Assembly (NCBI GenBank): GCA_964017235.1 | Contig: OZ024927.1 | Location: 25,005,160-25,069,159 of the forward strand | Length of the DNA stretch: 64,000 bases | Origin: Sabellastarte sp. h YS-2021 | Lineage: Eukaryota > Annelida > Polychaeta > Sabellida > Sabellidae | Direction of reading: 5' to 3' | Part shown: positions 1 to 64,000 of the stretch, piece by piece | How positions within the stretch are numbered: the first letter of the stretch is position 1 | How the letters are laid out: every line of letters begins with the position of its first letter | Program-made: the position numbers and the translations under genes | The notes under the pieces: model-generated | Told to the model about the DNA's origin: nothing | What the model saw: only the letters and a program-made list of their open reading frames with translations | Database searches by the model: none

Positions 1-514
1 ATTCAAGGTCAAATGAGGGCAGCCAAACTTAAAAGTGCTTATAACTCGCTTATTATTGGTCCTAGAGGTTTGTCATGGTAAACCAGCATATAGAAAATCA
101 TGTGCTGGGAATCTTCTGGTGTGGTCGGATTTGACCTTGGGCCCCTCCTTCAAGGTCAAATGAGGATAGCCAAACTTAAAAGTACTTTTAACTCGCTTAT
201 TATTGGTCCTAGAGGTTTGGGATGGTAAACCAACACATTTGAAATCATGGGCTAGGAATCTTCTGGTGTGGTTGGATTTGACTTTGGGCCCCACGGTCAA
301 GGTCAAATGAGGACAGCCAAACTAAAAAGTGCTTATAACTCGCTTATTATTGGTCCTAGATGTTTGGGATGGTAAACCAACATATAGGAAATCATGCGCT
401 GGGAATCTTCTGGTGTGGTCGGATTTGACCTTGGGCCCCTCCTTCAAGGTCAAATGAGGATAGCCAAACTTAAAAGTGCTTATAACTCGCTTATTATTGG
501 TCCTAGAGGTTTTG
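1..514. repeat. Tandem array, 147-bp period
   Basis: Three and a half head-to-tail units. The segment beginning AGCCAAACTTAAAAGTGC recurs near 21, 168, 315 and 462, giving spacings of exactly 147 bp. Units differ by scattered substitutions. The array continues off the left edge and stops abruptly at about 514, where DIRS-derived sequence begins. Open frames across it are by-products of the repeat. A diverged copy in the opposite orientation lies in the first intron of the 28-kb gene. Confidence 0.9.
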
Positions 515-529
515 GTGCATTGTCTTTAC

Positions 530-1370
530 GGTGGATACAATTTGCATCGGTTCTCCGATGCGCTAGGTCTAGTTTTCATAGATGCATTAAACCTGGGTTG
601 ATGATCCCATCTAAAAGCATCACAGTCAGTGGCTTTTGGACAGTTCAAAAGTATATTTTACATTTCAATGTCCTACAACTGAAGGCAGTGTGTTTAGCCC
701 TTAAAAGCTTTCAGGACAAATTATATACAAAAGAATTCTGATAGCATCAGACAACGCCACTGTGTTTGGTTATCTGAACAAACAAAAGAGGGGGGGGGGG
801 ACATGTACCTCCTAGTTTGGCGCATCTTGGCGTACTGCAATCCTTGAAATTTACTCAAAAGAGACAGACATATTGTGGGTTGCTTAAATATTATAGCCAA
901 CATCCTCTTCAGAAGGGACAAAGGCTTGGCACATCTTGGCCTACTGCAATCCTTGAAATATTCTCATATGAGCCAGATATATTCAGGGTTGTCTAAATGT
1001 CATGACAGTCAGCCTCTCCAGAAAGGACAATATAATACAGACAGGGTGGTCTCTTCATCTTAAAATGTTCCATTTGCTTTGCATAGTTTGGCAAATACCA
1101 ATGGTAGAGATGTTGCCACCAATATGAATCACAATCTTCCACTCTATGTTTTGCCAGTCTCTGATGCAAATGCTCTGAATATAGATGCATTAAACATCTT
1201 GTTGGAGGGTCTGGACTGCTATGCCTTTTGTCCTGTACCACTCATTCCAAAAAGTCATTGAACAAGTGAACACCAGGTGCAAAATGATTGTAGTGGCCCC
1301 ACGGTGGCCCATGATGCATTGGTTTTGGGATCTGGTGAATCAATCAACCAAACCTCCATTACAGCTACTT
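530..1370 (+). pseudogene. DIRS A RNase H and methyltransferase-like remnant
   Basis: Translation with frame changes gives an FIDA motif followed by LQLKAVCLALKSFQDK. These match the RNase H segment of DIRS B (FTDASKEGWGAHL then LELKAVFLALKEFKD). A poly-G tract near 790 and stops break the frame. The later part reads MIVVAPRWPMMHWFWDLV, matching IILIALGWPNMPWFWNLV in DIRS B, the end of the segment that in DIRS elements is assigned to a Dam-like N6-adenine methyltransferase. The two copies are clearly homologous at protein level but diverged at DNA level. No functional product is expected. Confidence 0.75.
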
Positions 1371-1489
1371 CACTGGTCTCAGAAACAGCCATTCAGTCAG
1401 AAATACCATCGGAATCTGTTGCATTGATACCTTCATGCTTGGCACCTTAACACCACTCAGAATCACTTAAATTATTCCCTGAGCAGGTG

Positions 1490-2600
1490 GTAGAGAGATA
1501 TAGGGCATCTCAAGGACCCTCATCTTGGAAATGTATGAGTCAAGATGGGCCATTTGAGCTCTGGTACCAACAAAATAAGGTGGTCATCTCAGAGCCTACT
1601 GTCTCAAATATATCAGATTTTTTGATCCACTTACTTTCAAAAAAATCTGAAACCTGCCACTAATGCTGGCTTCAAAGCAGCCATAGCCGATCATTTATAT
1701 CTTTTTGGGCAGGAGTTGAGCAAAAGCCTGGATCCTAATAGTGTTTATAGAGATAAGCCCACTGCCAACAGAGGTGTAGCATCAAGGGATTTGCCTTTGC
1801 TTCTGTTGGTTTTCACAAAGGCTCCTTATTAACCTTTAAAGGAGGTCAGTCTAAAAAAGTTTCACTTGCAAGACTGTTGCAATGGCATTGGCATCTGGCA
1901 AAAACAAGGTAAAATGTATTCTGGGACTTTGGCTCCTTCAGACACAAGCCTCATTGGAAGGAGGTTACAGTTTCTCCCTCCTCCTACCTTTTCAGCAAAG
2001 ACCTATTACCCTCAATTGGGCCAGATTGGTTCCAGTGGTCACTTCAACTCTAGATCATTCCAGAACTTAAATTGCCTGGACACATGATTCGTTGTCCTCT
2101 TAGAGCACTTAGATCCTTCTTGGACAGGAGTACTGCTTGGAGAAAAGGGAAAGTCTCCTTCTCCTGCCTTTTAGCAAGAATCACTTGGCTTCTGATGGCT
2201 CAAACCAGCGGTCATTCCAGCTCACAAACCATTCTTGAGCTCACATTTGACTGATGATGTGACACTCTGCCCTCTTACAAGACAGTACTAGTACTTCAAG
2301 GAGGGGAAGAATCTCTTTCTCATATCTTTTAAGGAAGGCTTGATGGAGATACCTTGAGTTCTGCTATCTCTTCATGGCTCAAACTGGCTGCATGATTAGA
2401 TTGCCAGTCCTTTAATTCTGATTCTCAGAATCTATACATTGAGGCACATATTAGATCCGTGGCTGCCTCTTTAGTTTTCAAGAGTGGGGTCTTATCTGAG
2501 CAGATATCAGACTCTTGTTACTGGAAGACCCACAATTCTTTACTACATTCTACTCGAAGATGTAGCTTGGCAATCCCATGACCAGTCCATGAACAAATTG
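1490..2600 (+). pseudogene. DIRS A tyrosine recombinase (degenerate)
   Basis: Would catalyse integration of a circular DNA intermediate through a tyrosine-DNA link. Frame-hopping translation aligns with the DIRS B recombinase: MIRCPLRALRSFLDRST near 2080-2140 matches SLCPVRALHYYLDRTS. Near 2440-2560 IEAHIRSVAASLVFKSGV carries the H-x-x-R catalytic pair, and the catalytic Tyr codon is at 2551-2553 in a shifted frame. There are stops near 1655, 1735 and elsewhere, so this is a pseudogene. Family identity rests on the match to DIRS B and the conserved H-R-Y order. Confidence 0.75.
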
Positions 2601-3105
2601 GGTCTTGTGGATTCACTTCAGCATGTACTCAATTTTTGTCTATTCATACATATTGATATGACTCCCATATTTATGTTCTCTCCAGTTATACAAGTGTTGT
2701 GTCACTGACATATGTCTTTCTTAACTTACATATGGCCCCATATCTGCACTTTTTGCAGTTCAGTTTGCCTGCTTGGAGATATTCTCATTGTCAGATGATG
2801 ACATCTTGTTTGGGGAGACATGCAGACATCTCCGGCCAATACCGGGTGATGGTTAATACTGCTATATGATTTGTTGTAAATCGTCTACAACAGTAACAGC
2901 AGCAACAATGACGACCACATCATGGATCTCTTGTTGAGGTTAGCAAATTACTTATCTGTGATGAAGAAGTGATATATAACCTAAGATGTGGTGTATGGAA
3001 GCTTATCTTATCCTCTTATCAAGTGCTTTATTTGGTGACCCCTTGTCTGACAATCATCTAACAGTGTGGCTAAAACAAATACCCTCCACCTGTTATGGTT
3101 TTATT

Positions 3106-3212
3106 CAAGCACTTGTGAGGATAAGGTAAGGCTATTTTACGCAATAAAATGTTACAAATTTTATTGTAATTTAACTTTTTACAAGTTAAATACTTACCTT
3201 ATCCTCACAAGC
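3106..3212. repeat. Internal complementary region of DIRS A
   Basis: The second part is the reverse complement of the right terminus at about 3408-3471, sharing the core CTTACCTTATCCTCACAAG. The first part should complement the missing left end. In DIRS elements this region carries the complements of both termini and is thought to template circle closure. Confidence 0.8.
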
Positions 3213-3471
3213 ATAAACCCACCCTACCTCCCCGCATAATTTGTTTTCTGGGGACCAAAAATACAATGAAGAGCTCTCGACAATCGTCTGTCGACAACGA
3301 GTACTGCGCAAGCGTGGACATGCGCAGACAAGGGGTCACCTATCGTGACAAGAATATTTCCTTAAAAAATTCTTGTCGGTCGATGTGTTTTGCTCCACAA
3401 AACAAACAAGCACTTGTGAGGATAAGGTAAGTATTTAACTTGTAAAAAGTTAAATTACAATAAAATTTGTT

Positions 3472-4649
3472 ACAATTGCTTATAAGTACAGTGGTTAAAT
3501 CTTTTTTAAAAAATCCTGGATTCAGAATTAGTTGGATCATTCCCAAAATCAGTTGTACGTTTGACCAAGACTCGCGTAAAAAATTCATGTTAATCTGTGC
3601 AGTATTTTTTATAATCCTGCTTACATACAAGCAAATAGAATCCACTGATCATTTGGCAGACAGCAAGTCCAGCATTGAAAATCTTTGAACCCATAGGAAA
3701 TATATCTAATCTACTGCTTTGCAGGCACAATATCTTCCCCACAAAGGGAAACTCGGTGCGCTAGTTTAACAAAAATCATTTATCATAGGGAGAGTCGAGG
3801 GGCATTCAGGGTCAGTAATCCAGTATTGTGGTTGTGACCAGGAGGGAAGAAGACTAAGTTGGGATATATGAAGTTCAAGCTGGGTAATTAAGCATCCCGC
3901 AAGGGACGCTTGTTCGTATATGGGAGGAAATCAAGCTCCGTCTCCGTGTTTCGTTTTCCTTATAACTCTGTGACCATTGGGCGGATTCTTTTCAAATTTG
4001 GCAGGTGTATGCAGTAGCCCTGAGGAATTATTTTGAATATGCTGCAGTGACATTTTGACAAATCAGAGAGGTCAAATGACCAAAAATGTCTTTTTTTGAT
4101 GGATAAGCTTGTCCAGATGATAACTTGAAAGGGATTTTATCTATTCACCTGAAACTGGGCAAATACATTCATTCTATTAAAATCTGGCAATCATTAGATT
4201 TTGGCATTGCTTGGTTAATAAATGTTATTTAAAAAAAACAAAAAAATTAACATCACAGCAAAATTTGACACCTGAACTATCATAAAAGTCTACAAGCATG
4301 GCTCTCACATCACCAGACACAACAAAAACATCATCCACTTTCCAGATTTTGCAGTCCAATAGTTTTCAACATTACGAAATATCTGGGTGAGTTGTGTGAA
4401 AAAAGCAGGTGACACATTATAGCACATGATGTTTTTCAAGGACTATAATGACCTATTTTAGATTTGAGTAACTTCGCCTTACGTCTGACTCCAGCTTTTT
4501 GCATGGTATATTTTAGACGTGTGCTAAAGACTTACCTCCTTAGATGAACATATCCCACCTAACTGCCATCCCCTGGTCAATGCTGCCTTTTGTGATGAGT
4601 AGTCAGGCCTGGATAATCGACACTGCTTTTTAATTAATGATTAATTTTA
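3472..4649. other. Non-coding, unassigned
   Basis: No credible coding exon or recognisable transposon. Frames are short and broken. Some stretches have the style of old dispersed invertebrate repeats. Confidence 0.5.
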
Positions 4650-4799
4650 ATTAACACAAAAAATGCTTATATCTGGAAAACCATGCTAGATACAGTGATT
4701 TCGATGAAATTTTTGACCCACAAGGTATCTGCAGAGTAGCCATCCCAATTTTCAAAAATTTTGATGTGGCCAAAAATGGTGGCCATTTTGAATTTTCAA
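4650..4799 (+). repeat. Single left unit of the ~165-bp satellite
   Basis: One unit running from AAAATGCTTATATCTGGAAA to GGCCATTTTGAATTTTCA. The array resumes at about 10826, on the far side of DIRS B. It is the left half of a satellite array split by the retrotransposon. Confidence 0.85.
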
Positions 4800-4806
4800 T
4801 AATACA

Positions 4807-4976
4807 TCCTATCCAATGGACAATTGCTAATCTGCTCAGCGCAGACCGGCCCGCCAAACGTCAGAAGATGTCATGTGTTTCCACCGGTTGAGACGGTCTA
4901 GTACTGTGCACTTGCCAGGTGGCATGTCATACTTCCTTCCTGTCTAGACAGTGTGATGTCATAGCATTTTTTTTGT
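4807..4976 (+). repeat. Left inverted terminal repeat of DIRS B
   Basis: About 170 bp, highly similar to the reverse complement of about 10621-10797. Both share CTATCCAATGGACAATTGCT, a GTGTTTCCACCGG block, a CCAGGTGGC block and ACTTCCTTCCT. The outermost bases differ between ends, as in DIRS elements. Confidence 0.9.
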
Positions 4977-5099
4977 TTGGCGCGAGATCTGTACAAGTGG
5001 AATATTTCAGTGATTTAAATTTTGAAGATTATTCTGTTAAATTGTGATTCTTCATATTTTTGGTTATACCAAGTTGATTTTTAGAACTTATAGCTCAGA

Positions 5100-7347
5100 A
5101 TGTCATCCCCGGGACAACGAAGATCAGCAATTTTGATCAGCTCTCTTACTGCCCGCGTTATCGCGAGAAGAATAAAGACAAGGACCCTTGTGTTGAAAGC
5201 AAAGACACCACCACTTGTAAATTTTGTTTGGCTTTAACTCAAGAGCAGATTTCTCAGATATCCACCCCTTCATATAAACTGAAGAAAGAGAAACGTGAGG
5301 CACAAAAGTCTGAAACTGCCACCCCCACCAAAGAATCTTCTGAACTTGTTGACCCTGCTAATGTGTCTGTCATTGGGGTTGTTGGCCAGCAAGAAACTGT
5401 TAAGTCTCCACCTTCTTCTTCTGTGCCTCCGGAAAAGAAACCTAAAAAGGACAAGTTGCCTTCTAAATCCAAGAAATCTTCAGGTACCAGCTCAACTGAC
5501 ACTAAAATAGCCAAACTTGACAACAAATGGTCTGAATGCTTCAACAGGCTTAAAGCCTTGCTGCTGTCTAAGACCTTGCAACCGGCATTTTCATCTGAAG
5601 TCAAGGTTATTCCTCTTTGTTCTCCACCTACTAACATACCCAGAGATTCTGAGCATTTTTACTGGACGCACTGGCGAGGACTTCTCTGCAGAAATGCATC
5701 AGCCAGCTAGCCAAAGTCGGATTCACAGACTACCTCTACAGAGCACACTGGCAAGGGTTTCTCTGCTTCACAGCATCAACCAGCCAGCCAGCTCACATCT
5801 GAGTGACAGAAGCCTACTTCTTCAACAACTACTTCTTCAACAACCAAGGGCGCTGGCAAGGGTTCCTCTGCATCAACTGGCCAGCCAGCTTGTCACCGAC
5901 CGACTGACCTCAAGATCTCCACACAGGCGCACTGGTACAGACACTCCTGCTCTCAAGCAACAGTCCACCAGCCAGCCTCAAACCGACCGGAGCCGATCTC
6001 CAGCCTCTGGTCTCTCCGGTACAGACTCTTCTTCACACAGACATAAGTCTACTGGCAAACATCACAGCAAATCTCATGTTGACTGACCAGGTTCAACTGT
6101 AGCTACTGACACCGGCTCCCCTTCACTTCACCAACATAGAAAGGACAGTGCTTCCAGTAGAAGTTCCGGTACAGACAGTGACTTTTCCGACCGACCACCA
6201 GTTGACCTCTATACTGAGGAGGGAGAACTGTCAGAAGACCCGGATTTAACTGCTATGAAGCCCGACCAGATGCCATCAGAAGAACAGACTTATAGAGAAA
6301 CAATGAAGGGCATAAGATCGTACATGGGTTGGTCGGACATTCCAGATCTAGATAGCACCAACACTGCTTTAGACGACAACCCTTTCTCTGGTCCTGAAGC
6401 TGCTACTCCCGGAAAAGTGTCTGTGCAAATGCCTACTGAAGATTGGCTTTGTAAGAAGATTGCTAAATTGAACTTAACTCTGATTGAGGGATACCCCTCC
6501 CGAAGTTCTGAGGCTGGTGGGCTGTTGATGGACCAGTTTTTGAAAACAGCAAAGTCGCAGTCCAAGTGGTATGGGCTGTCATCCGACCACAAAGCCGACC
6601 CTGCTGCTGTTTCAAACTGGAGTACAGAGTCTTCAAAGCTGAACAGTTGTTATAGCCGGATAGCTAGACAGTCTGGAGTGACTTCTACCCCACCTACATC
6701 CAGACGTATTTCGCAGGAGGCTCTGCAAAGATGGGAGAAGTCAGCCAGAGAGGCTACAGTCATCTGTAATCAGGCTGTCAGCTTTAACAGATGTCTCTTC
6801 AGAGTGCAACAAGATATGCAGAGCCAGCTTAAAACCCTATGTCTTGAGAGCAAAGGAAAGGGTTCCTCAAAGAGTTCAGGTACCATGGACGAACTACAGC
6901 ATCTCATGGACTTTAATTCCAGCATTACACAAGCGGCTGCAAAGACCATGGAACACCTAAGTGAATTTGTTTTCGTCTAAATGGGGAACTTGACTTTGGC
7001 TAGACAAGATGCTTACCTCACACATCAAGAGTGAGATCAAGCCGAACACTGTAGCTGCACTTAGGACAGCCCCTCTACATATCCCCACCCTCTTCCCTGA
7101 TGCAGTGATTAAGAGGGCTGAGGAGGAGATCTCCCATTATGAATCAAAGGGACACTCTGGCTCTTCTCGTAGCAACGCATGCTTTCACCCTTATGAGAGG
7201 TCGGACAGGAGGTCAGATAAACGACCGGACAAGAAGGGAGATAAGCCAGCATGGAAGAACATTGGGAAGGGTCGGTACAGGAAACCTAGAGGCAAAGCTC
7301 CAAGTTACTCATCACGACCAGCCAAGGGCCAGCAGTCACATAAATGA
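5100..7347 (+). pseudogene. DIRS B gag-like region (frameshifted)
   Basis: Structural-protein region of the retrotransposon, spread over several frames. It opens at an ATG at 5100, with a frameshift within about 10 nt. A cysteine-containing N-terminal segment (C-P-R-Y ... C-K-F-C) then leads into a Lys/Ser/Pro-rich stretch ending near 5660. A low-complexity segment (about 5665-5960) repeats a Thr/Ser/Gln/Pro-rich motif. A 241-residue open stretch covers 6255-6980, and a basic, Arg/Lys/Ser-rich tail covers 7009-7347. DIRS gags are poorly conserved, so the call rests on position and composition. Frame changes near 5105, 5640, 6090 and 6980 make it non-functional. Confidence 0.75.
5665..5960 (+). 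repeat. Degenerate short repeats inside DIRS B gag
   Basis: Four diverged copies of a ~45-90 bp block containing CACTGGCAAGGGTTTCTCTG-like sequence followed by a CAGCCAGCCAGC run. They encode Ser/Gln/Ala/Pro-rich repeats and coincide with a loss of frame. Confidence 0.6.
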
Positions 7348-7436
7348 CCATTACTGTGTAGCCAAGTTACAGACACGACTGCTGGCCGGGAGCCCCACAT
7401 CAAGACAGACAATAAACAGTCATTCAAATGTAAACT

Positions 7437-8690
7437 TTCATGTTGTACCTACTGTTCTACTGTTCCCAAAAGAGAGAACTAAGTCCCGGGTCAGCAGGTT
7501 GTTATTGCAGAGAAAACAAATTAAAATATGTGAAAAGTGTTTCTTGTGTCACTCATTTGTCTTGTGTAAAACCTGTAACAAATGTCAAAAATGCTGCACA
7601 AAATCTGCCTGTAGGGGCCAGACTTCAAAGCTATTGGAAAACTTGGCTGGATCTGGGTGCCGGTCCAAAAGTGGTTCAAATTCTGAAAGAGGGTTACACC
7701 CTCCCCTTTCGGATCCCTTTACGTCAATAGATTTCAAGGATGCCTACTTCCATATACCAATACAGGAACAGTCCAGGAAATATCAGATTTCATGTCCAGG
7801 ATCAGACATACCAATTCAAAGCTCTGCCTTTCGGTCTGCCCACAGCACCCTTGGAGTTCACTGTTGTAGCAAAGGAGGTAAAACTGATGGCCATACACAA
7901 GGGTATAAGAATCCACCAGTATCTAGACGACTGGTTGGTGAGGGCCAGATCCCACCAGGTGTGTCTCCAACACACTCAAGATCTAGTGAAAATATGCCAC
8001 GAACTAGGTTGGCTAGTGAATTAGAAAAATCAGAACTGGAACCAAAACAAATCTTTGATTTTGTAGGCTACCAGTTCGACCTCAGGGCCGGTCGGGTCTG
8101 ACCGACACCGGACCGTTGGCAGAACCTTCAGGACAAAATAATAGAAATGCTATCACTGCAGGCTTGTCCGGTCCGGCAGTTCATGTCTCTGATACATTTA
8201 TTAACAGCCACAGAAAAGCAAGTTCACCTAGGCTGACTGCACATGAGACTCATACAGTGGCATCTCAAAAACAATTGGAGGGTACCAAAGTCACTAGAAA
8301 AGGTGATCCCAATCCCCCTGCACCCCCATTTACAATGGTGGCTAAAAGAAGGCAATGTCCTCACAGGTCAACCATTACACCCAATAAAACATGCTCTGCA
8401 AATCTTTACAGACGCATCAAAAGAAGGGTGGGGCGCTCACTTAAACGAGCACACTGTAAGAGGAACCTGGTCCCTTCCAGAAAGCAAGCTGCATATAAAT
8501 TATCTAGAACTCAAAGCAGTTTTCCTAGCCTTAAAAGAGTTCAAAGACCTCTGTTTAGATAGTACTGTTGGCAACAGACAACACCACAGTGGTATCATAT
8601 ATAAGGAAGGAGGCATGAGGTCGGATCCACTTTGTGCTCTTCTATGGAGAATCTTGAAATGGTGTACCAGAAAACAAGTAACTCTTAAAA
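7437..8690 (+). pseudogene. DIRS B reverse transcriptase / RNase H, internally deleted
   Basis: Reverse transcriptase and RNase H of the element. The N-terminal portion has LPVGARLQSYWKTWLDLGAG and ILKEGYTLPF (about 7600-7715). RT motifs follow: SIDFKDAYFHIPI (about 7726-7765), ALPFGLPTAP, and the catalytic YLDD at 7920-7931. RNase H has FTDASKEGWGAHL and YLELKAVFLALKEFKD (about 8400-8550). The RT finger region expected between LPF and SIDFKDAY is absent. Frame changes occur near 7725, 7790 and 8020, and there are stops near 8099 and 8693. Family assignment is strong; activity is excluded. Confidence 0.9.
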
Positions 8691-8695
8691 CCTGA

Positions 8696-9130
8696 CACAT
8701 TCCAGGCCGGCTGAACGTGGTAGCAGACAAGCTATCCAGGCTAGGCCAGACCATCCAAAGAGAGTGGTCTCTCCTTCCAGAGATATTCCAGGCATTGTGC
8801 CGCAGATGGCACCGGCCAAAAATAGACCTTTTTGCCACGCGGTTCAACAAGTTGCCTCTGTTTGTGTCACCGGTACCGGATCCCCTGGCCGCAGCAGTGG
8901 ATGCACTCAGTCTGCCATGGGAGGATCTTTCCACCAGCAGCCATCTTGGCCAAAGTGGTGGAAAAGTTGCAGGACTCCCCGTGCAAGAGAATCATTCTCA
9001 TTGCTCTGGGTTGGCCCAACATGCCCTGGTTCTGGAACCTAGTGGCAATGTCCAGACAAATCCCACTGAGCCTGCCAAATCTGCCCAATCTCCTTACTCA
9101 GCCCTTCAATCAGATCCCTCACAGAAATCT
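8696..9130 (+). pseudogene. DIRS B methyltransferase-like segment
   Basis: Follows RNase H directly. It begins IPGRLNVVADKLSRL and continues IDLFATRFN, PLFVSPVPDPLAAAVDALSL and, after a frame change near 8930, FPPAAILAKVVEKL and IILIALGWPNMPWFWNL. In DIRS1-type elements this position holds a Dam-like N6-adenine methyltransferase domain. The expected N-P-P-Y-like site corresponds here to FPPA, so catalytic competence is doubtful even apart from the frameshift. The functional label is inferred from family architecture. Confidence 0.6.
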
Positions 9131-9185
9131 GACAAACTAGACTCCTAGAGCCACAGCAATCAAAGAGCAGGGCTTCTCTGAGGCA

Positions 9186-10225
9186 GTGGCAACAAGAATT
9201 GAGGCTCCTCAAAGGGGATCCACCAGATCAGTCTATGAGGCAAAGTGGACCATTTTTACAAAATGGTGCATCACTAATCAGGTGAACTTCAGGGCACCCC
9301 CTGTAAAGTCAGTTGCTGACTTCCTTATGTACCTATTTCAGGACAGGAAGTTACAGCCCAGCACCATTGATGGTTACAGGTCAGCCATTGCTGATAAACT
9401 GGGAAACTCACCCTTTAACATCAGCAAGGATGAAAATCTCACCCGTCTCCTGGATAGTTTCCATAGAGACAGACCCAAAGGCCGGAGGGGTATCCCCTCC
9501 TGGAACCTCTCACTGGTCTTGCACGAGCTAAGAAAGGCTCCTTTTGAACCAATCAAGGAGGCCTCTGTGAAGCATTTGACCTTCAAGACAGTTTTCCTCT
9601 TGGCCCTTGGGTCGGGTATGCGCAGAAGTGAGATACATGCCTGGCAAAACAGAAATATCAGACACCAATCTGACTGGTCCAAGGTGTCCCTGTATCCATC
9701 ACCCAGCTTTCTTTCAAAGAATCAGCTGGCCAAAGAGGGTCCGGATAGTGTGGCCCCAGTGGTTATACCAGCCCTGGCCCCAACTCTGGATAGATCCCTC
9801 CAGTCTGACAGGTCCCTCTGTCCGGTCAGAGCATTGCACTATTATTTGGACAGGACCTCAGGCAGAATAAGGAGTTGGTCTTTGTCTCCTTTAAGAAAGG
9901 CTTTGACAAAGACATCTCACCTGCCAGTAGTATAAGGTGCGATTGCCGCACCTTATACTACTCCTGCCACTATCTCCTCATGGATCAAACAGACTGTGAT
10001 CCTATGTTATGAGCTCTCAGACCAAGAGGCCCACACTTTACATCAGCTTAAAGCCCATGATGTCAGGGTCTTTGCTGCTTCTAAGGCCTTCCAGTCAGGA
10101 GTCTTCTTGGAACAAATCCTGTCAGCCTGCCACTGGAAGTCACATATAATACCTTCACTCAATTCTATTTGAAGGATGTGGCATGGACTGATTCAGAACT
10201 CTATCACCTGGGACCTGTAGTGGCT
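9186..10225 (+). pseudogene. DIRS B tyrosine recombinase, interrupted
   Basis: Integrase of the element. The open stretch 9186-9935 contains a SAM-like N-terminal part (residues about 1-110) and the first catalytic Arg in LALGSGMRRSEIHAW (about 9600-9645). A frameshift at about 9861-9865 moves the reading to LVFVSFKKGFDKDISPA. A 43-nt insertion (9926-9968) with a perfect palindrome then breaks the frame again. Beyond it the sequence regains homology: ISSWIKQTV, AHDVRVFAASKAF (catalytic H and R, near 10050) and FYLKDVAWTD with the catalytic Tyr codon at 10166-10168. A further one-base indel lies near 10150. All catalytic residues survive but in different frames. Confidence 0.9.
9926..9962. repeat. 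Perfect 37-bp palindrome inserted in the recombinase
   Basis: Two 16-bp arms (AGTAGTATAAGGTGCG and its exact reverse complement) around a 5-nt loop (ATTGC). It is flanked by direct repeats CCTGCC at 9920-9925 and 9963-9968. Removing the palindrome and one repeat leaves conserved recombinase coding sequence continuous on both sides, so it is an insertion. Confidence 0.85.
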
Positions 10226-10460
10226 GCTCAGGAGATCCACCAATAACCCAGGGTTTAGAGGAGATTTGTACATAGGTAAATAGTTGTTCATACAAAAAAA
10301 AACCTGTGACATACTTCCTTCGGGAGGTTTATTTCTATTTCTTATGGGACTGAGCTCATCCCTCTCTTCCCCTACCTCAGAGCAGGTCTGTTAAAAAGAG
10401 GGGGGGCAAAGTTCATCTAAGTCCCTAATAACTTACCTGCTGGCGAAGTGGTAGTTATTC

Positions 10461-10552
10461 AGCAATTGTCCATTGGATAGGATGTATTAACACAATAAAA
10501 TTGCAAATTTAATAAGTAAATTAAATTTTTATAAGTTAATACTCTATCCAAT
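10461..10552. repeat. Internal complementary region of DIRS B
   Basis: Positions 10461-10489 are the exact 29-nt reverse complement of the left terminus 4800-4828. About 10490-10552 is an imperfect reverse complement of the right terminus (about 10776-10826). The joined order equals the junction of a circularised element, the hallmark of DIRS internal complementary regions. Confidence 0.92.
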
Positions 10553-10620
10553 GGACACACAAGACTCTCCCAAACTGGCCCGGCTATTAACTTACTAGGG
10601 CCATAATAGGTTTAAACAAC

Positions 10621-10825
10621 AAAAAAGATGCTATGACGTCACGCTGTCTAGAAAGGAAGGAAGTACGACACGCCACCTGGTGAGTCCACAGTACTGGACC
10701 GGCCCAGCCGGTGGAAACACAGGACGTCTTTTTCTGACATTGGGTGGGCCGGTCTGCACCGACCGGATTAGCAATTGTCCATTGGATAGGGTAGTAACTT
10801 ATAAAAATTTACTTATTAAATTTGC
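10621..10825 (-). repeat. Right inverted terminal repeat of DIRS B
   Basis: Reverse complement of the left repeat, with an additional ~30-bp AT-rich outer extension (TTATAAAAATTTACTTATTA). It abuts satellite sequence at about 10826. Confidence 0.9.
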
Positions 10826-11700
10826 ATATTTTTTTTTGCAAAAATTGCAACACACAAAAATGCTTATATCTTGAAAACCGTGTGAGATAAAGCGATTTCT
10901 TTGAATTTTTTTACCCACAGGGTATCTCTGAAAAGTAGACATCCCAATTTTCAACAAATTTTGTCTCTCCAAAAATGGCGGCAATTTTGAATTTTTGAAT
11001 CTTCAGAAAAATTGCAAGAAAAAAATGCTTACATCTGGAAAACCCTGCGAGATAGAGTAATTTCGAAGAAATTTTTAACCCACAGGGTACCGCTGTAGAG
11101 TAGCCCATCCCAATTTCAAAAAAAATTTTGTCTCACCAAAGATGGCAGCCGTTTTGAATTGTTTGATTTTTCAGAAAATTGCAAAAAACAAAAATGCTGC
11201 TATTTCGAAAACCGTGCTAGACAGAGAGATTTCGGCAAAATTTTTGGTTCGCAGGGTATCTCTGTCGAGTAGCAATGCCATTTTTGTCTCGCCAAACATG
11301 GCGGCCATTTTGAATTTTCAGATATTTTGCAAAAATTGCAAAACTCAAAAATACTTATATCTTGAAAATCATGCTAGATAGAGCGATTTCGACAAAATTT
11401 TTGACCTGTGTTGCATCTGTCCATGATATAGCCATCCCAGTTTTTCAACAAATTTTTGTCTCGCCAAAAATGATGGCCATTTTGAATTTTCAAATTTTCA
11501 GAAAAATTGCAATACACAAAAATGCTTATATCGTGAAAACCATGCTAAATAGAACAATTTTGATGAAATTTTTGACCTGCAGTATGGCAGGGTAGCCATC
11601 CCAATTTTCAAAAATTGTTGTGCCATCAAAAATGGCGGCCATTTTGAATTTTCGAAAAAATTGCAAGAAAAAATGCTCACATCTGGAAAACCCTGCGAGG
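10826..11700 (+). repeat. Tandem satellite, ~157-172 bp period
   Basis: About five and a half units, each with a TGCTTATATCTGGAAAACC-like start, a GATAGAGCGATTTCG-like block, a CACAGGGTATCTCTG-like block and the near-palindromic core AAAATGGCGGCCATTTT. Cores lie near 10978, 11145, 11301, 11473 and 11637. The array is continuous with the unit at 4650-4799 on the other side of DIRS B. Confidence 0.9.
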
Positions 11701-14440
11701 TAAAGATTTTTTGGGGGGGAGGTTCATGGGGGAGGATGCAACTGGGTGCATGGATTTCTCTGGCTTGGTGGCAGGCAGCCAAGCAGACACTGGTGTAATT
11801 GACACAATGAGATGGTAGGAAGGCTTGCGTTCTGTAACTGAGCAGAGATGTCCCTCATCTTTTTCTGGCTTTGCTGAATCATTCCAGAAGTCATCTGTTT
11901 CCAGATGACTCTCGATCAATTAAGTCTTATGGAGTGTAAGGGATCTCCAAAGAAGTATTAGCAGTCTTCTATGGCCATGGAAGGGACAATTAAAGCAGCC
12001 ATTCTATTCAGGAATATGCCAGGAATCGAATAAGGAGACTGACCTGGAAGCTGAGTATCACTGTGATGAAAAAGCCTGAAGAATAAATGGCAGTTTAATG
12101 TACTGGGTCTGAGTTGAAAAACATTGCCAAGAGTGCAGGAAGTTGAGCTGGCTGGACTGATACTGGCTATTGGTATACTTGGTCAGAGTTTTCTGGTTCT
12201 ACATCCAGAAGAGTGTGATCCACTCAGGTAAAATGCTCACTGGTTAATCCCGGATTGTTGGTGTTATCCAGCTCCACAAAAGAATCACCTTGTGAGTCTG
12301 AGCAGATTATACCTCTTCTGAAAGTGCTGCACAAGTTGCACACTGAGGCATCTTGAACTTGAGCACAGGGGTCAAACTGGGGCATACAAAATCCACTCCT
12401 GACCCTTTTTAGTAAGGAGGAGTCTTAACCATCTCTCCGCAAATATAATTGTATTCCCATGATTAAAACACTGTCACTTGTCAACTGAGAGTACAGAAAA
12501 AGTCAACTCTACAAAATTCCTTCCAACAAAAAAAGAAGAAGTACCAATGTTCACATCTAATATGTTTCCTAGGTCATGTGGCCAGGCTAGCAAGAGTTTT
12601 TGGTCTTTTCAAAGTCTTTGTATACATAGGTGTTAAGCAGTCGTTACTTCCCAAAAGTAGGACAAAAGTGAACAATTCCATCTCTGCTTAGACAAAGAGT
12701 GGCGATGGTAATTTTAATTGAAAGGAAGTGAGGAGGGATAGTTAGCCAGCAGCAATAGTCTTAGGTAAGTGGCGAAAGCAGCAATGAGAAGGATGGAGAC
12801 AATCAGCCTTTCTTTCTAATTATAAAATGTTGCTAGAAAATATTCCTTGGAAATCCTCACCTTTAGCCTCACATTTCCTAAGTAATAGTAGCAAGTGGTG
12901 ATGCATCCACACAAGGGATTGTTTTTTCTTGAGAGAATGGCGGTGATGGGCAGGATGGCTTTTATTTATAAAATATTGCTAGAAAACTCCCAGCTGGAGG
13001 CTCAATTTCCCTCAGTAACATTCCTCATGTTACCTATTCAACTAAGTTGGATGTTGGGTGTACAGCTCCATGATTTTTGAAGTCTTTTATATTTCAGCAA
13101 ACTTTCTGTTCAACTGGTGGGGGGTGCCAGGGTGGCCATGAGGAAGGAGAGTTGGCCAGCAATGAGGGAGCTGTTTGTAAACCTTGATCAATTATTCTTG
13201 CACTAAAGTGGCAATGAATTAGAATAATGCATAACACAGCCCCTCCCCTTGCTTTTAGCAGAGATGTGGCAATTTGTTTGCTTGACAAAGTGACAATTTA
13301 TTTGATTGGTTGAACTGATACATAGCACAGTCCTTCCCCTTGCATGGAGTGCAGATCTCCGTGATAATCAGTTTGATTGACTGGTCCTATAACTCTCTCT
13401 TTTATATTCAAGCAACCTTTCTATCTATGTTAGCATTTACTTCAAATAAGTACAATCAATATCCCATTTAATAAAGTTACTAAGCTAGGGAAATGCGAGG
13501 CTCTCGGTGGTTGTTTTCTAGGTATATTTTATAAATAAAAAGACATTCCATTCTGGAGTTGTACATGTTCTTAGTTAACGGTTTTAAATATTTGATTTAT
13601 GTCATAATTATTATCAAAAATATTATCTGGTGTTTCTTTGTTCTTAATTTTCTGTTTCTGTCCTGGCCATCGCTGTATGCTTGCCTTGCATTATCATAGT
13701 TGCCTAACTCCTCTTCCTTATTGCTCCCCTCTACTCAAGTTGGACAGAAAGCTACTTTGCTAGGATATAAAAAGCCTCAAAATCGTGGAGTTGTACACCC
13801 AATCTTCAACTTATTCATGTTGAGGAAACGTGAAGCCCATGCAGGTGGGTGGTTTCTAGCAATATTTTACAAATAAAAGACATCCTGGCCATCGCCGCTT
13901 GTGCTTTGAACGAATCCTCAGTGGGGGCTTTGTGTAGCACTACCCACCCTTTCATCCCCTTTGCCACCTCCACCTCCCATTCCCACGTCCAATCCCATCG
14001 CCGGTATATCGCCGCTTTGTCCAAGTAGAAGTCCGGGTTTCAGAATGTACCTGAGCTGTCGCAACAAATGGAAAAGAACCGATTTACGGTTTGTTTTGAA
14101 CTGACAACTGTCGTGGCGATTTTTGATTTGAGTTTTTGTTTTAAAGTTTACATACTGTATGCCAGAATAGCATGTTGTTATTTGAAGATTGAATTTCACA
14201 TATGTAGATGACTTCAAGTATATAAAATGCATAAATAGGTTAACTGGGGAGGAAATTGATTACACAAGGTGGGTATTAGGACTGAGGCACAAACCGAATC
14301 ATGGACAACTCGGACCCATTTTGATGCAAACTCGGCCTTTCTAAAACTCAAGTTAACCTTTTCTTCATATCTATTATTTATGTATGCGTAATATGTATAA
14401 TGTATTATGTGTTTTACAAGACCAGTTAGATCGAGTTTTC
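11701..14440. other. Non-coding with a diverged fold-back
   Basis: No coding exon is recognised. Positions 12940-13082 and about 13773-13905 are imperfect inverted repeats (shared TCTAGCAATATTTTA-like and GGAGTTGTACACCCAA-like blocks). Related short pieces lie at 12740-12870 and 13500-13570. This suggests an old fold-back repeat family. Confidence 0.6.
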
Positions 14441-14478
14441 TGTCCCAAAATATGCCTTTTTAAAACTGATGGATATGG

Positions 14479-14983
14479 CATTTTGGGATAGACCGAGTAT
14501 CTGTCCCATCGCCAATTGCTATTGATACACTGATGGACACAATGGCGAGGGACAGAGTTCACATGTACTTGTTTTTTGTGTAAATTTTGATCGGCATATT
14601 TGTATACATATTACCACAAGTATAAAGTGTTATTTGAATTCTTTTTTATTTTTATGTGCCGTTCACTAATATTTAAATGCCAATCAAACTGGCATGCATG
14701 TATTTCAACCTGTTTTTAAAATGTAAACAAACCACCAACAGTACATATTTATCAATAAAAGATTTTTTTTGCTTGTAAAAGCAGTTTAGTGAAACAGCAT
14801 ATGTACTGTAAACCAGATACAGCTACCTGGACATAATAATTACTTTATAAAGTAAATGAAATAATTTCCCACGGTTCAAATTTACACAGAAAACTAGTAC
14901 ATGTGAGCTCTGTCCCTCGCCATTGTGTCCATCAACATATCAATAGCAATTGGCGATGGGACAGAAACTCGGTCTAATTTTGG
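14479..14983. repeat. Inverted repeat pair (~90-bp arms, ~325-bp spacer)
   Basis: Left arm about 14479-14571 and right arm about 14895-14983 are inverted copies with few mismatches. They share CCATCGCCAATTGCTATTGA and ATGGCGAGGGACAGAG. The spacer is AT-rich without coding. Probably a small non-autonomous TIR element. A further TGTCCCAAAAT fragment at about 14440 suggests the left arm may extend. Confidence 0.75.
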
Positions 14984-15292
14984 GACAGAGTTCCTCGCCA
15001 CACAAAAAACTTCAATATCTGAAAATTACTGTCAATTAAACTTTAAAATATCCACTTGAAAGTATTAACATTATAAAGCATTTAGATGCAGGAACACAAT
15101 TTTCTGTGTTTGCAGTAATATCGACACTTTTTCTGCACTTCCTGTTTGTATAAACAATGATGGAATCTTTGAAGTGAAATAAATTTTGGTAAATATATCC
15201 ATTAACTATGCAAAAAGCTTATTTCTGTTAATGCGGGGCACATCCCTGATACTCCAGGTGGTAGCCTAGTCTTTAGTACATGTTTAATGTCA

Positions 15293-17236
15293 CCCAGCAG
15301 GCACACGCCTTGAAATGTCGTTGATTTAGAGTTGAAAACAGATCCTGACGTTGAAATGCATATTGTCAACTACTAAATCTAAGTTAGTTTTCTGACATGA
15401 AAAAGTAGTGATATTTTGACCAGAAATCATGCTGATTTTTGGTTGAAAAATTGACACTATTTCAAAGCTGGATTTCTGATTGGAAAAAGTAGTGATACTT
15501 CATAAAAAAATTACCACTAAATCAAGTTAGGTTTTTCAACATGAAATCTTAGTCATGGTATTGAACAGAAAACAGGTTGAATATTGGGAAATGAATGACT
15601 AGTGATCGTTGATTAAAAATTCTTTTTCTAGAGTGTAATATAGTGATCCAGTCTAACTTTTTGAAATAACTAATATTGCAATAGTTTTTGAATTTGTAGG
15701 TATTTGTAAAACGAAGACTAATTTTTAAAGATGATAAAGAGTATGTGTGCATGTACTTGTAGCATTTATCCATTCTCCTTATTAATTTATAGCAACAACA
15801 AAACCGATGCACCTAAATATAATTTTAATAATTTATAATTATATTTTGATTAATGCAATTCCTGATAATTAAAAAAAAACATGTTGAAGTCAAACTTATC
15901 TTAAATAGAAAAAAGATAAATTCAAACTTATTCATCAAAACTTAGTAATTTGAATTTGTTTCTCAAATTCTCCCATACACAAATACTAGTTTTCAGTTTG
16001 CATGTTTATGCTGAAAACTTCTCTATACAGAGAACCTAAGCTATAACATTTTATCACACAACAGTGAGGTTGGGGGGGTTTCCTGATTTTTCTTATTTGT
16101 ACCCTGCTACACAGAACATTAGGCCTGTGACAGAAAGTAATTAGATAACACAGCAGGGTGGAGGTGGAGGTTTACCCTTCCTAAATTGCATGCATATATG
16201 GTGTTTACTTCTTTAGGTCTGTTTCTTTTGTGATCAGAACTGACAACTAATTAAGGTGAGGAGTAATGGGTGGAGTTCTACAAATGTGGCTTTTCTTGTG
16301 TTTTTTTCAGTTTATATGACAAAGTTGTACGAGACACAAGCATCTGAACTGAGCATTGTGGCTTTGCTACATGATTTTAGCTTCTTTATAATTACAATAT
16401 AATTATAGCCAATGTAATAAAACATTTAAAAGAAACTGATTGGATAAAATACTGAAGATATAAATAATGTCACAATTGTTTGTTGTTTACAAAGAAAAAA
16501 AAATATTTTAAAATTTCACAAAAAGAATTTCAATTGAAGGCATTGAATAATATCAGTCCAATTAATAACATAAAAATGGATATCTAGTTGGAAAATATGG
16601 ATTTACATATCTTGACAATTATATTTGAAAGCTGATGCAGATTATATATTATTACAATTATATTTGAAAGCTGATGCAGATTATATATTATTACAATGTC
16701 ATCGGAAATAGAATATTGAATATACAATGATTCATGAAACCATGTCATCTTGGAAAGAATTAATTACTTTGAAGATGTATCCAAATTGTAAAATATGCAT
16801 ATGGATAATTATTGTATAATATTATTAAGAAGCTATAATTATGACACACAAGCTACAATGATTCAAATAAAGAAGACAATGTGAACAACCTGATTTCACC
16901 CATTGAATTCAACCCTATTTCATACATTAGATTCAACCAAAAACAGTTTGCAAAATCTAAGCGTATTTCAACCAGATTTCATCCATTGAATTCAACCTGA
17001 TTTCACCAATTGAATTAAACCTGATTTCACTGGTTGGATCCAACCAAAAACGGTTTGCAAAATCTACACATATTTCAACCAGATTTCACCCACTGAATTC
17101 AACCTGATTTCAATGTTGGTTTCACCATGATTTCACCGGTTGGATCCAATTAAAAACGGTTTGCAAAATATACACGTATTTCAACCAGAATTCAACGTTG
17201 GATTCAACCAGCTTTCAAAGTTGCGTGCCTGCTGGG
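15293..17236 (+). mobile_element. Non-autonomous TIR element, copy 1
   Basis: A 1,944-bp element with inverted ends CCCAGCAGGCAC ... GTGCCTGCTGGG. The right part is rich in ATTTCAACC / ATTGAATTCAACC motifs, the left part in GTTGAAAA motifs. No transposase is visible. The dinucleotide CA flanks both ends, suggesting a 2-bp target duplication. A second copy in opposite orientation occupies 55917-58356. I cannot assign a superfamily. Confidence 0.85.
16616..16693. repeat. 39-bp perfect tandem duplication
   Basis: Two identical consecutive 39-bp copies beginning CAATTATATTTGAAAGCTGA. The paired element at 55.9-58.4 kb has only one diverged copy, so the duplication arose after the two copies separated. 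Confidence 0.85.
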
Positions 17237-17690
17237 CAGGATGTGTGCCATTTGTTGCCGTTCAGGACGTTTATGTTTTTTGCATACTTATGCCATCTGT
17301 CTCTCGTCAATCCATCCATCTTTTAAATATTGGCTGAGAAACAGATTAATCGGTCTAATGTAAGCCCGATTCAAAATTATGTCAAACCATTATATCCCTG
17401 ATTAAAAACTGTAAACCATGATACCTTGATTGCTAAAATCAATCCATAAATAAAGATTTTGTGTCAAGTTGAATTTGAAAAAGAAAGGGGCTGAGTTTGT
17501 ATAGATGAGTCCAAGTTGACGAAGGGCCGAGTTGACTAGTTTCCCACAAACCTACTGGCTTACTACCAGTAAACGCCTGTCTACCAGAGAACACCTGTCT
17601 TATATTTCTTTGTTAGAAAGTCAAGGACAAATGCTTCTATAAGTCTACAAAATGGGCGTTCACTGGTATTTCCTGCTTGCTGTAAAACCG
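17237..17690. other. Non-coding, unassigned
   Basis: No gene or recognisable element. Confidence 0.5.
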
Positions 17691-18560
17691 CCCGATAACA
17701 GAGATAAATTGTTAAGGGTAGAGGATATTTAGCCAATGGCTGTGTACGCTAGATCAGTTTCACTGCTAGTGTACCCAATGGTTGTGTACGCAAGATCTAT
17801 TTCACTGCTAGCATAACCAACAGTTGTGTACACTAGCAGTGATACTGGTCTAGTGTACCCAATGGTTGTGTACACAAGATCTATATCACTGCTAGCGTAC
17901 CCAACGGCTATGTATGTATACTACTGGCATACCCAACTACCCTGCTCCCAAGGCAGTGAACCCTATGTTCCAAATAGTTGTGGACCCTAGATCTAAGATT
18001 GGTTGTATACGTAAGATCTATTTCCCTGCTAGTGTACCCACTGGTTGTGTACGCTAGCAGTGATATTGGTCTAGCGCACCCAATGGCTGTGTATGCAAGA
18101 TCCATATCACTGCTAGCGTACCCAATGGCTGTGTATGTACACTAATGGCATACCCAACTATCCTGCACTCAAAGCAGTGAACTTATGTTCCCAATGGTTC
18201 TACACCCTAGATTAATAGCATTGTTAGTGTACCCTGTGTTAGGTACTTGCATACCCAACTACCCTGTACCCAAGGCAGTAAAATCTATATTCCCAATGGT
18301 TGTGCATCGAAGATCAATATCATTGCTGGCATATCTAGTGGCTGTGTACACACAATCCATATCACTACTAGCATACCCAGCAATTGTGTACACTGGCAGT
18401 GATATATGTTAGTCTAGACACGAGATCTATATCACTGCTAGTGTAGCCAACAGCTCCAAATGTTTACAGCCTACCCAGTTTCTCATTACCCAAGGTAGCA
18501 TGCACTCAGTGATTGTGCAATCGATAACAGTATCTTTTACAGCGTACTCAACAGGTCTGT
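17690..18560. repeat. Complex repeat array of short motifs
   Basis: Many copies of a ~45-bp module resembling TCACTGCTAGTGTACCCAA followed by TGGTTGTGTACGCAAGATC. Some are in inverted orientation (ACTAGCAGTGATA). A longer spacer motif CCCAACTACCCTGC recurs near 17931, 18154 and 18257. A diverged inverted outlier lies at 18770-18895. No coding. Confidence 0.8.
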
Positions 18561-19607
18561 ATCAAAGGCATTATGAAGCAATTAGTTTTTAAGGAAATTT
18601 TTCGAGTAATCAGAAATGGGTCAAGAATCACTCTCCGAATTAAAATTATTCAGCTTAACATGGGTTTCCACTGTGAAACAGCAGAATAACTTAGTTATTG
18701 TTACATTCTGACAAAGTTTAAAGGACATGTCAGAAATGAGCTAAGGGAGAAGTGATTAAAATTTCGATACACTAGTAGTGATCTTGTTTACTTAGCCATT
18801 GGGTATGCTAGCGATGATATAGATCTTGCATACACAGCTGTTGGGTACGCTATACCAATATCACAACTAGCATACACAGCCGTTGGGTAAATAACCACTC
18901 TGATTGTTAAATATGACATCTTCTATGAAATTTTGCACAGTACTGTATACCAGGGTTGGGGCCGAGTACAAGTCAATGTACTTGAGTACGAGTGCATCCA
19001 AAATGTGCGAGTACAAGTACTAGTACATTTTCCTTTAATCTACTCAAGTACAAGTACTTTAGAAAGTACTCGAGTACAAGTATGTACATTTATAAATTTT
19101 TAGGAAAGTAGGAAAATGTAATAAAACCTATTTTACAAGAACAGAATACATGTCAAGATGTATTTTCAAAGTTAAAACTTTTATATGGATAAATACTAGG
19201 GGCATCACAACAGCGTTCGAAATTCCCGCCAATCCACCAGTCCGAAGCTGACAGCTTCACTCATGGACTTGTAACCCTAGCAAGTAGATGGTCCATTTGT
19301 CCAAAAACATTCTAAATAACATATATTCCCACATATATCCCTTGTTTTTCAACATATTTTAGAGGATTTATGTTGATAGCCATATTGTAAACAGTACTGT
19401 CATTGCTTTTCATATCTCTCTTCTGACTCATTGAGGCCATCTACCATTGACCAATCAGAAACTAGCTTTCAAAATATAACACTCAAGAAAGAGCAGAATT
19501 GTAACTAAATATTTGTATAAATGTCTTGGTTATTATCGTTGATAATATTGTTCTGTATGTGTGCATTATGCACTTAAACCCTGTAATATATTTGCTTTCG
19601 AGACTTC

Positions 19608-20330
19608 TCAACCCGTATGCAAACTCACCCCAGATTTAAGAAACAAGTCACCCCATGTCACAACTTACCCCACAAGACAACTCATCCCATAACTATTCAT
19701 TAAAATAAGTTCAAATACACCAAAATTTGACTTACAAGCATCTGCTGATGTGTGGTTTTCTTGGCCCCTCTTGAATGAAGGGCAATAGAGCACCCACATG
19801 ATGTCCACAGTTGTTTTGCCCATATTTCGCCACTGTTGAATTAACCCCACAAATTGAACATTTACTGCTAAGCTCCCTGTATGCCACAACTCAGAGGAAT
19901 TATGCTAACTATCTTAACAATGTGACATGAGTGCTCAAGAAAATATGCCTAATTGCAATCACCCTTAAAATGGACTTCATTCAGCCCACCAGTGAATTGA
20001 TTTGACAACAGAGATGGCTTCTTAATTTGAAGTAGCTCAAACTGTACAACTTGTGTAAAATCCTTTTTGCTTTAGATATAGGAGTCCTTTGATCTACTTT
20101 GCTATAGTCTAGGCTTTAGGAAAAGTATAAGTGACATTTCTGACTATTGTGCATGTGTAAATTGTACTTTTAATATACCTTAAACGAAAACAGGTTATGT
20201 TTACTGATAAAAGAGGTACCAAACATGTACAATAATAAGGGGTGATATTTTACATGGAGTGAGATTTGAGATGGGGTGAGATGTCTTTGGAAAATATGGG
20301 GTGAGTTGGAAATGGGGTGAGTTGTCCTGA
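19608..20330. repeat. Inverted clusters of an AACTCACCCCA motif
   Basis: Positions 19608-19690 carry three to four copies of an A(A/G)CTCACCCCA-like motif. Positions 20235-20330 carry the reverse complement TGGGGTGAGTTG repeatedly. The ~550-bp centre is unassigned, with no convincing gene. Possibly a TIR element with repetitive ends. Confidence 0.5.
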
Positions 20331-20804
20331 TACCATATATTCAGACAGTAGTAACCATAATTTGGAAAAAAGACCTGAAATAATTAATTTTTCTGAAACA
20401 GTAAATCAAATAAATGGGTATTTATTGAGCTTAAGATGAATTTTTGATTTCTGCATTATTTATTATAAATGTGATAATCATGACATAGTGATAACTTTCT
20501 CTTTACATTTATTTATTTTTTTAGTTAATTTTTGTATTTATTATATATTAATTTTTTGTGTGTCAGAAATTGTATGACAAGATTTTTTTGTTTTATGTAC
20601 AACAAGTTATACCTGTTGATATGTACCTAAACTCCTTTCATATTATGTGCAATGTGTAGTAATAAATAGGTATGGCATGAACATTGATGAAAAACCTCCT
20701 ATTTTAATGCATATAGTCCTGAGTGAGCGGAATTGATAGTATGGCAGAATTAATGCCACCCGTGTATCAGATCTGTTACTTATTAACAGTACTTATTACC
20801 TCTG

Positions 20805-21292
20805 CTAAGGAGGTTATGTTTTCGGCTGGGTTTGTCTGTCCGTCTGTCTGTTTGTTTGTTTGTGAACAAGATAACTCAAAAACTTATGGACGGATTTTGA
20901 TAAAACTTCAAGGATATGTCTGAAATGGTAAAAGGAAGAAGTGATTAAATTTTGGGAGTGATTCGGATCACTGTCTGCATCTTCTGGATCCATGAAATTT
21001 AATTTTTAAAGAAGGATAGCTCAAAAACTTATGGAGGCATTTTGATGAAATTTTCAGGATAATTGGTGAGAAATTGGTAAAGGAAGAAGTGATAAGATTT
21101 TGGGAATGATCTGGATCACCATCTGGATTTTCTGGGACGCTGAATTCTTTAAAGGAATTCTCATGGATTCTGATGAAATTTTCAGGACATGTCCAAAATA
21201 GGACGAGGAAGAAGTGATTAGATTTTGGGTGTAATCCGGATCATTGTCTGGATCTCCTCGGCAGAGGTCTGCGCTCGCTGAGTGCTCTTGTT
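20805..21292 (+). repeat. Dispersed repeat, CTGTCTGTTTGTTTGTTTG type
   Basis: Starts GCTAAGGAGGTTATGTTTTC, passes a (TCTG/TTTG)n tract, then AACTCAAAAACTTATGGACG and repeats of a GAAGTGATTAAATTTTGGG block, ending GGCAGAGGTCTGCGCTCGC. A diverged copy lies at 30985-31230 inside an intron, and a fragment at about 18590-18770. A recurrent dispersed family; class not determined. Confidence 0.75.
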
Positions 21293-21477
21293 AAATTTGT
21301 TCTGTTTGGTTCTAAGGTTCAACGTCAGAAACTCCTCTCATTTTCCTGTCAATATTCTTTGAAATCTTCTTCATCCTGCTGACATTGTCAAAAACCTATC
21401 TATGTGGTTCGATGCTAACTTTTCATTCTCAGAACACATTCAGAAGACTTGTAAAGCCTGTTTCCTCCAGATGCGTG

Positions 21478-21719
21478 ACCTTGGCCGAATTAGATAGTAT
21501 CTTACTCATGAAGTGACTGTCTTTGCTGCAAATGCCTTCGTTAGTAGTGATCTGGACTATTGTAACTTTCTGTTTAGAAGTTAGTCAAGCTTCAATCAGC
21601 ACAAGCTGCAGAGTATTCAGAATGCTCTTGCATGTACTGTCACAATTCATAGAGCATATGCTCATTTGCAGCAAAGACAGTCACTTCATGAGTAAGATAC
21701 TATCTAATTCGGCCAAGGT
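21478..21719. repeat. 57-nt perfect inverted repeat at the LINE 5' junction
   Basis: 21478-21534 and 21663-21719 are exact reverse complements, separated by 128 bp. The left copy belongs to the older LINE (DLGRI region). The right copy sits between the older LINE and the body of the younger one. Confidence 0.93.
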
Positions 21720-22841
21720 TAAATTAGGAAATAGCTTTTCAGATGTGTTCTCACTTCCGTATGGTGTGCCTCAGGGTTCTGTCCTGGGCCCCCTCCTTTT
21801 TACCCTTTACACAACCCCTCTCAGTAATATGATTTCCAATTTCAATGTCACCCACCATCTATATGCTGATGACACCCAAATATATCTAGCATTGGACAAT
21901 AGGAATTTTGATTCCAGTTTCGCTGAGCTTACAGAGTGTCTCACATGTATCCAAAACTGGATGGCTGGCGTGAAATTGAAACTCAATCCCGAGAAAACTG
22001 AATTTATTATAATAGGTGATAGACAAGCCAGAGAGTCCCTCATAAATAAATTCCCTACTCAACTTCTCGGAAATTCTATTTCCCCTACTGATACAGTCAA
22101 GAACCTGGGTGTAATTTTTGACTCTGGAAACACCTTTTCCAACCACATAACTAATATGTGTCGAGCCTGCTACTACCACCTTAAGGACCTAAGACGTATT
22201 CGTAAATTCCTCAGTGTGGAAACTGCAGCCTTGCTTGCAAACTCAATGATCAGTAGTCGACTTGACTACTGCAATTCCCTACTTTATGGCATCAGTAAGT
22301 ACAATGTTGCTAAACTCCAAAAGATACAAAATGCCCTTTGTAGAATTGTTTTTAGACTTGATAGAACTAGCCATGTCACTCCTTTTCTTCAAAAACTACA
22401 CTGGCTTCCTATCACTTACCGTATATTGTTTAAGTACAATCTAATTACTTTCAAGGCTATAAATTTCTCTCAACCCATATACCTATCATCCTTGATCAAA
22501 ACCAGTTGTCTAACACGTGGAAATCGTCTTTCTCTTTCCTCAGCCTCTCACAAAAAGGCCATCGGTAGGAGAGGTTTTGTAGTGGCTTCCCCCATAGAAT
22601 GGAACAGACTCCCACAATCAGTACGATCACAACAAACAATAACAGGTTTCCGTAGCCAGCTAAAGACCTACTTGTTTAGATTAGCATATCCTCCACCATA
22701 GTACATCTCCCTGGCGGGCGCTAACCTTGGATCATGACCTCGAACGTCCCTCGACTTTCCCTTTTTGATTTCAAGCGCATTAGAGGATGTTGCATCAATT
22801 TTGCGCTATATAAATGTTTCTATTCTATTCTATTCTATTCT
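21664..22841 (+). mobile_element. Younger 5'-truncated LINE with (TTCTA)n tail
   Basis: Non-LTR retrotransposon copy carrying the end of the RT. The coding stretch from about 21721 to the stop at 22699-22701 includes YGVPQGSVLGPLLFTLY, the catalytic YADD at 21862-21873, LKLNPEKTEF, a thumb region and FRSQLKTYLFRLAYPP at the end. The 3' UTR has AAGCGCATTAGAGGATGTTG, followed by a TATTC-type microsatellite at about 22816-22841. CR1/L2-type elements commonly end in short tandem repeats. The RT remnant is open over about 325 codons but lacks endonuclease and the RT N-terminus, so it is a dead-on-arrival copy. Its first ~55 nt are an inverted copy of nearby target DNA. Confidence 0.88.
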
Positions 22842-23330
22842 ATGTTACACCCATCCTGCCTGCCTGTCATTTAATGCTGCATGTTCAAAATCACAACACA
22901 GGTTTATAAACTTTTACACAGTGGTTCTTGATATTTTAGATCACCCTTGACTTTGCGCAGATGCTCCTACAGTACCAGGTATACTCATCTTGATTGTCAA
23001 TACTTGACAGCTCCTCCTTTCCACTCCCCACCCTACAAGTCAGTCAAACACTTCAGCCATAGTTTTCTCTTTGATGCTCCTAAGTTTTGAAGTGATTTTT
23101 CTGATAATGTACAAAGTTCAGTATCTGTTACCTCCTTCAGGAAAAAGTTCCAATCTTACCTGTTTGCAAGTCTCTCCACTATAGCCTTCCCATCATGCCT
23201 GTGTCTTCATTGATATGACCTGGCTATGTTATTGAACTTAAGATTATTTACCTTGGTTATGTTCAGTTGTGCTTGATGTAGATTAAGTGCTATAAAAGTC
23301 CACATTAGATTACTTTAAAACATTACAAGT

Positions 23331-24840
23331 ATGAAACTATTAGTTTGTCAGACCAGCAAGTTTTCTCATGGAACAATAACTTTTTGATGTTGCTGGTCAG
23401 GTGGACCAGGAACATTTTTCACTTAAGGACGAACACTGCATCACGACTAGCCGACTAATCGATGATGGTTAGAATAATGCAGTATATCTGTGTCATATTT
23501 TAAAGTACAAATAATTGCTCAATGTAGTATAAAAGATGGCAAAAGGTCTGAATCCATCAAGTACATGTATGTGCATATTGTCACAGAAAATAAGTTAAAA
23601 TCCAACTACAGCCATGTTTTCTCTATTGTTTATGCATTCACGTAAAACCAGCAGTACCATTTACCTCCTATATGACTCACTTCTTGTCTGAAATAAATGA
23701 AGCAGAAGTCACAGGAAAACAGCATATTTATTGAATTTTACATATTATAGACATAAATTTTCATTTTAGTTCACATATTTGTCATTTTCACTGCTTTTTA
23801 CAATAAGATACTCATGATTTTTGGCATAAATTTGATGGTTATTCAGTGGTCAACACAAATAATACTTGGTGATTAGCCGACATAAGTCACTCATCTTAAA
23901 AGTCCTGACCTCATCACATTTCAAAGTCCTTGTAACACAATCACACCTTTCAGTACTTCTTGAACTGTTTTGCAACTGAATAGTTAATCACAAATTTGTA
24001 CTCGCATTGTATGATTACTAAAAGCAACTCTTTCTTTGATTCACCCAGATGTGTCTTATAAAAGTTGATGCAGTCTTTCAGAAATAACATGACTGCAGTG
24101 TTTGCACCTCCTTTTAACTCTTCTTCAGCTGTTTAGATTGATTTCAAAATGTTGTAAAACAGCCTACATATTTCACAAAAATTTGACTTCTTCATTTTAA
24201 TTTTACATAATACTGAAGAGGACCAACAGATGACATGTGTTGATGCTAAGAAGCTAATCCCCCAACAAATACCTGAGCAATGAACAACAGTGAAAACTGA
24301 CACTTGCAAAACTTTTTGTATGTGATGACCATAAGTTTTTACTTCCATAGCCTTTACAATAAACATAATGCAGACTACAATTTACATGATGGCTCTTTGT
24401 TAAAAACACCTCAATACAAAGGTCCTTTTGATATGGTTCTTAACTGGTTGTAAATAAAAGAAAATAAAACACACATTATATTGTTAATTGAGGAATAGCA
24501 AACCAAATTAATTTCTAATGTAAAACTTTTCAACAAAATGCCTAACCTTGCCACTTTTTAAACTTATAGGTTTATAAATTGAGAATGCTTACTTGAAGAA
24601 ATTTTGTTTAAGTTTCTTTTTTGCTTATTTAATAAATATTCCCCGGAGTTTAAAACTTGGTCTTAAAAGTTACAAAGTAAGAAGAATATTACGTAAATTT
24701 AATTCAAATTTTCATTGATTTCGTAATTGTTATTACTTCATCACTTATTGCTAATTTGTTACGATATAAACAATGCAAATGCAAGTAAAGTCCAAGTGTG
24801 TCAACTTATGAAGAAAACAGATTTGTCCTTTATCACAGGG
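23331..24840. other. Non-coding, unassigned
   Basis: AT-rich sequence inside the hAT-like boundaries. No transposase motif was recognised on either strand. Confidence 0.5.
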
Positions 24841-24990
24841 AATATTGAGAAAAAGTAGTCATATTGTACTCAGAATGTACTCATGAGTACAGCCTATTTT
24901 GAAAGTACACAAGTACATTTGCTCATGAGTACAACAAGTACAAGTACATCATGAGTACAAGAAAAGATGTACTCGAGTACACAAGTATGT

Positions 24991-25130
24991 GAGTATAGGA
25001 ATAACCCCTGACCAAACCACGGTATACGCTAAATTTTACCATGGTTTGAGGTTATAATTGAGGTTTATTGCTTCAAACCATGGTAAAATTCTGCGCATAC
25101 CGTGGTTTGGGAGGGGGTTATTCCTATTCT
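24991..25130. repeat. Hairpin-forming inverted repeat
   Basis: Arms 24991-25049 and 25073-25130 pair almost completely, around a ~23-nt loop. Shared segments include GGAATAACCCC, CAAACCACGGTAT and AATTTTACCATGGTTTGA. It lies just inside the right end of the hAT-like element. Confidence 0.85.
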
Positions 25131-25832
25131 AACATGACAAATTATTTCAAGATGAATAATTATTGCAAATTTTGTTGTAAAACGTTCATTGTTATGACAA
25201 CCATAATGAGCGATAATAGGAAATCACCTGGTTATGCTGTATTTTACCAGGGAAGGATTTCATTGTTTAGCCAATCAGAGTTGGGGACACATCCGTGTCA
25301 TGTTAGAACACAATGTACTCTGGCCCCAACCCTGCAGTAAACTCGAATTATTAATTGTAGTGCATGTCATTTGACAATTTGGTCATAGAAGAATATAATA
25401 TAAAGCTGTTAATATAATTTAAATTCAAAATATTAATCACAGCATGGTTTATTGGGAGAAAGCCACTAGCTCATCTTGGCACAAATTGGAAGATAAAATG
25501 TGTAATGACAGTTGTTCTTTATCACTCACACTAGTGTATTTTCCCTATTCGCATACCAAATGAGAAAGTCCAAGTGATGAGAGAAATAATTTAAATAGTC
25601 GCAGAAGACTGGTTGCATGACTGGTGTAACATGAGATAATGAATCCCCTCGATTTCTGACTCCTCTCCTTTGATCTTTTGGAGAGTCAGTATCTTGCAAA
25701 CAACATTTATCACCCCAAACAATAGGATTTAGGGGTTTAGAATATTGCTTGCAAGATACTGATCCCCCATTCAGAAACGGACTCCCCTCTATTGTTTCTG
25801 CACCTATTCAATTGATTTACTTAATGGTGGTG

Positions 25833-25848
25833 GTGGGGGGGGGGGGGG

Positions 25849-25880
<32 letters not shown>
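25833..25880. repeat. Poly-G plus (GT)n microsatellite
   Basis: A run of about 18 G followed by about 14 GT repeats. Confidence 0.95.
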
Positions 25881-25882
<2 letters not shown>

Positions 25883-26934
25883 ATTGTCTGTCAACCAACA
25901 GTGAATAGGCTCAATTGCATTTGAAACTAAGCAGTGAGGGAGTCATTTCTTCAGCTCAGTTAAGTTTGACTTGCTCAAAGTCGTAAAAAAAAGTAAAAAT
26001 AAAATTTTCATCTGGATATCAAAAAAAATTAAAAAAAAAAAAAAAAATAAATAAAAGTTATTTTAAAATACCTTTAACTTTATCAACTCTTAAAGACTTA
26101 AAAGGTGTTTCAATGGGTTCCAGAGCATACGTTAAAGTGCTTAAATGTGGAGTTGGTCTTTTGACATGCTTCCTGAGCAGTTATCAAAGAAAGATTAAGA
26201 CTATCTGTAGACAATGGGACAAATAAAAGCCATTTTCCCTGATAGCAATTAACAGGCCACACTTAATTAGGGCCACACTTCATACTGGTAGATTAAAGAA
26301 TACAGTTATAAAATAGTTCTTTAATAAATCAATCCATGGAGGGTTACAAATCTGAGCTGATTTAATAGAAGCCACATGCACTCCTTGGAATAGGTAGATT
26401 AAAGACTACAGTTAAAAGTGGTTTCTTTAATCAGTGAATAACAAAAAGGAAAAGGGGGGCCACAAAATGGGCTTGCTGATGACAGGATTAGGAAGCCACA
26501 CCATAGACAAAGACAATATAACAATACATTTGTCAGTGGTATTGTATTGGGAATATTTGGATCTGGGGATTTTCTAAGCCCCATCTGGGGATTTTCTATG
26601 TGTCTGCAGATTTCCAGAGATTTTCAGTGATACACTCAGGTTAATGAACACAGTAGTACTAACTACAGAATTCTAAAGAATGAATTTGGCTGTGAATAAT
26701 ATCTGACGAGCCTATCAAGTTGTAAGCCCAAATATGACTTTTGTAAATTTCGCACAGTTAGGCTCTTTCAGGACAAACTTATATGACAGTTATAGATTCA
26801 AGTGCCTTCCTCATTCGTAGTCAAAAAAATATCAATGCTAGTTTATTCCGTTATCTGTTTTAATGCACATTTTTTGAGTCTCTTAGGAAAGAGCTCTTAC
26901 TAAAGTACTGTTGCAAAAAATTGTGGGGGGGGGG

Positions 26935-27036
26935 GGGGGGTACGATGGAAGAGTGGTAACACTCTCGCCTCGCACCTCTGAGATCAGAGTTTGTAAGTGT
27001 TAAAAGCACGTTAAAACCCAAATAAATAAATAAATT
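26935..27036 (+). repeat. tRNA-derived SINE fragment
   Basis: Has an A-box-like GGAAGAGTGGTAACACTC and an (AAAT)n tail after GTTAAAACCC. It matches the head of the minus-strand copy at 51500-51622 (AGAGTGGTAACACTCT). Preceded by poly-G. Confidence 0.6.
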
Positions 27037-28225
27037 TTGCAAAAATCCAAATATAATTTTAAAAGTCAGTTGTTCAAGACAAAAGGTGAAAGGCTGCTGA
27101 ACCTAGCCAAATTTTGTTCAAACATCCTAATCTTAAATTGCGAGGAAATTAAGAAAGTCAGGTAGCTTCCCATAAATCAATGTGTAACAAGTGATGTTAA
27201 CATGTACTCAAGTAAGGTTGTGCTCTCTAAAATGAATAATTGTAATATGTCTTGAATGTAATAGACTACCATCAATGAATATGGCTTTATCGTCTGGTAA
27301 GTGTACTTTAGTTAAGCTGCTAGATAAATTTGTACTTGTAGAGGTTGTATCCTAACACCCTTTTATAAGGTCTTCAATTACCAATAAATAAATAATAATA
27401 AAAAAATCTATGGGAATTTCCATATTCAAATTGTGCCAAGTTTCCAACTGGAAACAATATACATGCAGGCAAAATATTCCATCTAAGTTTTCTGAATAGG
27501 TGATGAAATTATACAGTTCAAACCATCTATGTTGTTCAAATCCACGAAACTACACATAAAGCAATTGACAATAATTGGTAGCGATAATTTGTAATTCCTA
27601 ATTATTTTATTTACTTTTTTTGCCGATGGTTTTTAATAAAACAAAATTAACAGAGGTACTTTTAACATCACTTTCAATAATATATGGTAGTTTTTGGAAT
27701 ATTTTTTGAAGATTATATCACCTGTTGACACCTTAAATATTAGAGAATTTAGAGTGAAACCTTTTTTAACTTGTAATGTTGATGCATTTAGTGGTCTTGT
27801 GTCAACAAACACCATAGACCCAGTTCCTATGACAGCCATTTAGCCCTGGTATACAGCTGATATGGACAGAAGTCACTTATATTTGAAAAATTCATATATA
27901 TTGTTAAAAAGTATTATGTTTTAATGAGAAAACATCAAGCAAAAACTTAAAAGCAATCATTAGGCTGGAAGTGTGTAAATAAATCTGCAAACTGTTTATT
28001 GAACACAAGAAGACACAAGAAAGTTTAATGGAAAGAAAAATGCATAGGAAAAGTATTTGAGAAATTAACAAAAAGTTTATATTCCAGAGGATAATAATGT
28101 CCAGGAAAATTGTATCCAAATTCAGAAAAAGATTTGTTTTTCTGATGTAGTGCTTACTTTAAAATTACCTTTCTGAGAACAGGAATAGTATATGTATAGA
28201 TTGATGTTATTCTTCTTTCCTACAG

Positions 28226-31200
28226 AAGAAGGTGTCTTATCAGATTGATGCCAGTAGACAGGAGGGCAGTATGGCAGCTGGGCCTGCTGCTCTTGGCTGT
28301 GCCCACACAGTACATGATCACCCGCTACATCACCAGCACTGATGGAGAGAGAACTATAGCCATAAAGTCGTAAGTTCACAGACAATGGTTAGGAGTTATA
28401 TTTTAAGTATTAGCATATGTACATTCATCGGAAAGAGAAACAATACAAGTTAGCACCAACTTTATGTAGCACCCATACTAGAAGGTAAAATAACTGCCAT
28501 ATTGGCACTTCAAGTTTGGGTATATCCTTTTGACTTTCAAGTGCGAATATAAATTCAAATCTGACTACATAGAAATAGTCCCAGCCCATGATTCTACATT
28601 GGGTAATTTTGCATCACAAACCTCTAGGATTAATAAAATGTGGGGTTAAGTACTTTAATTAGGTTTGGCTACCTTCTTTTGACCTTAAACTTACTTAAAA
28701 AGAATGCAGGCATATGATTTCCTATAGGTTGGTTATGCATACAAAACAGTAAGGACCAATATAAAGTGAGTTATAACACTTTATGAGGTTAAAATTGTTT
28801 GACCTTGAAGAAGGGGTACAAGGTTAAATCTGATAACATAAAAATAATCCCAACATATGATTCCCTATGCTTTGGTTAAACATCCCAAACCTCAAGGACC
28901 AATAATAAGTTAGTTATAAGATGGGAACTCTCGTTTGACCTTGAAAGATGGTTTCCAGGTCACAGTGTGGCCACATCAAAAGTACCCCTCCCCATGATGT
29001 AGTAATCTTGACCTTTAAAATTTGATCTGGGCTATATCTGAGTAGCTGTATGTTGTAGGAAGTTGATACTTGACAGGGACATTGGTTAGGGGGTTTAGGT
29101 GCGCAACATCATGTTATGACCTTCTTTTCACCTTTGACCTTGCCGTAATGACCTAGACCTTTAATATTTTGTCTGGGACATATCTCAGAAACTGTGAGTC
29201 ATTGGTTTGGGAGTGTAGGTATGTTAAATCATGGCGTGACCTTTAACCTTGGCTCTGGCAATATGTGGAAATAATGGAAATTTTTAAATTTCCAGTTTTG
29301 ACCACGGAATTTAGTGACTGAATCTCACATGCAGGGTCATTGAAAAAATATATTAAATAGAGTAGGTGACAGATTATCACCTTGTCAAACACCAATAAAT
29401 GTTTCAAACCACTTGGTAAAGTAACTGTTCCAATAAAAACAAGAAAATGTTTGTAGATACAAGTCCTGTATGGTTTATACATTTTTCTGTTAACAGAAAA
29501 ACAGTTATTTAACCTGAAAGAAAGTAGAGCTGAATTTACCAATACAGGATGGTTAGTTTAAACCATGGCAATTCAATGGAACATGCAGATCTTTGTCACC
29601 CCCTTTAGGGATAGGTTTCCTTACTGATCGACACCAGATTTTGAATAGAGTACCATTATCATAACAAAAAGAATATGATTTTTGAAGTTCTAAAAGCAAC
29701 TTCTCTGACTTAATAACTTAAGCCTTATTTTATGCTTTTCACAAACTTTCCTTAGAACTTATTGATATATACATGATTTCATTTTTACCAAAAAATCTTC
29801 TGTATTGTACTCTTCCATGTTTTCACTCATAGCATTAATGTATTGGGCAAACCACTTCTAACATTGTTTATTGTGATTACATTCAAGTATTTTAAAGACT
29901 GCCTCCCAGTACAAGGATAACTACCTATCCTGGGACAAGTGGCAGAAGTGGTGTGTGGATATGATGGAGAACATCAAGAACCTGGAATTCAAGTCACCAC
30001 TGTCCACTGAGGAGGATGACCGGGGAGAGTCGCCTGCTGTGGAGGTCATGAAGTACAGGGATCCAGAGGGATGGTTTGCAGGTCTGTTTTACTGCATTAA
30101 TATAGTATTGATCTGTTTTTGCTATAATAGTTTTTGCTGTAATATTTAAATAAAGTTATGTGTGTCGCAATGTTTGATAATACCATGAAGATTGGTATGC
30201 AAGTTTGCAAGATTAACTTTTTATTGTGTTCCATTAAGAGGGGCAATTTTATTTAAGTGCTTTGCATATCTCTGCCAAATGAAATACATGGGTTCATCAT
30301 GGGATTTAGAAAAAAACAAGATGGCTGTTGTGAAAAGAGATAATTTCATCTTACTTCATCTCAATGTGTATAACATTTTGGAGTGAACAGCTGAAAGGTA
30401 TAAGGTATAGAAGTGCTTTGATATATTTTTGTCTGCATACTTGTAGTGGTTTGGACCAAAAAGATTTATTTAGTATTTGTAGATTGGCCTCCTGATTCTG
30501 TTTTTATTTTCAAGGTTCCACAGAACCTAGGAGTCCAAGGCCTCCACATGTGAAGTACAGAGTGGGTCAGGTGATTCGCCACAAACAGTGGGGGTACAGG
30601 GGTGTCATCATCGGCTGGGATGTTGAAGCCAAGGTGGGTGAGAAAATTCTATTTATTATAAGTGTAGTCAATAGAAAATCATGGAATTATTGAAGGGAAT
30701 ATAAGCAAAGTCTTACACTTTCATAACACTTGTTTTTTTTAACTTTCAATAAAAATACAATTGTAATATTGGTCACCTCTCTTGTCTCAAATTTATTTAT
30801 GAAACAAATCAATCCTCAGAAATGACAATTAATGCTCTCATCACACTGAATGTTATAAAAAAAGCAAAAACCTCTGTTTTTAAAATAGAAGAGGCAGTTT
30901 AGTTAAAAGAACTAGGAAACCACAAAATATTCAGAAAATAAAAGTTTGGAAAGCAGTAGTTCTATTTGTTAATTACACCCTGCCATGGAGGTTATGTAAT
31001 GGGTGTTTGTCTCTTTGTTTGTTTGTCTGTTTGCAGAGAAGTTATGGATGGTTTTTGATTAATATTTTCAGGAAATGTTAACAGTGGCACAGAGACCTGC
31101 TGACAAGTTTTTGATGGTGATTCACATCACCCTTTGGATACAACAATTTTTAAAGCATATTTTATCATTGCACTCATAACCAATATTAAAGTGTTGGTCC

Positions 31201-32308
31201 TTGGCGGAGGTATGTCCTCTTCAAGTGATCTTGTTGATTTGTAAATTATTATTTCATGTGTTTTTCTGTGTTAGGCTCCGGAGTCCTGGTTAAATGAGAT
31301 GCACCCAAAAGACAAACCTGTAAGTTTTGAAAACTTTCAAATTTTCATTCTTAGTGTGAAAAATAGCTCTATTAAAATTTTAAGTTGTACTTTTTATGGC
31401 AATTTTGTATTTGTTGTATTAACATGTATATTTTCAAAATGGAAGATCTTTAATTTTGTTTTTTCTTGCAACCATCATTTATTTTATGAGATTTACTGAG
31501 ATTGTTTTTTAATTTATATGGAAGTATATTTCTTTGTATATTATTCGTTTCAACTGCGTCTAATTGAATTGAGTGATTCATGGATTTATAGAAGTGTAAC
31601 TTTACATAGAATGTATATCAACTCATTGATTAGGTTCCGTATATATCAGTTATCTATGGTACAAGATCTCATTTGTCACATGTGCTCGAGTTTAACTGTC
31701 TTATGATGCAGCACTGGAGAAAACTCCCAAATTACTCAGTATTAGTGGACACCCGCGACCGCATGTCTCCACAAAGAACTTATGTTGCAGAGGAAAACAT
31801 TGAGGTCGTCTCAGCCACACGGGTAGGTGTATAATAGGTGAATTGTTTCAAATGCACAACAAGAGAAAAACCTTAATCTCCAACAGACAGTGACAGGAAA
31901 TTATTCAAAAGGTGTCAAAAATATAGTAAAGGCAAAAACACTAAAATTGCTGTATACAAAAGTATAGCTTTGAAGTTATATCAGATACACTTGATAAGTG
32001 TAAAACAGTCGGATTGTTTCAAATAAACTGGGTAGGTACATATGTATATCCAGACTGTGAGTACCTATTCCTTTGAAAAAGGATTCCCTTTCATTGACCT
32101 GTTATGTTCAGAGCCATGATTAGAATTACAGACATGTATTATTTTTAAAAACTAATTTCAGCATACAGAAAAATGCCAGGTGATTTGTATGTTATTTTCT
32201 TCTGTCTTACAGGTAATCCATCCTTGGCTAGAAGATTACTTTGAAAACTTTGATGGATCTCAGTACTTGCCTCGACCTGGATTGAAAAAGATCTACCCGC
32301 ATGATTAA
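28226..32308 (+). CDS. YccV/HspQ-type domain protein with hydrophobic N-terminus (6 exons)
   Basis: Spliced gene. Coding segments are 28248-28369, 29888-30081, 30515-30633, 31275-31319, 31712-31822 and 32213-32308, all with GT-AG sites and consistent phases, giving 228 residues. Exon 1 starts after an AG acceptor at 28225, so a 5' UTR exon lies upstream. The ATG at 28248 is the first in frame, but more N-terminal coding cannot be excluded. Residues 7-24 (AVWQLGLLLLAVPTQYMI) resemble a short signal anchor. Residues 41-117 are charged and unassigned. Residues about 118-215 form a YccV-like (hemimethylated-DNA-binding/HspQ) domain: VKYRVGQVIRHK, WGYRGVIIGWD, WLNEMH, YSVLVDTRD, TYVAEENIE, HPWLEDYFENFDG. 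In animals this domain occurs in FBXO21 and POLDIP2, but this short protein lacks their other domains. The function is unknown; a DNA role is doubtful for a membrane or secreted protein. Confidence 0.88.
28540..29240 (-). repeat. Diverged relatives of the 147-bp repeat in intron 1
   Basis: Reverse-complement reading gives blocks such as TTATTATTGGTCC, GAGGTTTGGGATG and TTCAAGGTCAAA, matching the array at the window start. About three degenerate units lie between 28540 and 28960. 28980-29240 has a related style of TGACCTTTAA-type repeats. Confidence 0.7.
30985..31235 (+). repeat. Diverged copy of the CTGTTTGTTTG dispersed repeat
   Basis: Located in intron 3. Contains CATGGAGGTTATG, a TTTGTTTGTTTG tract, AGTTATGGATGG and a terminal GGCGGAGGT, matching the layout of the copy at 20805-21292. 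Confidence 0.7.
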
Positions 32309-34190
32309 CCTGCGAAGTATATGGGTTAATTATGTATGTCAGTAGCGAAAAAAGCCAATGCTAAGCTCAAAGCAGTATGACTTCTACCTTCATTAAGTTC
32401 TTTTCACCAATTTTTGCTGTAAAATTACATGGAAATAGATTATCCTTTGGATGCACTCTTTCTTGGTCCAACATACTTGCAGTTCACGAGTGCAATACAA
32501 ACTTGTACAACATGGTGTACAACTTGTACAACATGTTATGGTGCGTAATTATTTAGGATTGCTAAAGTTCATTGTTTATTTTTCGCTTATTTCAGAATAT
32601 GTTTTACGAATTTCAAAACTTGATAGTACTTGCAAGTGAAAGAAAAATGTGACATTTTTACCTAAAAAGACTAAAATGTAATATTAATAAAACTTACTTT
32701 TGATTTACCAAATAATATAATGTTACCAATAGTGCTGTTAAATGCCCCCCCCCCCCCAGTTTTTATTGTTGATTAATCATCCACACTGTCAACTGAATAT
32801 CCAGTAACAATCAATTATTCACCTATTTTGCTTCATTGTTGGTCATTAAACTTTAAAAAACATTTCTGAAATGAAGTATTTGACCGTCCAGTAAGAATTT
32901 TGATGGTTTCTAAATTTCTGACATTTAGCATCTCCCAAAAATGTTCACTTTCCGCAATACTGTTGTAAACATAGACAAAGCAAACAGTTGTGATCTGTCA
33001 ATTCATTGAATGAAAATTACATAAAATATGCCATCAACATATAGATGTTCAATTATATGTAGAGAAAGGAAAGATTGTTCCATATTCAATTATTTAAAAT
33101 TGTCAGTGACCAACCTTGGTGGTACAGCATTGCCCAGCAATGATTTGTCTAATCATCCCACCACTAGTTATCAGTTTGAAACAATGATCAGAACTTCTCT
33201 TTTGTATCTTACTGTCCTCCACTTTCTTAACTGTGTGCCAGTCTTGTCAGTGACTGCCTTCCTGTTTTTACTGGACCTCATCCCTCCCTCAACATCAGTG
33301 CCTTAAAGGAGACTTTGTCATTTGGCTGCTTTAAAATTCACACTACTTATTTTATTTTATTTGTGATATTTAAATAGACTAAGAAGAACAATAATTGATT
33401 TTAAGGAACATTCTAAAGCAATGTATTGAAAACAGGATTAGTGTTTTTTAGGGTCACAACATGTTGATTTTTCTATGCATAATAAACGTGTCAGTTGCCA
33501 GTATTTAGAGAATAGATTATGATAATCAGTGTAAAATGGTATATATGATGGTTTAGGAAAGTCTGTGTTTTATGTATATTCACTGTTTTAATTCTCACAG
33601 CATATTCAGTGAAGCAGGTTTTAATGATACAACTATTATTTTTGCATCCCACCTCTGATGTCATGGATTCACAGTCTTGGCCCGGCCTTAAGTGTGAAAC
33701 AAGATTGCAGATTTCTAACCAAGTTGTTTGTCCAGCTTTTTATAGCTGCCTGTGACTTACAGCGTACATTGAAAAGTAAAATGAACCCAAATGAATCCAA
33801 TAATCGTAAATAATTTTCACATTCCAAAATAAAATTGTTCAAACAGAGAAACATGTAGGTTAATCTAATCGTACATAGCCATGTCTAAGCATATGCACCG
33901 TGGTTGTTTTAAAGAGATTAAGACACCAGTAGTGGAGGGGGTGAAATTTGTCACAGATCTGAAAGTGAGATGATCATGCAGTTATAAAACAATGTGACAA
34001 AAAATCAGACTTTGGAGAATCATTCTATTTAAGAGCTACATCAGGGTAGAATATTGGAAAAGTGTGAATAACAAATAAATGGAGTGTTCTGATCTAGTGT
34101 CACTGCTTACACTTGATACAAAAGAGAGAAAAAGTAAAGTTATTGATATTCAGAAACAATTGACTCAATCAACTGATTAATCACCTTTTA
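32309..34190. other. Probable 3' UTR and downstream non-coding
   Basis: Follows the TAA at 32306-32308. A canonical AATAAA lies at 32686-32691, about 380 nt downstream, and is a plausible polyadenylation signal. A poly-C tract lies near 32746. No further exon recognised. Confidence 0.5.
32686..32691 (+). promoter_or_regulatory. Candidate polyadenylation signal
   Basis: First AATAAA after the stop codon of the YccV-domain gene. Confidence 0.45.
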
Positions 34191-34194
34191 TGTG

Positions 34195-34790
34195 TATTTT
34201 AAAGCTACAGTTAAATATAATCTAATCTTATACTCTTATAGCACTTAATCTCTGCGGTCTAAAGCTGAACAGTTGAAATCGAATGTTGAGCGACCACATA
34301 AATAATTCTGCTTGACAAGGATTATCAATCAATCAATCAGTTGTCCACGTGCTTAATCTCCGTATCAACGGATTCTAAGGCACACCATCCAATTCATAAG
34401 GCATAAGTCATAAGACATTAGACATGTTCCAAGTCGTTCCCAGAGAGGTCGTCTGGTGTTCGGTAGTAAGAAGCTATGGTGGGAATGATTTCTGAAATAG
34501 GTAGGTTTTGAGTCGACTTTTGAAACTGGAGAGATTTGGAGCACTGCGTATATCATATGGAAGATCATTCCATAACTTAGGGGCATCATATGAAAAACTA
34601 TTGTTAAAATGGACCTTAGATTTATGGATGGAAGCACAGTAAGAGGGAACCTGAAGGAACAATTTTTTGGGATTTGAACGTCTTGTATTCACAGCAGATT
34701 TGTACAAGGGGAGATATGGTGCAAAATACTTAGGCTGGCCAGTGGTGAGGTACTTATAAACCAAAACTATCAGACAACAGGAAACTCTAA
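34195..34790 (-). mobile_element. 5'-truncated LINE fragment (CR1/L2-like)
   Basis: The minus-strand frame at 34764-34474 reads VYKYLTTGQPKYFAPYLPLY and ends SFKSRLKTYLFQKSFPP. This is the terminal part of non-LTR reverse transcriptases and is related to the copies at 21300-23330 and 54843-55490. The 3' UTR on the minus strand runs to about 34195 and includes TTAAGTGCTATAAGAG-type sequence. Only the last ~95 codons remain. Inactive. Confidence 0.8.
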
Positions 34791-34799
34791 GGAACTGAA

Positions 34800-36285
34800 A
34801 CAGAATCCTTGCTCATAATTTATTAAGACAATGAATGTGCATTGATAAACTGTATGTCAGTATGAGTGGTATAACACTAAGCAGTATAGGAAAGATTCAA
34901 ACTTATAAGTATCGTAGAATCTTGTTGATCTGTCAACCACCAATTAAACCAAAGGATAGCATCATTACTTATGTACTGGTACATGCAAAGATGTGAAGAA
35001 TCTTGTAAAAGAATGATATCCAGCCTCACTGAGTTTCCAAACACAGTTGAAACTCCTTAAGTTTTAAAAAATCATTTTACCTAACCAAGAATGAAAAATA
35101 AAATAGTTCACATTCAGTGTTAAAAATCTCCTCAAATAACCCAGTTTTTATGGCAGTATTTGAAGATAACAATACAGTTTCAATGAAAATAGCCCTCCAC
35201 ACACCTAGGTCCAGTTTCAGAAAAGCAATTAGCCCCACTTAGACTTTGTTAAGCCTGTTGTTTATGATTTAGCAGATTTCACAAAGCAGCTAAGTGTAAC
35301 TTTTTTGCTAAGTTGGGTTTTAGACAAGCCACCTGGAAAAAAATAGCATTTTACCAAAGATAATACGAGTCAAAGAAAGGGAAAATGTGTATTTTTAAGT
35401 GGAAATGAAGGTTCACATGATACATAAAACCACTTTTAGCTAAGATCCCTTTTGTGAAATGTACATAAACCCAAAGTTTAAGTCAGAAGTCATAAATTTT
35501 AGTCTTAGACCCTTTGTGAAACCAGCCCCAGACATTTATATCAGGAATTGAAGACAGCTCAGTAAAGGGATTTAACTGTGTATGGTGTATTATCATTAGA
35601 GTGGGACATGTGGAATACACCAATGAGGAAATCACTTTCTATTTCTTTAGTTTCTTGACTTATGAGAAACTCTCTATATGTTTTGGTTGTGTGTTATTAC
35701 ATTAGGCAACTGATTTCCCAAGATGCAAAATTGGCATTTTTGAGTATTTTTACATATTTGTTATATGCAAATAAACAAAGAAATATCCTGTATCTCTATT
35801 CATAAATTCAGCTGGACTGTTTTTATCAAATCACTATTACTTTGGGGCTATCATGGACATTTTATGAAGTAATAGAATAAAATGCAAGTACATATTTTGT
35901 GTTCATGAAAGTTGCAAAGCTTTTTGTGGTGTTACATCTTTATTTTATGCATTGCAGAAATAATTTTTAAAATAACTGTTTGTATATGTTTAAAATAATG
36001 CAAAGTTGTGGAATTGGTATTTTATTTGTCATTCTTTGTCATGGTTCAATGCAAATTTACTGTAAAATAAAATTTATTTATATGTATTTACAATATGCAA
36101 TATATACAGACGGTTTATGTGCCTTTGGATTTGCAGTTTATTTTATGAAACAATTTTTGAGGTTCAAATACAGTATTTTTGTACCAACTTGAAAATCAGT
36201 ATCATCATTCCTTTATATTAATTACCGACTTCCTACTCAGTCAGCAAGATCAGACCAGTATATTTTGTACTGTTGAGGTACCCAT
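34800..36285. other. Non-coding, unassigned
   Basis: AT-rich; no gene or element recognised. Confidence 0.5.
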
Positions 36286-36510
36286 GTGCCACTGTGGCCT
36301 AGCGGGTAACACACTTGTCTAGGAACTCAGAGGACGTGGGTTCAATCCCAGGTACCAGCAGATACATAGTGGCTCGCATGACCACTTAAAATGGCGGTCC
36401 TCTGTCATTGGGTCCTGTCCCCAGTGGCAGGTTAAAGAACCTCAAGGATGTTGATAAATGGTCATCCTTGAGCCTCTATCTTCAAGTTAGGTAAATGTTA
36501 GTTAAGATAT
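36286..36510 (+). repeat. tRNA-derived SINE
   Basis: The head has an RNA polymerase III A box (TGGCCTAGCGGGTAA, 36295-36309) and B box (GGGTTCAATCCC, 36338-36349) at tRNA-like spacing. A non-tRNA body with TGGGTCCTGTCCCCAGTGGC follows. It is not a functional tRNA, because there is no closing acceptor stem and a body is attached. The 3' end is approximate. Confidence 0.8.
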
Positions 36511-37092
36511 GCCTTAGCTGTTTTCAGTGTGTAATTTGTGAGATTATATGAATAGTCTTCCATACTGTGTGCATGTAAAAATGGAGTATATTTTATATTC
36601 TAGTTAATTAGACATACAGTTCAATGTAAACAAGTGGAATGTGCAGAAACTTATAGGAGCCAAGGTTGTAGTGTAAATGCTTTGGTAGTGTACAGTTCTT
36701 CTGAACCTTTGTAGGAAATGTGTTCTTCAAAATCATCATTGAATAAATATTGCTGATTGAATATTTAAGCTTAGTATTTGTATATTGTAGAAAGTTACTA
36801 CCGCCTCCCCCCAACATATAGTCAACTGTTTGTAATTAAACAAATCTCGTAATTTAAAGACAGTCACTTTTGGAATCTGTAATTCTAGATTTTTCTATGT
36901 ATAATTAGCAGTGACTATGGAATATTTTCTTATATTTTGGGAGGTATAACCACAAAGATATTGCTAATGTATTGAGAAATTATTTATACATTTCTGTGTG
37001 GAATTGATCAGAGTTTTTTGCTTCAAAAAAGATTAAGAGATTATGAATGGCACAGGTGGAATTTATCAGATTTTTAAGCAAAGAAACATATA

Positions 37093-37317
37093 GAGTAAGA
37101 AATCTAAAATTCGCCACATATCTGAAATTCGCCACGGGTGAAAATACTAATAAAATAAATGAATTGTGGTGAGATTGGTTGACTGTATAGTAAATTAAGG
37201 CTTTTTGAACTGAAAAATACCAATTTTTAGACAAAAACATCATTTTCTTCATAAAATTAACTAAGGTTTTAGAGGTGGCGAATTTTAGATTCCTGGCGAA
37301 TTTTAGATTTCTTACTC
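37093..37317. mobile_element. 225-bp TIR element with TA target duplication
   Basis: The ends GAGTAAGAAATCTAAAATTC and their reverse complement are perfect, with a second nested repeat of the same motif inside each end. TA flanks at 37091-37092 and 37318-37319. Probably a non-autonomous mariner/Tc1-type MITE. Confidence 0.85.
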
Positions 37318-37319
37318 TA

Positions 37320-37801
37320 CCCCATTCACACTACATTCACCCCGCGGTAGAAGGCGTTTGGTGATGTCCTTATGCCAACTGGTGACACAGTGGCAAACCG
37401 TCCAGTCCCTTGTACACATTACACAAAATTCTAAAATGTGTAAAGTTTCTATGTTTGAATTTGATACCGAGATCGTATGCAGATTAATTTTTCGCTGCGG
37501 TGTCTGAAGGTGTGATCCACGGGGTGTGTATGGTTGTGATTTGGTCGTGTTTTGGTGTAATACAGCAACATAAAGTGAATTGAAGTAAATGGAGGTTGTC
37601 TCTCTGTGACATATGTTTATACTACTCTCTTTCTATTGCCTTCCTACTGTTATTTACAGTTACTCTTTCCAATCAGTGGGTATATCCGTCATTTCTTTTG
37701 GATACACTAAACCTCGGAAGATATGAGGCATCCTGGTAGCTGGTTCCGCCACCAAGTAACACTTCTAACCATGGGACGTAACACCTGTAATGTGAATGGG
37801 G
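37320..37801. mobile_element. 482-bp TIR element with TA target duplication
   Basis: The ends CCCCATTCACACTACA and TGTAATGTGAATGGGG are inverted repeats with one mismatch. TA flanks at 37318-37319 and 37802-37803. It shares its left TA with the neighbouring element. No coding. Confidence 0.75.
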
Positions 37802-37953
37802 TAATACTAAGAGGAATGCCGCATAGATATTGAAGCTTTACCTGCAATAATTACAGTATTCATAGATATACCATTTAGAATCTCCCTGTTTATATAAAGT
37901 CCAATTCCTGGTTCTTGTGAATCTCCCTTTTTGCTGAATGTTTAGTGTTAGTA

Positions 37954-38113
37954 CAGTAGAACCTCAGTTATGTGACCCTTCAGGGGAACAATTAGGTCAG
38001 ATAATAGACAGGTCTGATAAAAGAAGGACTAATATAACATGTATAAATGGAGTTGAGAGGTTGGATAATTAAAAATCCAGATAATAGATGGTTAGATAAT
38101 GGAGTTTCTACTG
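37954..38113. mobile_element. 160-bp pogo-like MITE
   Basis: The ends CAGTAGAACCTC and GAGTTTCTACTG are inverted repeats (one mismatch), flanked by TA at 37952-37953 and 38114-38115. CAGTAGAA-type ends with TA duplication are typical of pogo/Tigger-derived MITEs. Interior repeats of AGATAATAGA. Confidence 0.75.
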
Positions 38114-38115
38114 TA

Positions 38116-39512
38116 AGTAAATAAGCAAAATAAGAAATAGTACATGAGAGATTGGGTTCCCACTTTTTTGCATTGTGGATGCTGCAAAATTCCCACCTAG
38201 CCAGCAAGCTGAGTTAGGGTCATAATATAATTATGCAGAATCTAGGATTTTAGAGCCAATAATTCTGAAATACAATATACTGTACATATTTATTCACCAG
38301 AATATGACTGGTAGATTCAAACAAATTAATCACTCGATTTTGGAATTTCCAATTTTCAAATGGTTGTCACAGAAATTGGCAACATGTCATTTTGATGTCA
38401 GTGCTTATATATAATGCATAGCATGTTCATAGGGCTTATTATAACATTTTATTTTATGATTAATTGTATGTGTACATAGTTGAAGGACTTAGCCGTGTCT
38501 TACAAATACATTAATGGTCTCATTTAGCTCACCCAAAGTATGGCCATGTGTATTGAGAAGAGTCCCTTCTCAGAATATAACAGATTTCATGCCTTGTTTT
38601 GCTTTTTTCTCTTACAACAGGCAGTGTTATGTTGTTTTGCCAAAGATACCTGGGGTAGGACTTTTACAGTCTGGATGGTGTTTCTGTCTGTAATAAAACA
38701 GTGGTTGGACTATTTATATTTATATTGTATACATATAAACTTACTGATTTTAGTGACATTTTAAATTGGGGAAGGACTATCTGATATACCTTGAATGCAT
38801 GCTTAATATGAAAATTTATGACAATGGGTTTTCAAAATCTGTTTGTCAACTTTTGTCTTCCTGTGAAAATGATCATCATGTAATTTCTGTTGACATAAGG
38901 GATGGCAGAGTTTTTCCTGATTCTGGTTTTTCTTTTCCTGTGCATTTCAATAATTACTCTTTAATATTGGAGTATCATATATAAATACACTTTAACATTT
39001 CCAAGTGTGAGCCTTTAGATATTGAAATATTTTGATATCTATTTAATTATATTGAGGAATTCAGAAAACGAAGAAAAAACATTGAATTATAGTGTGTCAT
39101 TTTCATGTGGTTTGGTACTTGGCTGTGTGCTGAGGAATTGTTCATTAAAATCTCTGCACATTGTGGGCAATGTCCACTGTAAATAAGGTTCACATAAAAT
39201 TGGATAAAATCGGGTAAGATCAGATAAAAGTGTTAACAGAGCAGTCAGTGATTGGATAGCCTTAACTAAGTTTATCTTTGGAAGAAGAGGGTGTCCTGCA
39301 TAAAACTGGGGGACTGCTGATATTCATAAGACAGTAGGGCACATTCAAGAAAATATCTTCTCGATATTTTCTTGAATTTCTGTTTGTATACTTTCTGGAA
39401 CATGTTTTTTGTTTAATGTATATTTTATGTATGCATTACTTTTTGTTTTTGTTTAAAGGTCTGGGATATTTTAAATAAATTTAAAACAAATAACATTCTT
39501 TTCTCTGAATAG
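38116..39512. other. Non-coding, unassigned
   Basis: No convincing exon. A short open stretch at 38540-38764 has no recognisable motif. Confidence 0.45.
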
Positions 39513-39632
39513 CATAAAATAGATACCCGTCTTTCACCTTGGCCTACCACCCCAGGGATTGCCCGTTGTGCCCCAACTCAAGCTGTAATTGCTATAGGTG
39601 GCAGTTGCATGCTTATTTATGCTGCTTTACAG
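39513..39632 (+). CDS. Candidate isolated exon with a membrane-like segment
   Basis: A 120-nt open stretch (40 codons, phase 0 at both ends) between an acceptor-like TTCTCTGAATAG and a donor-like CAG|GTTACA. It encodes a hydrophobic stretch AVIAIGGSCMLIYAALQ after a Pro-rich segment. No neighbouring exon was found and I do not recognise the protein. It may be chance. Confidence 0.25.
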
Positions 39633-40270
39633 GTTACAACACTGACCAGTTATACCACATTACTTCCTTACATCAGTTAACAGCTGATAAAAACCTACAA
39701 TATATGCTCAGCCCCACGATATTATTCTCTTTTTCATGGAATCCTGATCAGACATATACTTTTGCATGTTTGGCTGATCTCATTAGTGTTGTATCATTGA
39801 TAAATAAAGTGATAAACTATTAAGAATACAAATCCAGGAAAAGAGTTATCTTTATTCTTTAATATCATCATAACTAAAGCAAATATTCTTATAAAACTGT
39901 ACCAAAATAAGGCATTTTCTGCAAATTCTGTACAAAAATCATGTAAATTAAAATAGTAGTGGTATGGATGAGTTCAAACATTACTACCACAGATTTTTTG
40001 CAGTATAAATATCCATAATTTTAATTTATCTTGCTATGTTTTTGTGTCACCAGCATCAATACTGGGGGCACATATGGATTGCTTTGTCCTCTGGCATCAT
40101 TGTCTGTCATTGACAATGTTGTCTCACATTGTTTCGGGACAGCATCTCAAAAATGACTTGATGGATTCAATTCAGATTTGGCATGTTGGTAATTTTAATA
40201 AGTATTCCAAATACTGTTCAATTCTAAGTATGTTAAAGTTGTGGATGTAACAAACCTTAAACAGAGCCTG
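39633..40270. other. Non-coding with old dispersed repeat
   Basis: 40050-40260 resembles 46020-46280 (TTGATGGATTCAATTCAGAT / GGGGAATTCAATTCAAAT-type segments). Confidence 0.45.
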
Positions 40271-41755
40271 CAGGATTATGGTCTCCCTTGAATAACTTCT
40301 TGGGCTTTCAAATTTTTCTTTTCTTCTTATCTTTCTTTAAAACTATAGGGGCGGGAAAAATTTGTGGGATACTTTGCGGAGACCTTAAGCTTAAGGTAAC
40401 CAAAAGCATTTTTCGTAAACACCCCGTCATCGCGTTTCGGAAAGAAACACACACACCAGTGCTATAAAATTTATCAGGTACATTCTAGACCAAATTTAGA
40501 AGGTTGGAAAGGATTTTCTGATCAATCGGACCATAGATGCCTGAATGGGCGGTGTTTTATTTTCGTAAATTTTTTTAAAATGGGTACTTCGTCTGTATCT
40601 CAAAAACGGCCAGGATTTCGGCGTTTTGTTGGAATAACTTATTCAGCTACTTTTTGATAATCTTTCACATGCCGAAGTTTTAGCCCTGTATCTGCAATTT
40701 TAAGGTCACCTTAATGTCAAAACGGGGTTTTAGCCCTCCAGTTCACTTAGTTTTTCACTTTTTTCAACCAAACTTGGCACATATATTAAGATTTGCCAAA
40801 GGAATATCCTGACTTTATGGTGACCTTAAACTCAAAATGTTAATGGACCTATGGCCAGCTTAAAGGCATCAAATTGGAATAAAATCCTCTGGCTCCTTTC
40901 TTTTTCCATTTTTTATATCTAAATTATCACTGGTATTAAAATAGATAAAAATAATACTTATGGTCACCTTAAGCTCTCAATATGAATGGAGTTGTAGCCA
41001 CCTTTGCTGCCGCCGCAGGATTATGGTCTCCCTTGAATTACTTCTTGGGCTTTCAAATTTTTCTTTCCTTCTTATAAACTATAGGGGCGGGAAAAATTTG
41101 TGGGATACTTTGTGGAGACCCTAAGCTTTATTTAAGGTAACCTTAAGCATTTTTCATAAACACCCCGTCATCGTGTTTTGGAAAAAAACACACACCAGTG
41201 CTATAAAATTTATCAGATACATTCTAGACCAAATTTGGAAGGTCGGAAAGGATTTTCTGTTCAATAAGAACATAGATGTCTGAATGGGAGGCGTTTTATT
41301 TTCGTAAATTTTTTACTAATGGGTACTTCGTCTGTATCTCTAAAACGGCCAGGATTTAGGCATTTTGTTGGAATAACTTATTCAGCTACTTTTTGATAAT
41401 CTTTCACATGCCGAAGTTTTAGCCCTGTATCTGCAATTTTAAGGTCACCTTAATGTCAAAACGGGGTTTTAGCCCTCCAGTTCACTTAGTTTTTCACTTT
41501 TTTCAACCAAACTTGGCACATATATTAAGATTTGCCAAAGGAATATCCTGACTTTATGGTGACCTTAAACTCAAAATGGTAATGGACATATGGCCTGCTT
41601 AAAGTCATCAAATTGGAATGAAATCCTCTGGCTCCTTTCTTTTTCCATTTTATATCTAAATTATCACTGGTATTAAAATAGATAAAAATAATACTTATGG
41701 TCACCTTAAACTCTCAATATGAATGGAGTTGCAGCCACCTTAAAGTGAAATAAGG
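40271..41755 (+). repeat. 745-bp tandem duplication
   Basis: Copy 1 (40271-41015) and copy 2 (41016 to about 41755) are nearly identical over their whole length, both starting CAGGATTATGGTCTCCCTTG. Differences are small indels and substitutions. No coding. Confidence 0.9.
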
Positions 41756-42100
41756 GGGTTTTCAGCCTCCAACTATCTTATTGTTCAACTGACCTCAGTT
41801 AAACTTTGCACACCCATAAAGGATGGCAAAAGGGACACTGTTATGTTATGGTCAACTTAATGCCCCAATATGAATGAAGTTATGGCCACCTGACAGTAAC
41901 AGAAGGGGGTTTTCAGCCTCCAACTATCTTATTGATCAACTGACGTCGGTTGAATTTGCACACTTATAAAGGATGCCAAAAGGGACATTCTTATTTTCTG
42001 TCCACCTTGAAGTCCACCTATGGCCATCTTACAGTAAAAATGGGTTTTCAGCCCCCAACTGACTTACTGTTCAACTAACATCAGTTAAACTTGACACATT
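41700..42100 (+). repeat. Diverged ~160-bp tandem units
   Basis: Three units share GGTTTTCAGCCTCCAACT, a CAGTTAAACTT-like block and AAAGGGACA. The same motifs (GGTTTTAGCCCTCCAGTTC, GGTGACCTTAAACTC) occur inside the 745-bp units, so the larger repeat grew out of this shorter one. Confidence 0.75.
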
Positions 42101-43180
42101 GATTAGGCTTACTCACAGGAAGGTTTCTTTAGAATTAATTTACCATTCATACAATTATAAGCATCAGCAACATATTATTCTCTACATTGGTCACATTATA
42201 ACAAAGTACCAAAACATAAGTTTCACTTACCAGAAGAATGCATACTTTATTCTTAAGCCAAAAACAAGCCTTTACCAAAACCTTTGCAAGCTTTAATGTA
42301 TTGTTCATACAAAAGCACAAAAAATATCACTGTTTAAAACAGATACACACCAGCAGTAGAGAAATAGGAGATTTGTTTTAAACATTATAGTATCAGTTAC
42401 TTGTAAAATAACAAACACGTCACAAGATTACGAAAATCAAACTGACAATACCTTTTTCCCCACACTTTTCCAGTCTATTCATCTGCACACCAATAATCCC
42501 CTTAACCAATAAAGAAATTGTTAACTAAAAATAAAAGTATAATATCCCCACTCAGTAAATAATTTAAAGCCAAATGACTTTATTTAAAAAGCAATATGAA
42601 ATAGTGGCTATGAGGAGGTCTGAAATTTAGTGACTAAATTCTTCTAAATCCCCTGTGTGTAGTGCCCCTAAAAGACATAAGCGTATCATTTGTAAGTTTT
42701 GTTTGAAGGATTGTAGTCACACAAGAAAAAAACAATTTCCTTCAACATAATTTCCAATGAAAGGGGTATAAAAACAAAAGCTTTTCATGATAAGAGTGTT
42801 TGGATTGAACACCCTACATATGGTCTTCATTATAAAGAAACTTAATCCCCTGTTTCAAGTAAGTCTAATCAGAGTGAGACCTTTGTCTGCCTTTCAAGGT
42901 AATCTTATAGTCACAGAGAAGTCATCAAACACCCCAAACTATCATAATCTCCTACTAAACATATAAATATTTAGTTGTACCATTTGAAAATTATTTAAAG
43001 AAAAACGGGGAAAGGGAGTTTGAGTATCTCCATATTTCCAGACATTTTAAAGAATGCTATTAAGCCTATATTTCTGAAATTTGGTATGGAGGTTCATTGG
43101 GTTAATAGCTTGTATGGGATTGCTTTTGGGGGGAATTGCTTCATATATCAGTGAGCAATTAATTAAATAAATGAGTAATT
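42101..43180. other. Non-coding, unassigned
   Basis: No gene recognised. Confidence 0.5.
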
Positions 43181-43935
43181 GGCTATTTTGAGTACTGAAA
43201 AAGGCAAATGTGCTCATATCTCCTAAACCGTGCGAGATAGAGCGATTTCGTCAAAATTTTCGACCATAGGGTATGCGAGCAGTGCACTCTTGGCAATTTC
43301 AAGAAATCTTCCCCTCCCCAAAAATGGCGGCCATTTTGAATTTTCGAATTTTTCCCAAAAATGGCAAAACACAAATTTGCTTCTATCTCCTTAACCGTGT
43401 GAGATAGAGTGATTTCGTCGAAATTTTCGACCCACAGGGTATCTGAGCAATGTACTCTTGGCAATTTTCAAAAATTTTCCTCTTCCCACATATGGCGGCC
43501 ATTTTGAATTTTCAAATTTTTGCCTAAAATGGCAAAACACAAAATTGATTCTATCTCCTTAACTGTGCGAGATAGAGCGATTTCGTCGAAATTTTCGACC
43601 CACAGGGTATCTAAGAAATGTACTCTTGGAAATTTTCAAAACATTTTCCCCTCCCCACATATGGCGGCCATTTTGAATTTTTTCCCAAAATGGAAAAACA
43701 CAAATTTGCTTCTATCTCCTTAACCGTGCAAAATAGAGTTATTTCGTTGAAATTTTCGACCCATAGGGTATCTAAGAAATGTACTCTTGGCAATTTTCAA
43801 AAAATTTTCCTCTTCCCAAAAATGGCGGCCATTTTGAATTTTCGAATTTTTGCCAAAAATAGAAAAACAGAAATTTGCTTCTATCCTCTTAACCGTGCAA
43901 GGTAGAGTGACTTCGTCAAAATTTTCGACCCAACC
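43181..43935 (+). repeat. Second block of the ~165-bp satellite
   Basis: About four and a half units with GAGATAGAGCGATTTCGTC and ATGGCGGCCATTTTGAATTT. The core recurs near 43327, 43495, 43664 and 43825. It is a diverged subfamily of the array at 10826-11700. Confidence 0.9.
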
Positions 43936-44667
43936 AATGCAAAAAGGCATGAAGCTGAAATAATTTACATGTACACTAATAAATATTTAAGCATCATTGA
44001 TATATTTTACAAATGAAACAGGGTCTTGTAAGACTACTGTACAATTTTGGCAAAAGGTTCATGGGGTGGACATTACACATGATAATGTGTGTTCTATGCT
44101 ATCCTGTTTCTATTCATATGTCGCAGCTACTATCAACAGGGCGTCCTATTTCTAGTTAAGTAATTGCTGTAAAACCTAAACATTCTACTGCAGTAAATAA
44201 TCTTTTTCTCACCTGCATTGTATTTTAGTGAGGGGAGTGACGAAGAGGCAGTCTTTTTCTGCTCAGATCTTCCCCCTCCCCACTTCCCTCACTCAAATAA
44301 AAATGCATATGACAAAAGAATTTCCTCTCTGTATGGGGGATGGGGGGAAGTAAGATGGGGGAGTGAGATTATGTGTGTGTTGTAAGTCTCACTTCCCCCA
44401 TTCAAACAAAGAGGAGAACATGTGTGCAATGTGATAAGGTCTCTAATATATTTTTTTATTACATTACATTAATTTACAACATTTTGCTTAGTATAATGAC
44501 CTACCAAATTAATCTGTAACTTGTTTTTTTTTCTTGTATGCAATAACTCTGAAGCAAAATCAATAACTTTTTAACAAAAAATCTTAAGCACTTTGGTTCA
44601 CTGGATTTTATTAGTGTTTTTGTTAAGTTTTTAGTTGAAGCACAATCAGTAATTTTAAAGGAATCCG
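43936..44667. other. Non-coding, unassigned
   Basis: Contains low-complexity CTTCCCCC / GGGGGAAGT segments of both orientations around 44260-44400. No gene. Confidence 0.5.
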
Positions 44668-45505
44668 GGACAATTGACCAGCGGACAATTGGCCAGTGGA
44701 CAACTGGCAGGTGGACATTTGGCCAGTGACTTTTGTGAGGGTTAGGACAATTGGCCGGTGACATTTTAGATGTTGCTTTAATATTGTGCCAAATTGTATT
44801 AAACGTAATGTAATATTTTTATGCTGCATATTTGTGTTTTTCTTCCCATTCTAATTGTAATACTCTGTAAATGTTTTAAAACATATACATTTTTTAAACA
44901 ATTCACCTTCATCTTACAAACAAGGTACAGAAAATTAACGAGATACTTACATCTATGCTTGTCTGCAGAGATCCTTTGCAGTCTAGAGCACTTTTCCTAG
45001 CACACTGCCAACTAATTGTATTCTTATTTTTTTTATTTCTTGGTGTACATGTAACCTTCAAAACCTATTTTTACCCCTCCTCTGGTGGTTGGAAACAATT
45101 CCATGATTTTTGACGAACAGTACTCTTTAACAATCTTTATCAAATATATTATTCTGATAGTAATTATTCTGATTTTTGAAAAACAGTACTCTTTTAAAAA
45201 TCTTTCTCACATATATTGTTCTTGTAGTAAAGAATTTGACCCCTACTTATATACACAGTGTCCCAATACAAAGTGCAATTGGGCAAAGAGCCTTTTGCAC
45301 TAAGTGTAGCAATCTTGAGCTGTTATCAAAGACTAAACTTAGCATCAATTAGAAATTCTGAGTAGGAATCAAAGGGCTTTTGGTTTTTTTATGAACATTA
45401 CATTTAATACAATTTGGCATAATATTAAATCAACATCAAAAAAGTCACCAGCCAAATGTCCACAGGCCAATTGTCCACCAGCCAGTTGTCCACCGGCCAA
45501 TTGTC
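44668..45505. mobile_element. ~840-bp element with long inverted repeats
   Basis: Arms about 44668-44815 and 45385-45505 are inverted. They contain tandem GGACAATTGGCCAGT-type 15-bp motifs and then CCAAATTGTATTAAA. The interior is AT-rich without a transposase. A non-autonomous TIR element; superfamily not assigned. Confidence 0.8.
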
Positions 45506-46130
45506 TGTGCACCATTTTAAACAATAGTTCTTAAGCATCTTGGTCCACTGCATTTAATTAGTGTTTTATACTGAAGTCTGATACTAATTACATTTTGAAC
45601 AGAAATGTCTGTGGTCAATGTGCCCTTACATTTGCGACCTCTTCTCTGAGAACATTCCCATAGAATGTAGGACATATATTCTTTCGAGAAGTAAATTTCA
45701 CACCTACAATTTCTCTTCTGCCAAGCTGTGGTCGTTTTTTAATTGGTTAAATATAGTAACATACACAATGCAATAAAGTTCACATTTTCTATTCCTTATG
45801 ATGAATATGTTGACATCTTTTACGGATTACTTCGCACTTTTTCATCAGGGCCGCTTCGTTTTTGTCAGCAAAAACCTTTTTCTAGTTGAGATTTGTTTTC
45901 ATTGAAATTCAACAAGTACACATATCTAGACCAAAAGGAAGGTCTCCTTGCTCAGGTTAAAATAAACTGGTGATATTTTTAATTCTTAAGAGTTTTAGGT
46001 TGCAACAGTTTTGATTCATCATTAGCTATGATGGAGGACATATATGGTCAGCATCGTCATCACACTTTGTTTCTGAAAAGTATTTTGAAAAACTGCTTGG
46101 GGAATTCAATTCAAATTTTGCATGTGGATG
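45506..46130. other. Non-coding, unassigned
   Basis: No gene recognised. Confidence 0.5.
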
Positions 46131-46490
46131 TTGCTGGTTATACATTTATCGAGGTTACCTTAAACAATTAACAAATTATATTGAATTTATTGACTTTTTT
46201 TATTTCTGGTGAATATCTCAAAAACTGGATGACAAATTAAATTTAAAGTTGGCATGTGGATGCAACAGCTTTAATATAGCTAATTGGTGGTTTTCTCTGT
46301 TGAGTAAATCAGTTGTTACTTGAAAACCATTGCATTCTGAGAAGTTTGTTTAAATATCGTATTCATCTACTTTTGAATTAGCTATAACATTGTAAAATTG
46401 CAGACGTGTAGCTCATGGGATAGCTATGTAATAGCTCTTCTGAGGTTCTCACTGTTGGGTAAATCAGTTGTAACTTGAAAACTATTCCAT
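46130..46490 (+). repeat. Left part of a ~150-bp satellite
   Basis: Diverged units containing TTAGCTATAACATTGTAAAA, GTTGGGTAAATCAGTTGTAA and TTGAAAACTATT. The same satellite resumes at about 49002. Confidence 0.75.
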
Positions 46491-46683
46491 AGATATGCAC
46501 TAATCTTTTGCTACTTTCACAATCTATTACAACTTTTTTTCTTTTTAGTTCCATTGTGAAAGAAAGGTTTGTACATAGGGAGTGCACCTTTTCTAAAATT
46601 TTTAATTCTTGGCCTCTATTGGTCTGGCAATGCACTTCTCGTTCAACTAACCCACAAAGTAGATTTGTCATCATTTCATATTT

Positions 46684-48180
46684 TTGTTCTTAGTTATGCA
46701 TTTTTTAGTCATACATATATTTCCTACAATATTCTCCAAAATGCACCTCTTGCATTTTGCTGTTTACCTCATATTGACCGGCATCAGAGTCTGTGACTCA
46801 TCTGAACCCACCATGCACTCAGGTCATCCTGCGATCATTGAGTCGGGGATTCACCCATGTGCAGATAGCATCAATTGCGCCTATCTGGCTTTCCAGGGTC
46901 ACTGTCGAAGGGTGACACATAGTTTCCGGAATGTCAGTCCCTGGACATCATTGCTCCTAGCTCTTTCGGGTGATATCATTCTTAATCCAGGCCCTGCTTC
47001 TAGATCTCTTAATAGTTGTCTTCTCAACATTATATCTATCAGAAATAAATCAGCTTCCTTTCTGGAGTCCGTCAAAGATAACAATGCTGATCTTATAGCT
47101 GTCACTGAGACATGGCTTAGGCCAGAGGATACTGAAAGTTTTATTTCTAGTATCACCCCTCCTGGTTATAAGTTCACTCATGTACCTCAAAATGTCAAGA
47201 AAGGGGGTGGAGTTGGCTTTTTCATCAAGGAGGACCTGAGTTTTCAGCAAGTTTCAAAAAACAATTTTCAGGCTTTTGAAAGTACCTCCATTCAGTTTAG
47301 CACTGAGGGTGCTAAAGATGTTATATTTCATGTACTCTATAGACCCCCAAATCTCTCAAAGTCGCAATTCCTAGACGAATTTGGCATGTTCCTCGAAGGT
47401 GCTGCTTTGTCAGGCTGTGAAAATATTCTCCTTGGTGATCTTAATTTTCATCTGGATCAACATGACACCTGGACACTGAAGTTTTATGACATCCTCAAGC
47501 AATTTAGTTTTACACAATTTGTCAATACACCTACACATATTCAGGGTCACATTTTTGATGCTCTATGTGTGAGGGATTCCTTCTCCTGGGCCATTAGTCC
47601 CAAAGTTATTGGGGGACTATCAGACCACCAGGCAATCATGTTTAGCCTTATTTTCCCTGTTAGAGAGTCCTGTAAGTTTCAAGATGTTTCCATCCATAAA
47701 ATTCACAAGATAAATATCTTAGATTTTAGAACAGATATCCTGAAATCTGACCTCATTAGATGCCCGTACAAAACTGCCAGTCTTCTCAGTCATCAATACT
47801 TTAATATCTTGGGAAGCCTCCTTGACAAGCATGCCCCAATCAAGAAGAAAAATATACCGAGACATGCCAAGACTGGTTTCATGAACAGTGACATCCTCAA
47901 GACAAAACAACTCAAGAGGAAATATGAGAGGGCATGGCGCCATGAAAACTCAGCCAGTAATTGTAGCCGATACCGGGCTGCAATCAATCACTATAACTTC
48001 CTGCTTGAGAAGTCCAAATGCAACCATTATTCCAACATTGTGGCTAAAAATCAAGGAAATCTAAGGCTTTGTGGAACTATTTCAAAAAGATTTTACACAG
48101 GTCCTCTGTTGCTGTTCTACCAGACTACACAAATAAAACCGACCTTACAAACACTTTCTGTAAGTTCTTCCTTTAAATAA
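46684..48180 (+). pseudogene. LINE ORF: 2A-like sequence plus AP-type endonuclease
   Basis: Encodes the N-terminal half of a LINE polyprotein. Residues 87-104 (codons 46942-46995) form a 2A-like translational recoding motif ending GDIILNPGP. The canonical Glu is replaced by Ile. Residues about 110-325 are an AP-type endonuclease, which nicks target DNA for reverse transcription. Motifs are AVTETWL (catalytic Glu), GGGVGFFIKEDL, VLYRPPN, LLGDLNFH (Asp/Asn) and GLSDHQAIMF (Asp-His). A charged linker follows. Near residue 457 the homologous reading continues in another frame, and the final residues are out-of-frame translation. The start at 46684 is the first in-frame ATG; the true N-terminus is uncertain. 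With the RT deleted this copy cannot move itself. Confidence 0.85.
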
Positions 48181-48359
48181 GATCCACACTGCAGTCATCA
48201 ACACCATCTTCAGTCACTAGACCCAACTCCACTAAAAATACTCTGACCTCTTTCACACCTGTGTCCAAAGAAGACCTACTCAAAAGTCCTCACCATCCAA
48301 CGTCACTGGCATCATGTTGCCAAGGTTTGCTGAGCATGTTACTATCATCTTCATGATTT

Positions 48360-48880
48360 GCGATGAATTCGCAAATTTGTTAGTGTCGAGACTGCAATAC
48401 TTCTGGCAAATGCCATGGTCAGTAGTCGTCTGGACTACTGTAACTCTTTACTCTATGGGGTAAGCAAGTCCAATATAGCTAAACTACAGAGAGTCCAGAA
48501 TGCTCTTTGCCGCATCATCTTCAGACTTGACAAAATGAGTCATGTTACACCCTTTTTGAAAGAACTCCACTGGCTTCCAATTCAACATCATATCCTCTTT
48601 AAGTATAATCTTCTGCTATTCAAGGCTATCAATCTTTCACATCCCCTGTATCTTTCAGCTTTAATAAGATCAAGCAGTTTCACTTGGGGCAACAGGCTAT
48701 CTGTCTCCTCAACCCACCCTAAGAAGCACATAGGCAGGCGTGGCTTTGCAGTAGCCGCACCAGCTGAATGTAACAAGCTTCCACAAACTGTCAGATCTCA
48801 GCAAACAATAGATGGTTTCAGAAGCCAGCTAAAGACTCACTTGTTTAGGCTGGCATACCCCCCCACCCTAGTTATACCCT
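48360..48880 (+). pseudogene. LINE C-terminal RT remnant
   Basis: Post-catalytic RT region and thumb: SRLDYCNSLLYGVSKSNIAK, LQRVQNALCRIIFRLDKMSH and FRSQLKTHLFRLAYPP. It closely parallels the LINE at 21664-22841. The catalytic palm (YADD) lies in the missing segment. The true coding end is FRLAYPP at about 48870; open sequence beyond it is 3' UTR. Confidence 0.85.
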
Positions 48881-49001
48881 GGCGGGCACTTTTTAGATGT
48901 CGACCCACGTCTGTCCCTGGACTCTCCCTTCTTGGGCTTAAGCGCATTAGAGGATTTGTATCAATTTTGCGCTCTATAAATCCTACTATTATTATTATTA
49001 T

Positions 49002-49640
49002 CTACTTTTGGGTCAGCTATAACATAGTAAAATTGCAGACCTGTATGTCATGGCATAGCCGAGCAAGAGCTACTTTCAGGTTTTTATGTTGAGTAAATCA
49101 GATGTAACTGGAAAACTATTGCATTTACAGTATTCTGTTTAAATATGTTGTTCACATACTTATGGGTCAGCTATAACATAGTGAATTTGTAGACCTGTAG
49201 TTCATGACATAGCTGAGCAATACCTACTTTTACATTTTCACTGTTCAGTTAATCGGTTGTAACTTGAAAGCTTTTGCATGTACAGTATTTTGTTTAAATA
49301 AGTTATTAACCTATTTTTAGGTCAGCTATAATATAATAAAATTGCAGACCTGTAGCTCCTCTCACTGAGGAGTAAATAAGTTGTAACTTGAAAACTATTT
49401 CATTTACAATATTTCTTTAGATATGTTATTCATCTACTTTTGTGTGAGCTACTAAAATTGCAGCCCTTTAACTGATTGAATAGCTGAGCAAAAGCTGGTT
49501 TGAGATTCTCACTGTTGAGTAAATCAGTTGTAACTCAAAAACTATTGCATTTGCAGTACATGTAGTTTCTTTAAATATGTTTTTAACCTACTTTTTACAC
49601 CTAAACAGTTACCTTGTTACTCTCCTTCTGAATACCATTT
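49002..49640 (+). repeat. ~150-155-bp satellite, middle block
   Basis: Units begin GGTCAGCTATAACATAG near 49011, 49165 and 49320 (spacings 154 and 155). Each has AAATTGCAGACCTGTAG and AAATCAGTTGTAACTTGAAA. Confidence 0.85.
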
Positions 49641-50400
49641 ACAGGGCACAATATTTGTGTCCTCTTCTGTCACTTCTACACTGAAACTCAAAACACACAG
49701 TCAGCTGACACAGAGCCCGTTCACGGGCACTGATTGCTTGTTTTAGACTTGTAATTTCTTGGGTGCTTTACATTCAAAACCTGTGCATACATAATAACCA
49801 ATTGTAAGGATTTGCTGATTAGCTTTTTGGCAATACCTGGGCTCATAATTATGTGGGTTTTTTGCATTTCAAACACCTGTATAGATTGGAACTGGTTTGA
49901 CTTTTTGGCCATATCTAGCAACAAGTGTTGCCATGGCAACACTTTTTTCTGTTCCTTGAACTTACATTTTTGTGGGTGATTTGCACCAAATCCTGTCAAA
50001 GATTGGAACTGATTAGCATTTCAGCAATGTCTGGCAACAAGTGTTCCCATTGCAACACATTTTTCTGTTTCTTGGCCTTGCAATACTATGGATCATGCAC
50101 GGTCATTGTGCGCTAACTCGTCCGTCTTGTTCAACCTACAAACCACATTCCTTTTGCATTTCTTTTAAACTTTGCAAGTGGCTTGCAGAGATCTGGCCAC
50201 CCTATTCTTTTGGTAGCCCAGGAGTCAAAAACATAAAAAATTTTGACTATTGCTTGTGTTCAAGCTATAGAGCACAGTTTCTTTCACCTTTACCGTATAT
50301 TTTGTGCATGAATTGGTGGTACAATGGTATCTTTTTTATAGGCCTGGGGCTAAAATCAAGCAAGTAATAGCTATTTTAAGTCCAGGAGGAGTCAAAAGAT
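49641..50400 (+). repeat. Higher-order repeat segment within the satellite
   Basis: Contains short duplicated blocks (GCAACAAGTGTT...GCAACAC, near 49917 and 50036). A ~280-bp block (about 50090-50370) recurs at about 51228-51500 (AAGTGGCTTGC, CCTATTCTTTTGGTAG, TGCATGAATTGGTGG). Confidence 0.7.
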
Positions 50401-51230
50401 AAAAAAATTGGACTTGTAACTTGAAAACTAATGCATTTTGAGAATTTTGTTTAAATATGTTACTCAGCTACTTTTGGGTCAGTTATAACATAGTAAAATT
50501 GCAGACCTGTAGATCATTGCATACCTGAGTAATAGCTACTTTAAGGGTATCACTGTTGAGTAAATCAGTTATATCTTGAAAACTATTGCATTTACTGTAT
50601 TTTGTTTAAATATGTTACTCGCCTACTTTTGGGTCAGCTGAGATAGTGAAATTGCATAACTGAGCAATAGCTACTTCTCACTATTAAATAAATTGCTTGT
50701 AACTTGGTAAACTATTGCATTTAGAGAATTTTGTTTAAACATGTTATTCAGCTAATTTTGTGCCAGCTATAGCATAGTAAAATTGCAGACTTGTAGCTCA
50801 TGACATAGCTGAGAGGTTCTCATTGTTGAGTAAATCTGTTGTAATGTGAAAACTATTGCATTTAAATATGTGCATTGCATTTTTTAAAATATGTTATTCA
50901 CCTATTTTCTGGGTCAGATAAAGAATAGTAAAACTGCAAAACCTATACTATAGTAGCTTATTGTATAGATGAGAATTATTTTCAGGTTCTCACTGTTGAG
51001 TAAATCAGTTGTAACTCGAAAACTATTGCATTTACTGTATTTTGTTTAAATATGTTAATCACCTACTTTTGGGTCAGCAATAACAAAGTAAAATTGCAGA
51101 GCTGTAGCTCATTACATAGCTGAGCAAAAGCTACTTTGAGATTCTCACTGTTGAGTAAATCAGTTGTGATTCGAAAACAGTTGCATTTACGGTATTTTGT
51201 TGTATCTCCGAAAATCAGGGATACTATGGA
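50400..51230 (+). repeat. ~150-bp satellite, right block
   Basis: Five to six diverged units with TTTTGGGTCAGC, AAATTGCAGACC and CTCACTGTTGAGTAAATCAG motifs. Confidence 0.85.
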
Positions 51231-51499
51231 TCCTGCTCAGTCATTGTCTGCGTCCTTGTACACATCTGCAGATTTCTTGTGTTCAATCTACAAGCCACAT
51301 TTTTTGGCATTTCTTGTAAACTTTCAAGTGGCTTGCTGTGGCAGAGGTCTGGCCATCCTATTCTTTTGGTAGTATAAGGAGTTAAAATTAAGCTCTGGGG
51401 AGTCAAAAACCGTGAAAAATTTTGACTGTTGCTTGTGTTCTAAAGGGCACAGTTTCTTTCAGATTTATTTTATATTTGGTGCATGAATTGGTGGGTATG

Positions 51500-51622
51500 A
51501 TGTCTTGCAACCCGAGCTGTAAACTGCCAACGAACAGCAAGCAATTCCACCCGAGGTCGGGCTGGGAACCAAACTCAGACGAGGGAGTCAAGAGTGTTAC
51601 CACTCTGCCACTGTGGCCTCCC
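51500..51622 (-). repeat. tRNA-derived SINE fragment
   Basis: Minus-strand reading starts GGGAGGCCACAGTGGCAGAG, with A-box TGGCAGAGTGGTAA and B-box-like GTTTGGTTCCC. Related to the head at 26935. A pseudo-tRNA, not a functional tRNA gene. Confidence 0.7.
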
Positions 51623-51639
51623 TTCTTTTTATTTCATAT

Positions 51640-53060
51640 CACCATCTTTAACTACAAAGCGTTGAAGAAACTATGACCCCTAATGAGACATAAATGTCTG
51701 TTTTGATACTATTAGTCAATATTAAAGGGTTGTTACCTACAGTATTTCTTCTTTCTTTTTTTTTTCTTTTTTTTGTTTTGGTGTTTTTTTTTTCTATTTT
51801 GCTATTTTGGTCAATAAAATGACTAATAAAATACTTGTAAAAGTAAGCTAAAAATGATTTTATTTTATTATTTTTTTTGGTAAAAATTCAACCGCAGAGC
51901 TAAGATATAAATTTTAATACTTTCTGCTTTTTTACATGTATCTCTGCAATATATAAGTATTCAACCGGTTTTGAGGTAAATAGACATAATATGAATTGAT
52001 CGATTTCTGCTGCTATCTTTGATGAAAGTGGTAATGTATATATAGCAGTGCCAAAATCTTAAAAAGTGTCAGTTTAACATCTATAGTTTCTGTGGAATGC
52101 AGAAGTGAAGAGTATGTTACCACAATGCAGGCTAAGCTCCCAACTAACACTAGTACCACATCTATGAAAAGGGAAAAATGAGAGTACAGAACCTTGACCA
52201 ATTATACGTATGTACTGGTTTCCTCTGCCCTTCCAACTATACCCATCGTGATATGACCTGTACAGTGTTGAAAGCAACATAAAACCCTAAATAAATAAAT
52301 AAAAAGAAGCTTTTTCACCTTAACTTGTCAACATCTGTCATCCAAAGGTGTTCCAAAAATCAAGAAACTGATGTTTTGGGGCGAAAAAAAAGTCTTTAGC
52401 AAAAAGGATCAACTTTAATTCCGTTCCTCAGGTTTGTACAAAATTTGAAAAGTTTTATGTTGTACGTACTAAATAAATATTTTACCATATTTTTTCAATA
52501 GTTTCTTCTAGAGAAATCATATTTTTTTTGCAATTATTTGACGATTAGTGACAGAAGTTTGTTTTAAAAAAGTTTCATGTTAGAAGATTCCGAACAATAA
52601 TATTGTAGTGAATCTATTTAAACCCAATAACCTCCTGCTTCGAAGACGATTGTTCTATTATTTGTAGATTTGTCTCATGTTACTGAGACTTAAGAAATTA
52701 GTCTATAGACTCATTATAATGTTCCTCTCCACGGAAATCTTTAGTAAAAGGCGAAAGATTTATACGTGGTTTGAAGAGAAACCAGAGTTAAACATGTGGA
52801 CTATGGTTCCAAGTTTTATAGTTTAATTGTACGTTTTATTTATGGTTTGTAAAGTTTGAATAAATTATAATGCTACAGCAAATTAATGTTCCTGCTATCG
52901 ATCACAAGGAGACAACAACATAGAAACGATTTCTATGGACAACAAAGTTTTAGTTACCCCTAAAGAGAGGAAGGGAACATGAAATGATTAAATAATAATA
53001 ATAATGAATAAATAAATCGCCTTAACTTAAATACATTTTTATTTAATTAACAATCAATTT
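51640..53060. other. Non-coding, unassigned
   Basis: AT-rich. Contains a poly-T tract (51745-51800), a SINE-like 3' tail with (AAAT)n at about 52245-52305 and an (AAT)n tract near 52990. Confidence 0.5.
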
Positions 53061-53069
53061 TCACCTCTT

Positions 53070-55790
53070 TGGTCAGGGGTTTGAACTCAATTCCAAACAT
53101 GAAAATAGGGCAATCAGGGTACCTACCGTTAATTTCTTTACCTATATCTCTTTTTATTCTGATTGAAACAGTAAACAGTTTGTTACCCTTTTACTGTTTT
53201 AGTTTGAATAAACTGAAACATGCTTGTAATCAATTTGAGGGTGATGAATATGGAAAAGTACAAAACAGTAGGTTTAAAACCCTCTCACAAGGTACCTACT
53301 GTTAATATGAAAACCATTCCATTTTTACAACTTTTTACAAACAGTCAATTCCCCTTTTTCTGTTTACTCTTTGAATGTTTTAAGAAATAGTAACACATAT
53401 TTAAATTGATTCATGCCAGTAAATAGAGGGCTGATCGATCAAGGTACATACCATTCACTACTTTACCCATGTACATTTACAGAGAAACACAAAACGGTAA
53501 AGCACCTACTTCCGTTTTACTGTTTGACAGTTTTAACTTTCCCAGAGCTCTTTAGTGAAGGCCACATGCAGTAGTCTTGATTGTGACGTCACAATGCAGA
53601 ATTAAAAATACGAATGTGCTTTAAAGAATTTATATTGCTGCTTGGTGTATTAACATTTGGTAAGTGGATGACACAAAGTATGGGGAGTATTTCTGCTTTA
53701 TGGTGACCTTAAACTCCTGGCAATAAGTCTGTCATAGCAACTTCAAGGTTACCACTTGCAGGGCCAAAAACAATAAAAAGGCTTGGTGAATTTCAGTTAT
53801 AATTGGTATATGGGTGATATTTGCACCCTGAAGCTGTATAATGTAAGGTGGCCTTAAATCTGAACAATAGCAACTTATAAATGACTTTAAGGTTATCCAA
53901 ATCAAGGGTTATTCAAGCAGAAGGGACTTGACAGATTCAATTCATTCATGGCCGTGAATAGTCCCAGAGAGAGACCGCCATACTATTTTTTTGTAGAAAT
54001 TAATTAATTTAAGGTAAAAAAATACTACTTAAAGTAAATTAATGTTTTGCATGCAACTAAATATTTTGAAATAAATGTTTTCATAAAATAATTTATTCTG
54101 GTACCTTTTAAAGAATAGTGTTCTGTACAAATTGTGGATCAGTAGCTCTTGTACCAATTGAGTACTGGGAAATTTTAATTAATACTAGGTGTATAACTTG
54201 CAAAGTATAAGGAAACTAAAATACATTAATGAAACAATAAATAAAAGTCTCAAAATGTACACATAGACATTTGTAAGTCCTATGAATTATATGTCAAGGA
54301 TAAGCTCCTGTTTGTGTAGGTTTTTTTCATCTGGTGTTAATAAGGGAATATGTACCAGTGAAATTCACTTGGTTTTTTTTTATTTTAGGCCCTGTAAATG
54401 GTAACCTTAAAGTTGCTATAATAACTTATTGGCTGGAGTTTAAGGTCACCATAAAGTAGATGTACTCGTCATAGTTTGTTTCATCCACTTACCAAATTTT
54501 AATCAATTCCTTCAAAATTATATGCCAATATAAAATCTTTAAAACCCAATAATACTTTTAAATTTAGCATTGTGATGTCACAATCAGGACCACTGTGGTT
54601 ACCAAGGAAATGATTTTTATTTGATTGGCTTTAAAAAAGTATAAATATCTAAAATATACCATAAACAGTCTAAAGAAAAAGGCCTGTTTTCTGTTTTGAA
54701 TCTTTACACTTATACAGTTTTTCTAGCTAGATCAAGTCAAAATGTAAATAGGAAGAACTCTGTATTCCAAAACCATAAAACAGTAAAACGGAAGTGGGTG
54801 CTTTACTGTTTTGTGTTTCTTTATATATATAAATAGTTAAAGTAGTCTAATCTAATCTAATGTGGACTTTTATAGCACTTAATCTCCATCACTGATGGAC
54901 TCTAAGGCGCATCTAAACATAAAGCAAGGCAGTTATCGTTAATCAAGGGACATAGCCAGGTCATACCAAGGAGACACAGATGTGACGGGAGAGGCTATGG
55001 TGGGTAGGCTTTTGCAAACAGGTAAGTTTTAAGCTTCTTTCTGAAGGAGGCAACTGATGTTGCACTGCGAACATCTTGAGGGAGGTCATTCCAGATCTTC
55101 GGAGCATCAAAGGCAAAACTATGGCCAAAATGTTTGGCTGACTTAAAGACTGATGAATGGAAAGGAGGAACTGTAAGGTATTGACGATCTGGGTGACTAT
55201 GCCTAGTACTGTAGGGACAACTACTAAAAGACAAGAACGGTTCGAAGTAAGAAGGAGAACCACTATGCAAAAATTTATACACAAGTGTTGCGGTTTTGAA
55301 AATACAATGATACTTAACAGGCAACCAGTGGAGTTTCTGTACAATGGGTGTAACATGAGCATACTTTCTATGATTTGTAACAATACGAGCAAGGGTGTTC
55401 TGAATACTTTGCAATTTGTGCTGATTGAAACCGGACAAACCTCTGAACAGAGTAGTGAACTGTATATACTTTGATTGACTGGTTCACTACACATTAAATC
55501 ATTTTAAAGACACTAGATTAACAGATGGTACCACTGAAAAATTTCAACTATTTTGCTTTTTCATCAATTACACATTAACTGTTTTTTCAAAGTCGAAAGT
55601 TTAAAGGGCAAACTGTAGTTTTCAAAGTTTTCAGTTGCAAGTTAAAATTCATGAAAATTGTATTCTACTTATTATTAATTCATCAAATTGCAAGCATACA
55701 ATGGTTTTAGGTAGTTTTCCCTTTTAAATTTTAGAAAATAGTATTAGGTAAAGAAATTAACGGTAGGTACCCTCATTATAGGGCTTACAT
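53070..55790. repeat. Large fold-back (inverted repeat) with subterminal repeats
   Basis: The left arm (about 53130-53770) matches the reverse complement of 54375-54835 plus 55740-55785. Paired landmarks are GGTACCTACCGTTAATTTC (53138) with its complement near 55755, AAAACGGTAAAGCACC (about 53495) with its complement near 54800, TGTGACGTCACAAT (about 53582) with TGTGATGTCACAA (about 54570), and TTTATGGTGACCTTAAACTC (about 53698) with its complement near 54440. The right arm is interrupted by a LINE. GGTACCTAC-like motifs repeat within the left arm near 53138, 53290 and 53440. Confidence 0.8.
54843..55490 (-). mobile_element. 5'-truncated LINE inserted in the fold-back arm
   Basis: The minus-strand frame at 55438-54995 reads SGFNQHKLQSIQNTLARIV, then VQKLHWLPVKYH, and ends FRKKLKTYLFAKAYPP, the terminal RT region of a CR1/L2-like LINE. 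The 3' end on the minus strand is AGATTAAGTGCTATAAAAGT followed by (ATTAG)n at 54843-54862. Same family as the split copy at 21300-23330. A 148-codon open remnant; inactive. Confidence 0.85.
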
Positions 55791-55916
55791 ACTGCTGTTT
55801 ACTGGAACAATCTTATACTGTGATGAAATAACCCAAAACTGATACCTACACTGTTATATAAACTTACTCCAAGTTTTTGCATTTCTCATTCCACCTAATC
55901 TGACATACACAGAATC

Positions 55917-58356
55917 CCCAGCAGGCACGCAACTTTGAAATTTGGTTGAATCCAACGTAGAAATCTGTAGATTTTGCAAACTGTTTTTGGTTGGATCCAA
56001 CTGGCCAGATAGCATTATGACGTTGGGCCAACATTGGCCTAATGTCGGCACATCCATCGGTCCGACGTTGGCCCAACAGCTTTTTGGCTGGCATTCCCAC
56101 GTTGGCCCAATGTCGGTAAGCCACCGATAAAAAAATTTTACTCAATATAGCATCAGCCAATCAGATTGCAGCATGGTGTTATGTGGCCATTGTTTAACAG
56201 AAGGCAAGTGATAGACAGATTGTGGGAGGATCTTAGTTAAGGGAATCCCTGATAAGTCACATGACCAAATATTAACAATGGTCATAAGGTGATAGTCCAT
56301 AATACAGTGATAAAATTACAATGTTCACAACTTTTTCAGTGTGAATTAAAATGAGAATATTATTTTATGTCTAAAATTGTTAAATAGTTAGTTAAAATTT
56401 GTGGGCTCACTGAAATATGATTTTAGACATACCATAACAAATAATTTTTTGCTAAGTTTCACAAAATCCCCTATTATTGATCGCCGCCATCTTGAATAAA
56501 AATCCACTGTTGGCCCAATGTTGGCCCAACGTCAGCAAAATATAAAGATATCTAACCTGAGTTGTGGTCGGCAAGCCCAACGTGGGCAAAATCTGCTGAC
56601 AATGCAACCAATAGCCAACATTGGGCCAACATTGGAAAAATCTGCCAACCATGTGACCAACAGCTAATGTCGGTCCAACAGTGGAATGCTATCTGGGTGG
56701 TGAAATCATGTTGAAACCAATGTTGAAATCAGGTTGAATTCAATGGGTGAAATCTGGTTGAAATACGTGTAGATTTTGCAAACTGTTTTAGTTGAATCCA
56801 ATGTATGAAATAGGGTTGAATTCAATGGGTGAAATCAGGTTGTTTACACTGTCTTCATTATTTGAATCATAATGATTTGTAGCTTATGTGTCATAATTAT
56901 AGCTTCTTAATAATATTATACAATAACTCCATATACATATTTTATAATTTGGATGCAACTTCAAAGTAATTAATTCTTTCCAAGATGACATGTTTTCATT
57001 ATATATTCAGTATTCTATTTCTGATGACATTGTAATGACACATAATTTTGCATCAGCTTTCAAATATAATTGCTCAAGATATGTAAATCCATATTTTCAA
57101 ACTAGATATCCATTTTTATGTTAATAGGACCGGTATTATTCAGTGTCTTCAACTGAAATTATTTTGTGAAATTTTAAAATAAATTTATATTTTTTTCTTT
57201 ATAAAAACAAATAATTGTGACATTAATTATATCTTCAGCATTTTATCCAATCAGTTTTGTTTTATTAAGGTGGTTCTAATTATACTGTAATTATAAAGAA
57301 GCTATAATCATGTAGCAAAGCCACAATGCTCAGTTCAGATGCCTGTGTCTCCTACAACTTTGCCATATAAACTGAAAAAAGACAAGAATAGCCACATTTG
57401 TAGAACTCCACCCATTACTCCCACCTTAATTAGTTGTCAGTTCTGACCACAAAAACAGACCTAATGAAGTAAACACCATGCATGCAATTGAGCAAGGGTA
57501 AACCCCCACCTCCACCCCTGCTGTATTATCTAATTACTTTTAGTCACAGGCCTAATGTTCTGTGTAGCAGAGTACACAGAAGAAAACCAGGAACCCCCAT
57601 GACCTCACTGCTGTGTGATAAAATGTTTAGCTTATTTTCTCTCTAAAGAGAAGATTTCAGTGTAAACTTGCAAATTGAAAACTAGTTGTTTGAGCATGGG
57701 AGCATTTCATAAACAAATTCATTAAGAAAAGCTTGACTTCAAAATGTTTTTTTTTTAATTATCAGGAATTGCATTAATCAAAATATAATTATAAATTATA
57801 GGAATTATATTTGGATGCATCAGTTTTGTTGTTGCTATAAATTAATAAGGAGAATGGATAAAAATGTACAATTACATGCATACAATCTTTATCACCTTTA
57901 TAATCTTAAGTTTAAAAATTAGTCTTTGTAATTGCTTTACAAATACCTACAAATCCAAAAACTATTGCAATAATAGTTCTTTCAAAAAGTTAGACTTAAT
58001 CACTATATCTCCCTTTAGAAAAAGAATTTTCAATCAACGATCAATAGTGATTCATTTCCCAACATCCAATCTGTTTTCTCTTCAATAACATGACTAAGAT
58101 TTCATGTTGGAAAACCTAACTTGATTTAGTGTTGATTTTTTATGAAGTATCAGTACTTTTTCCAGTCAAAAATCCAGCTTTGAAATAGTGTTGAAATTGT
58201 GTCCGTGTCAATTTTTCAACCAAAAATCATCAAAATATCACTACTTTTTCATGTCAGAAAACTAACTTAGCTTTAGTAGTTGATAATGTGGATTTCAATG
58301 TCAGGACCTGTTTTCAACTCTAAATCAACGACGTTTCAAGGCGTGTGCCTCCTGGG
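55917..58356 (-). mobile_element. Non-autonomous TIR element, copy 2 (inverted)
   Basis: Inverted copy of 15293-17236, with the same ends (CCCAGCAGGCACGC ... GTGTGCCTCCTGGG). It follows copy 1 along its full length in reverse order, apart from a nested 693-bp insertion. TC precedes the left end and follows the right end, again suggesting a 2-bp target duplication. No transposase. Confidence 0.85.
56005..56697. mobile_element. Nested 693-bp TIR element, TGG target duplication
   Basis: The ends CCAGATAGCATT and AATGCTATCTGGG are inverted. The interior near both ends is packed with GTTGGCCCAAC-type inverted motifs. TGG flanks both sides (56002-56004 and 56698-56700). The uninterrupted sequence in copy 1 (near 17140) defines the empty site. 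Contains GCCGCCATCTTG. No coding. Confidence 0.85.
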
Positions 58357-59580
58357 TCATTATGAATCTTACCCTCTCACATTAATTTTAAATTCTTGGG
58401 GGTCTAGGGTTCAAGCCCTTTAAAGGAGATAGGCAAAGAAATTTACTAAAATATATTTACAAGTATACAGGGAGTTGTGATGAATGCACATAAAAACATC
58501 TCCCAGCGGGGTCTGTTATTTGTAATACACAGCTTTTTACATCCCCTCTGATAAACAATCCCTCTCTCCCCACACAACTGGAAAGAAGGGGAAAATGATA
58601 TCACTATTGTTAAGAGTCTCTCACACTGGCTGTGAATGGATACACTGTTACTTAGATTCTGAGGCAATAGTTTTATAGTTTTATTTCTTTCACATTAAAA
58701 TGTTACATGTCTCATTTGAAAACCTGTAATGTTTTAAATCAGATTTTAAACTTTTCCACATTCTGTCTATAAAGTTAGTTTATAAAGCTGTTTCAAATGA
58801 TTTAGGCTTCATCAAGGAAGACATACTGTTTTGAGCAATAAATGGATAGCAAGTTCAATATAAGAGGAAAAGGGACATTGAAAATACAGTCTGTTTACTT
58901 TGTTATGACTATTTTAATTCTGATGTTTTCATTAAAATTCCAGAACTAGTAAGTTATAGGTCTCTTAAAGGACTGCAGCATTAATAAGCAACAAATTATT
59001 ATATGAAAAGATATGCAAATTATTCACATTCAGATCAGACATCTTCAGTTTAGACTTTGTTTTTTGTTGCCATCAAGTTTATTACTGTTATTTCAAAATG
59101 AAAAAAAAATTCTTATTGGAATATCTAAATTGTAATTATTTAAGAAGTGGCTGGGCTACCATCAGTGACAGATTCACAACTATATATTGTTATGACACAA
59201 ATTTCACACATTATACAAGCATATCAAAATTCCTAAAAATGATTGAAAACTATTTCTGTTACTCATCATGAGAAAAATAAATAAGTTAAATAGATTCTAT
59301 CAGTTAATAAATAAATTGACAATAGTAAAATAAAAAATATACCTGTGTGTGATAATTCCTGTACCAAGCAAAATAGGGCTTGCTAATTACAAGAAATTCA
59401 TTAATTCCAATACTGCTCTTTGTTTTGCTAGCAGTAAATAGACATGTTGTTGGTGGATGTGTCCATTAGAAAACTCTGATAAATTGTTGTAGTAATTAGG
59501 CCTTTGCTGTATCCCAATATTGTTTGTGCTAGTGCTCTAATGACTTAACTTTTTATTAGTTTTAAGGGCTACAGGTTTGT
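58357..59580. other. Non-coding, unassigned
   Basis: AT-rich; no gene or element recognised. Confidence 0.5.
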
Positions 59581-59770
59581 GCAAGTGCTGGCCAGTGCTG
59601 AGGTAGCATTTGCAGATTGATTTTCTGTAATGGGCAGTGCTCTGACCTCAGTAACACATTACGTTGAGGGGGGCTCCTATTAGTTGCAAGTGCTGTGGTA
59701 GAACTTGCAGATTGATTTTCCATAAGTGGCAGTGCCCTGACCTTAACAACACATGCTTGAGGTGAGCTCC
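59581..59770 (+). repeat. Tandem duplication cut by the LTR element
   Basis: A 104-bp unit starts at 59581 (GCAAGTGCTG) and again at 59685. The second copy has a ~10-bp deletion and stops at 59770, where the LTR begins. Confidence 0.75.
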
Positions 59771-60335
59771 TGTTATGACTAAAAGTGCCCCCATATACAT
59801 TTTCTTATAAAAACCCATATCTTCCCAGAACTTTAGGCTTTTATGACTTCCTAGAACTTTATGCTTTAGTGTTTTGTTCAACAAATGGAATCAGCTTTAA
59901 TACATTGAAAGGAAATACTTAGGGAATATTTGTTTGTTTTGGACTTTGAAAAATATTCACTCATTGGGACTTAGAAATTATTTGTGAAGTGTGGACTTGT
60001 GAAATGTTTAACAATTTCATTTGGAAAGACTTTATTAAATCTAGAGTGATGTGGATTAAAATGACACACAAAGTTAAAAGGTAACACATGTTATATTTTG
60101 TTTGTTGGTTATGTGTTGAGTTTTTCTAAAAATGGTGAAATTATTAAAATTATCTTTGGTAAAATTGTCACCTGATAATCTTTGCTATGAAAAATAAACT
60201 GATTGGATATCATTGGTTCGTTTGTTTATTACAATAACAATTTGGATACTTAACTGATGAGATTACCAGTCCTTATATGGGAATAAGATCCCAACCCCTA
60301 AAGTGTGTTATGACCAAAGAAAAACGGCCATAACA
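59771..60335 (+). repeat. 5' LTR of a Ty3/Gypsy element
   Basis: About 565 bp from TGTTATGACT to GGCCATAACA, giving the TG...CA ends and a short inverted repeat. A TATA-like TTATAAAAA lies near 59804 and an AATAAA near 60190. The right end abuts the primer binding site. The left boundary is supported by the interruption of a tandem repeat. The 3' LTR is outside the window. Confidence 0.75.
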
Positions 60336-60338
60336 TTT

Positions 60339-60354
60339 TGGTGGAGATGCCGGG
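60339..60354 (+). promoter_or_regulatory. Primer binding site, probably tRNA-Ala
   Basis: TGGTGGAGATGCCGGG is complementary to a tRNA 3' end CCCGGCATCTCCACCA, typical of tRNA-Ala. It starts 3 nt after the LTR end. Confidence 0.75.
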
Positions 60355-60890
60355 TAGTCTCAAGGATCCAGGTAATCTGAGGGACATTTGAAAAAAAAAA
60401 TTTTTGAAAAAAAAAGGTGATGGTAATTTGGGTGACCACAATGCCATCTGAATATTTCAAATATTTTTAAGAACATTAGTGTGAAGTTTTGATCGCTTCT
60501 AAATGACAACCATAATGTCAAAAACAGTGTCGTCCACAACATTTCCATATTCAAAGTCAGATGAAAATTTCCTGCGTTTGATCAGTGAAGGATCACATGC
60601 ACTTCATCACCTTGGAAATAATGTAATTTCTACTACATCGTGAACATATAGCTGTATTTATTGCAAGTTTCTTCATTCTAGTAGGAAAATTATGATGAGT
60701 CACATGACCAAATCTCACAAAAATATTGTACCTGCCTATGGAGTAGATATTGAATAACAGAAAAGGGGAATAATACATTTGTTAAATAAATAATCAAAAC
60801 ATTAAAGGGCAAACTGGATAAACCAAAGAAAGTTGTTAAATTAGCAAGTTCAAAACCAAAATTTCAAAAGGTTATATATTAAGATCAGAT
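60355..60890 (+). other. Untranslated leader of the LTR element
   Basis: Between the primer binding site and the gag ATG. AT-rich, with no open frame of interest. Confidence 0.65.
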
Positions 60891-61973
60891 ATGGCTAATC
60901 TGGATGCCTTGGTTCAGAACATTGATCAACTGAGGACACAGGTTCAAGGGCTCGCACACCAAAATGACCAGCAAGGTGCTGCCCAGGAACAAAACAGGAT
61001 ACAAATACAACAAGCTATACAGCAGCGGGGAAACCAAGCTGAAGCATCCTCATTAAGGCCAGCATCATTTAAAGGACTTGCCAGTGAAGATGCAGATCGC
61101 TGGATGAAAAGGTTTTTAAGCTATTCAGAATTCTGCAACATGGATGACCAGAGGAAAGCCAGGATATTTCGTTTGATGGTGGAACAAGCTGCAGAGGTTT
61201 GGTACAATAATTTACCGGAGGCTGTGAGGGAAAATTGGCAACAACTGCAGGAAGCTTTTAACCAGAAGTATATAAATGCAAATAATCTTCATTGGTTGAA
61301 GGAGCAGAGCTTATTTGCCAGAGTTCAGGCACATGGAGAGAGTGTTGAATCCTACATTACTGATGTCAGACAGAAGTGTAGCCAGTTACAGAAAGGCGAA
61401 GCAGAGACTAGGTCAATCATTCTCAGAGGTCTTTTGCCAGGAATTAAGGCCTTTGTGATTGGTCAACAACCAGCAGATCTGGAAGAAGTTGAGCTGAAAG
61501 CAAAATTGGCGGAAAGCATAGAGAACTTGAAACCAAAGGACGCCAGTTCAGACCGGGTGAATCTGATGCAAGACACTTACAACAAGAGCTTGGGTGACTT
61601 GTCTAAGGCCATAAACAACCTAGAAGGCATGGTTCGACAGCAAGGAAGAGATGTTCAGTTCATGAAAGTTAATATGAGAAGCCAACCATTTCAGGGGAGA
61701 AGTCCACAAGGTCAGAACCCAGTGGTGAGAGGAAATTTTCGCTCCTACTGTCAAAGGTGCAATAGGTCGGGCCATACAACTGTTAACTGCATCAGGAGGC
61801 CTCAGCCCTCAGATGCTATATGTTACCAGTGCAACAGAAGAGGACATCTGAAGAACGACTGCCCACAACTAAAACAGAGGCAATTTAATCAGTGGAATGG
61901 AGCTAAACGACAGTCTTTAAACTACCAAAATGCGTCTCAGAATGGGGCTGTGACGCAGCCAAGAAGAATGTAA
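60891..61973 (+). CDS. Gag of Ty3/Gypsy element
   Basis: Capsid/nucleocapsid polyprotein of 360 residues that would form the virus-like particle. Residues about 5-50 are Gln-rich and probably coiled-coil. Residues about 55-215 match the retrotransposon gag domain (FKGLASEDADRWMKRFLSYS, AAEVWYNNLP, QQLQEAFNQKY). The C-terminus has two CCHC zinc knuckles, C287-x2-C-x4-H-x4-C300 and C311-x2-C-x4-H-x4-C324, followed by a basic tail. The frame is uninterrupted from the ATG to the TAA at 61971-61973. The protease frame overlaps in the -1 register, so Gag-Pol would need -1 frameshifting. I see no classic slippery heptamer, so the mechanism is open. Confidence 0.92.
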   Translation: MANLDALVQNIDQLRTQVQGLAHQNDQQGAAQEQNRIQIQQAIQQRGNQAEASSLRPASFKGLASEDADRWMKRFLSYSEFCNMDDQRKARIFRLMVEQAAEVWYNNLPEAVRENWQQLQEAFNQKYINANNLHWLKEQSLFARVQAHGESVESYITDVRQKCSQLQKGEAETRSIILRGLLPGIKAFVIGQQPADLEEVELKAKLAESIENLKPKDASSDRVNLMQDTYNKSLGDLSKAINNLEGMVRQQGRDVQFMKVNMRSQPFQGRSPQGQNPVVRGNFRSYCQRCNRSGHTTVNCIRRPQPSDAICYQCNRRGHLKNDCPQLKQRQFNQWNGAKRQSLNYQNASQNGAVTQPRRM

Positions 61974-61975
61974 GT

Positions 61976-62293
61976 GTGGAAACCAACCCCAGCCAAGTGA
62001 TTTATTTGAAACATAAGGACAAGTGTTTGTTTAGTAAGGAGAACATTACAACTGAGAAAGGTTTGTCCTTCATGAAGATTTATCATGAGGAAGTTCCACT
62101 GTATGCGCTTATTGATTCGGGATCAACCATTTCTCTGGCTGGACCAAAACTTTTTCAACAATTTCCATCTTTGAGACAGTTATTAAAACCTTATGACTGT
62201 GAAGCCTTAACTGTTTGTAATTCAACATTTAAGTTTGCTGGACAGTTAACTTTTCCATTCTCAATAGGCCAAAATAATTTTGGGTTTGTTTAA
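61976..62293 (+). CDS. Pol N-terminus: aspartic protease
   Basis: Open in the -1 frame relative to gag and continuous upstream into the gag 3' end. It has no suitable ATG, so it is expected as a Gag-Pol fusion. The retropepsin active site is ALIDSGSTISLAG (codons near 62105-62143), followed by a beta-rich segment. The frame ends at a TAA at 62291-62293. Homology then continues in another frame with LLGADFL, the second conserved protease motif. The TAA therefore reflects a single-base frameshift inside the protease, not its natural end. Confidence 0.85.
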   Translation: METNPSQVIYLKHKDKCLFSKENITTEKGLSFMKIYHEEVPLYALIDSGSTISLAGPKLFQQFPSLRQLLKPYDCEALTVCNSTFKFAGQLTFPFSIGQNNFGFV

Positions 62294-64000
62294 AATATGT
62301 GGAGACAATGCCATATTCTGTGTTACTTGGAGCTGACTTTTTGAAATCAACTGGGATTAATGTTGATTTTGGAAGTGTAATAGTTATAATTCCAGATGTC
62401 TTGGAAATATCTGCACAACAAACACAAACCATAGAGCCAAAACAGAGAAGTTTACTTTATGGCACTTTACCACAAAAACCATGTGTTGATGTATTAGGAC
62501 TGATAGTTCCTTGTGACAGTTCAGAGTTACATGGAGTTAAACCTGGCAGTACAGTGGTACAAGTGAACAGCCAGAACTGCCTGGTACCAGTTTGTTTGGT
62601 GAATAACACTGAAAGGCCTTGTCATATAGAAAAGGGAGACAATATAGCAAGGGTACAGTTATTGAAAGGAGGTGACAGTATTTGTGAGACAGTTCTCAGT
62701 GTCAAAAATATTGACACTGGTGTCAGTAAGCAAGTGACTAATGAGTATAATGACAGACAGCAATTTGATGATCAGTTTATGTTGGATAAAACCATTCTTA
62801 CACCGGTGGAAGTTGAGGATTTACAGCATGTACTTTGGGAATATGCTGACCTTTTCCAAATGCCAGGACAAGGTCTGGGTCACACAAATGTCTTGAAACA
62901 TACAATTAGACTAATGCCTGGGAGTAAAATTATCAAAACTGCTCCTTATAGATGTAACCCAAAGGTGAGAGAAGAAATTTCAAAACAAATCCAGGAAATG
63001 TTAGATCAAGGGATTATTAGACCTTCAGAGAGTCCATATGCATCACCTGTGGTTATGGTAACAAAGCAGGATGGCTCTCTTCGTTTCTGCGTTGATTTTC
63101 GCAAATTAAATGCTCAGACTATAGCAGATTGCCATCCCATAGGACGTATCGATGATTCTCTGGACTCACTTGGAAATGCTAGAGCCAGATACTTTTCCAA
63201 AGTTGACCTGCTGAGTGGTTTTTGGCAAATGGAACTAGATGAAAACTCTAAACATTTGACAGCTTTTTGTTGTCATGAAGGATTATATGAATTTGAGAGG
63301 TTACCTTTTGGTATGAAAAATTCACCTTCAAGTTTTGCTAGACTGATGCAGGAAGTTTTGAGAGGACTTGTGTGGAAGGTTTGTCTAGTTTTTGTTGATG
63401 ATATTGTCATTTTTTCTGACACTTTCCAGCAACACTTAGAGAATCTCAAATTGGTTTTTGACCGATTCAGAGTTGCCAACTTAAAATTAAAACCGAAAAA
63501 GTGTGAATTTGGAAAGAGGAAAATTCAGTTTTTAGGACACTTGGTTAGTGAAGAAGGAGTTGAACCACTGCCTGACACATGCAAAGCTGTGCAGAACTTT
63601 CCACGACCCACAAATGTGAAACAAGTGAGGTCATTCTTGGGACTTAGTGGATTTTATAGGAAATATATTGAACATTATAGTAAGATTGCAACGCCCTTGA
63701 CAAATCTTACTAAGAAAAATGTACCATTTCAATGGGATGAATTATGCCAAACTGCCTTTGAACTGTTAAAAAGTGCACTTTCTTCACCACCCATACTTGT
63801 CTATCCAAGGTACCAAGAGCCATTCATTTTGACAACTGATGCAAGTAGTGATTCAGCTGGGATGGTTCTTAGTCAAGTTCAAGATGGCAAGGAAAGAGTA
63901 ATTGCTTATGGTGCAAAGAAGTTCACAAGAGCTGAGATGAACTATGGTATCTCAGACAAAGAAGCTCTTGCTGTTATATTAGCTGTACGCCACTTTGAGC
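62290..64000 (+). CDS. Pol: protease end, reverse transcriptase, RNase H (partial)
   Basis: One open frame from the frameshift to the window edge. It starts with the protease flap-side motif SVLLGADFLKSTGINVDFG (about 62318-62375). A linker follows, then Ty3/Gypsy RT: SPYASPVVMVTKQDGSLRFC, VDFRKLNAQT, YFSKVDLLSGFWQMELD, RLPFGMKNSPSSFARLM and the catalytic FVDD at 63391-63402, then FLGHLVSEEGVE. RNase H begins at FILTTDASSDSAGMVLSQ (about 63825) with KEALAVILAVRHFE at the edge. All RT motifs are intact. It continues beyond 64000, where the rest of RNase H and integrase are expected. Confidence 0.92.

Follow-up and report, generated by a model that had tools for sequence, protein, structure and literature searches.

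Palindromic insertions with Maverick-type ends in the genome of the annelid Sabellastarte

The closest described systems to the short palindrome analyzed here are the Maverick/Polinton elements of the (AGT)2 end type. In vertebrate Mavericks, the commonest ends are 5'-(AGT)2//(ACT)2-3' and intact elements have 6-bp target-site duplications (TSDs) (PMC8097293). Their end repeats are expected to serve the jumping-back initiation of protein-primed replication (PMC8097293). The palindrome has the same AGTAGT//ACTACT ends, 6-bp TSD, and terminal inverted repeats, and the long copies found in its host genome are also Maverick-like, being mostly 19.6-23 kb and having a packaging-ATPase-like (Pox_A32) match. 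Unlike a Maverick, the palindromic insertion is reduced to 16 nt of one end and 23 nt of the other and is devoid of genes.

MITEs and other deletion derivatives of DNA transposons resemble the palindrome in being short and non-coding, with two inverted ends and a TSD. In contrast to them, the tiny insertions described below measure only 18-58 bp, have many different junctions, and give no sign of having been copied as a unit; they have no common internal sequence and junction of the kind by which a MITE is defined. The excision footprints of the P element, like the tiny scars, combine the TSD with short remnants of both ends, with filler and microhomology at the join. However, the P element makes an 8-bp TSD and moves with a cut-and-paste transposase, whereas the tiny scars would imply a retroviral-type integrase. 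Another parallel comes from adenovirus, a protein-primed linear DNA: when E4-deleted virus infects cells, Mre11, together with CtIP, clips its protein-linked ends (PMC7552057). Such host cutting by MRN/CtIP slightly inside the ends is similar to what we propose for the scars; it is described there on free viral DNA (PMC7552057), and for Mavericks or integrated scars it is an analogy. Among the papers listed by our literature searches, which were judged by title and opening of the abstract and took in few subscription journals, we found no description of end-only Maverick insertions of 18-60 bp. Maverick ends and 6-bp TSDs are already known; what is new here is Maverick-type insertions reduced to their tips.

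A palindromic insertion in a DIRS-like element

The palindrome lies in a stretch of 64,000 nucleotides of Sabellastarte sp. h YS-2021 (GCA_964017235.1, contig OZ024927.1), hereafter the window. Positions 4806..10790 (+ strand, approximate borders) hold an element with inverted terminal repeats at ~4806-4977 and ~10618-10790, which are ~85% alike; near 10467 it also contains a complementary stretch in its interior. From this layout and from an earlier note on the sequence, we take it to be DIRS-like. The insertion, at 9926, is hosted by decayed frames of a DIRS-type tyrosine recombinase (9141..10169, + strand). The decay extends beyond the insertion, with, by our own reading, a further frameshift just upstream near 9860, and with stops downstream. 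Pfam gave no match above cut-off on these frames, and no relatives of the recombinase were found in viral contigs or phages. On both sides of the DIRS element, at 4653-4800 and 10830-11700, lies a diverged repeat ('...ccaaaaatggcggccattttgaattttc...') that occurs again at 43205-43930; the element may have inserted into this repeat.

From 9920 to 9968, the window shows CCTGCC, then the left arm AGTAGTATAAGGTGCG, a loop of ATTGC, a right arm (9947-9962) that is perfectly complementary to the left one in reverse, and a second CCTGCC. The 16-bp arms, 5-nt loop, and CCTGCC on both sides are exactly those reported in the earlier note, and the continuity of the coding sequence across the insert, also claimed there, is borne out: the recombinase frame ends with ...FDKDISPA on the left and resumes with TISSWIKQ... 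on the right. By arm length, the palindrome is the top perfect hairpin of the window for loops of up to 12 nt, and in 40 Markov shuffles of the window the longest arms reached 9-13 nt, versus the 16 nt of the real sequence. Its folding as single-stranded DNA is predicted at -16.9 kcal/mol (z = -8.9). Searched exactly, the palindrome has no match in the viral collection and none in the prokaryote collection, and Rfam gave 12 weak matches, none near the gathering score. The single match of the arm in a viral contig (of 36 kb) was taken as chance after examination of the 261 bases around it. The window has a second perfect hairpin at 39343-39377, with 15-nt arms and a 5-nt loop, which lies outside the Maverick class because its border direct repeats are of at most 3 nt and it has no AGTAGT end.

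Other copies of the DIRS element lack the palindrome. With a probe of 451 bases spanning the site, we obtained 42 matches in the host genome (1.79-Gb assembly), 30 of which were cut out for alignment, one of them being the window's own copy. The 29 others all have one CCTGCC-like hexamer without the 43 extra bases, and the matches of the two nearest relatives listed (94% and 92%), which were outside the alignment, also break at the site. Since all 29 copies are uninterrupted, the locus holds a 43-bp insertion with a 6-bp TSD, the left copy at 9920..9925 and the right one at 9963..9968. Of the two possibilities raised in the earlier note, an extremely small TIR element and a palindromic insertion with a TSD, the second is upheld, and the 29 copies speak against an ancestral palindrome shared by the DIRS copies, which the note had named as a refuting condition. 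A 7-bp reading of the direct repeat (CCTGCCA) is also possible, since the host base that follows it, A, is also the first base of the palindrome. Such a reading is possible in 13 of the 40 tiny insertions with perfect TSDs (this one included), which is about the chance level, and the TSD was hence taken as 6 bp.

Long elements sharing the arm

The arm is not unique in the genome: it has 55 exact copies, most of them paired in inverted orientation. When exact copies are paired with their inverted neighbors, a few ends having one mismatch, 17 of the 28 pairs span 19.59-19.74 kb, six span from 9.0 to 39 kb, and five are tiny (33, 37, 38, 40, and 58 bp). When up to two mismatches are tolerated, the number of arm matches does not exceed that of the reversed control (224+229 vs 271+215), so that the signal rests on the exact copies and their pairing. 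The long elements, family A in what follows, have the terminus AGTAGTATAAGGTGCGGCAATCGATCGACATTT... on both sides, with a terminal inverted repeat of ~145 nt (91-93% identity in three elements aligned with gaps). Their 6-bp TSDs are perfect in 18 of the 19 true pairs, one wrongly paired row being left out, and have one mismatch in the 19th; in one of the 19 (17.8 kb), the terminal sequence is related but distinct. The longer relative sharing the arm that the earlier note had proposed to look for does exist, as elements of ~20 kb.

These termini give a simple decoding of the palindrome, which has the end motif AGTAGT...ACTACT, i.e., 5'-(AGT)2//(ACT)2-3'. Positions 9926..9941 (+ strand) match nt 1-16 of the family-A terminal inverted repeat, starting with AGTAGT, and form the stub of one end. 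The stub of the other end, at 9940..9962 (- strand), matches nt 1-23 of the same repeat, running from 9962 to 9940. The two stubs share CG (9940-9941), which is the junction microhomology. The apparent loop ATTGC (9942..9946) is no separate feature: read on the - strand, it is nt 17-21 of the terminal repeat, and it results from the unequal part of the longer, 23-nt stub.

The identity of the arms with these termini bears on the mechanism that the earlier note had offered as independent of insertion, template switching at a hairpin. Template switching is one source of genomic hairpins (PMC8794818). In its simple, local form it is at odds with the TSD and with arms that match dispersed ~20-kb elements, whereas the longest exact match of the arm in the rest of the window is 11 nt. 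A chance palindrome or an assembly artifact, like local switching, also leaves aside the 40 cases that have perfect TSDs of their own, and we find this group of explanations hardly credible.

The gene content of the long elements was read in family A only. Family-A pieces have a packaging-ATPase-like Pox_A32 match (E 8e-7, 29.2 bits vs a cut-off of 22.8) and a match to Peptidase_C5, the adenovirus-type cysteine protease, that lies under the cut-off (E 0.002, 18.1 bits vs 21.3). A family-A frame of 665 aa has the motifs NSSYG and DTDS, which we take to be candidate polymerase B motifs. Pfam gave no DNA polymerase match on this frame or on the scanned family-A pieces, and BLASTP gave no match between the frame and a PF03175-positive piece of 198 aa from this genome. 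The frame has no relatives in viral contigs and only weak Vsr-endonuclease matches among PDB sequences. No retroviral-type integrase was found in the open frames scanned on family-A pieces, a scan that took in few frames shorter than 100-120 aa. By their ends, TSD, size, and ATPase match, the long family-A elements are presumably Maverick-type, their polymerase being a candidate only and their integrase presumed. Elsewhere in the host genome, PF03175 (DNA_pol_B_2) has 116 matches (76 of the 1309 candidates scored), many of them in frames of ~1115-1123 aa, and none of the 40 places compared falls inside a family-A span; these matches with long open frames suggest additional Maverick families. 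Family-A pieces also encode domains that look like captured host regulators, namely RING-finger and BIR (inhibitor-of-apoptosis) domains (L085 1434-2150, L135 2543-3145).

A genome-wide class of tiny end-only insertions

We searched the host genome for the end pattern AGTAGTATA-N0-30-TATACTACT and identified 56 places, versus two for the reversed control. The same pattern with a gap of 31-61 was found at 5 places (2 in the control), with a gap of 62-92 at 3 (10 in the control), and with a gap of 93-123 at 2 (10 in the control). Among the ten places with gaps of 31-123, two have a TSD with at most one mismatch (L012, of 58 bp, and L144, of 134 bp), seven have two or more TSD mismatches, and the last is a chance pairing of the tiny element L060 with a remote site. 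In the one genome that the search covered, the tiny insertions form a genome-wide class whose sizes stop at a sharp upper limit. The counts of scars are lower bounds, because the pattern required nine exact bases per side. A 29-bp scar with the perfect TSD AAGGAG (L154) has a shorter stub of only 6 nt.

The set of 52 tiny elements comprises 50 pattern places, the 58-bp one, and one on contig 20, five of the 56 places being left out. They measure 18-58 bp, with a median of 33 for the 47 whose TSD copies differ at no more than one position. These 47 comprise 40 elements with a perfect TSD and 7 with a single mismatch, and the remaining 5 of the 52 have no convincing TSD, whereas the flanks of different loci, taken as a control, give perfect TSDs in 1 of 2652 pairs and at most one mismatch in 37 of 2652. 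No two of the 40 perfect TSDs are alike, and other copies flanked by different 6-bp duplications, which the earlier note had suggested searching for, are thus present in the host genome. When the flanks of the tiny loci were compared with one another, only two short stretches (37 and 66 bp) matched in part, and none of the loci proved to be a duplicate of another. A YR dinucleotide stands at the TSD center in 27 of the 40 tiny elements (p 4e-9) and in 15 of 22 long ones (p 1e-5), versus 23% of the hexamers of the window, with no difference in this target preference between the two classes. The bias was first noticed in tiny data that were also tested; the long class is an independent check, although it was read before the test.

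The tiny elements draw on at least four end families, A to D. The terminus of family B is AGTAGTATATGATGCGGCAATCGATCG... and those of families C and D are AGTAGTATATAT/CCGAGTGT..., whose exact ends number 134+135 genome-wide versus 0 in the control. Among the C/D end pairs listed, many lie 22-23 kb apart, and of the five examined for TSDs, four could be read on both sides, all with perfect TSDs. Given the many junctions and the at least four Maverick-type end families, the tiny insertions look like independent scars of ~20-kb elements and not like copies of a 37-bp element. The complete tiny mobile unit, copying itself, that the earlier note had entertained is therefore set aside.

An alternative origin of such remnants would be ordinary internal deletion of old Mavericks, or MITE-like derivatives that went on to spread as copies. 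Copies shortened to 9.0 and 11.2 kb are present in the host genome and fit such a process, as does a 460-bp copy in family C. However, the sizes are bimodal, with no family-A neighbor pair between 58 bp and 9 kb among the 28, and gaps of 31-123 are found near the control level. The scars did not multiply as copies either, since their junctions differ from scar to scar. We consider this origin very improbable.

Junctions, partial products, and a proposed mechanism

Exact joins of two stubs of families A-D, without any extra base, account for 29 of the 47 tiny elements whose TSDs have one mismatch at most. Their stubs are 10-23 nt long (median 16) and show an excess of microhomology: they overlap by 1.76 nt on average, where random blunt joins give 0.90 (a value as high as the observed one came up in 6 of 2000 simulations), and by at least 1 nt in 23 of the 29 versus ~11 expected, under a null that depends on the chosen stub range of 9-24 nt. 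The other 18 have, for some, other end families and, for others, mismatches or a few filler bases. One family-A case has stubs of 33 and 21 nt with four extra bases between them.

Three larger products are instructive in this respect. L144 (G000:C3:93824053-93824186, 134 bp, TSD cactat/cactgt) consists of a 22-nt stub, a scrap of ~92 bp, and a stub of ~20 nt with a few mismatches. The scrap is Maverick sequence usually found ~0.5-0.6 kb inside one end, and at one end only in three elements. L163 (G000:C2:184363174-184363673), a family-C element of 460 bp with a perfect 6-bp TSD, has one end of 23 nt and is an intermediate between the scars and the long copies. L027, which is one end of a 9-kb copy, keeps ~25 nt of terminus; the sequence beyond matches, further on, the interior of the element. 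A cut point at ~20-25 nt from the terminus hence recurs in all three, whatever the amount of interior kept.

We conclude that the palindrome is probably an end-only insertion of a ~19.7-kb Maverick (Polinton-type) element of family A, whose interior was cut near protein-bound ends and whose remaining tips were closed by end joining. An integrase would have joined both family-A ends to a 6-bp staggered target in the DIRS recombinase gene, and this joining of both ends would account for the duplication of CCTGCC. The ends would be shielded over ~20-25 bp by a bound protein, presumably the integrase and/or the expected terminal protein. The interior would have been cut away beyond the protein-bound tips, probably during or soon after integration and possibly, by analogy with adenovirus, through clipping of the protein-blocked ends by a host activity of the MRN/CtIP type. 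Nearly the whole element would thereby have been lost, and the 16-nt and 23-nt tips, still attached to the chromosome, would have been closed by microhomology-mediated end joining at the 2-nt CG.

The main rival is an excision footprint, i.e., a resident full-length Maverick that was later cut 10-25 nt inside each end, with the gap end-joined. It gives the same anatomy of TSD, two short stubs, microhomology, and occasional filler or interior scrap, and the one-sided products L163 and L027 fit it as well. On the other hand, none of the 29 other DIRS copies aligned has a full-length copy at the site, which is a weak argument because each is a separate locus, and we know of no retroviral-type integrase that excises. 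Excision seems to us unlikely.

Replication by-products are a weaker rival. Here, aborted protein-primed strands would have snapped back, or two of them would have annealed at their tips in the manner of a primer dimer, and the product would then have integrated as a mini-Maverick of 30-60 bp with a proper end on each side. Nucleotides 1 to x of the terminal inverted repeat followed by the reverse of its nucleotides 1 to y, with self-complementary overlaps of 1-6 nt, are what such priming is expected to give, and the end repeats fit the jumping-back initiation expected for Mavericks (PMC8097293). However, the apparent loop is shorter than 3 nt in 12 of the 47 tiny elements, and simple hairpin priming fails for these. 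Elements down to 18 bp (L057) also look too short for their two ends to sit in one integrase complex, and L144 with its interior scrap, together with the one-sided L163 and L027, suggests breakage and joining and not early abortion. Snap-back hairpins as the main mechanism are disfavored by these short loops and by L144, and we judge an origin in replication by-products to be less likely still than excision.

The wider form of the favored reading, in which the interior is cut away at integration, is that the dozens of scars are records of failed Maverick integrations: almost all of the ~20-kb element would have been removed from 10-25 nt inside its protein-bound tips, possibly by host nucleases that act on protein-blocked ends, and the chromosome would have been sealed over a scar of 18-58 bp. 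We regard this as plausible, although we would stop short of calling it probable. If it holds, the lengths of the scars would give a natural footprint of the complex at the tips, formed by the integrase or the terminal protein, and the number of scars relative to that of full copies would measure how often insertion is stopped. The scars mark sites that were once reached by Mavericks and where none is left now. Insertions of 18-58 bp bearing the full integrase signature would be easily overlooked as unexplained palindromic indels. As a class, they make the fate of protein-primed virus-like DNA at integration, including its cutting by the host, testable by sequence.

Some further elements were observed alongside these. 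Five tiny elements, namely L063 (G000:C8:1529411-1529456), L045, L067, L071, and L076, have ends outside families A-D, pointing to more end families. The end coordinates at G000:C1:41520167-41567865 suggest a family-C element with a family-D element (41542129-41565324) apparently nested inside it. Finally, at the single family-B ends L146 and L148, which have no partner within the ~230 nt read, the family sequence is left after ~22-25 nt, and these ends may be one-sided scars.
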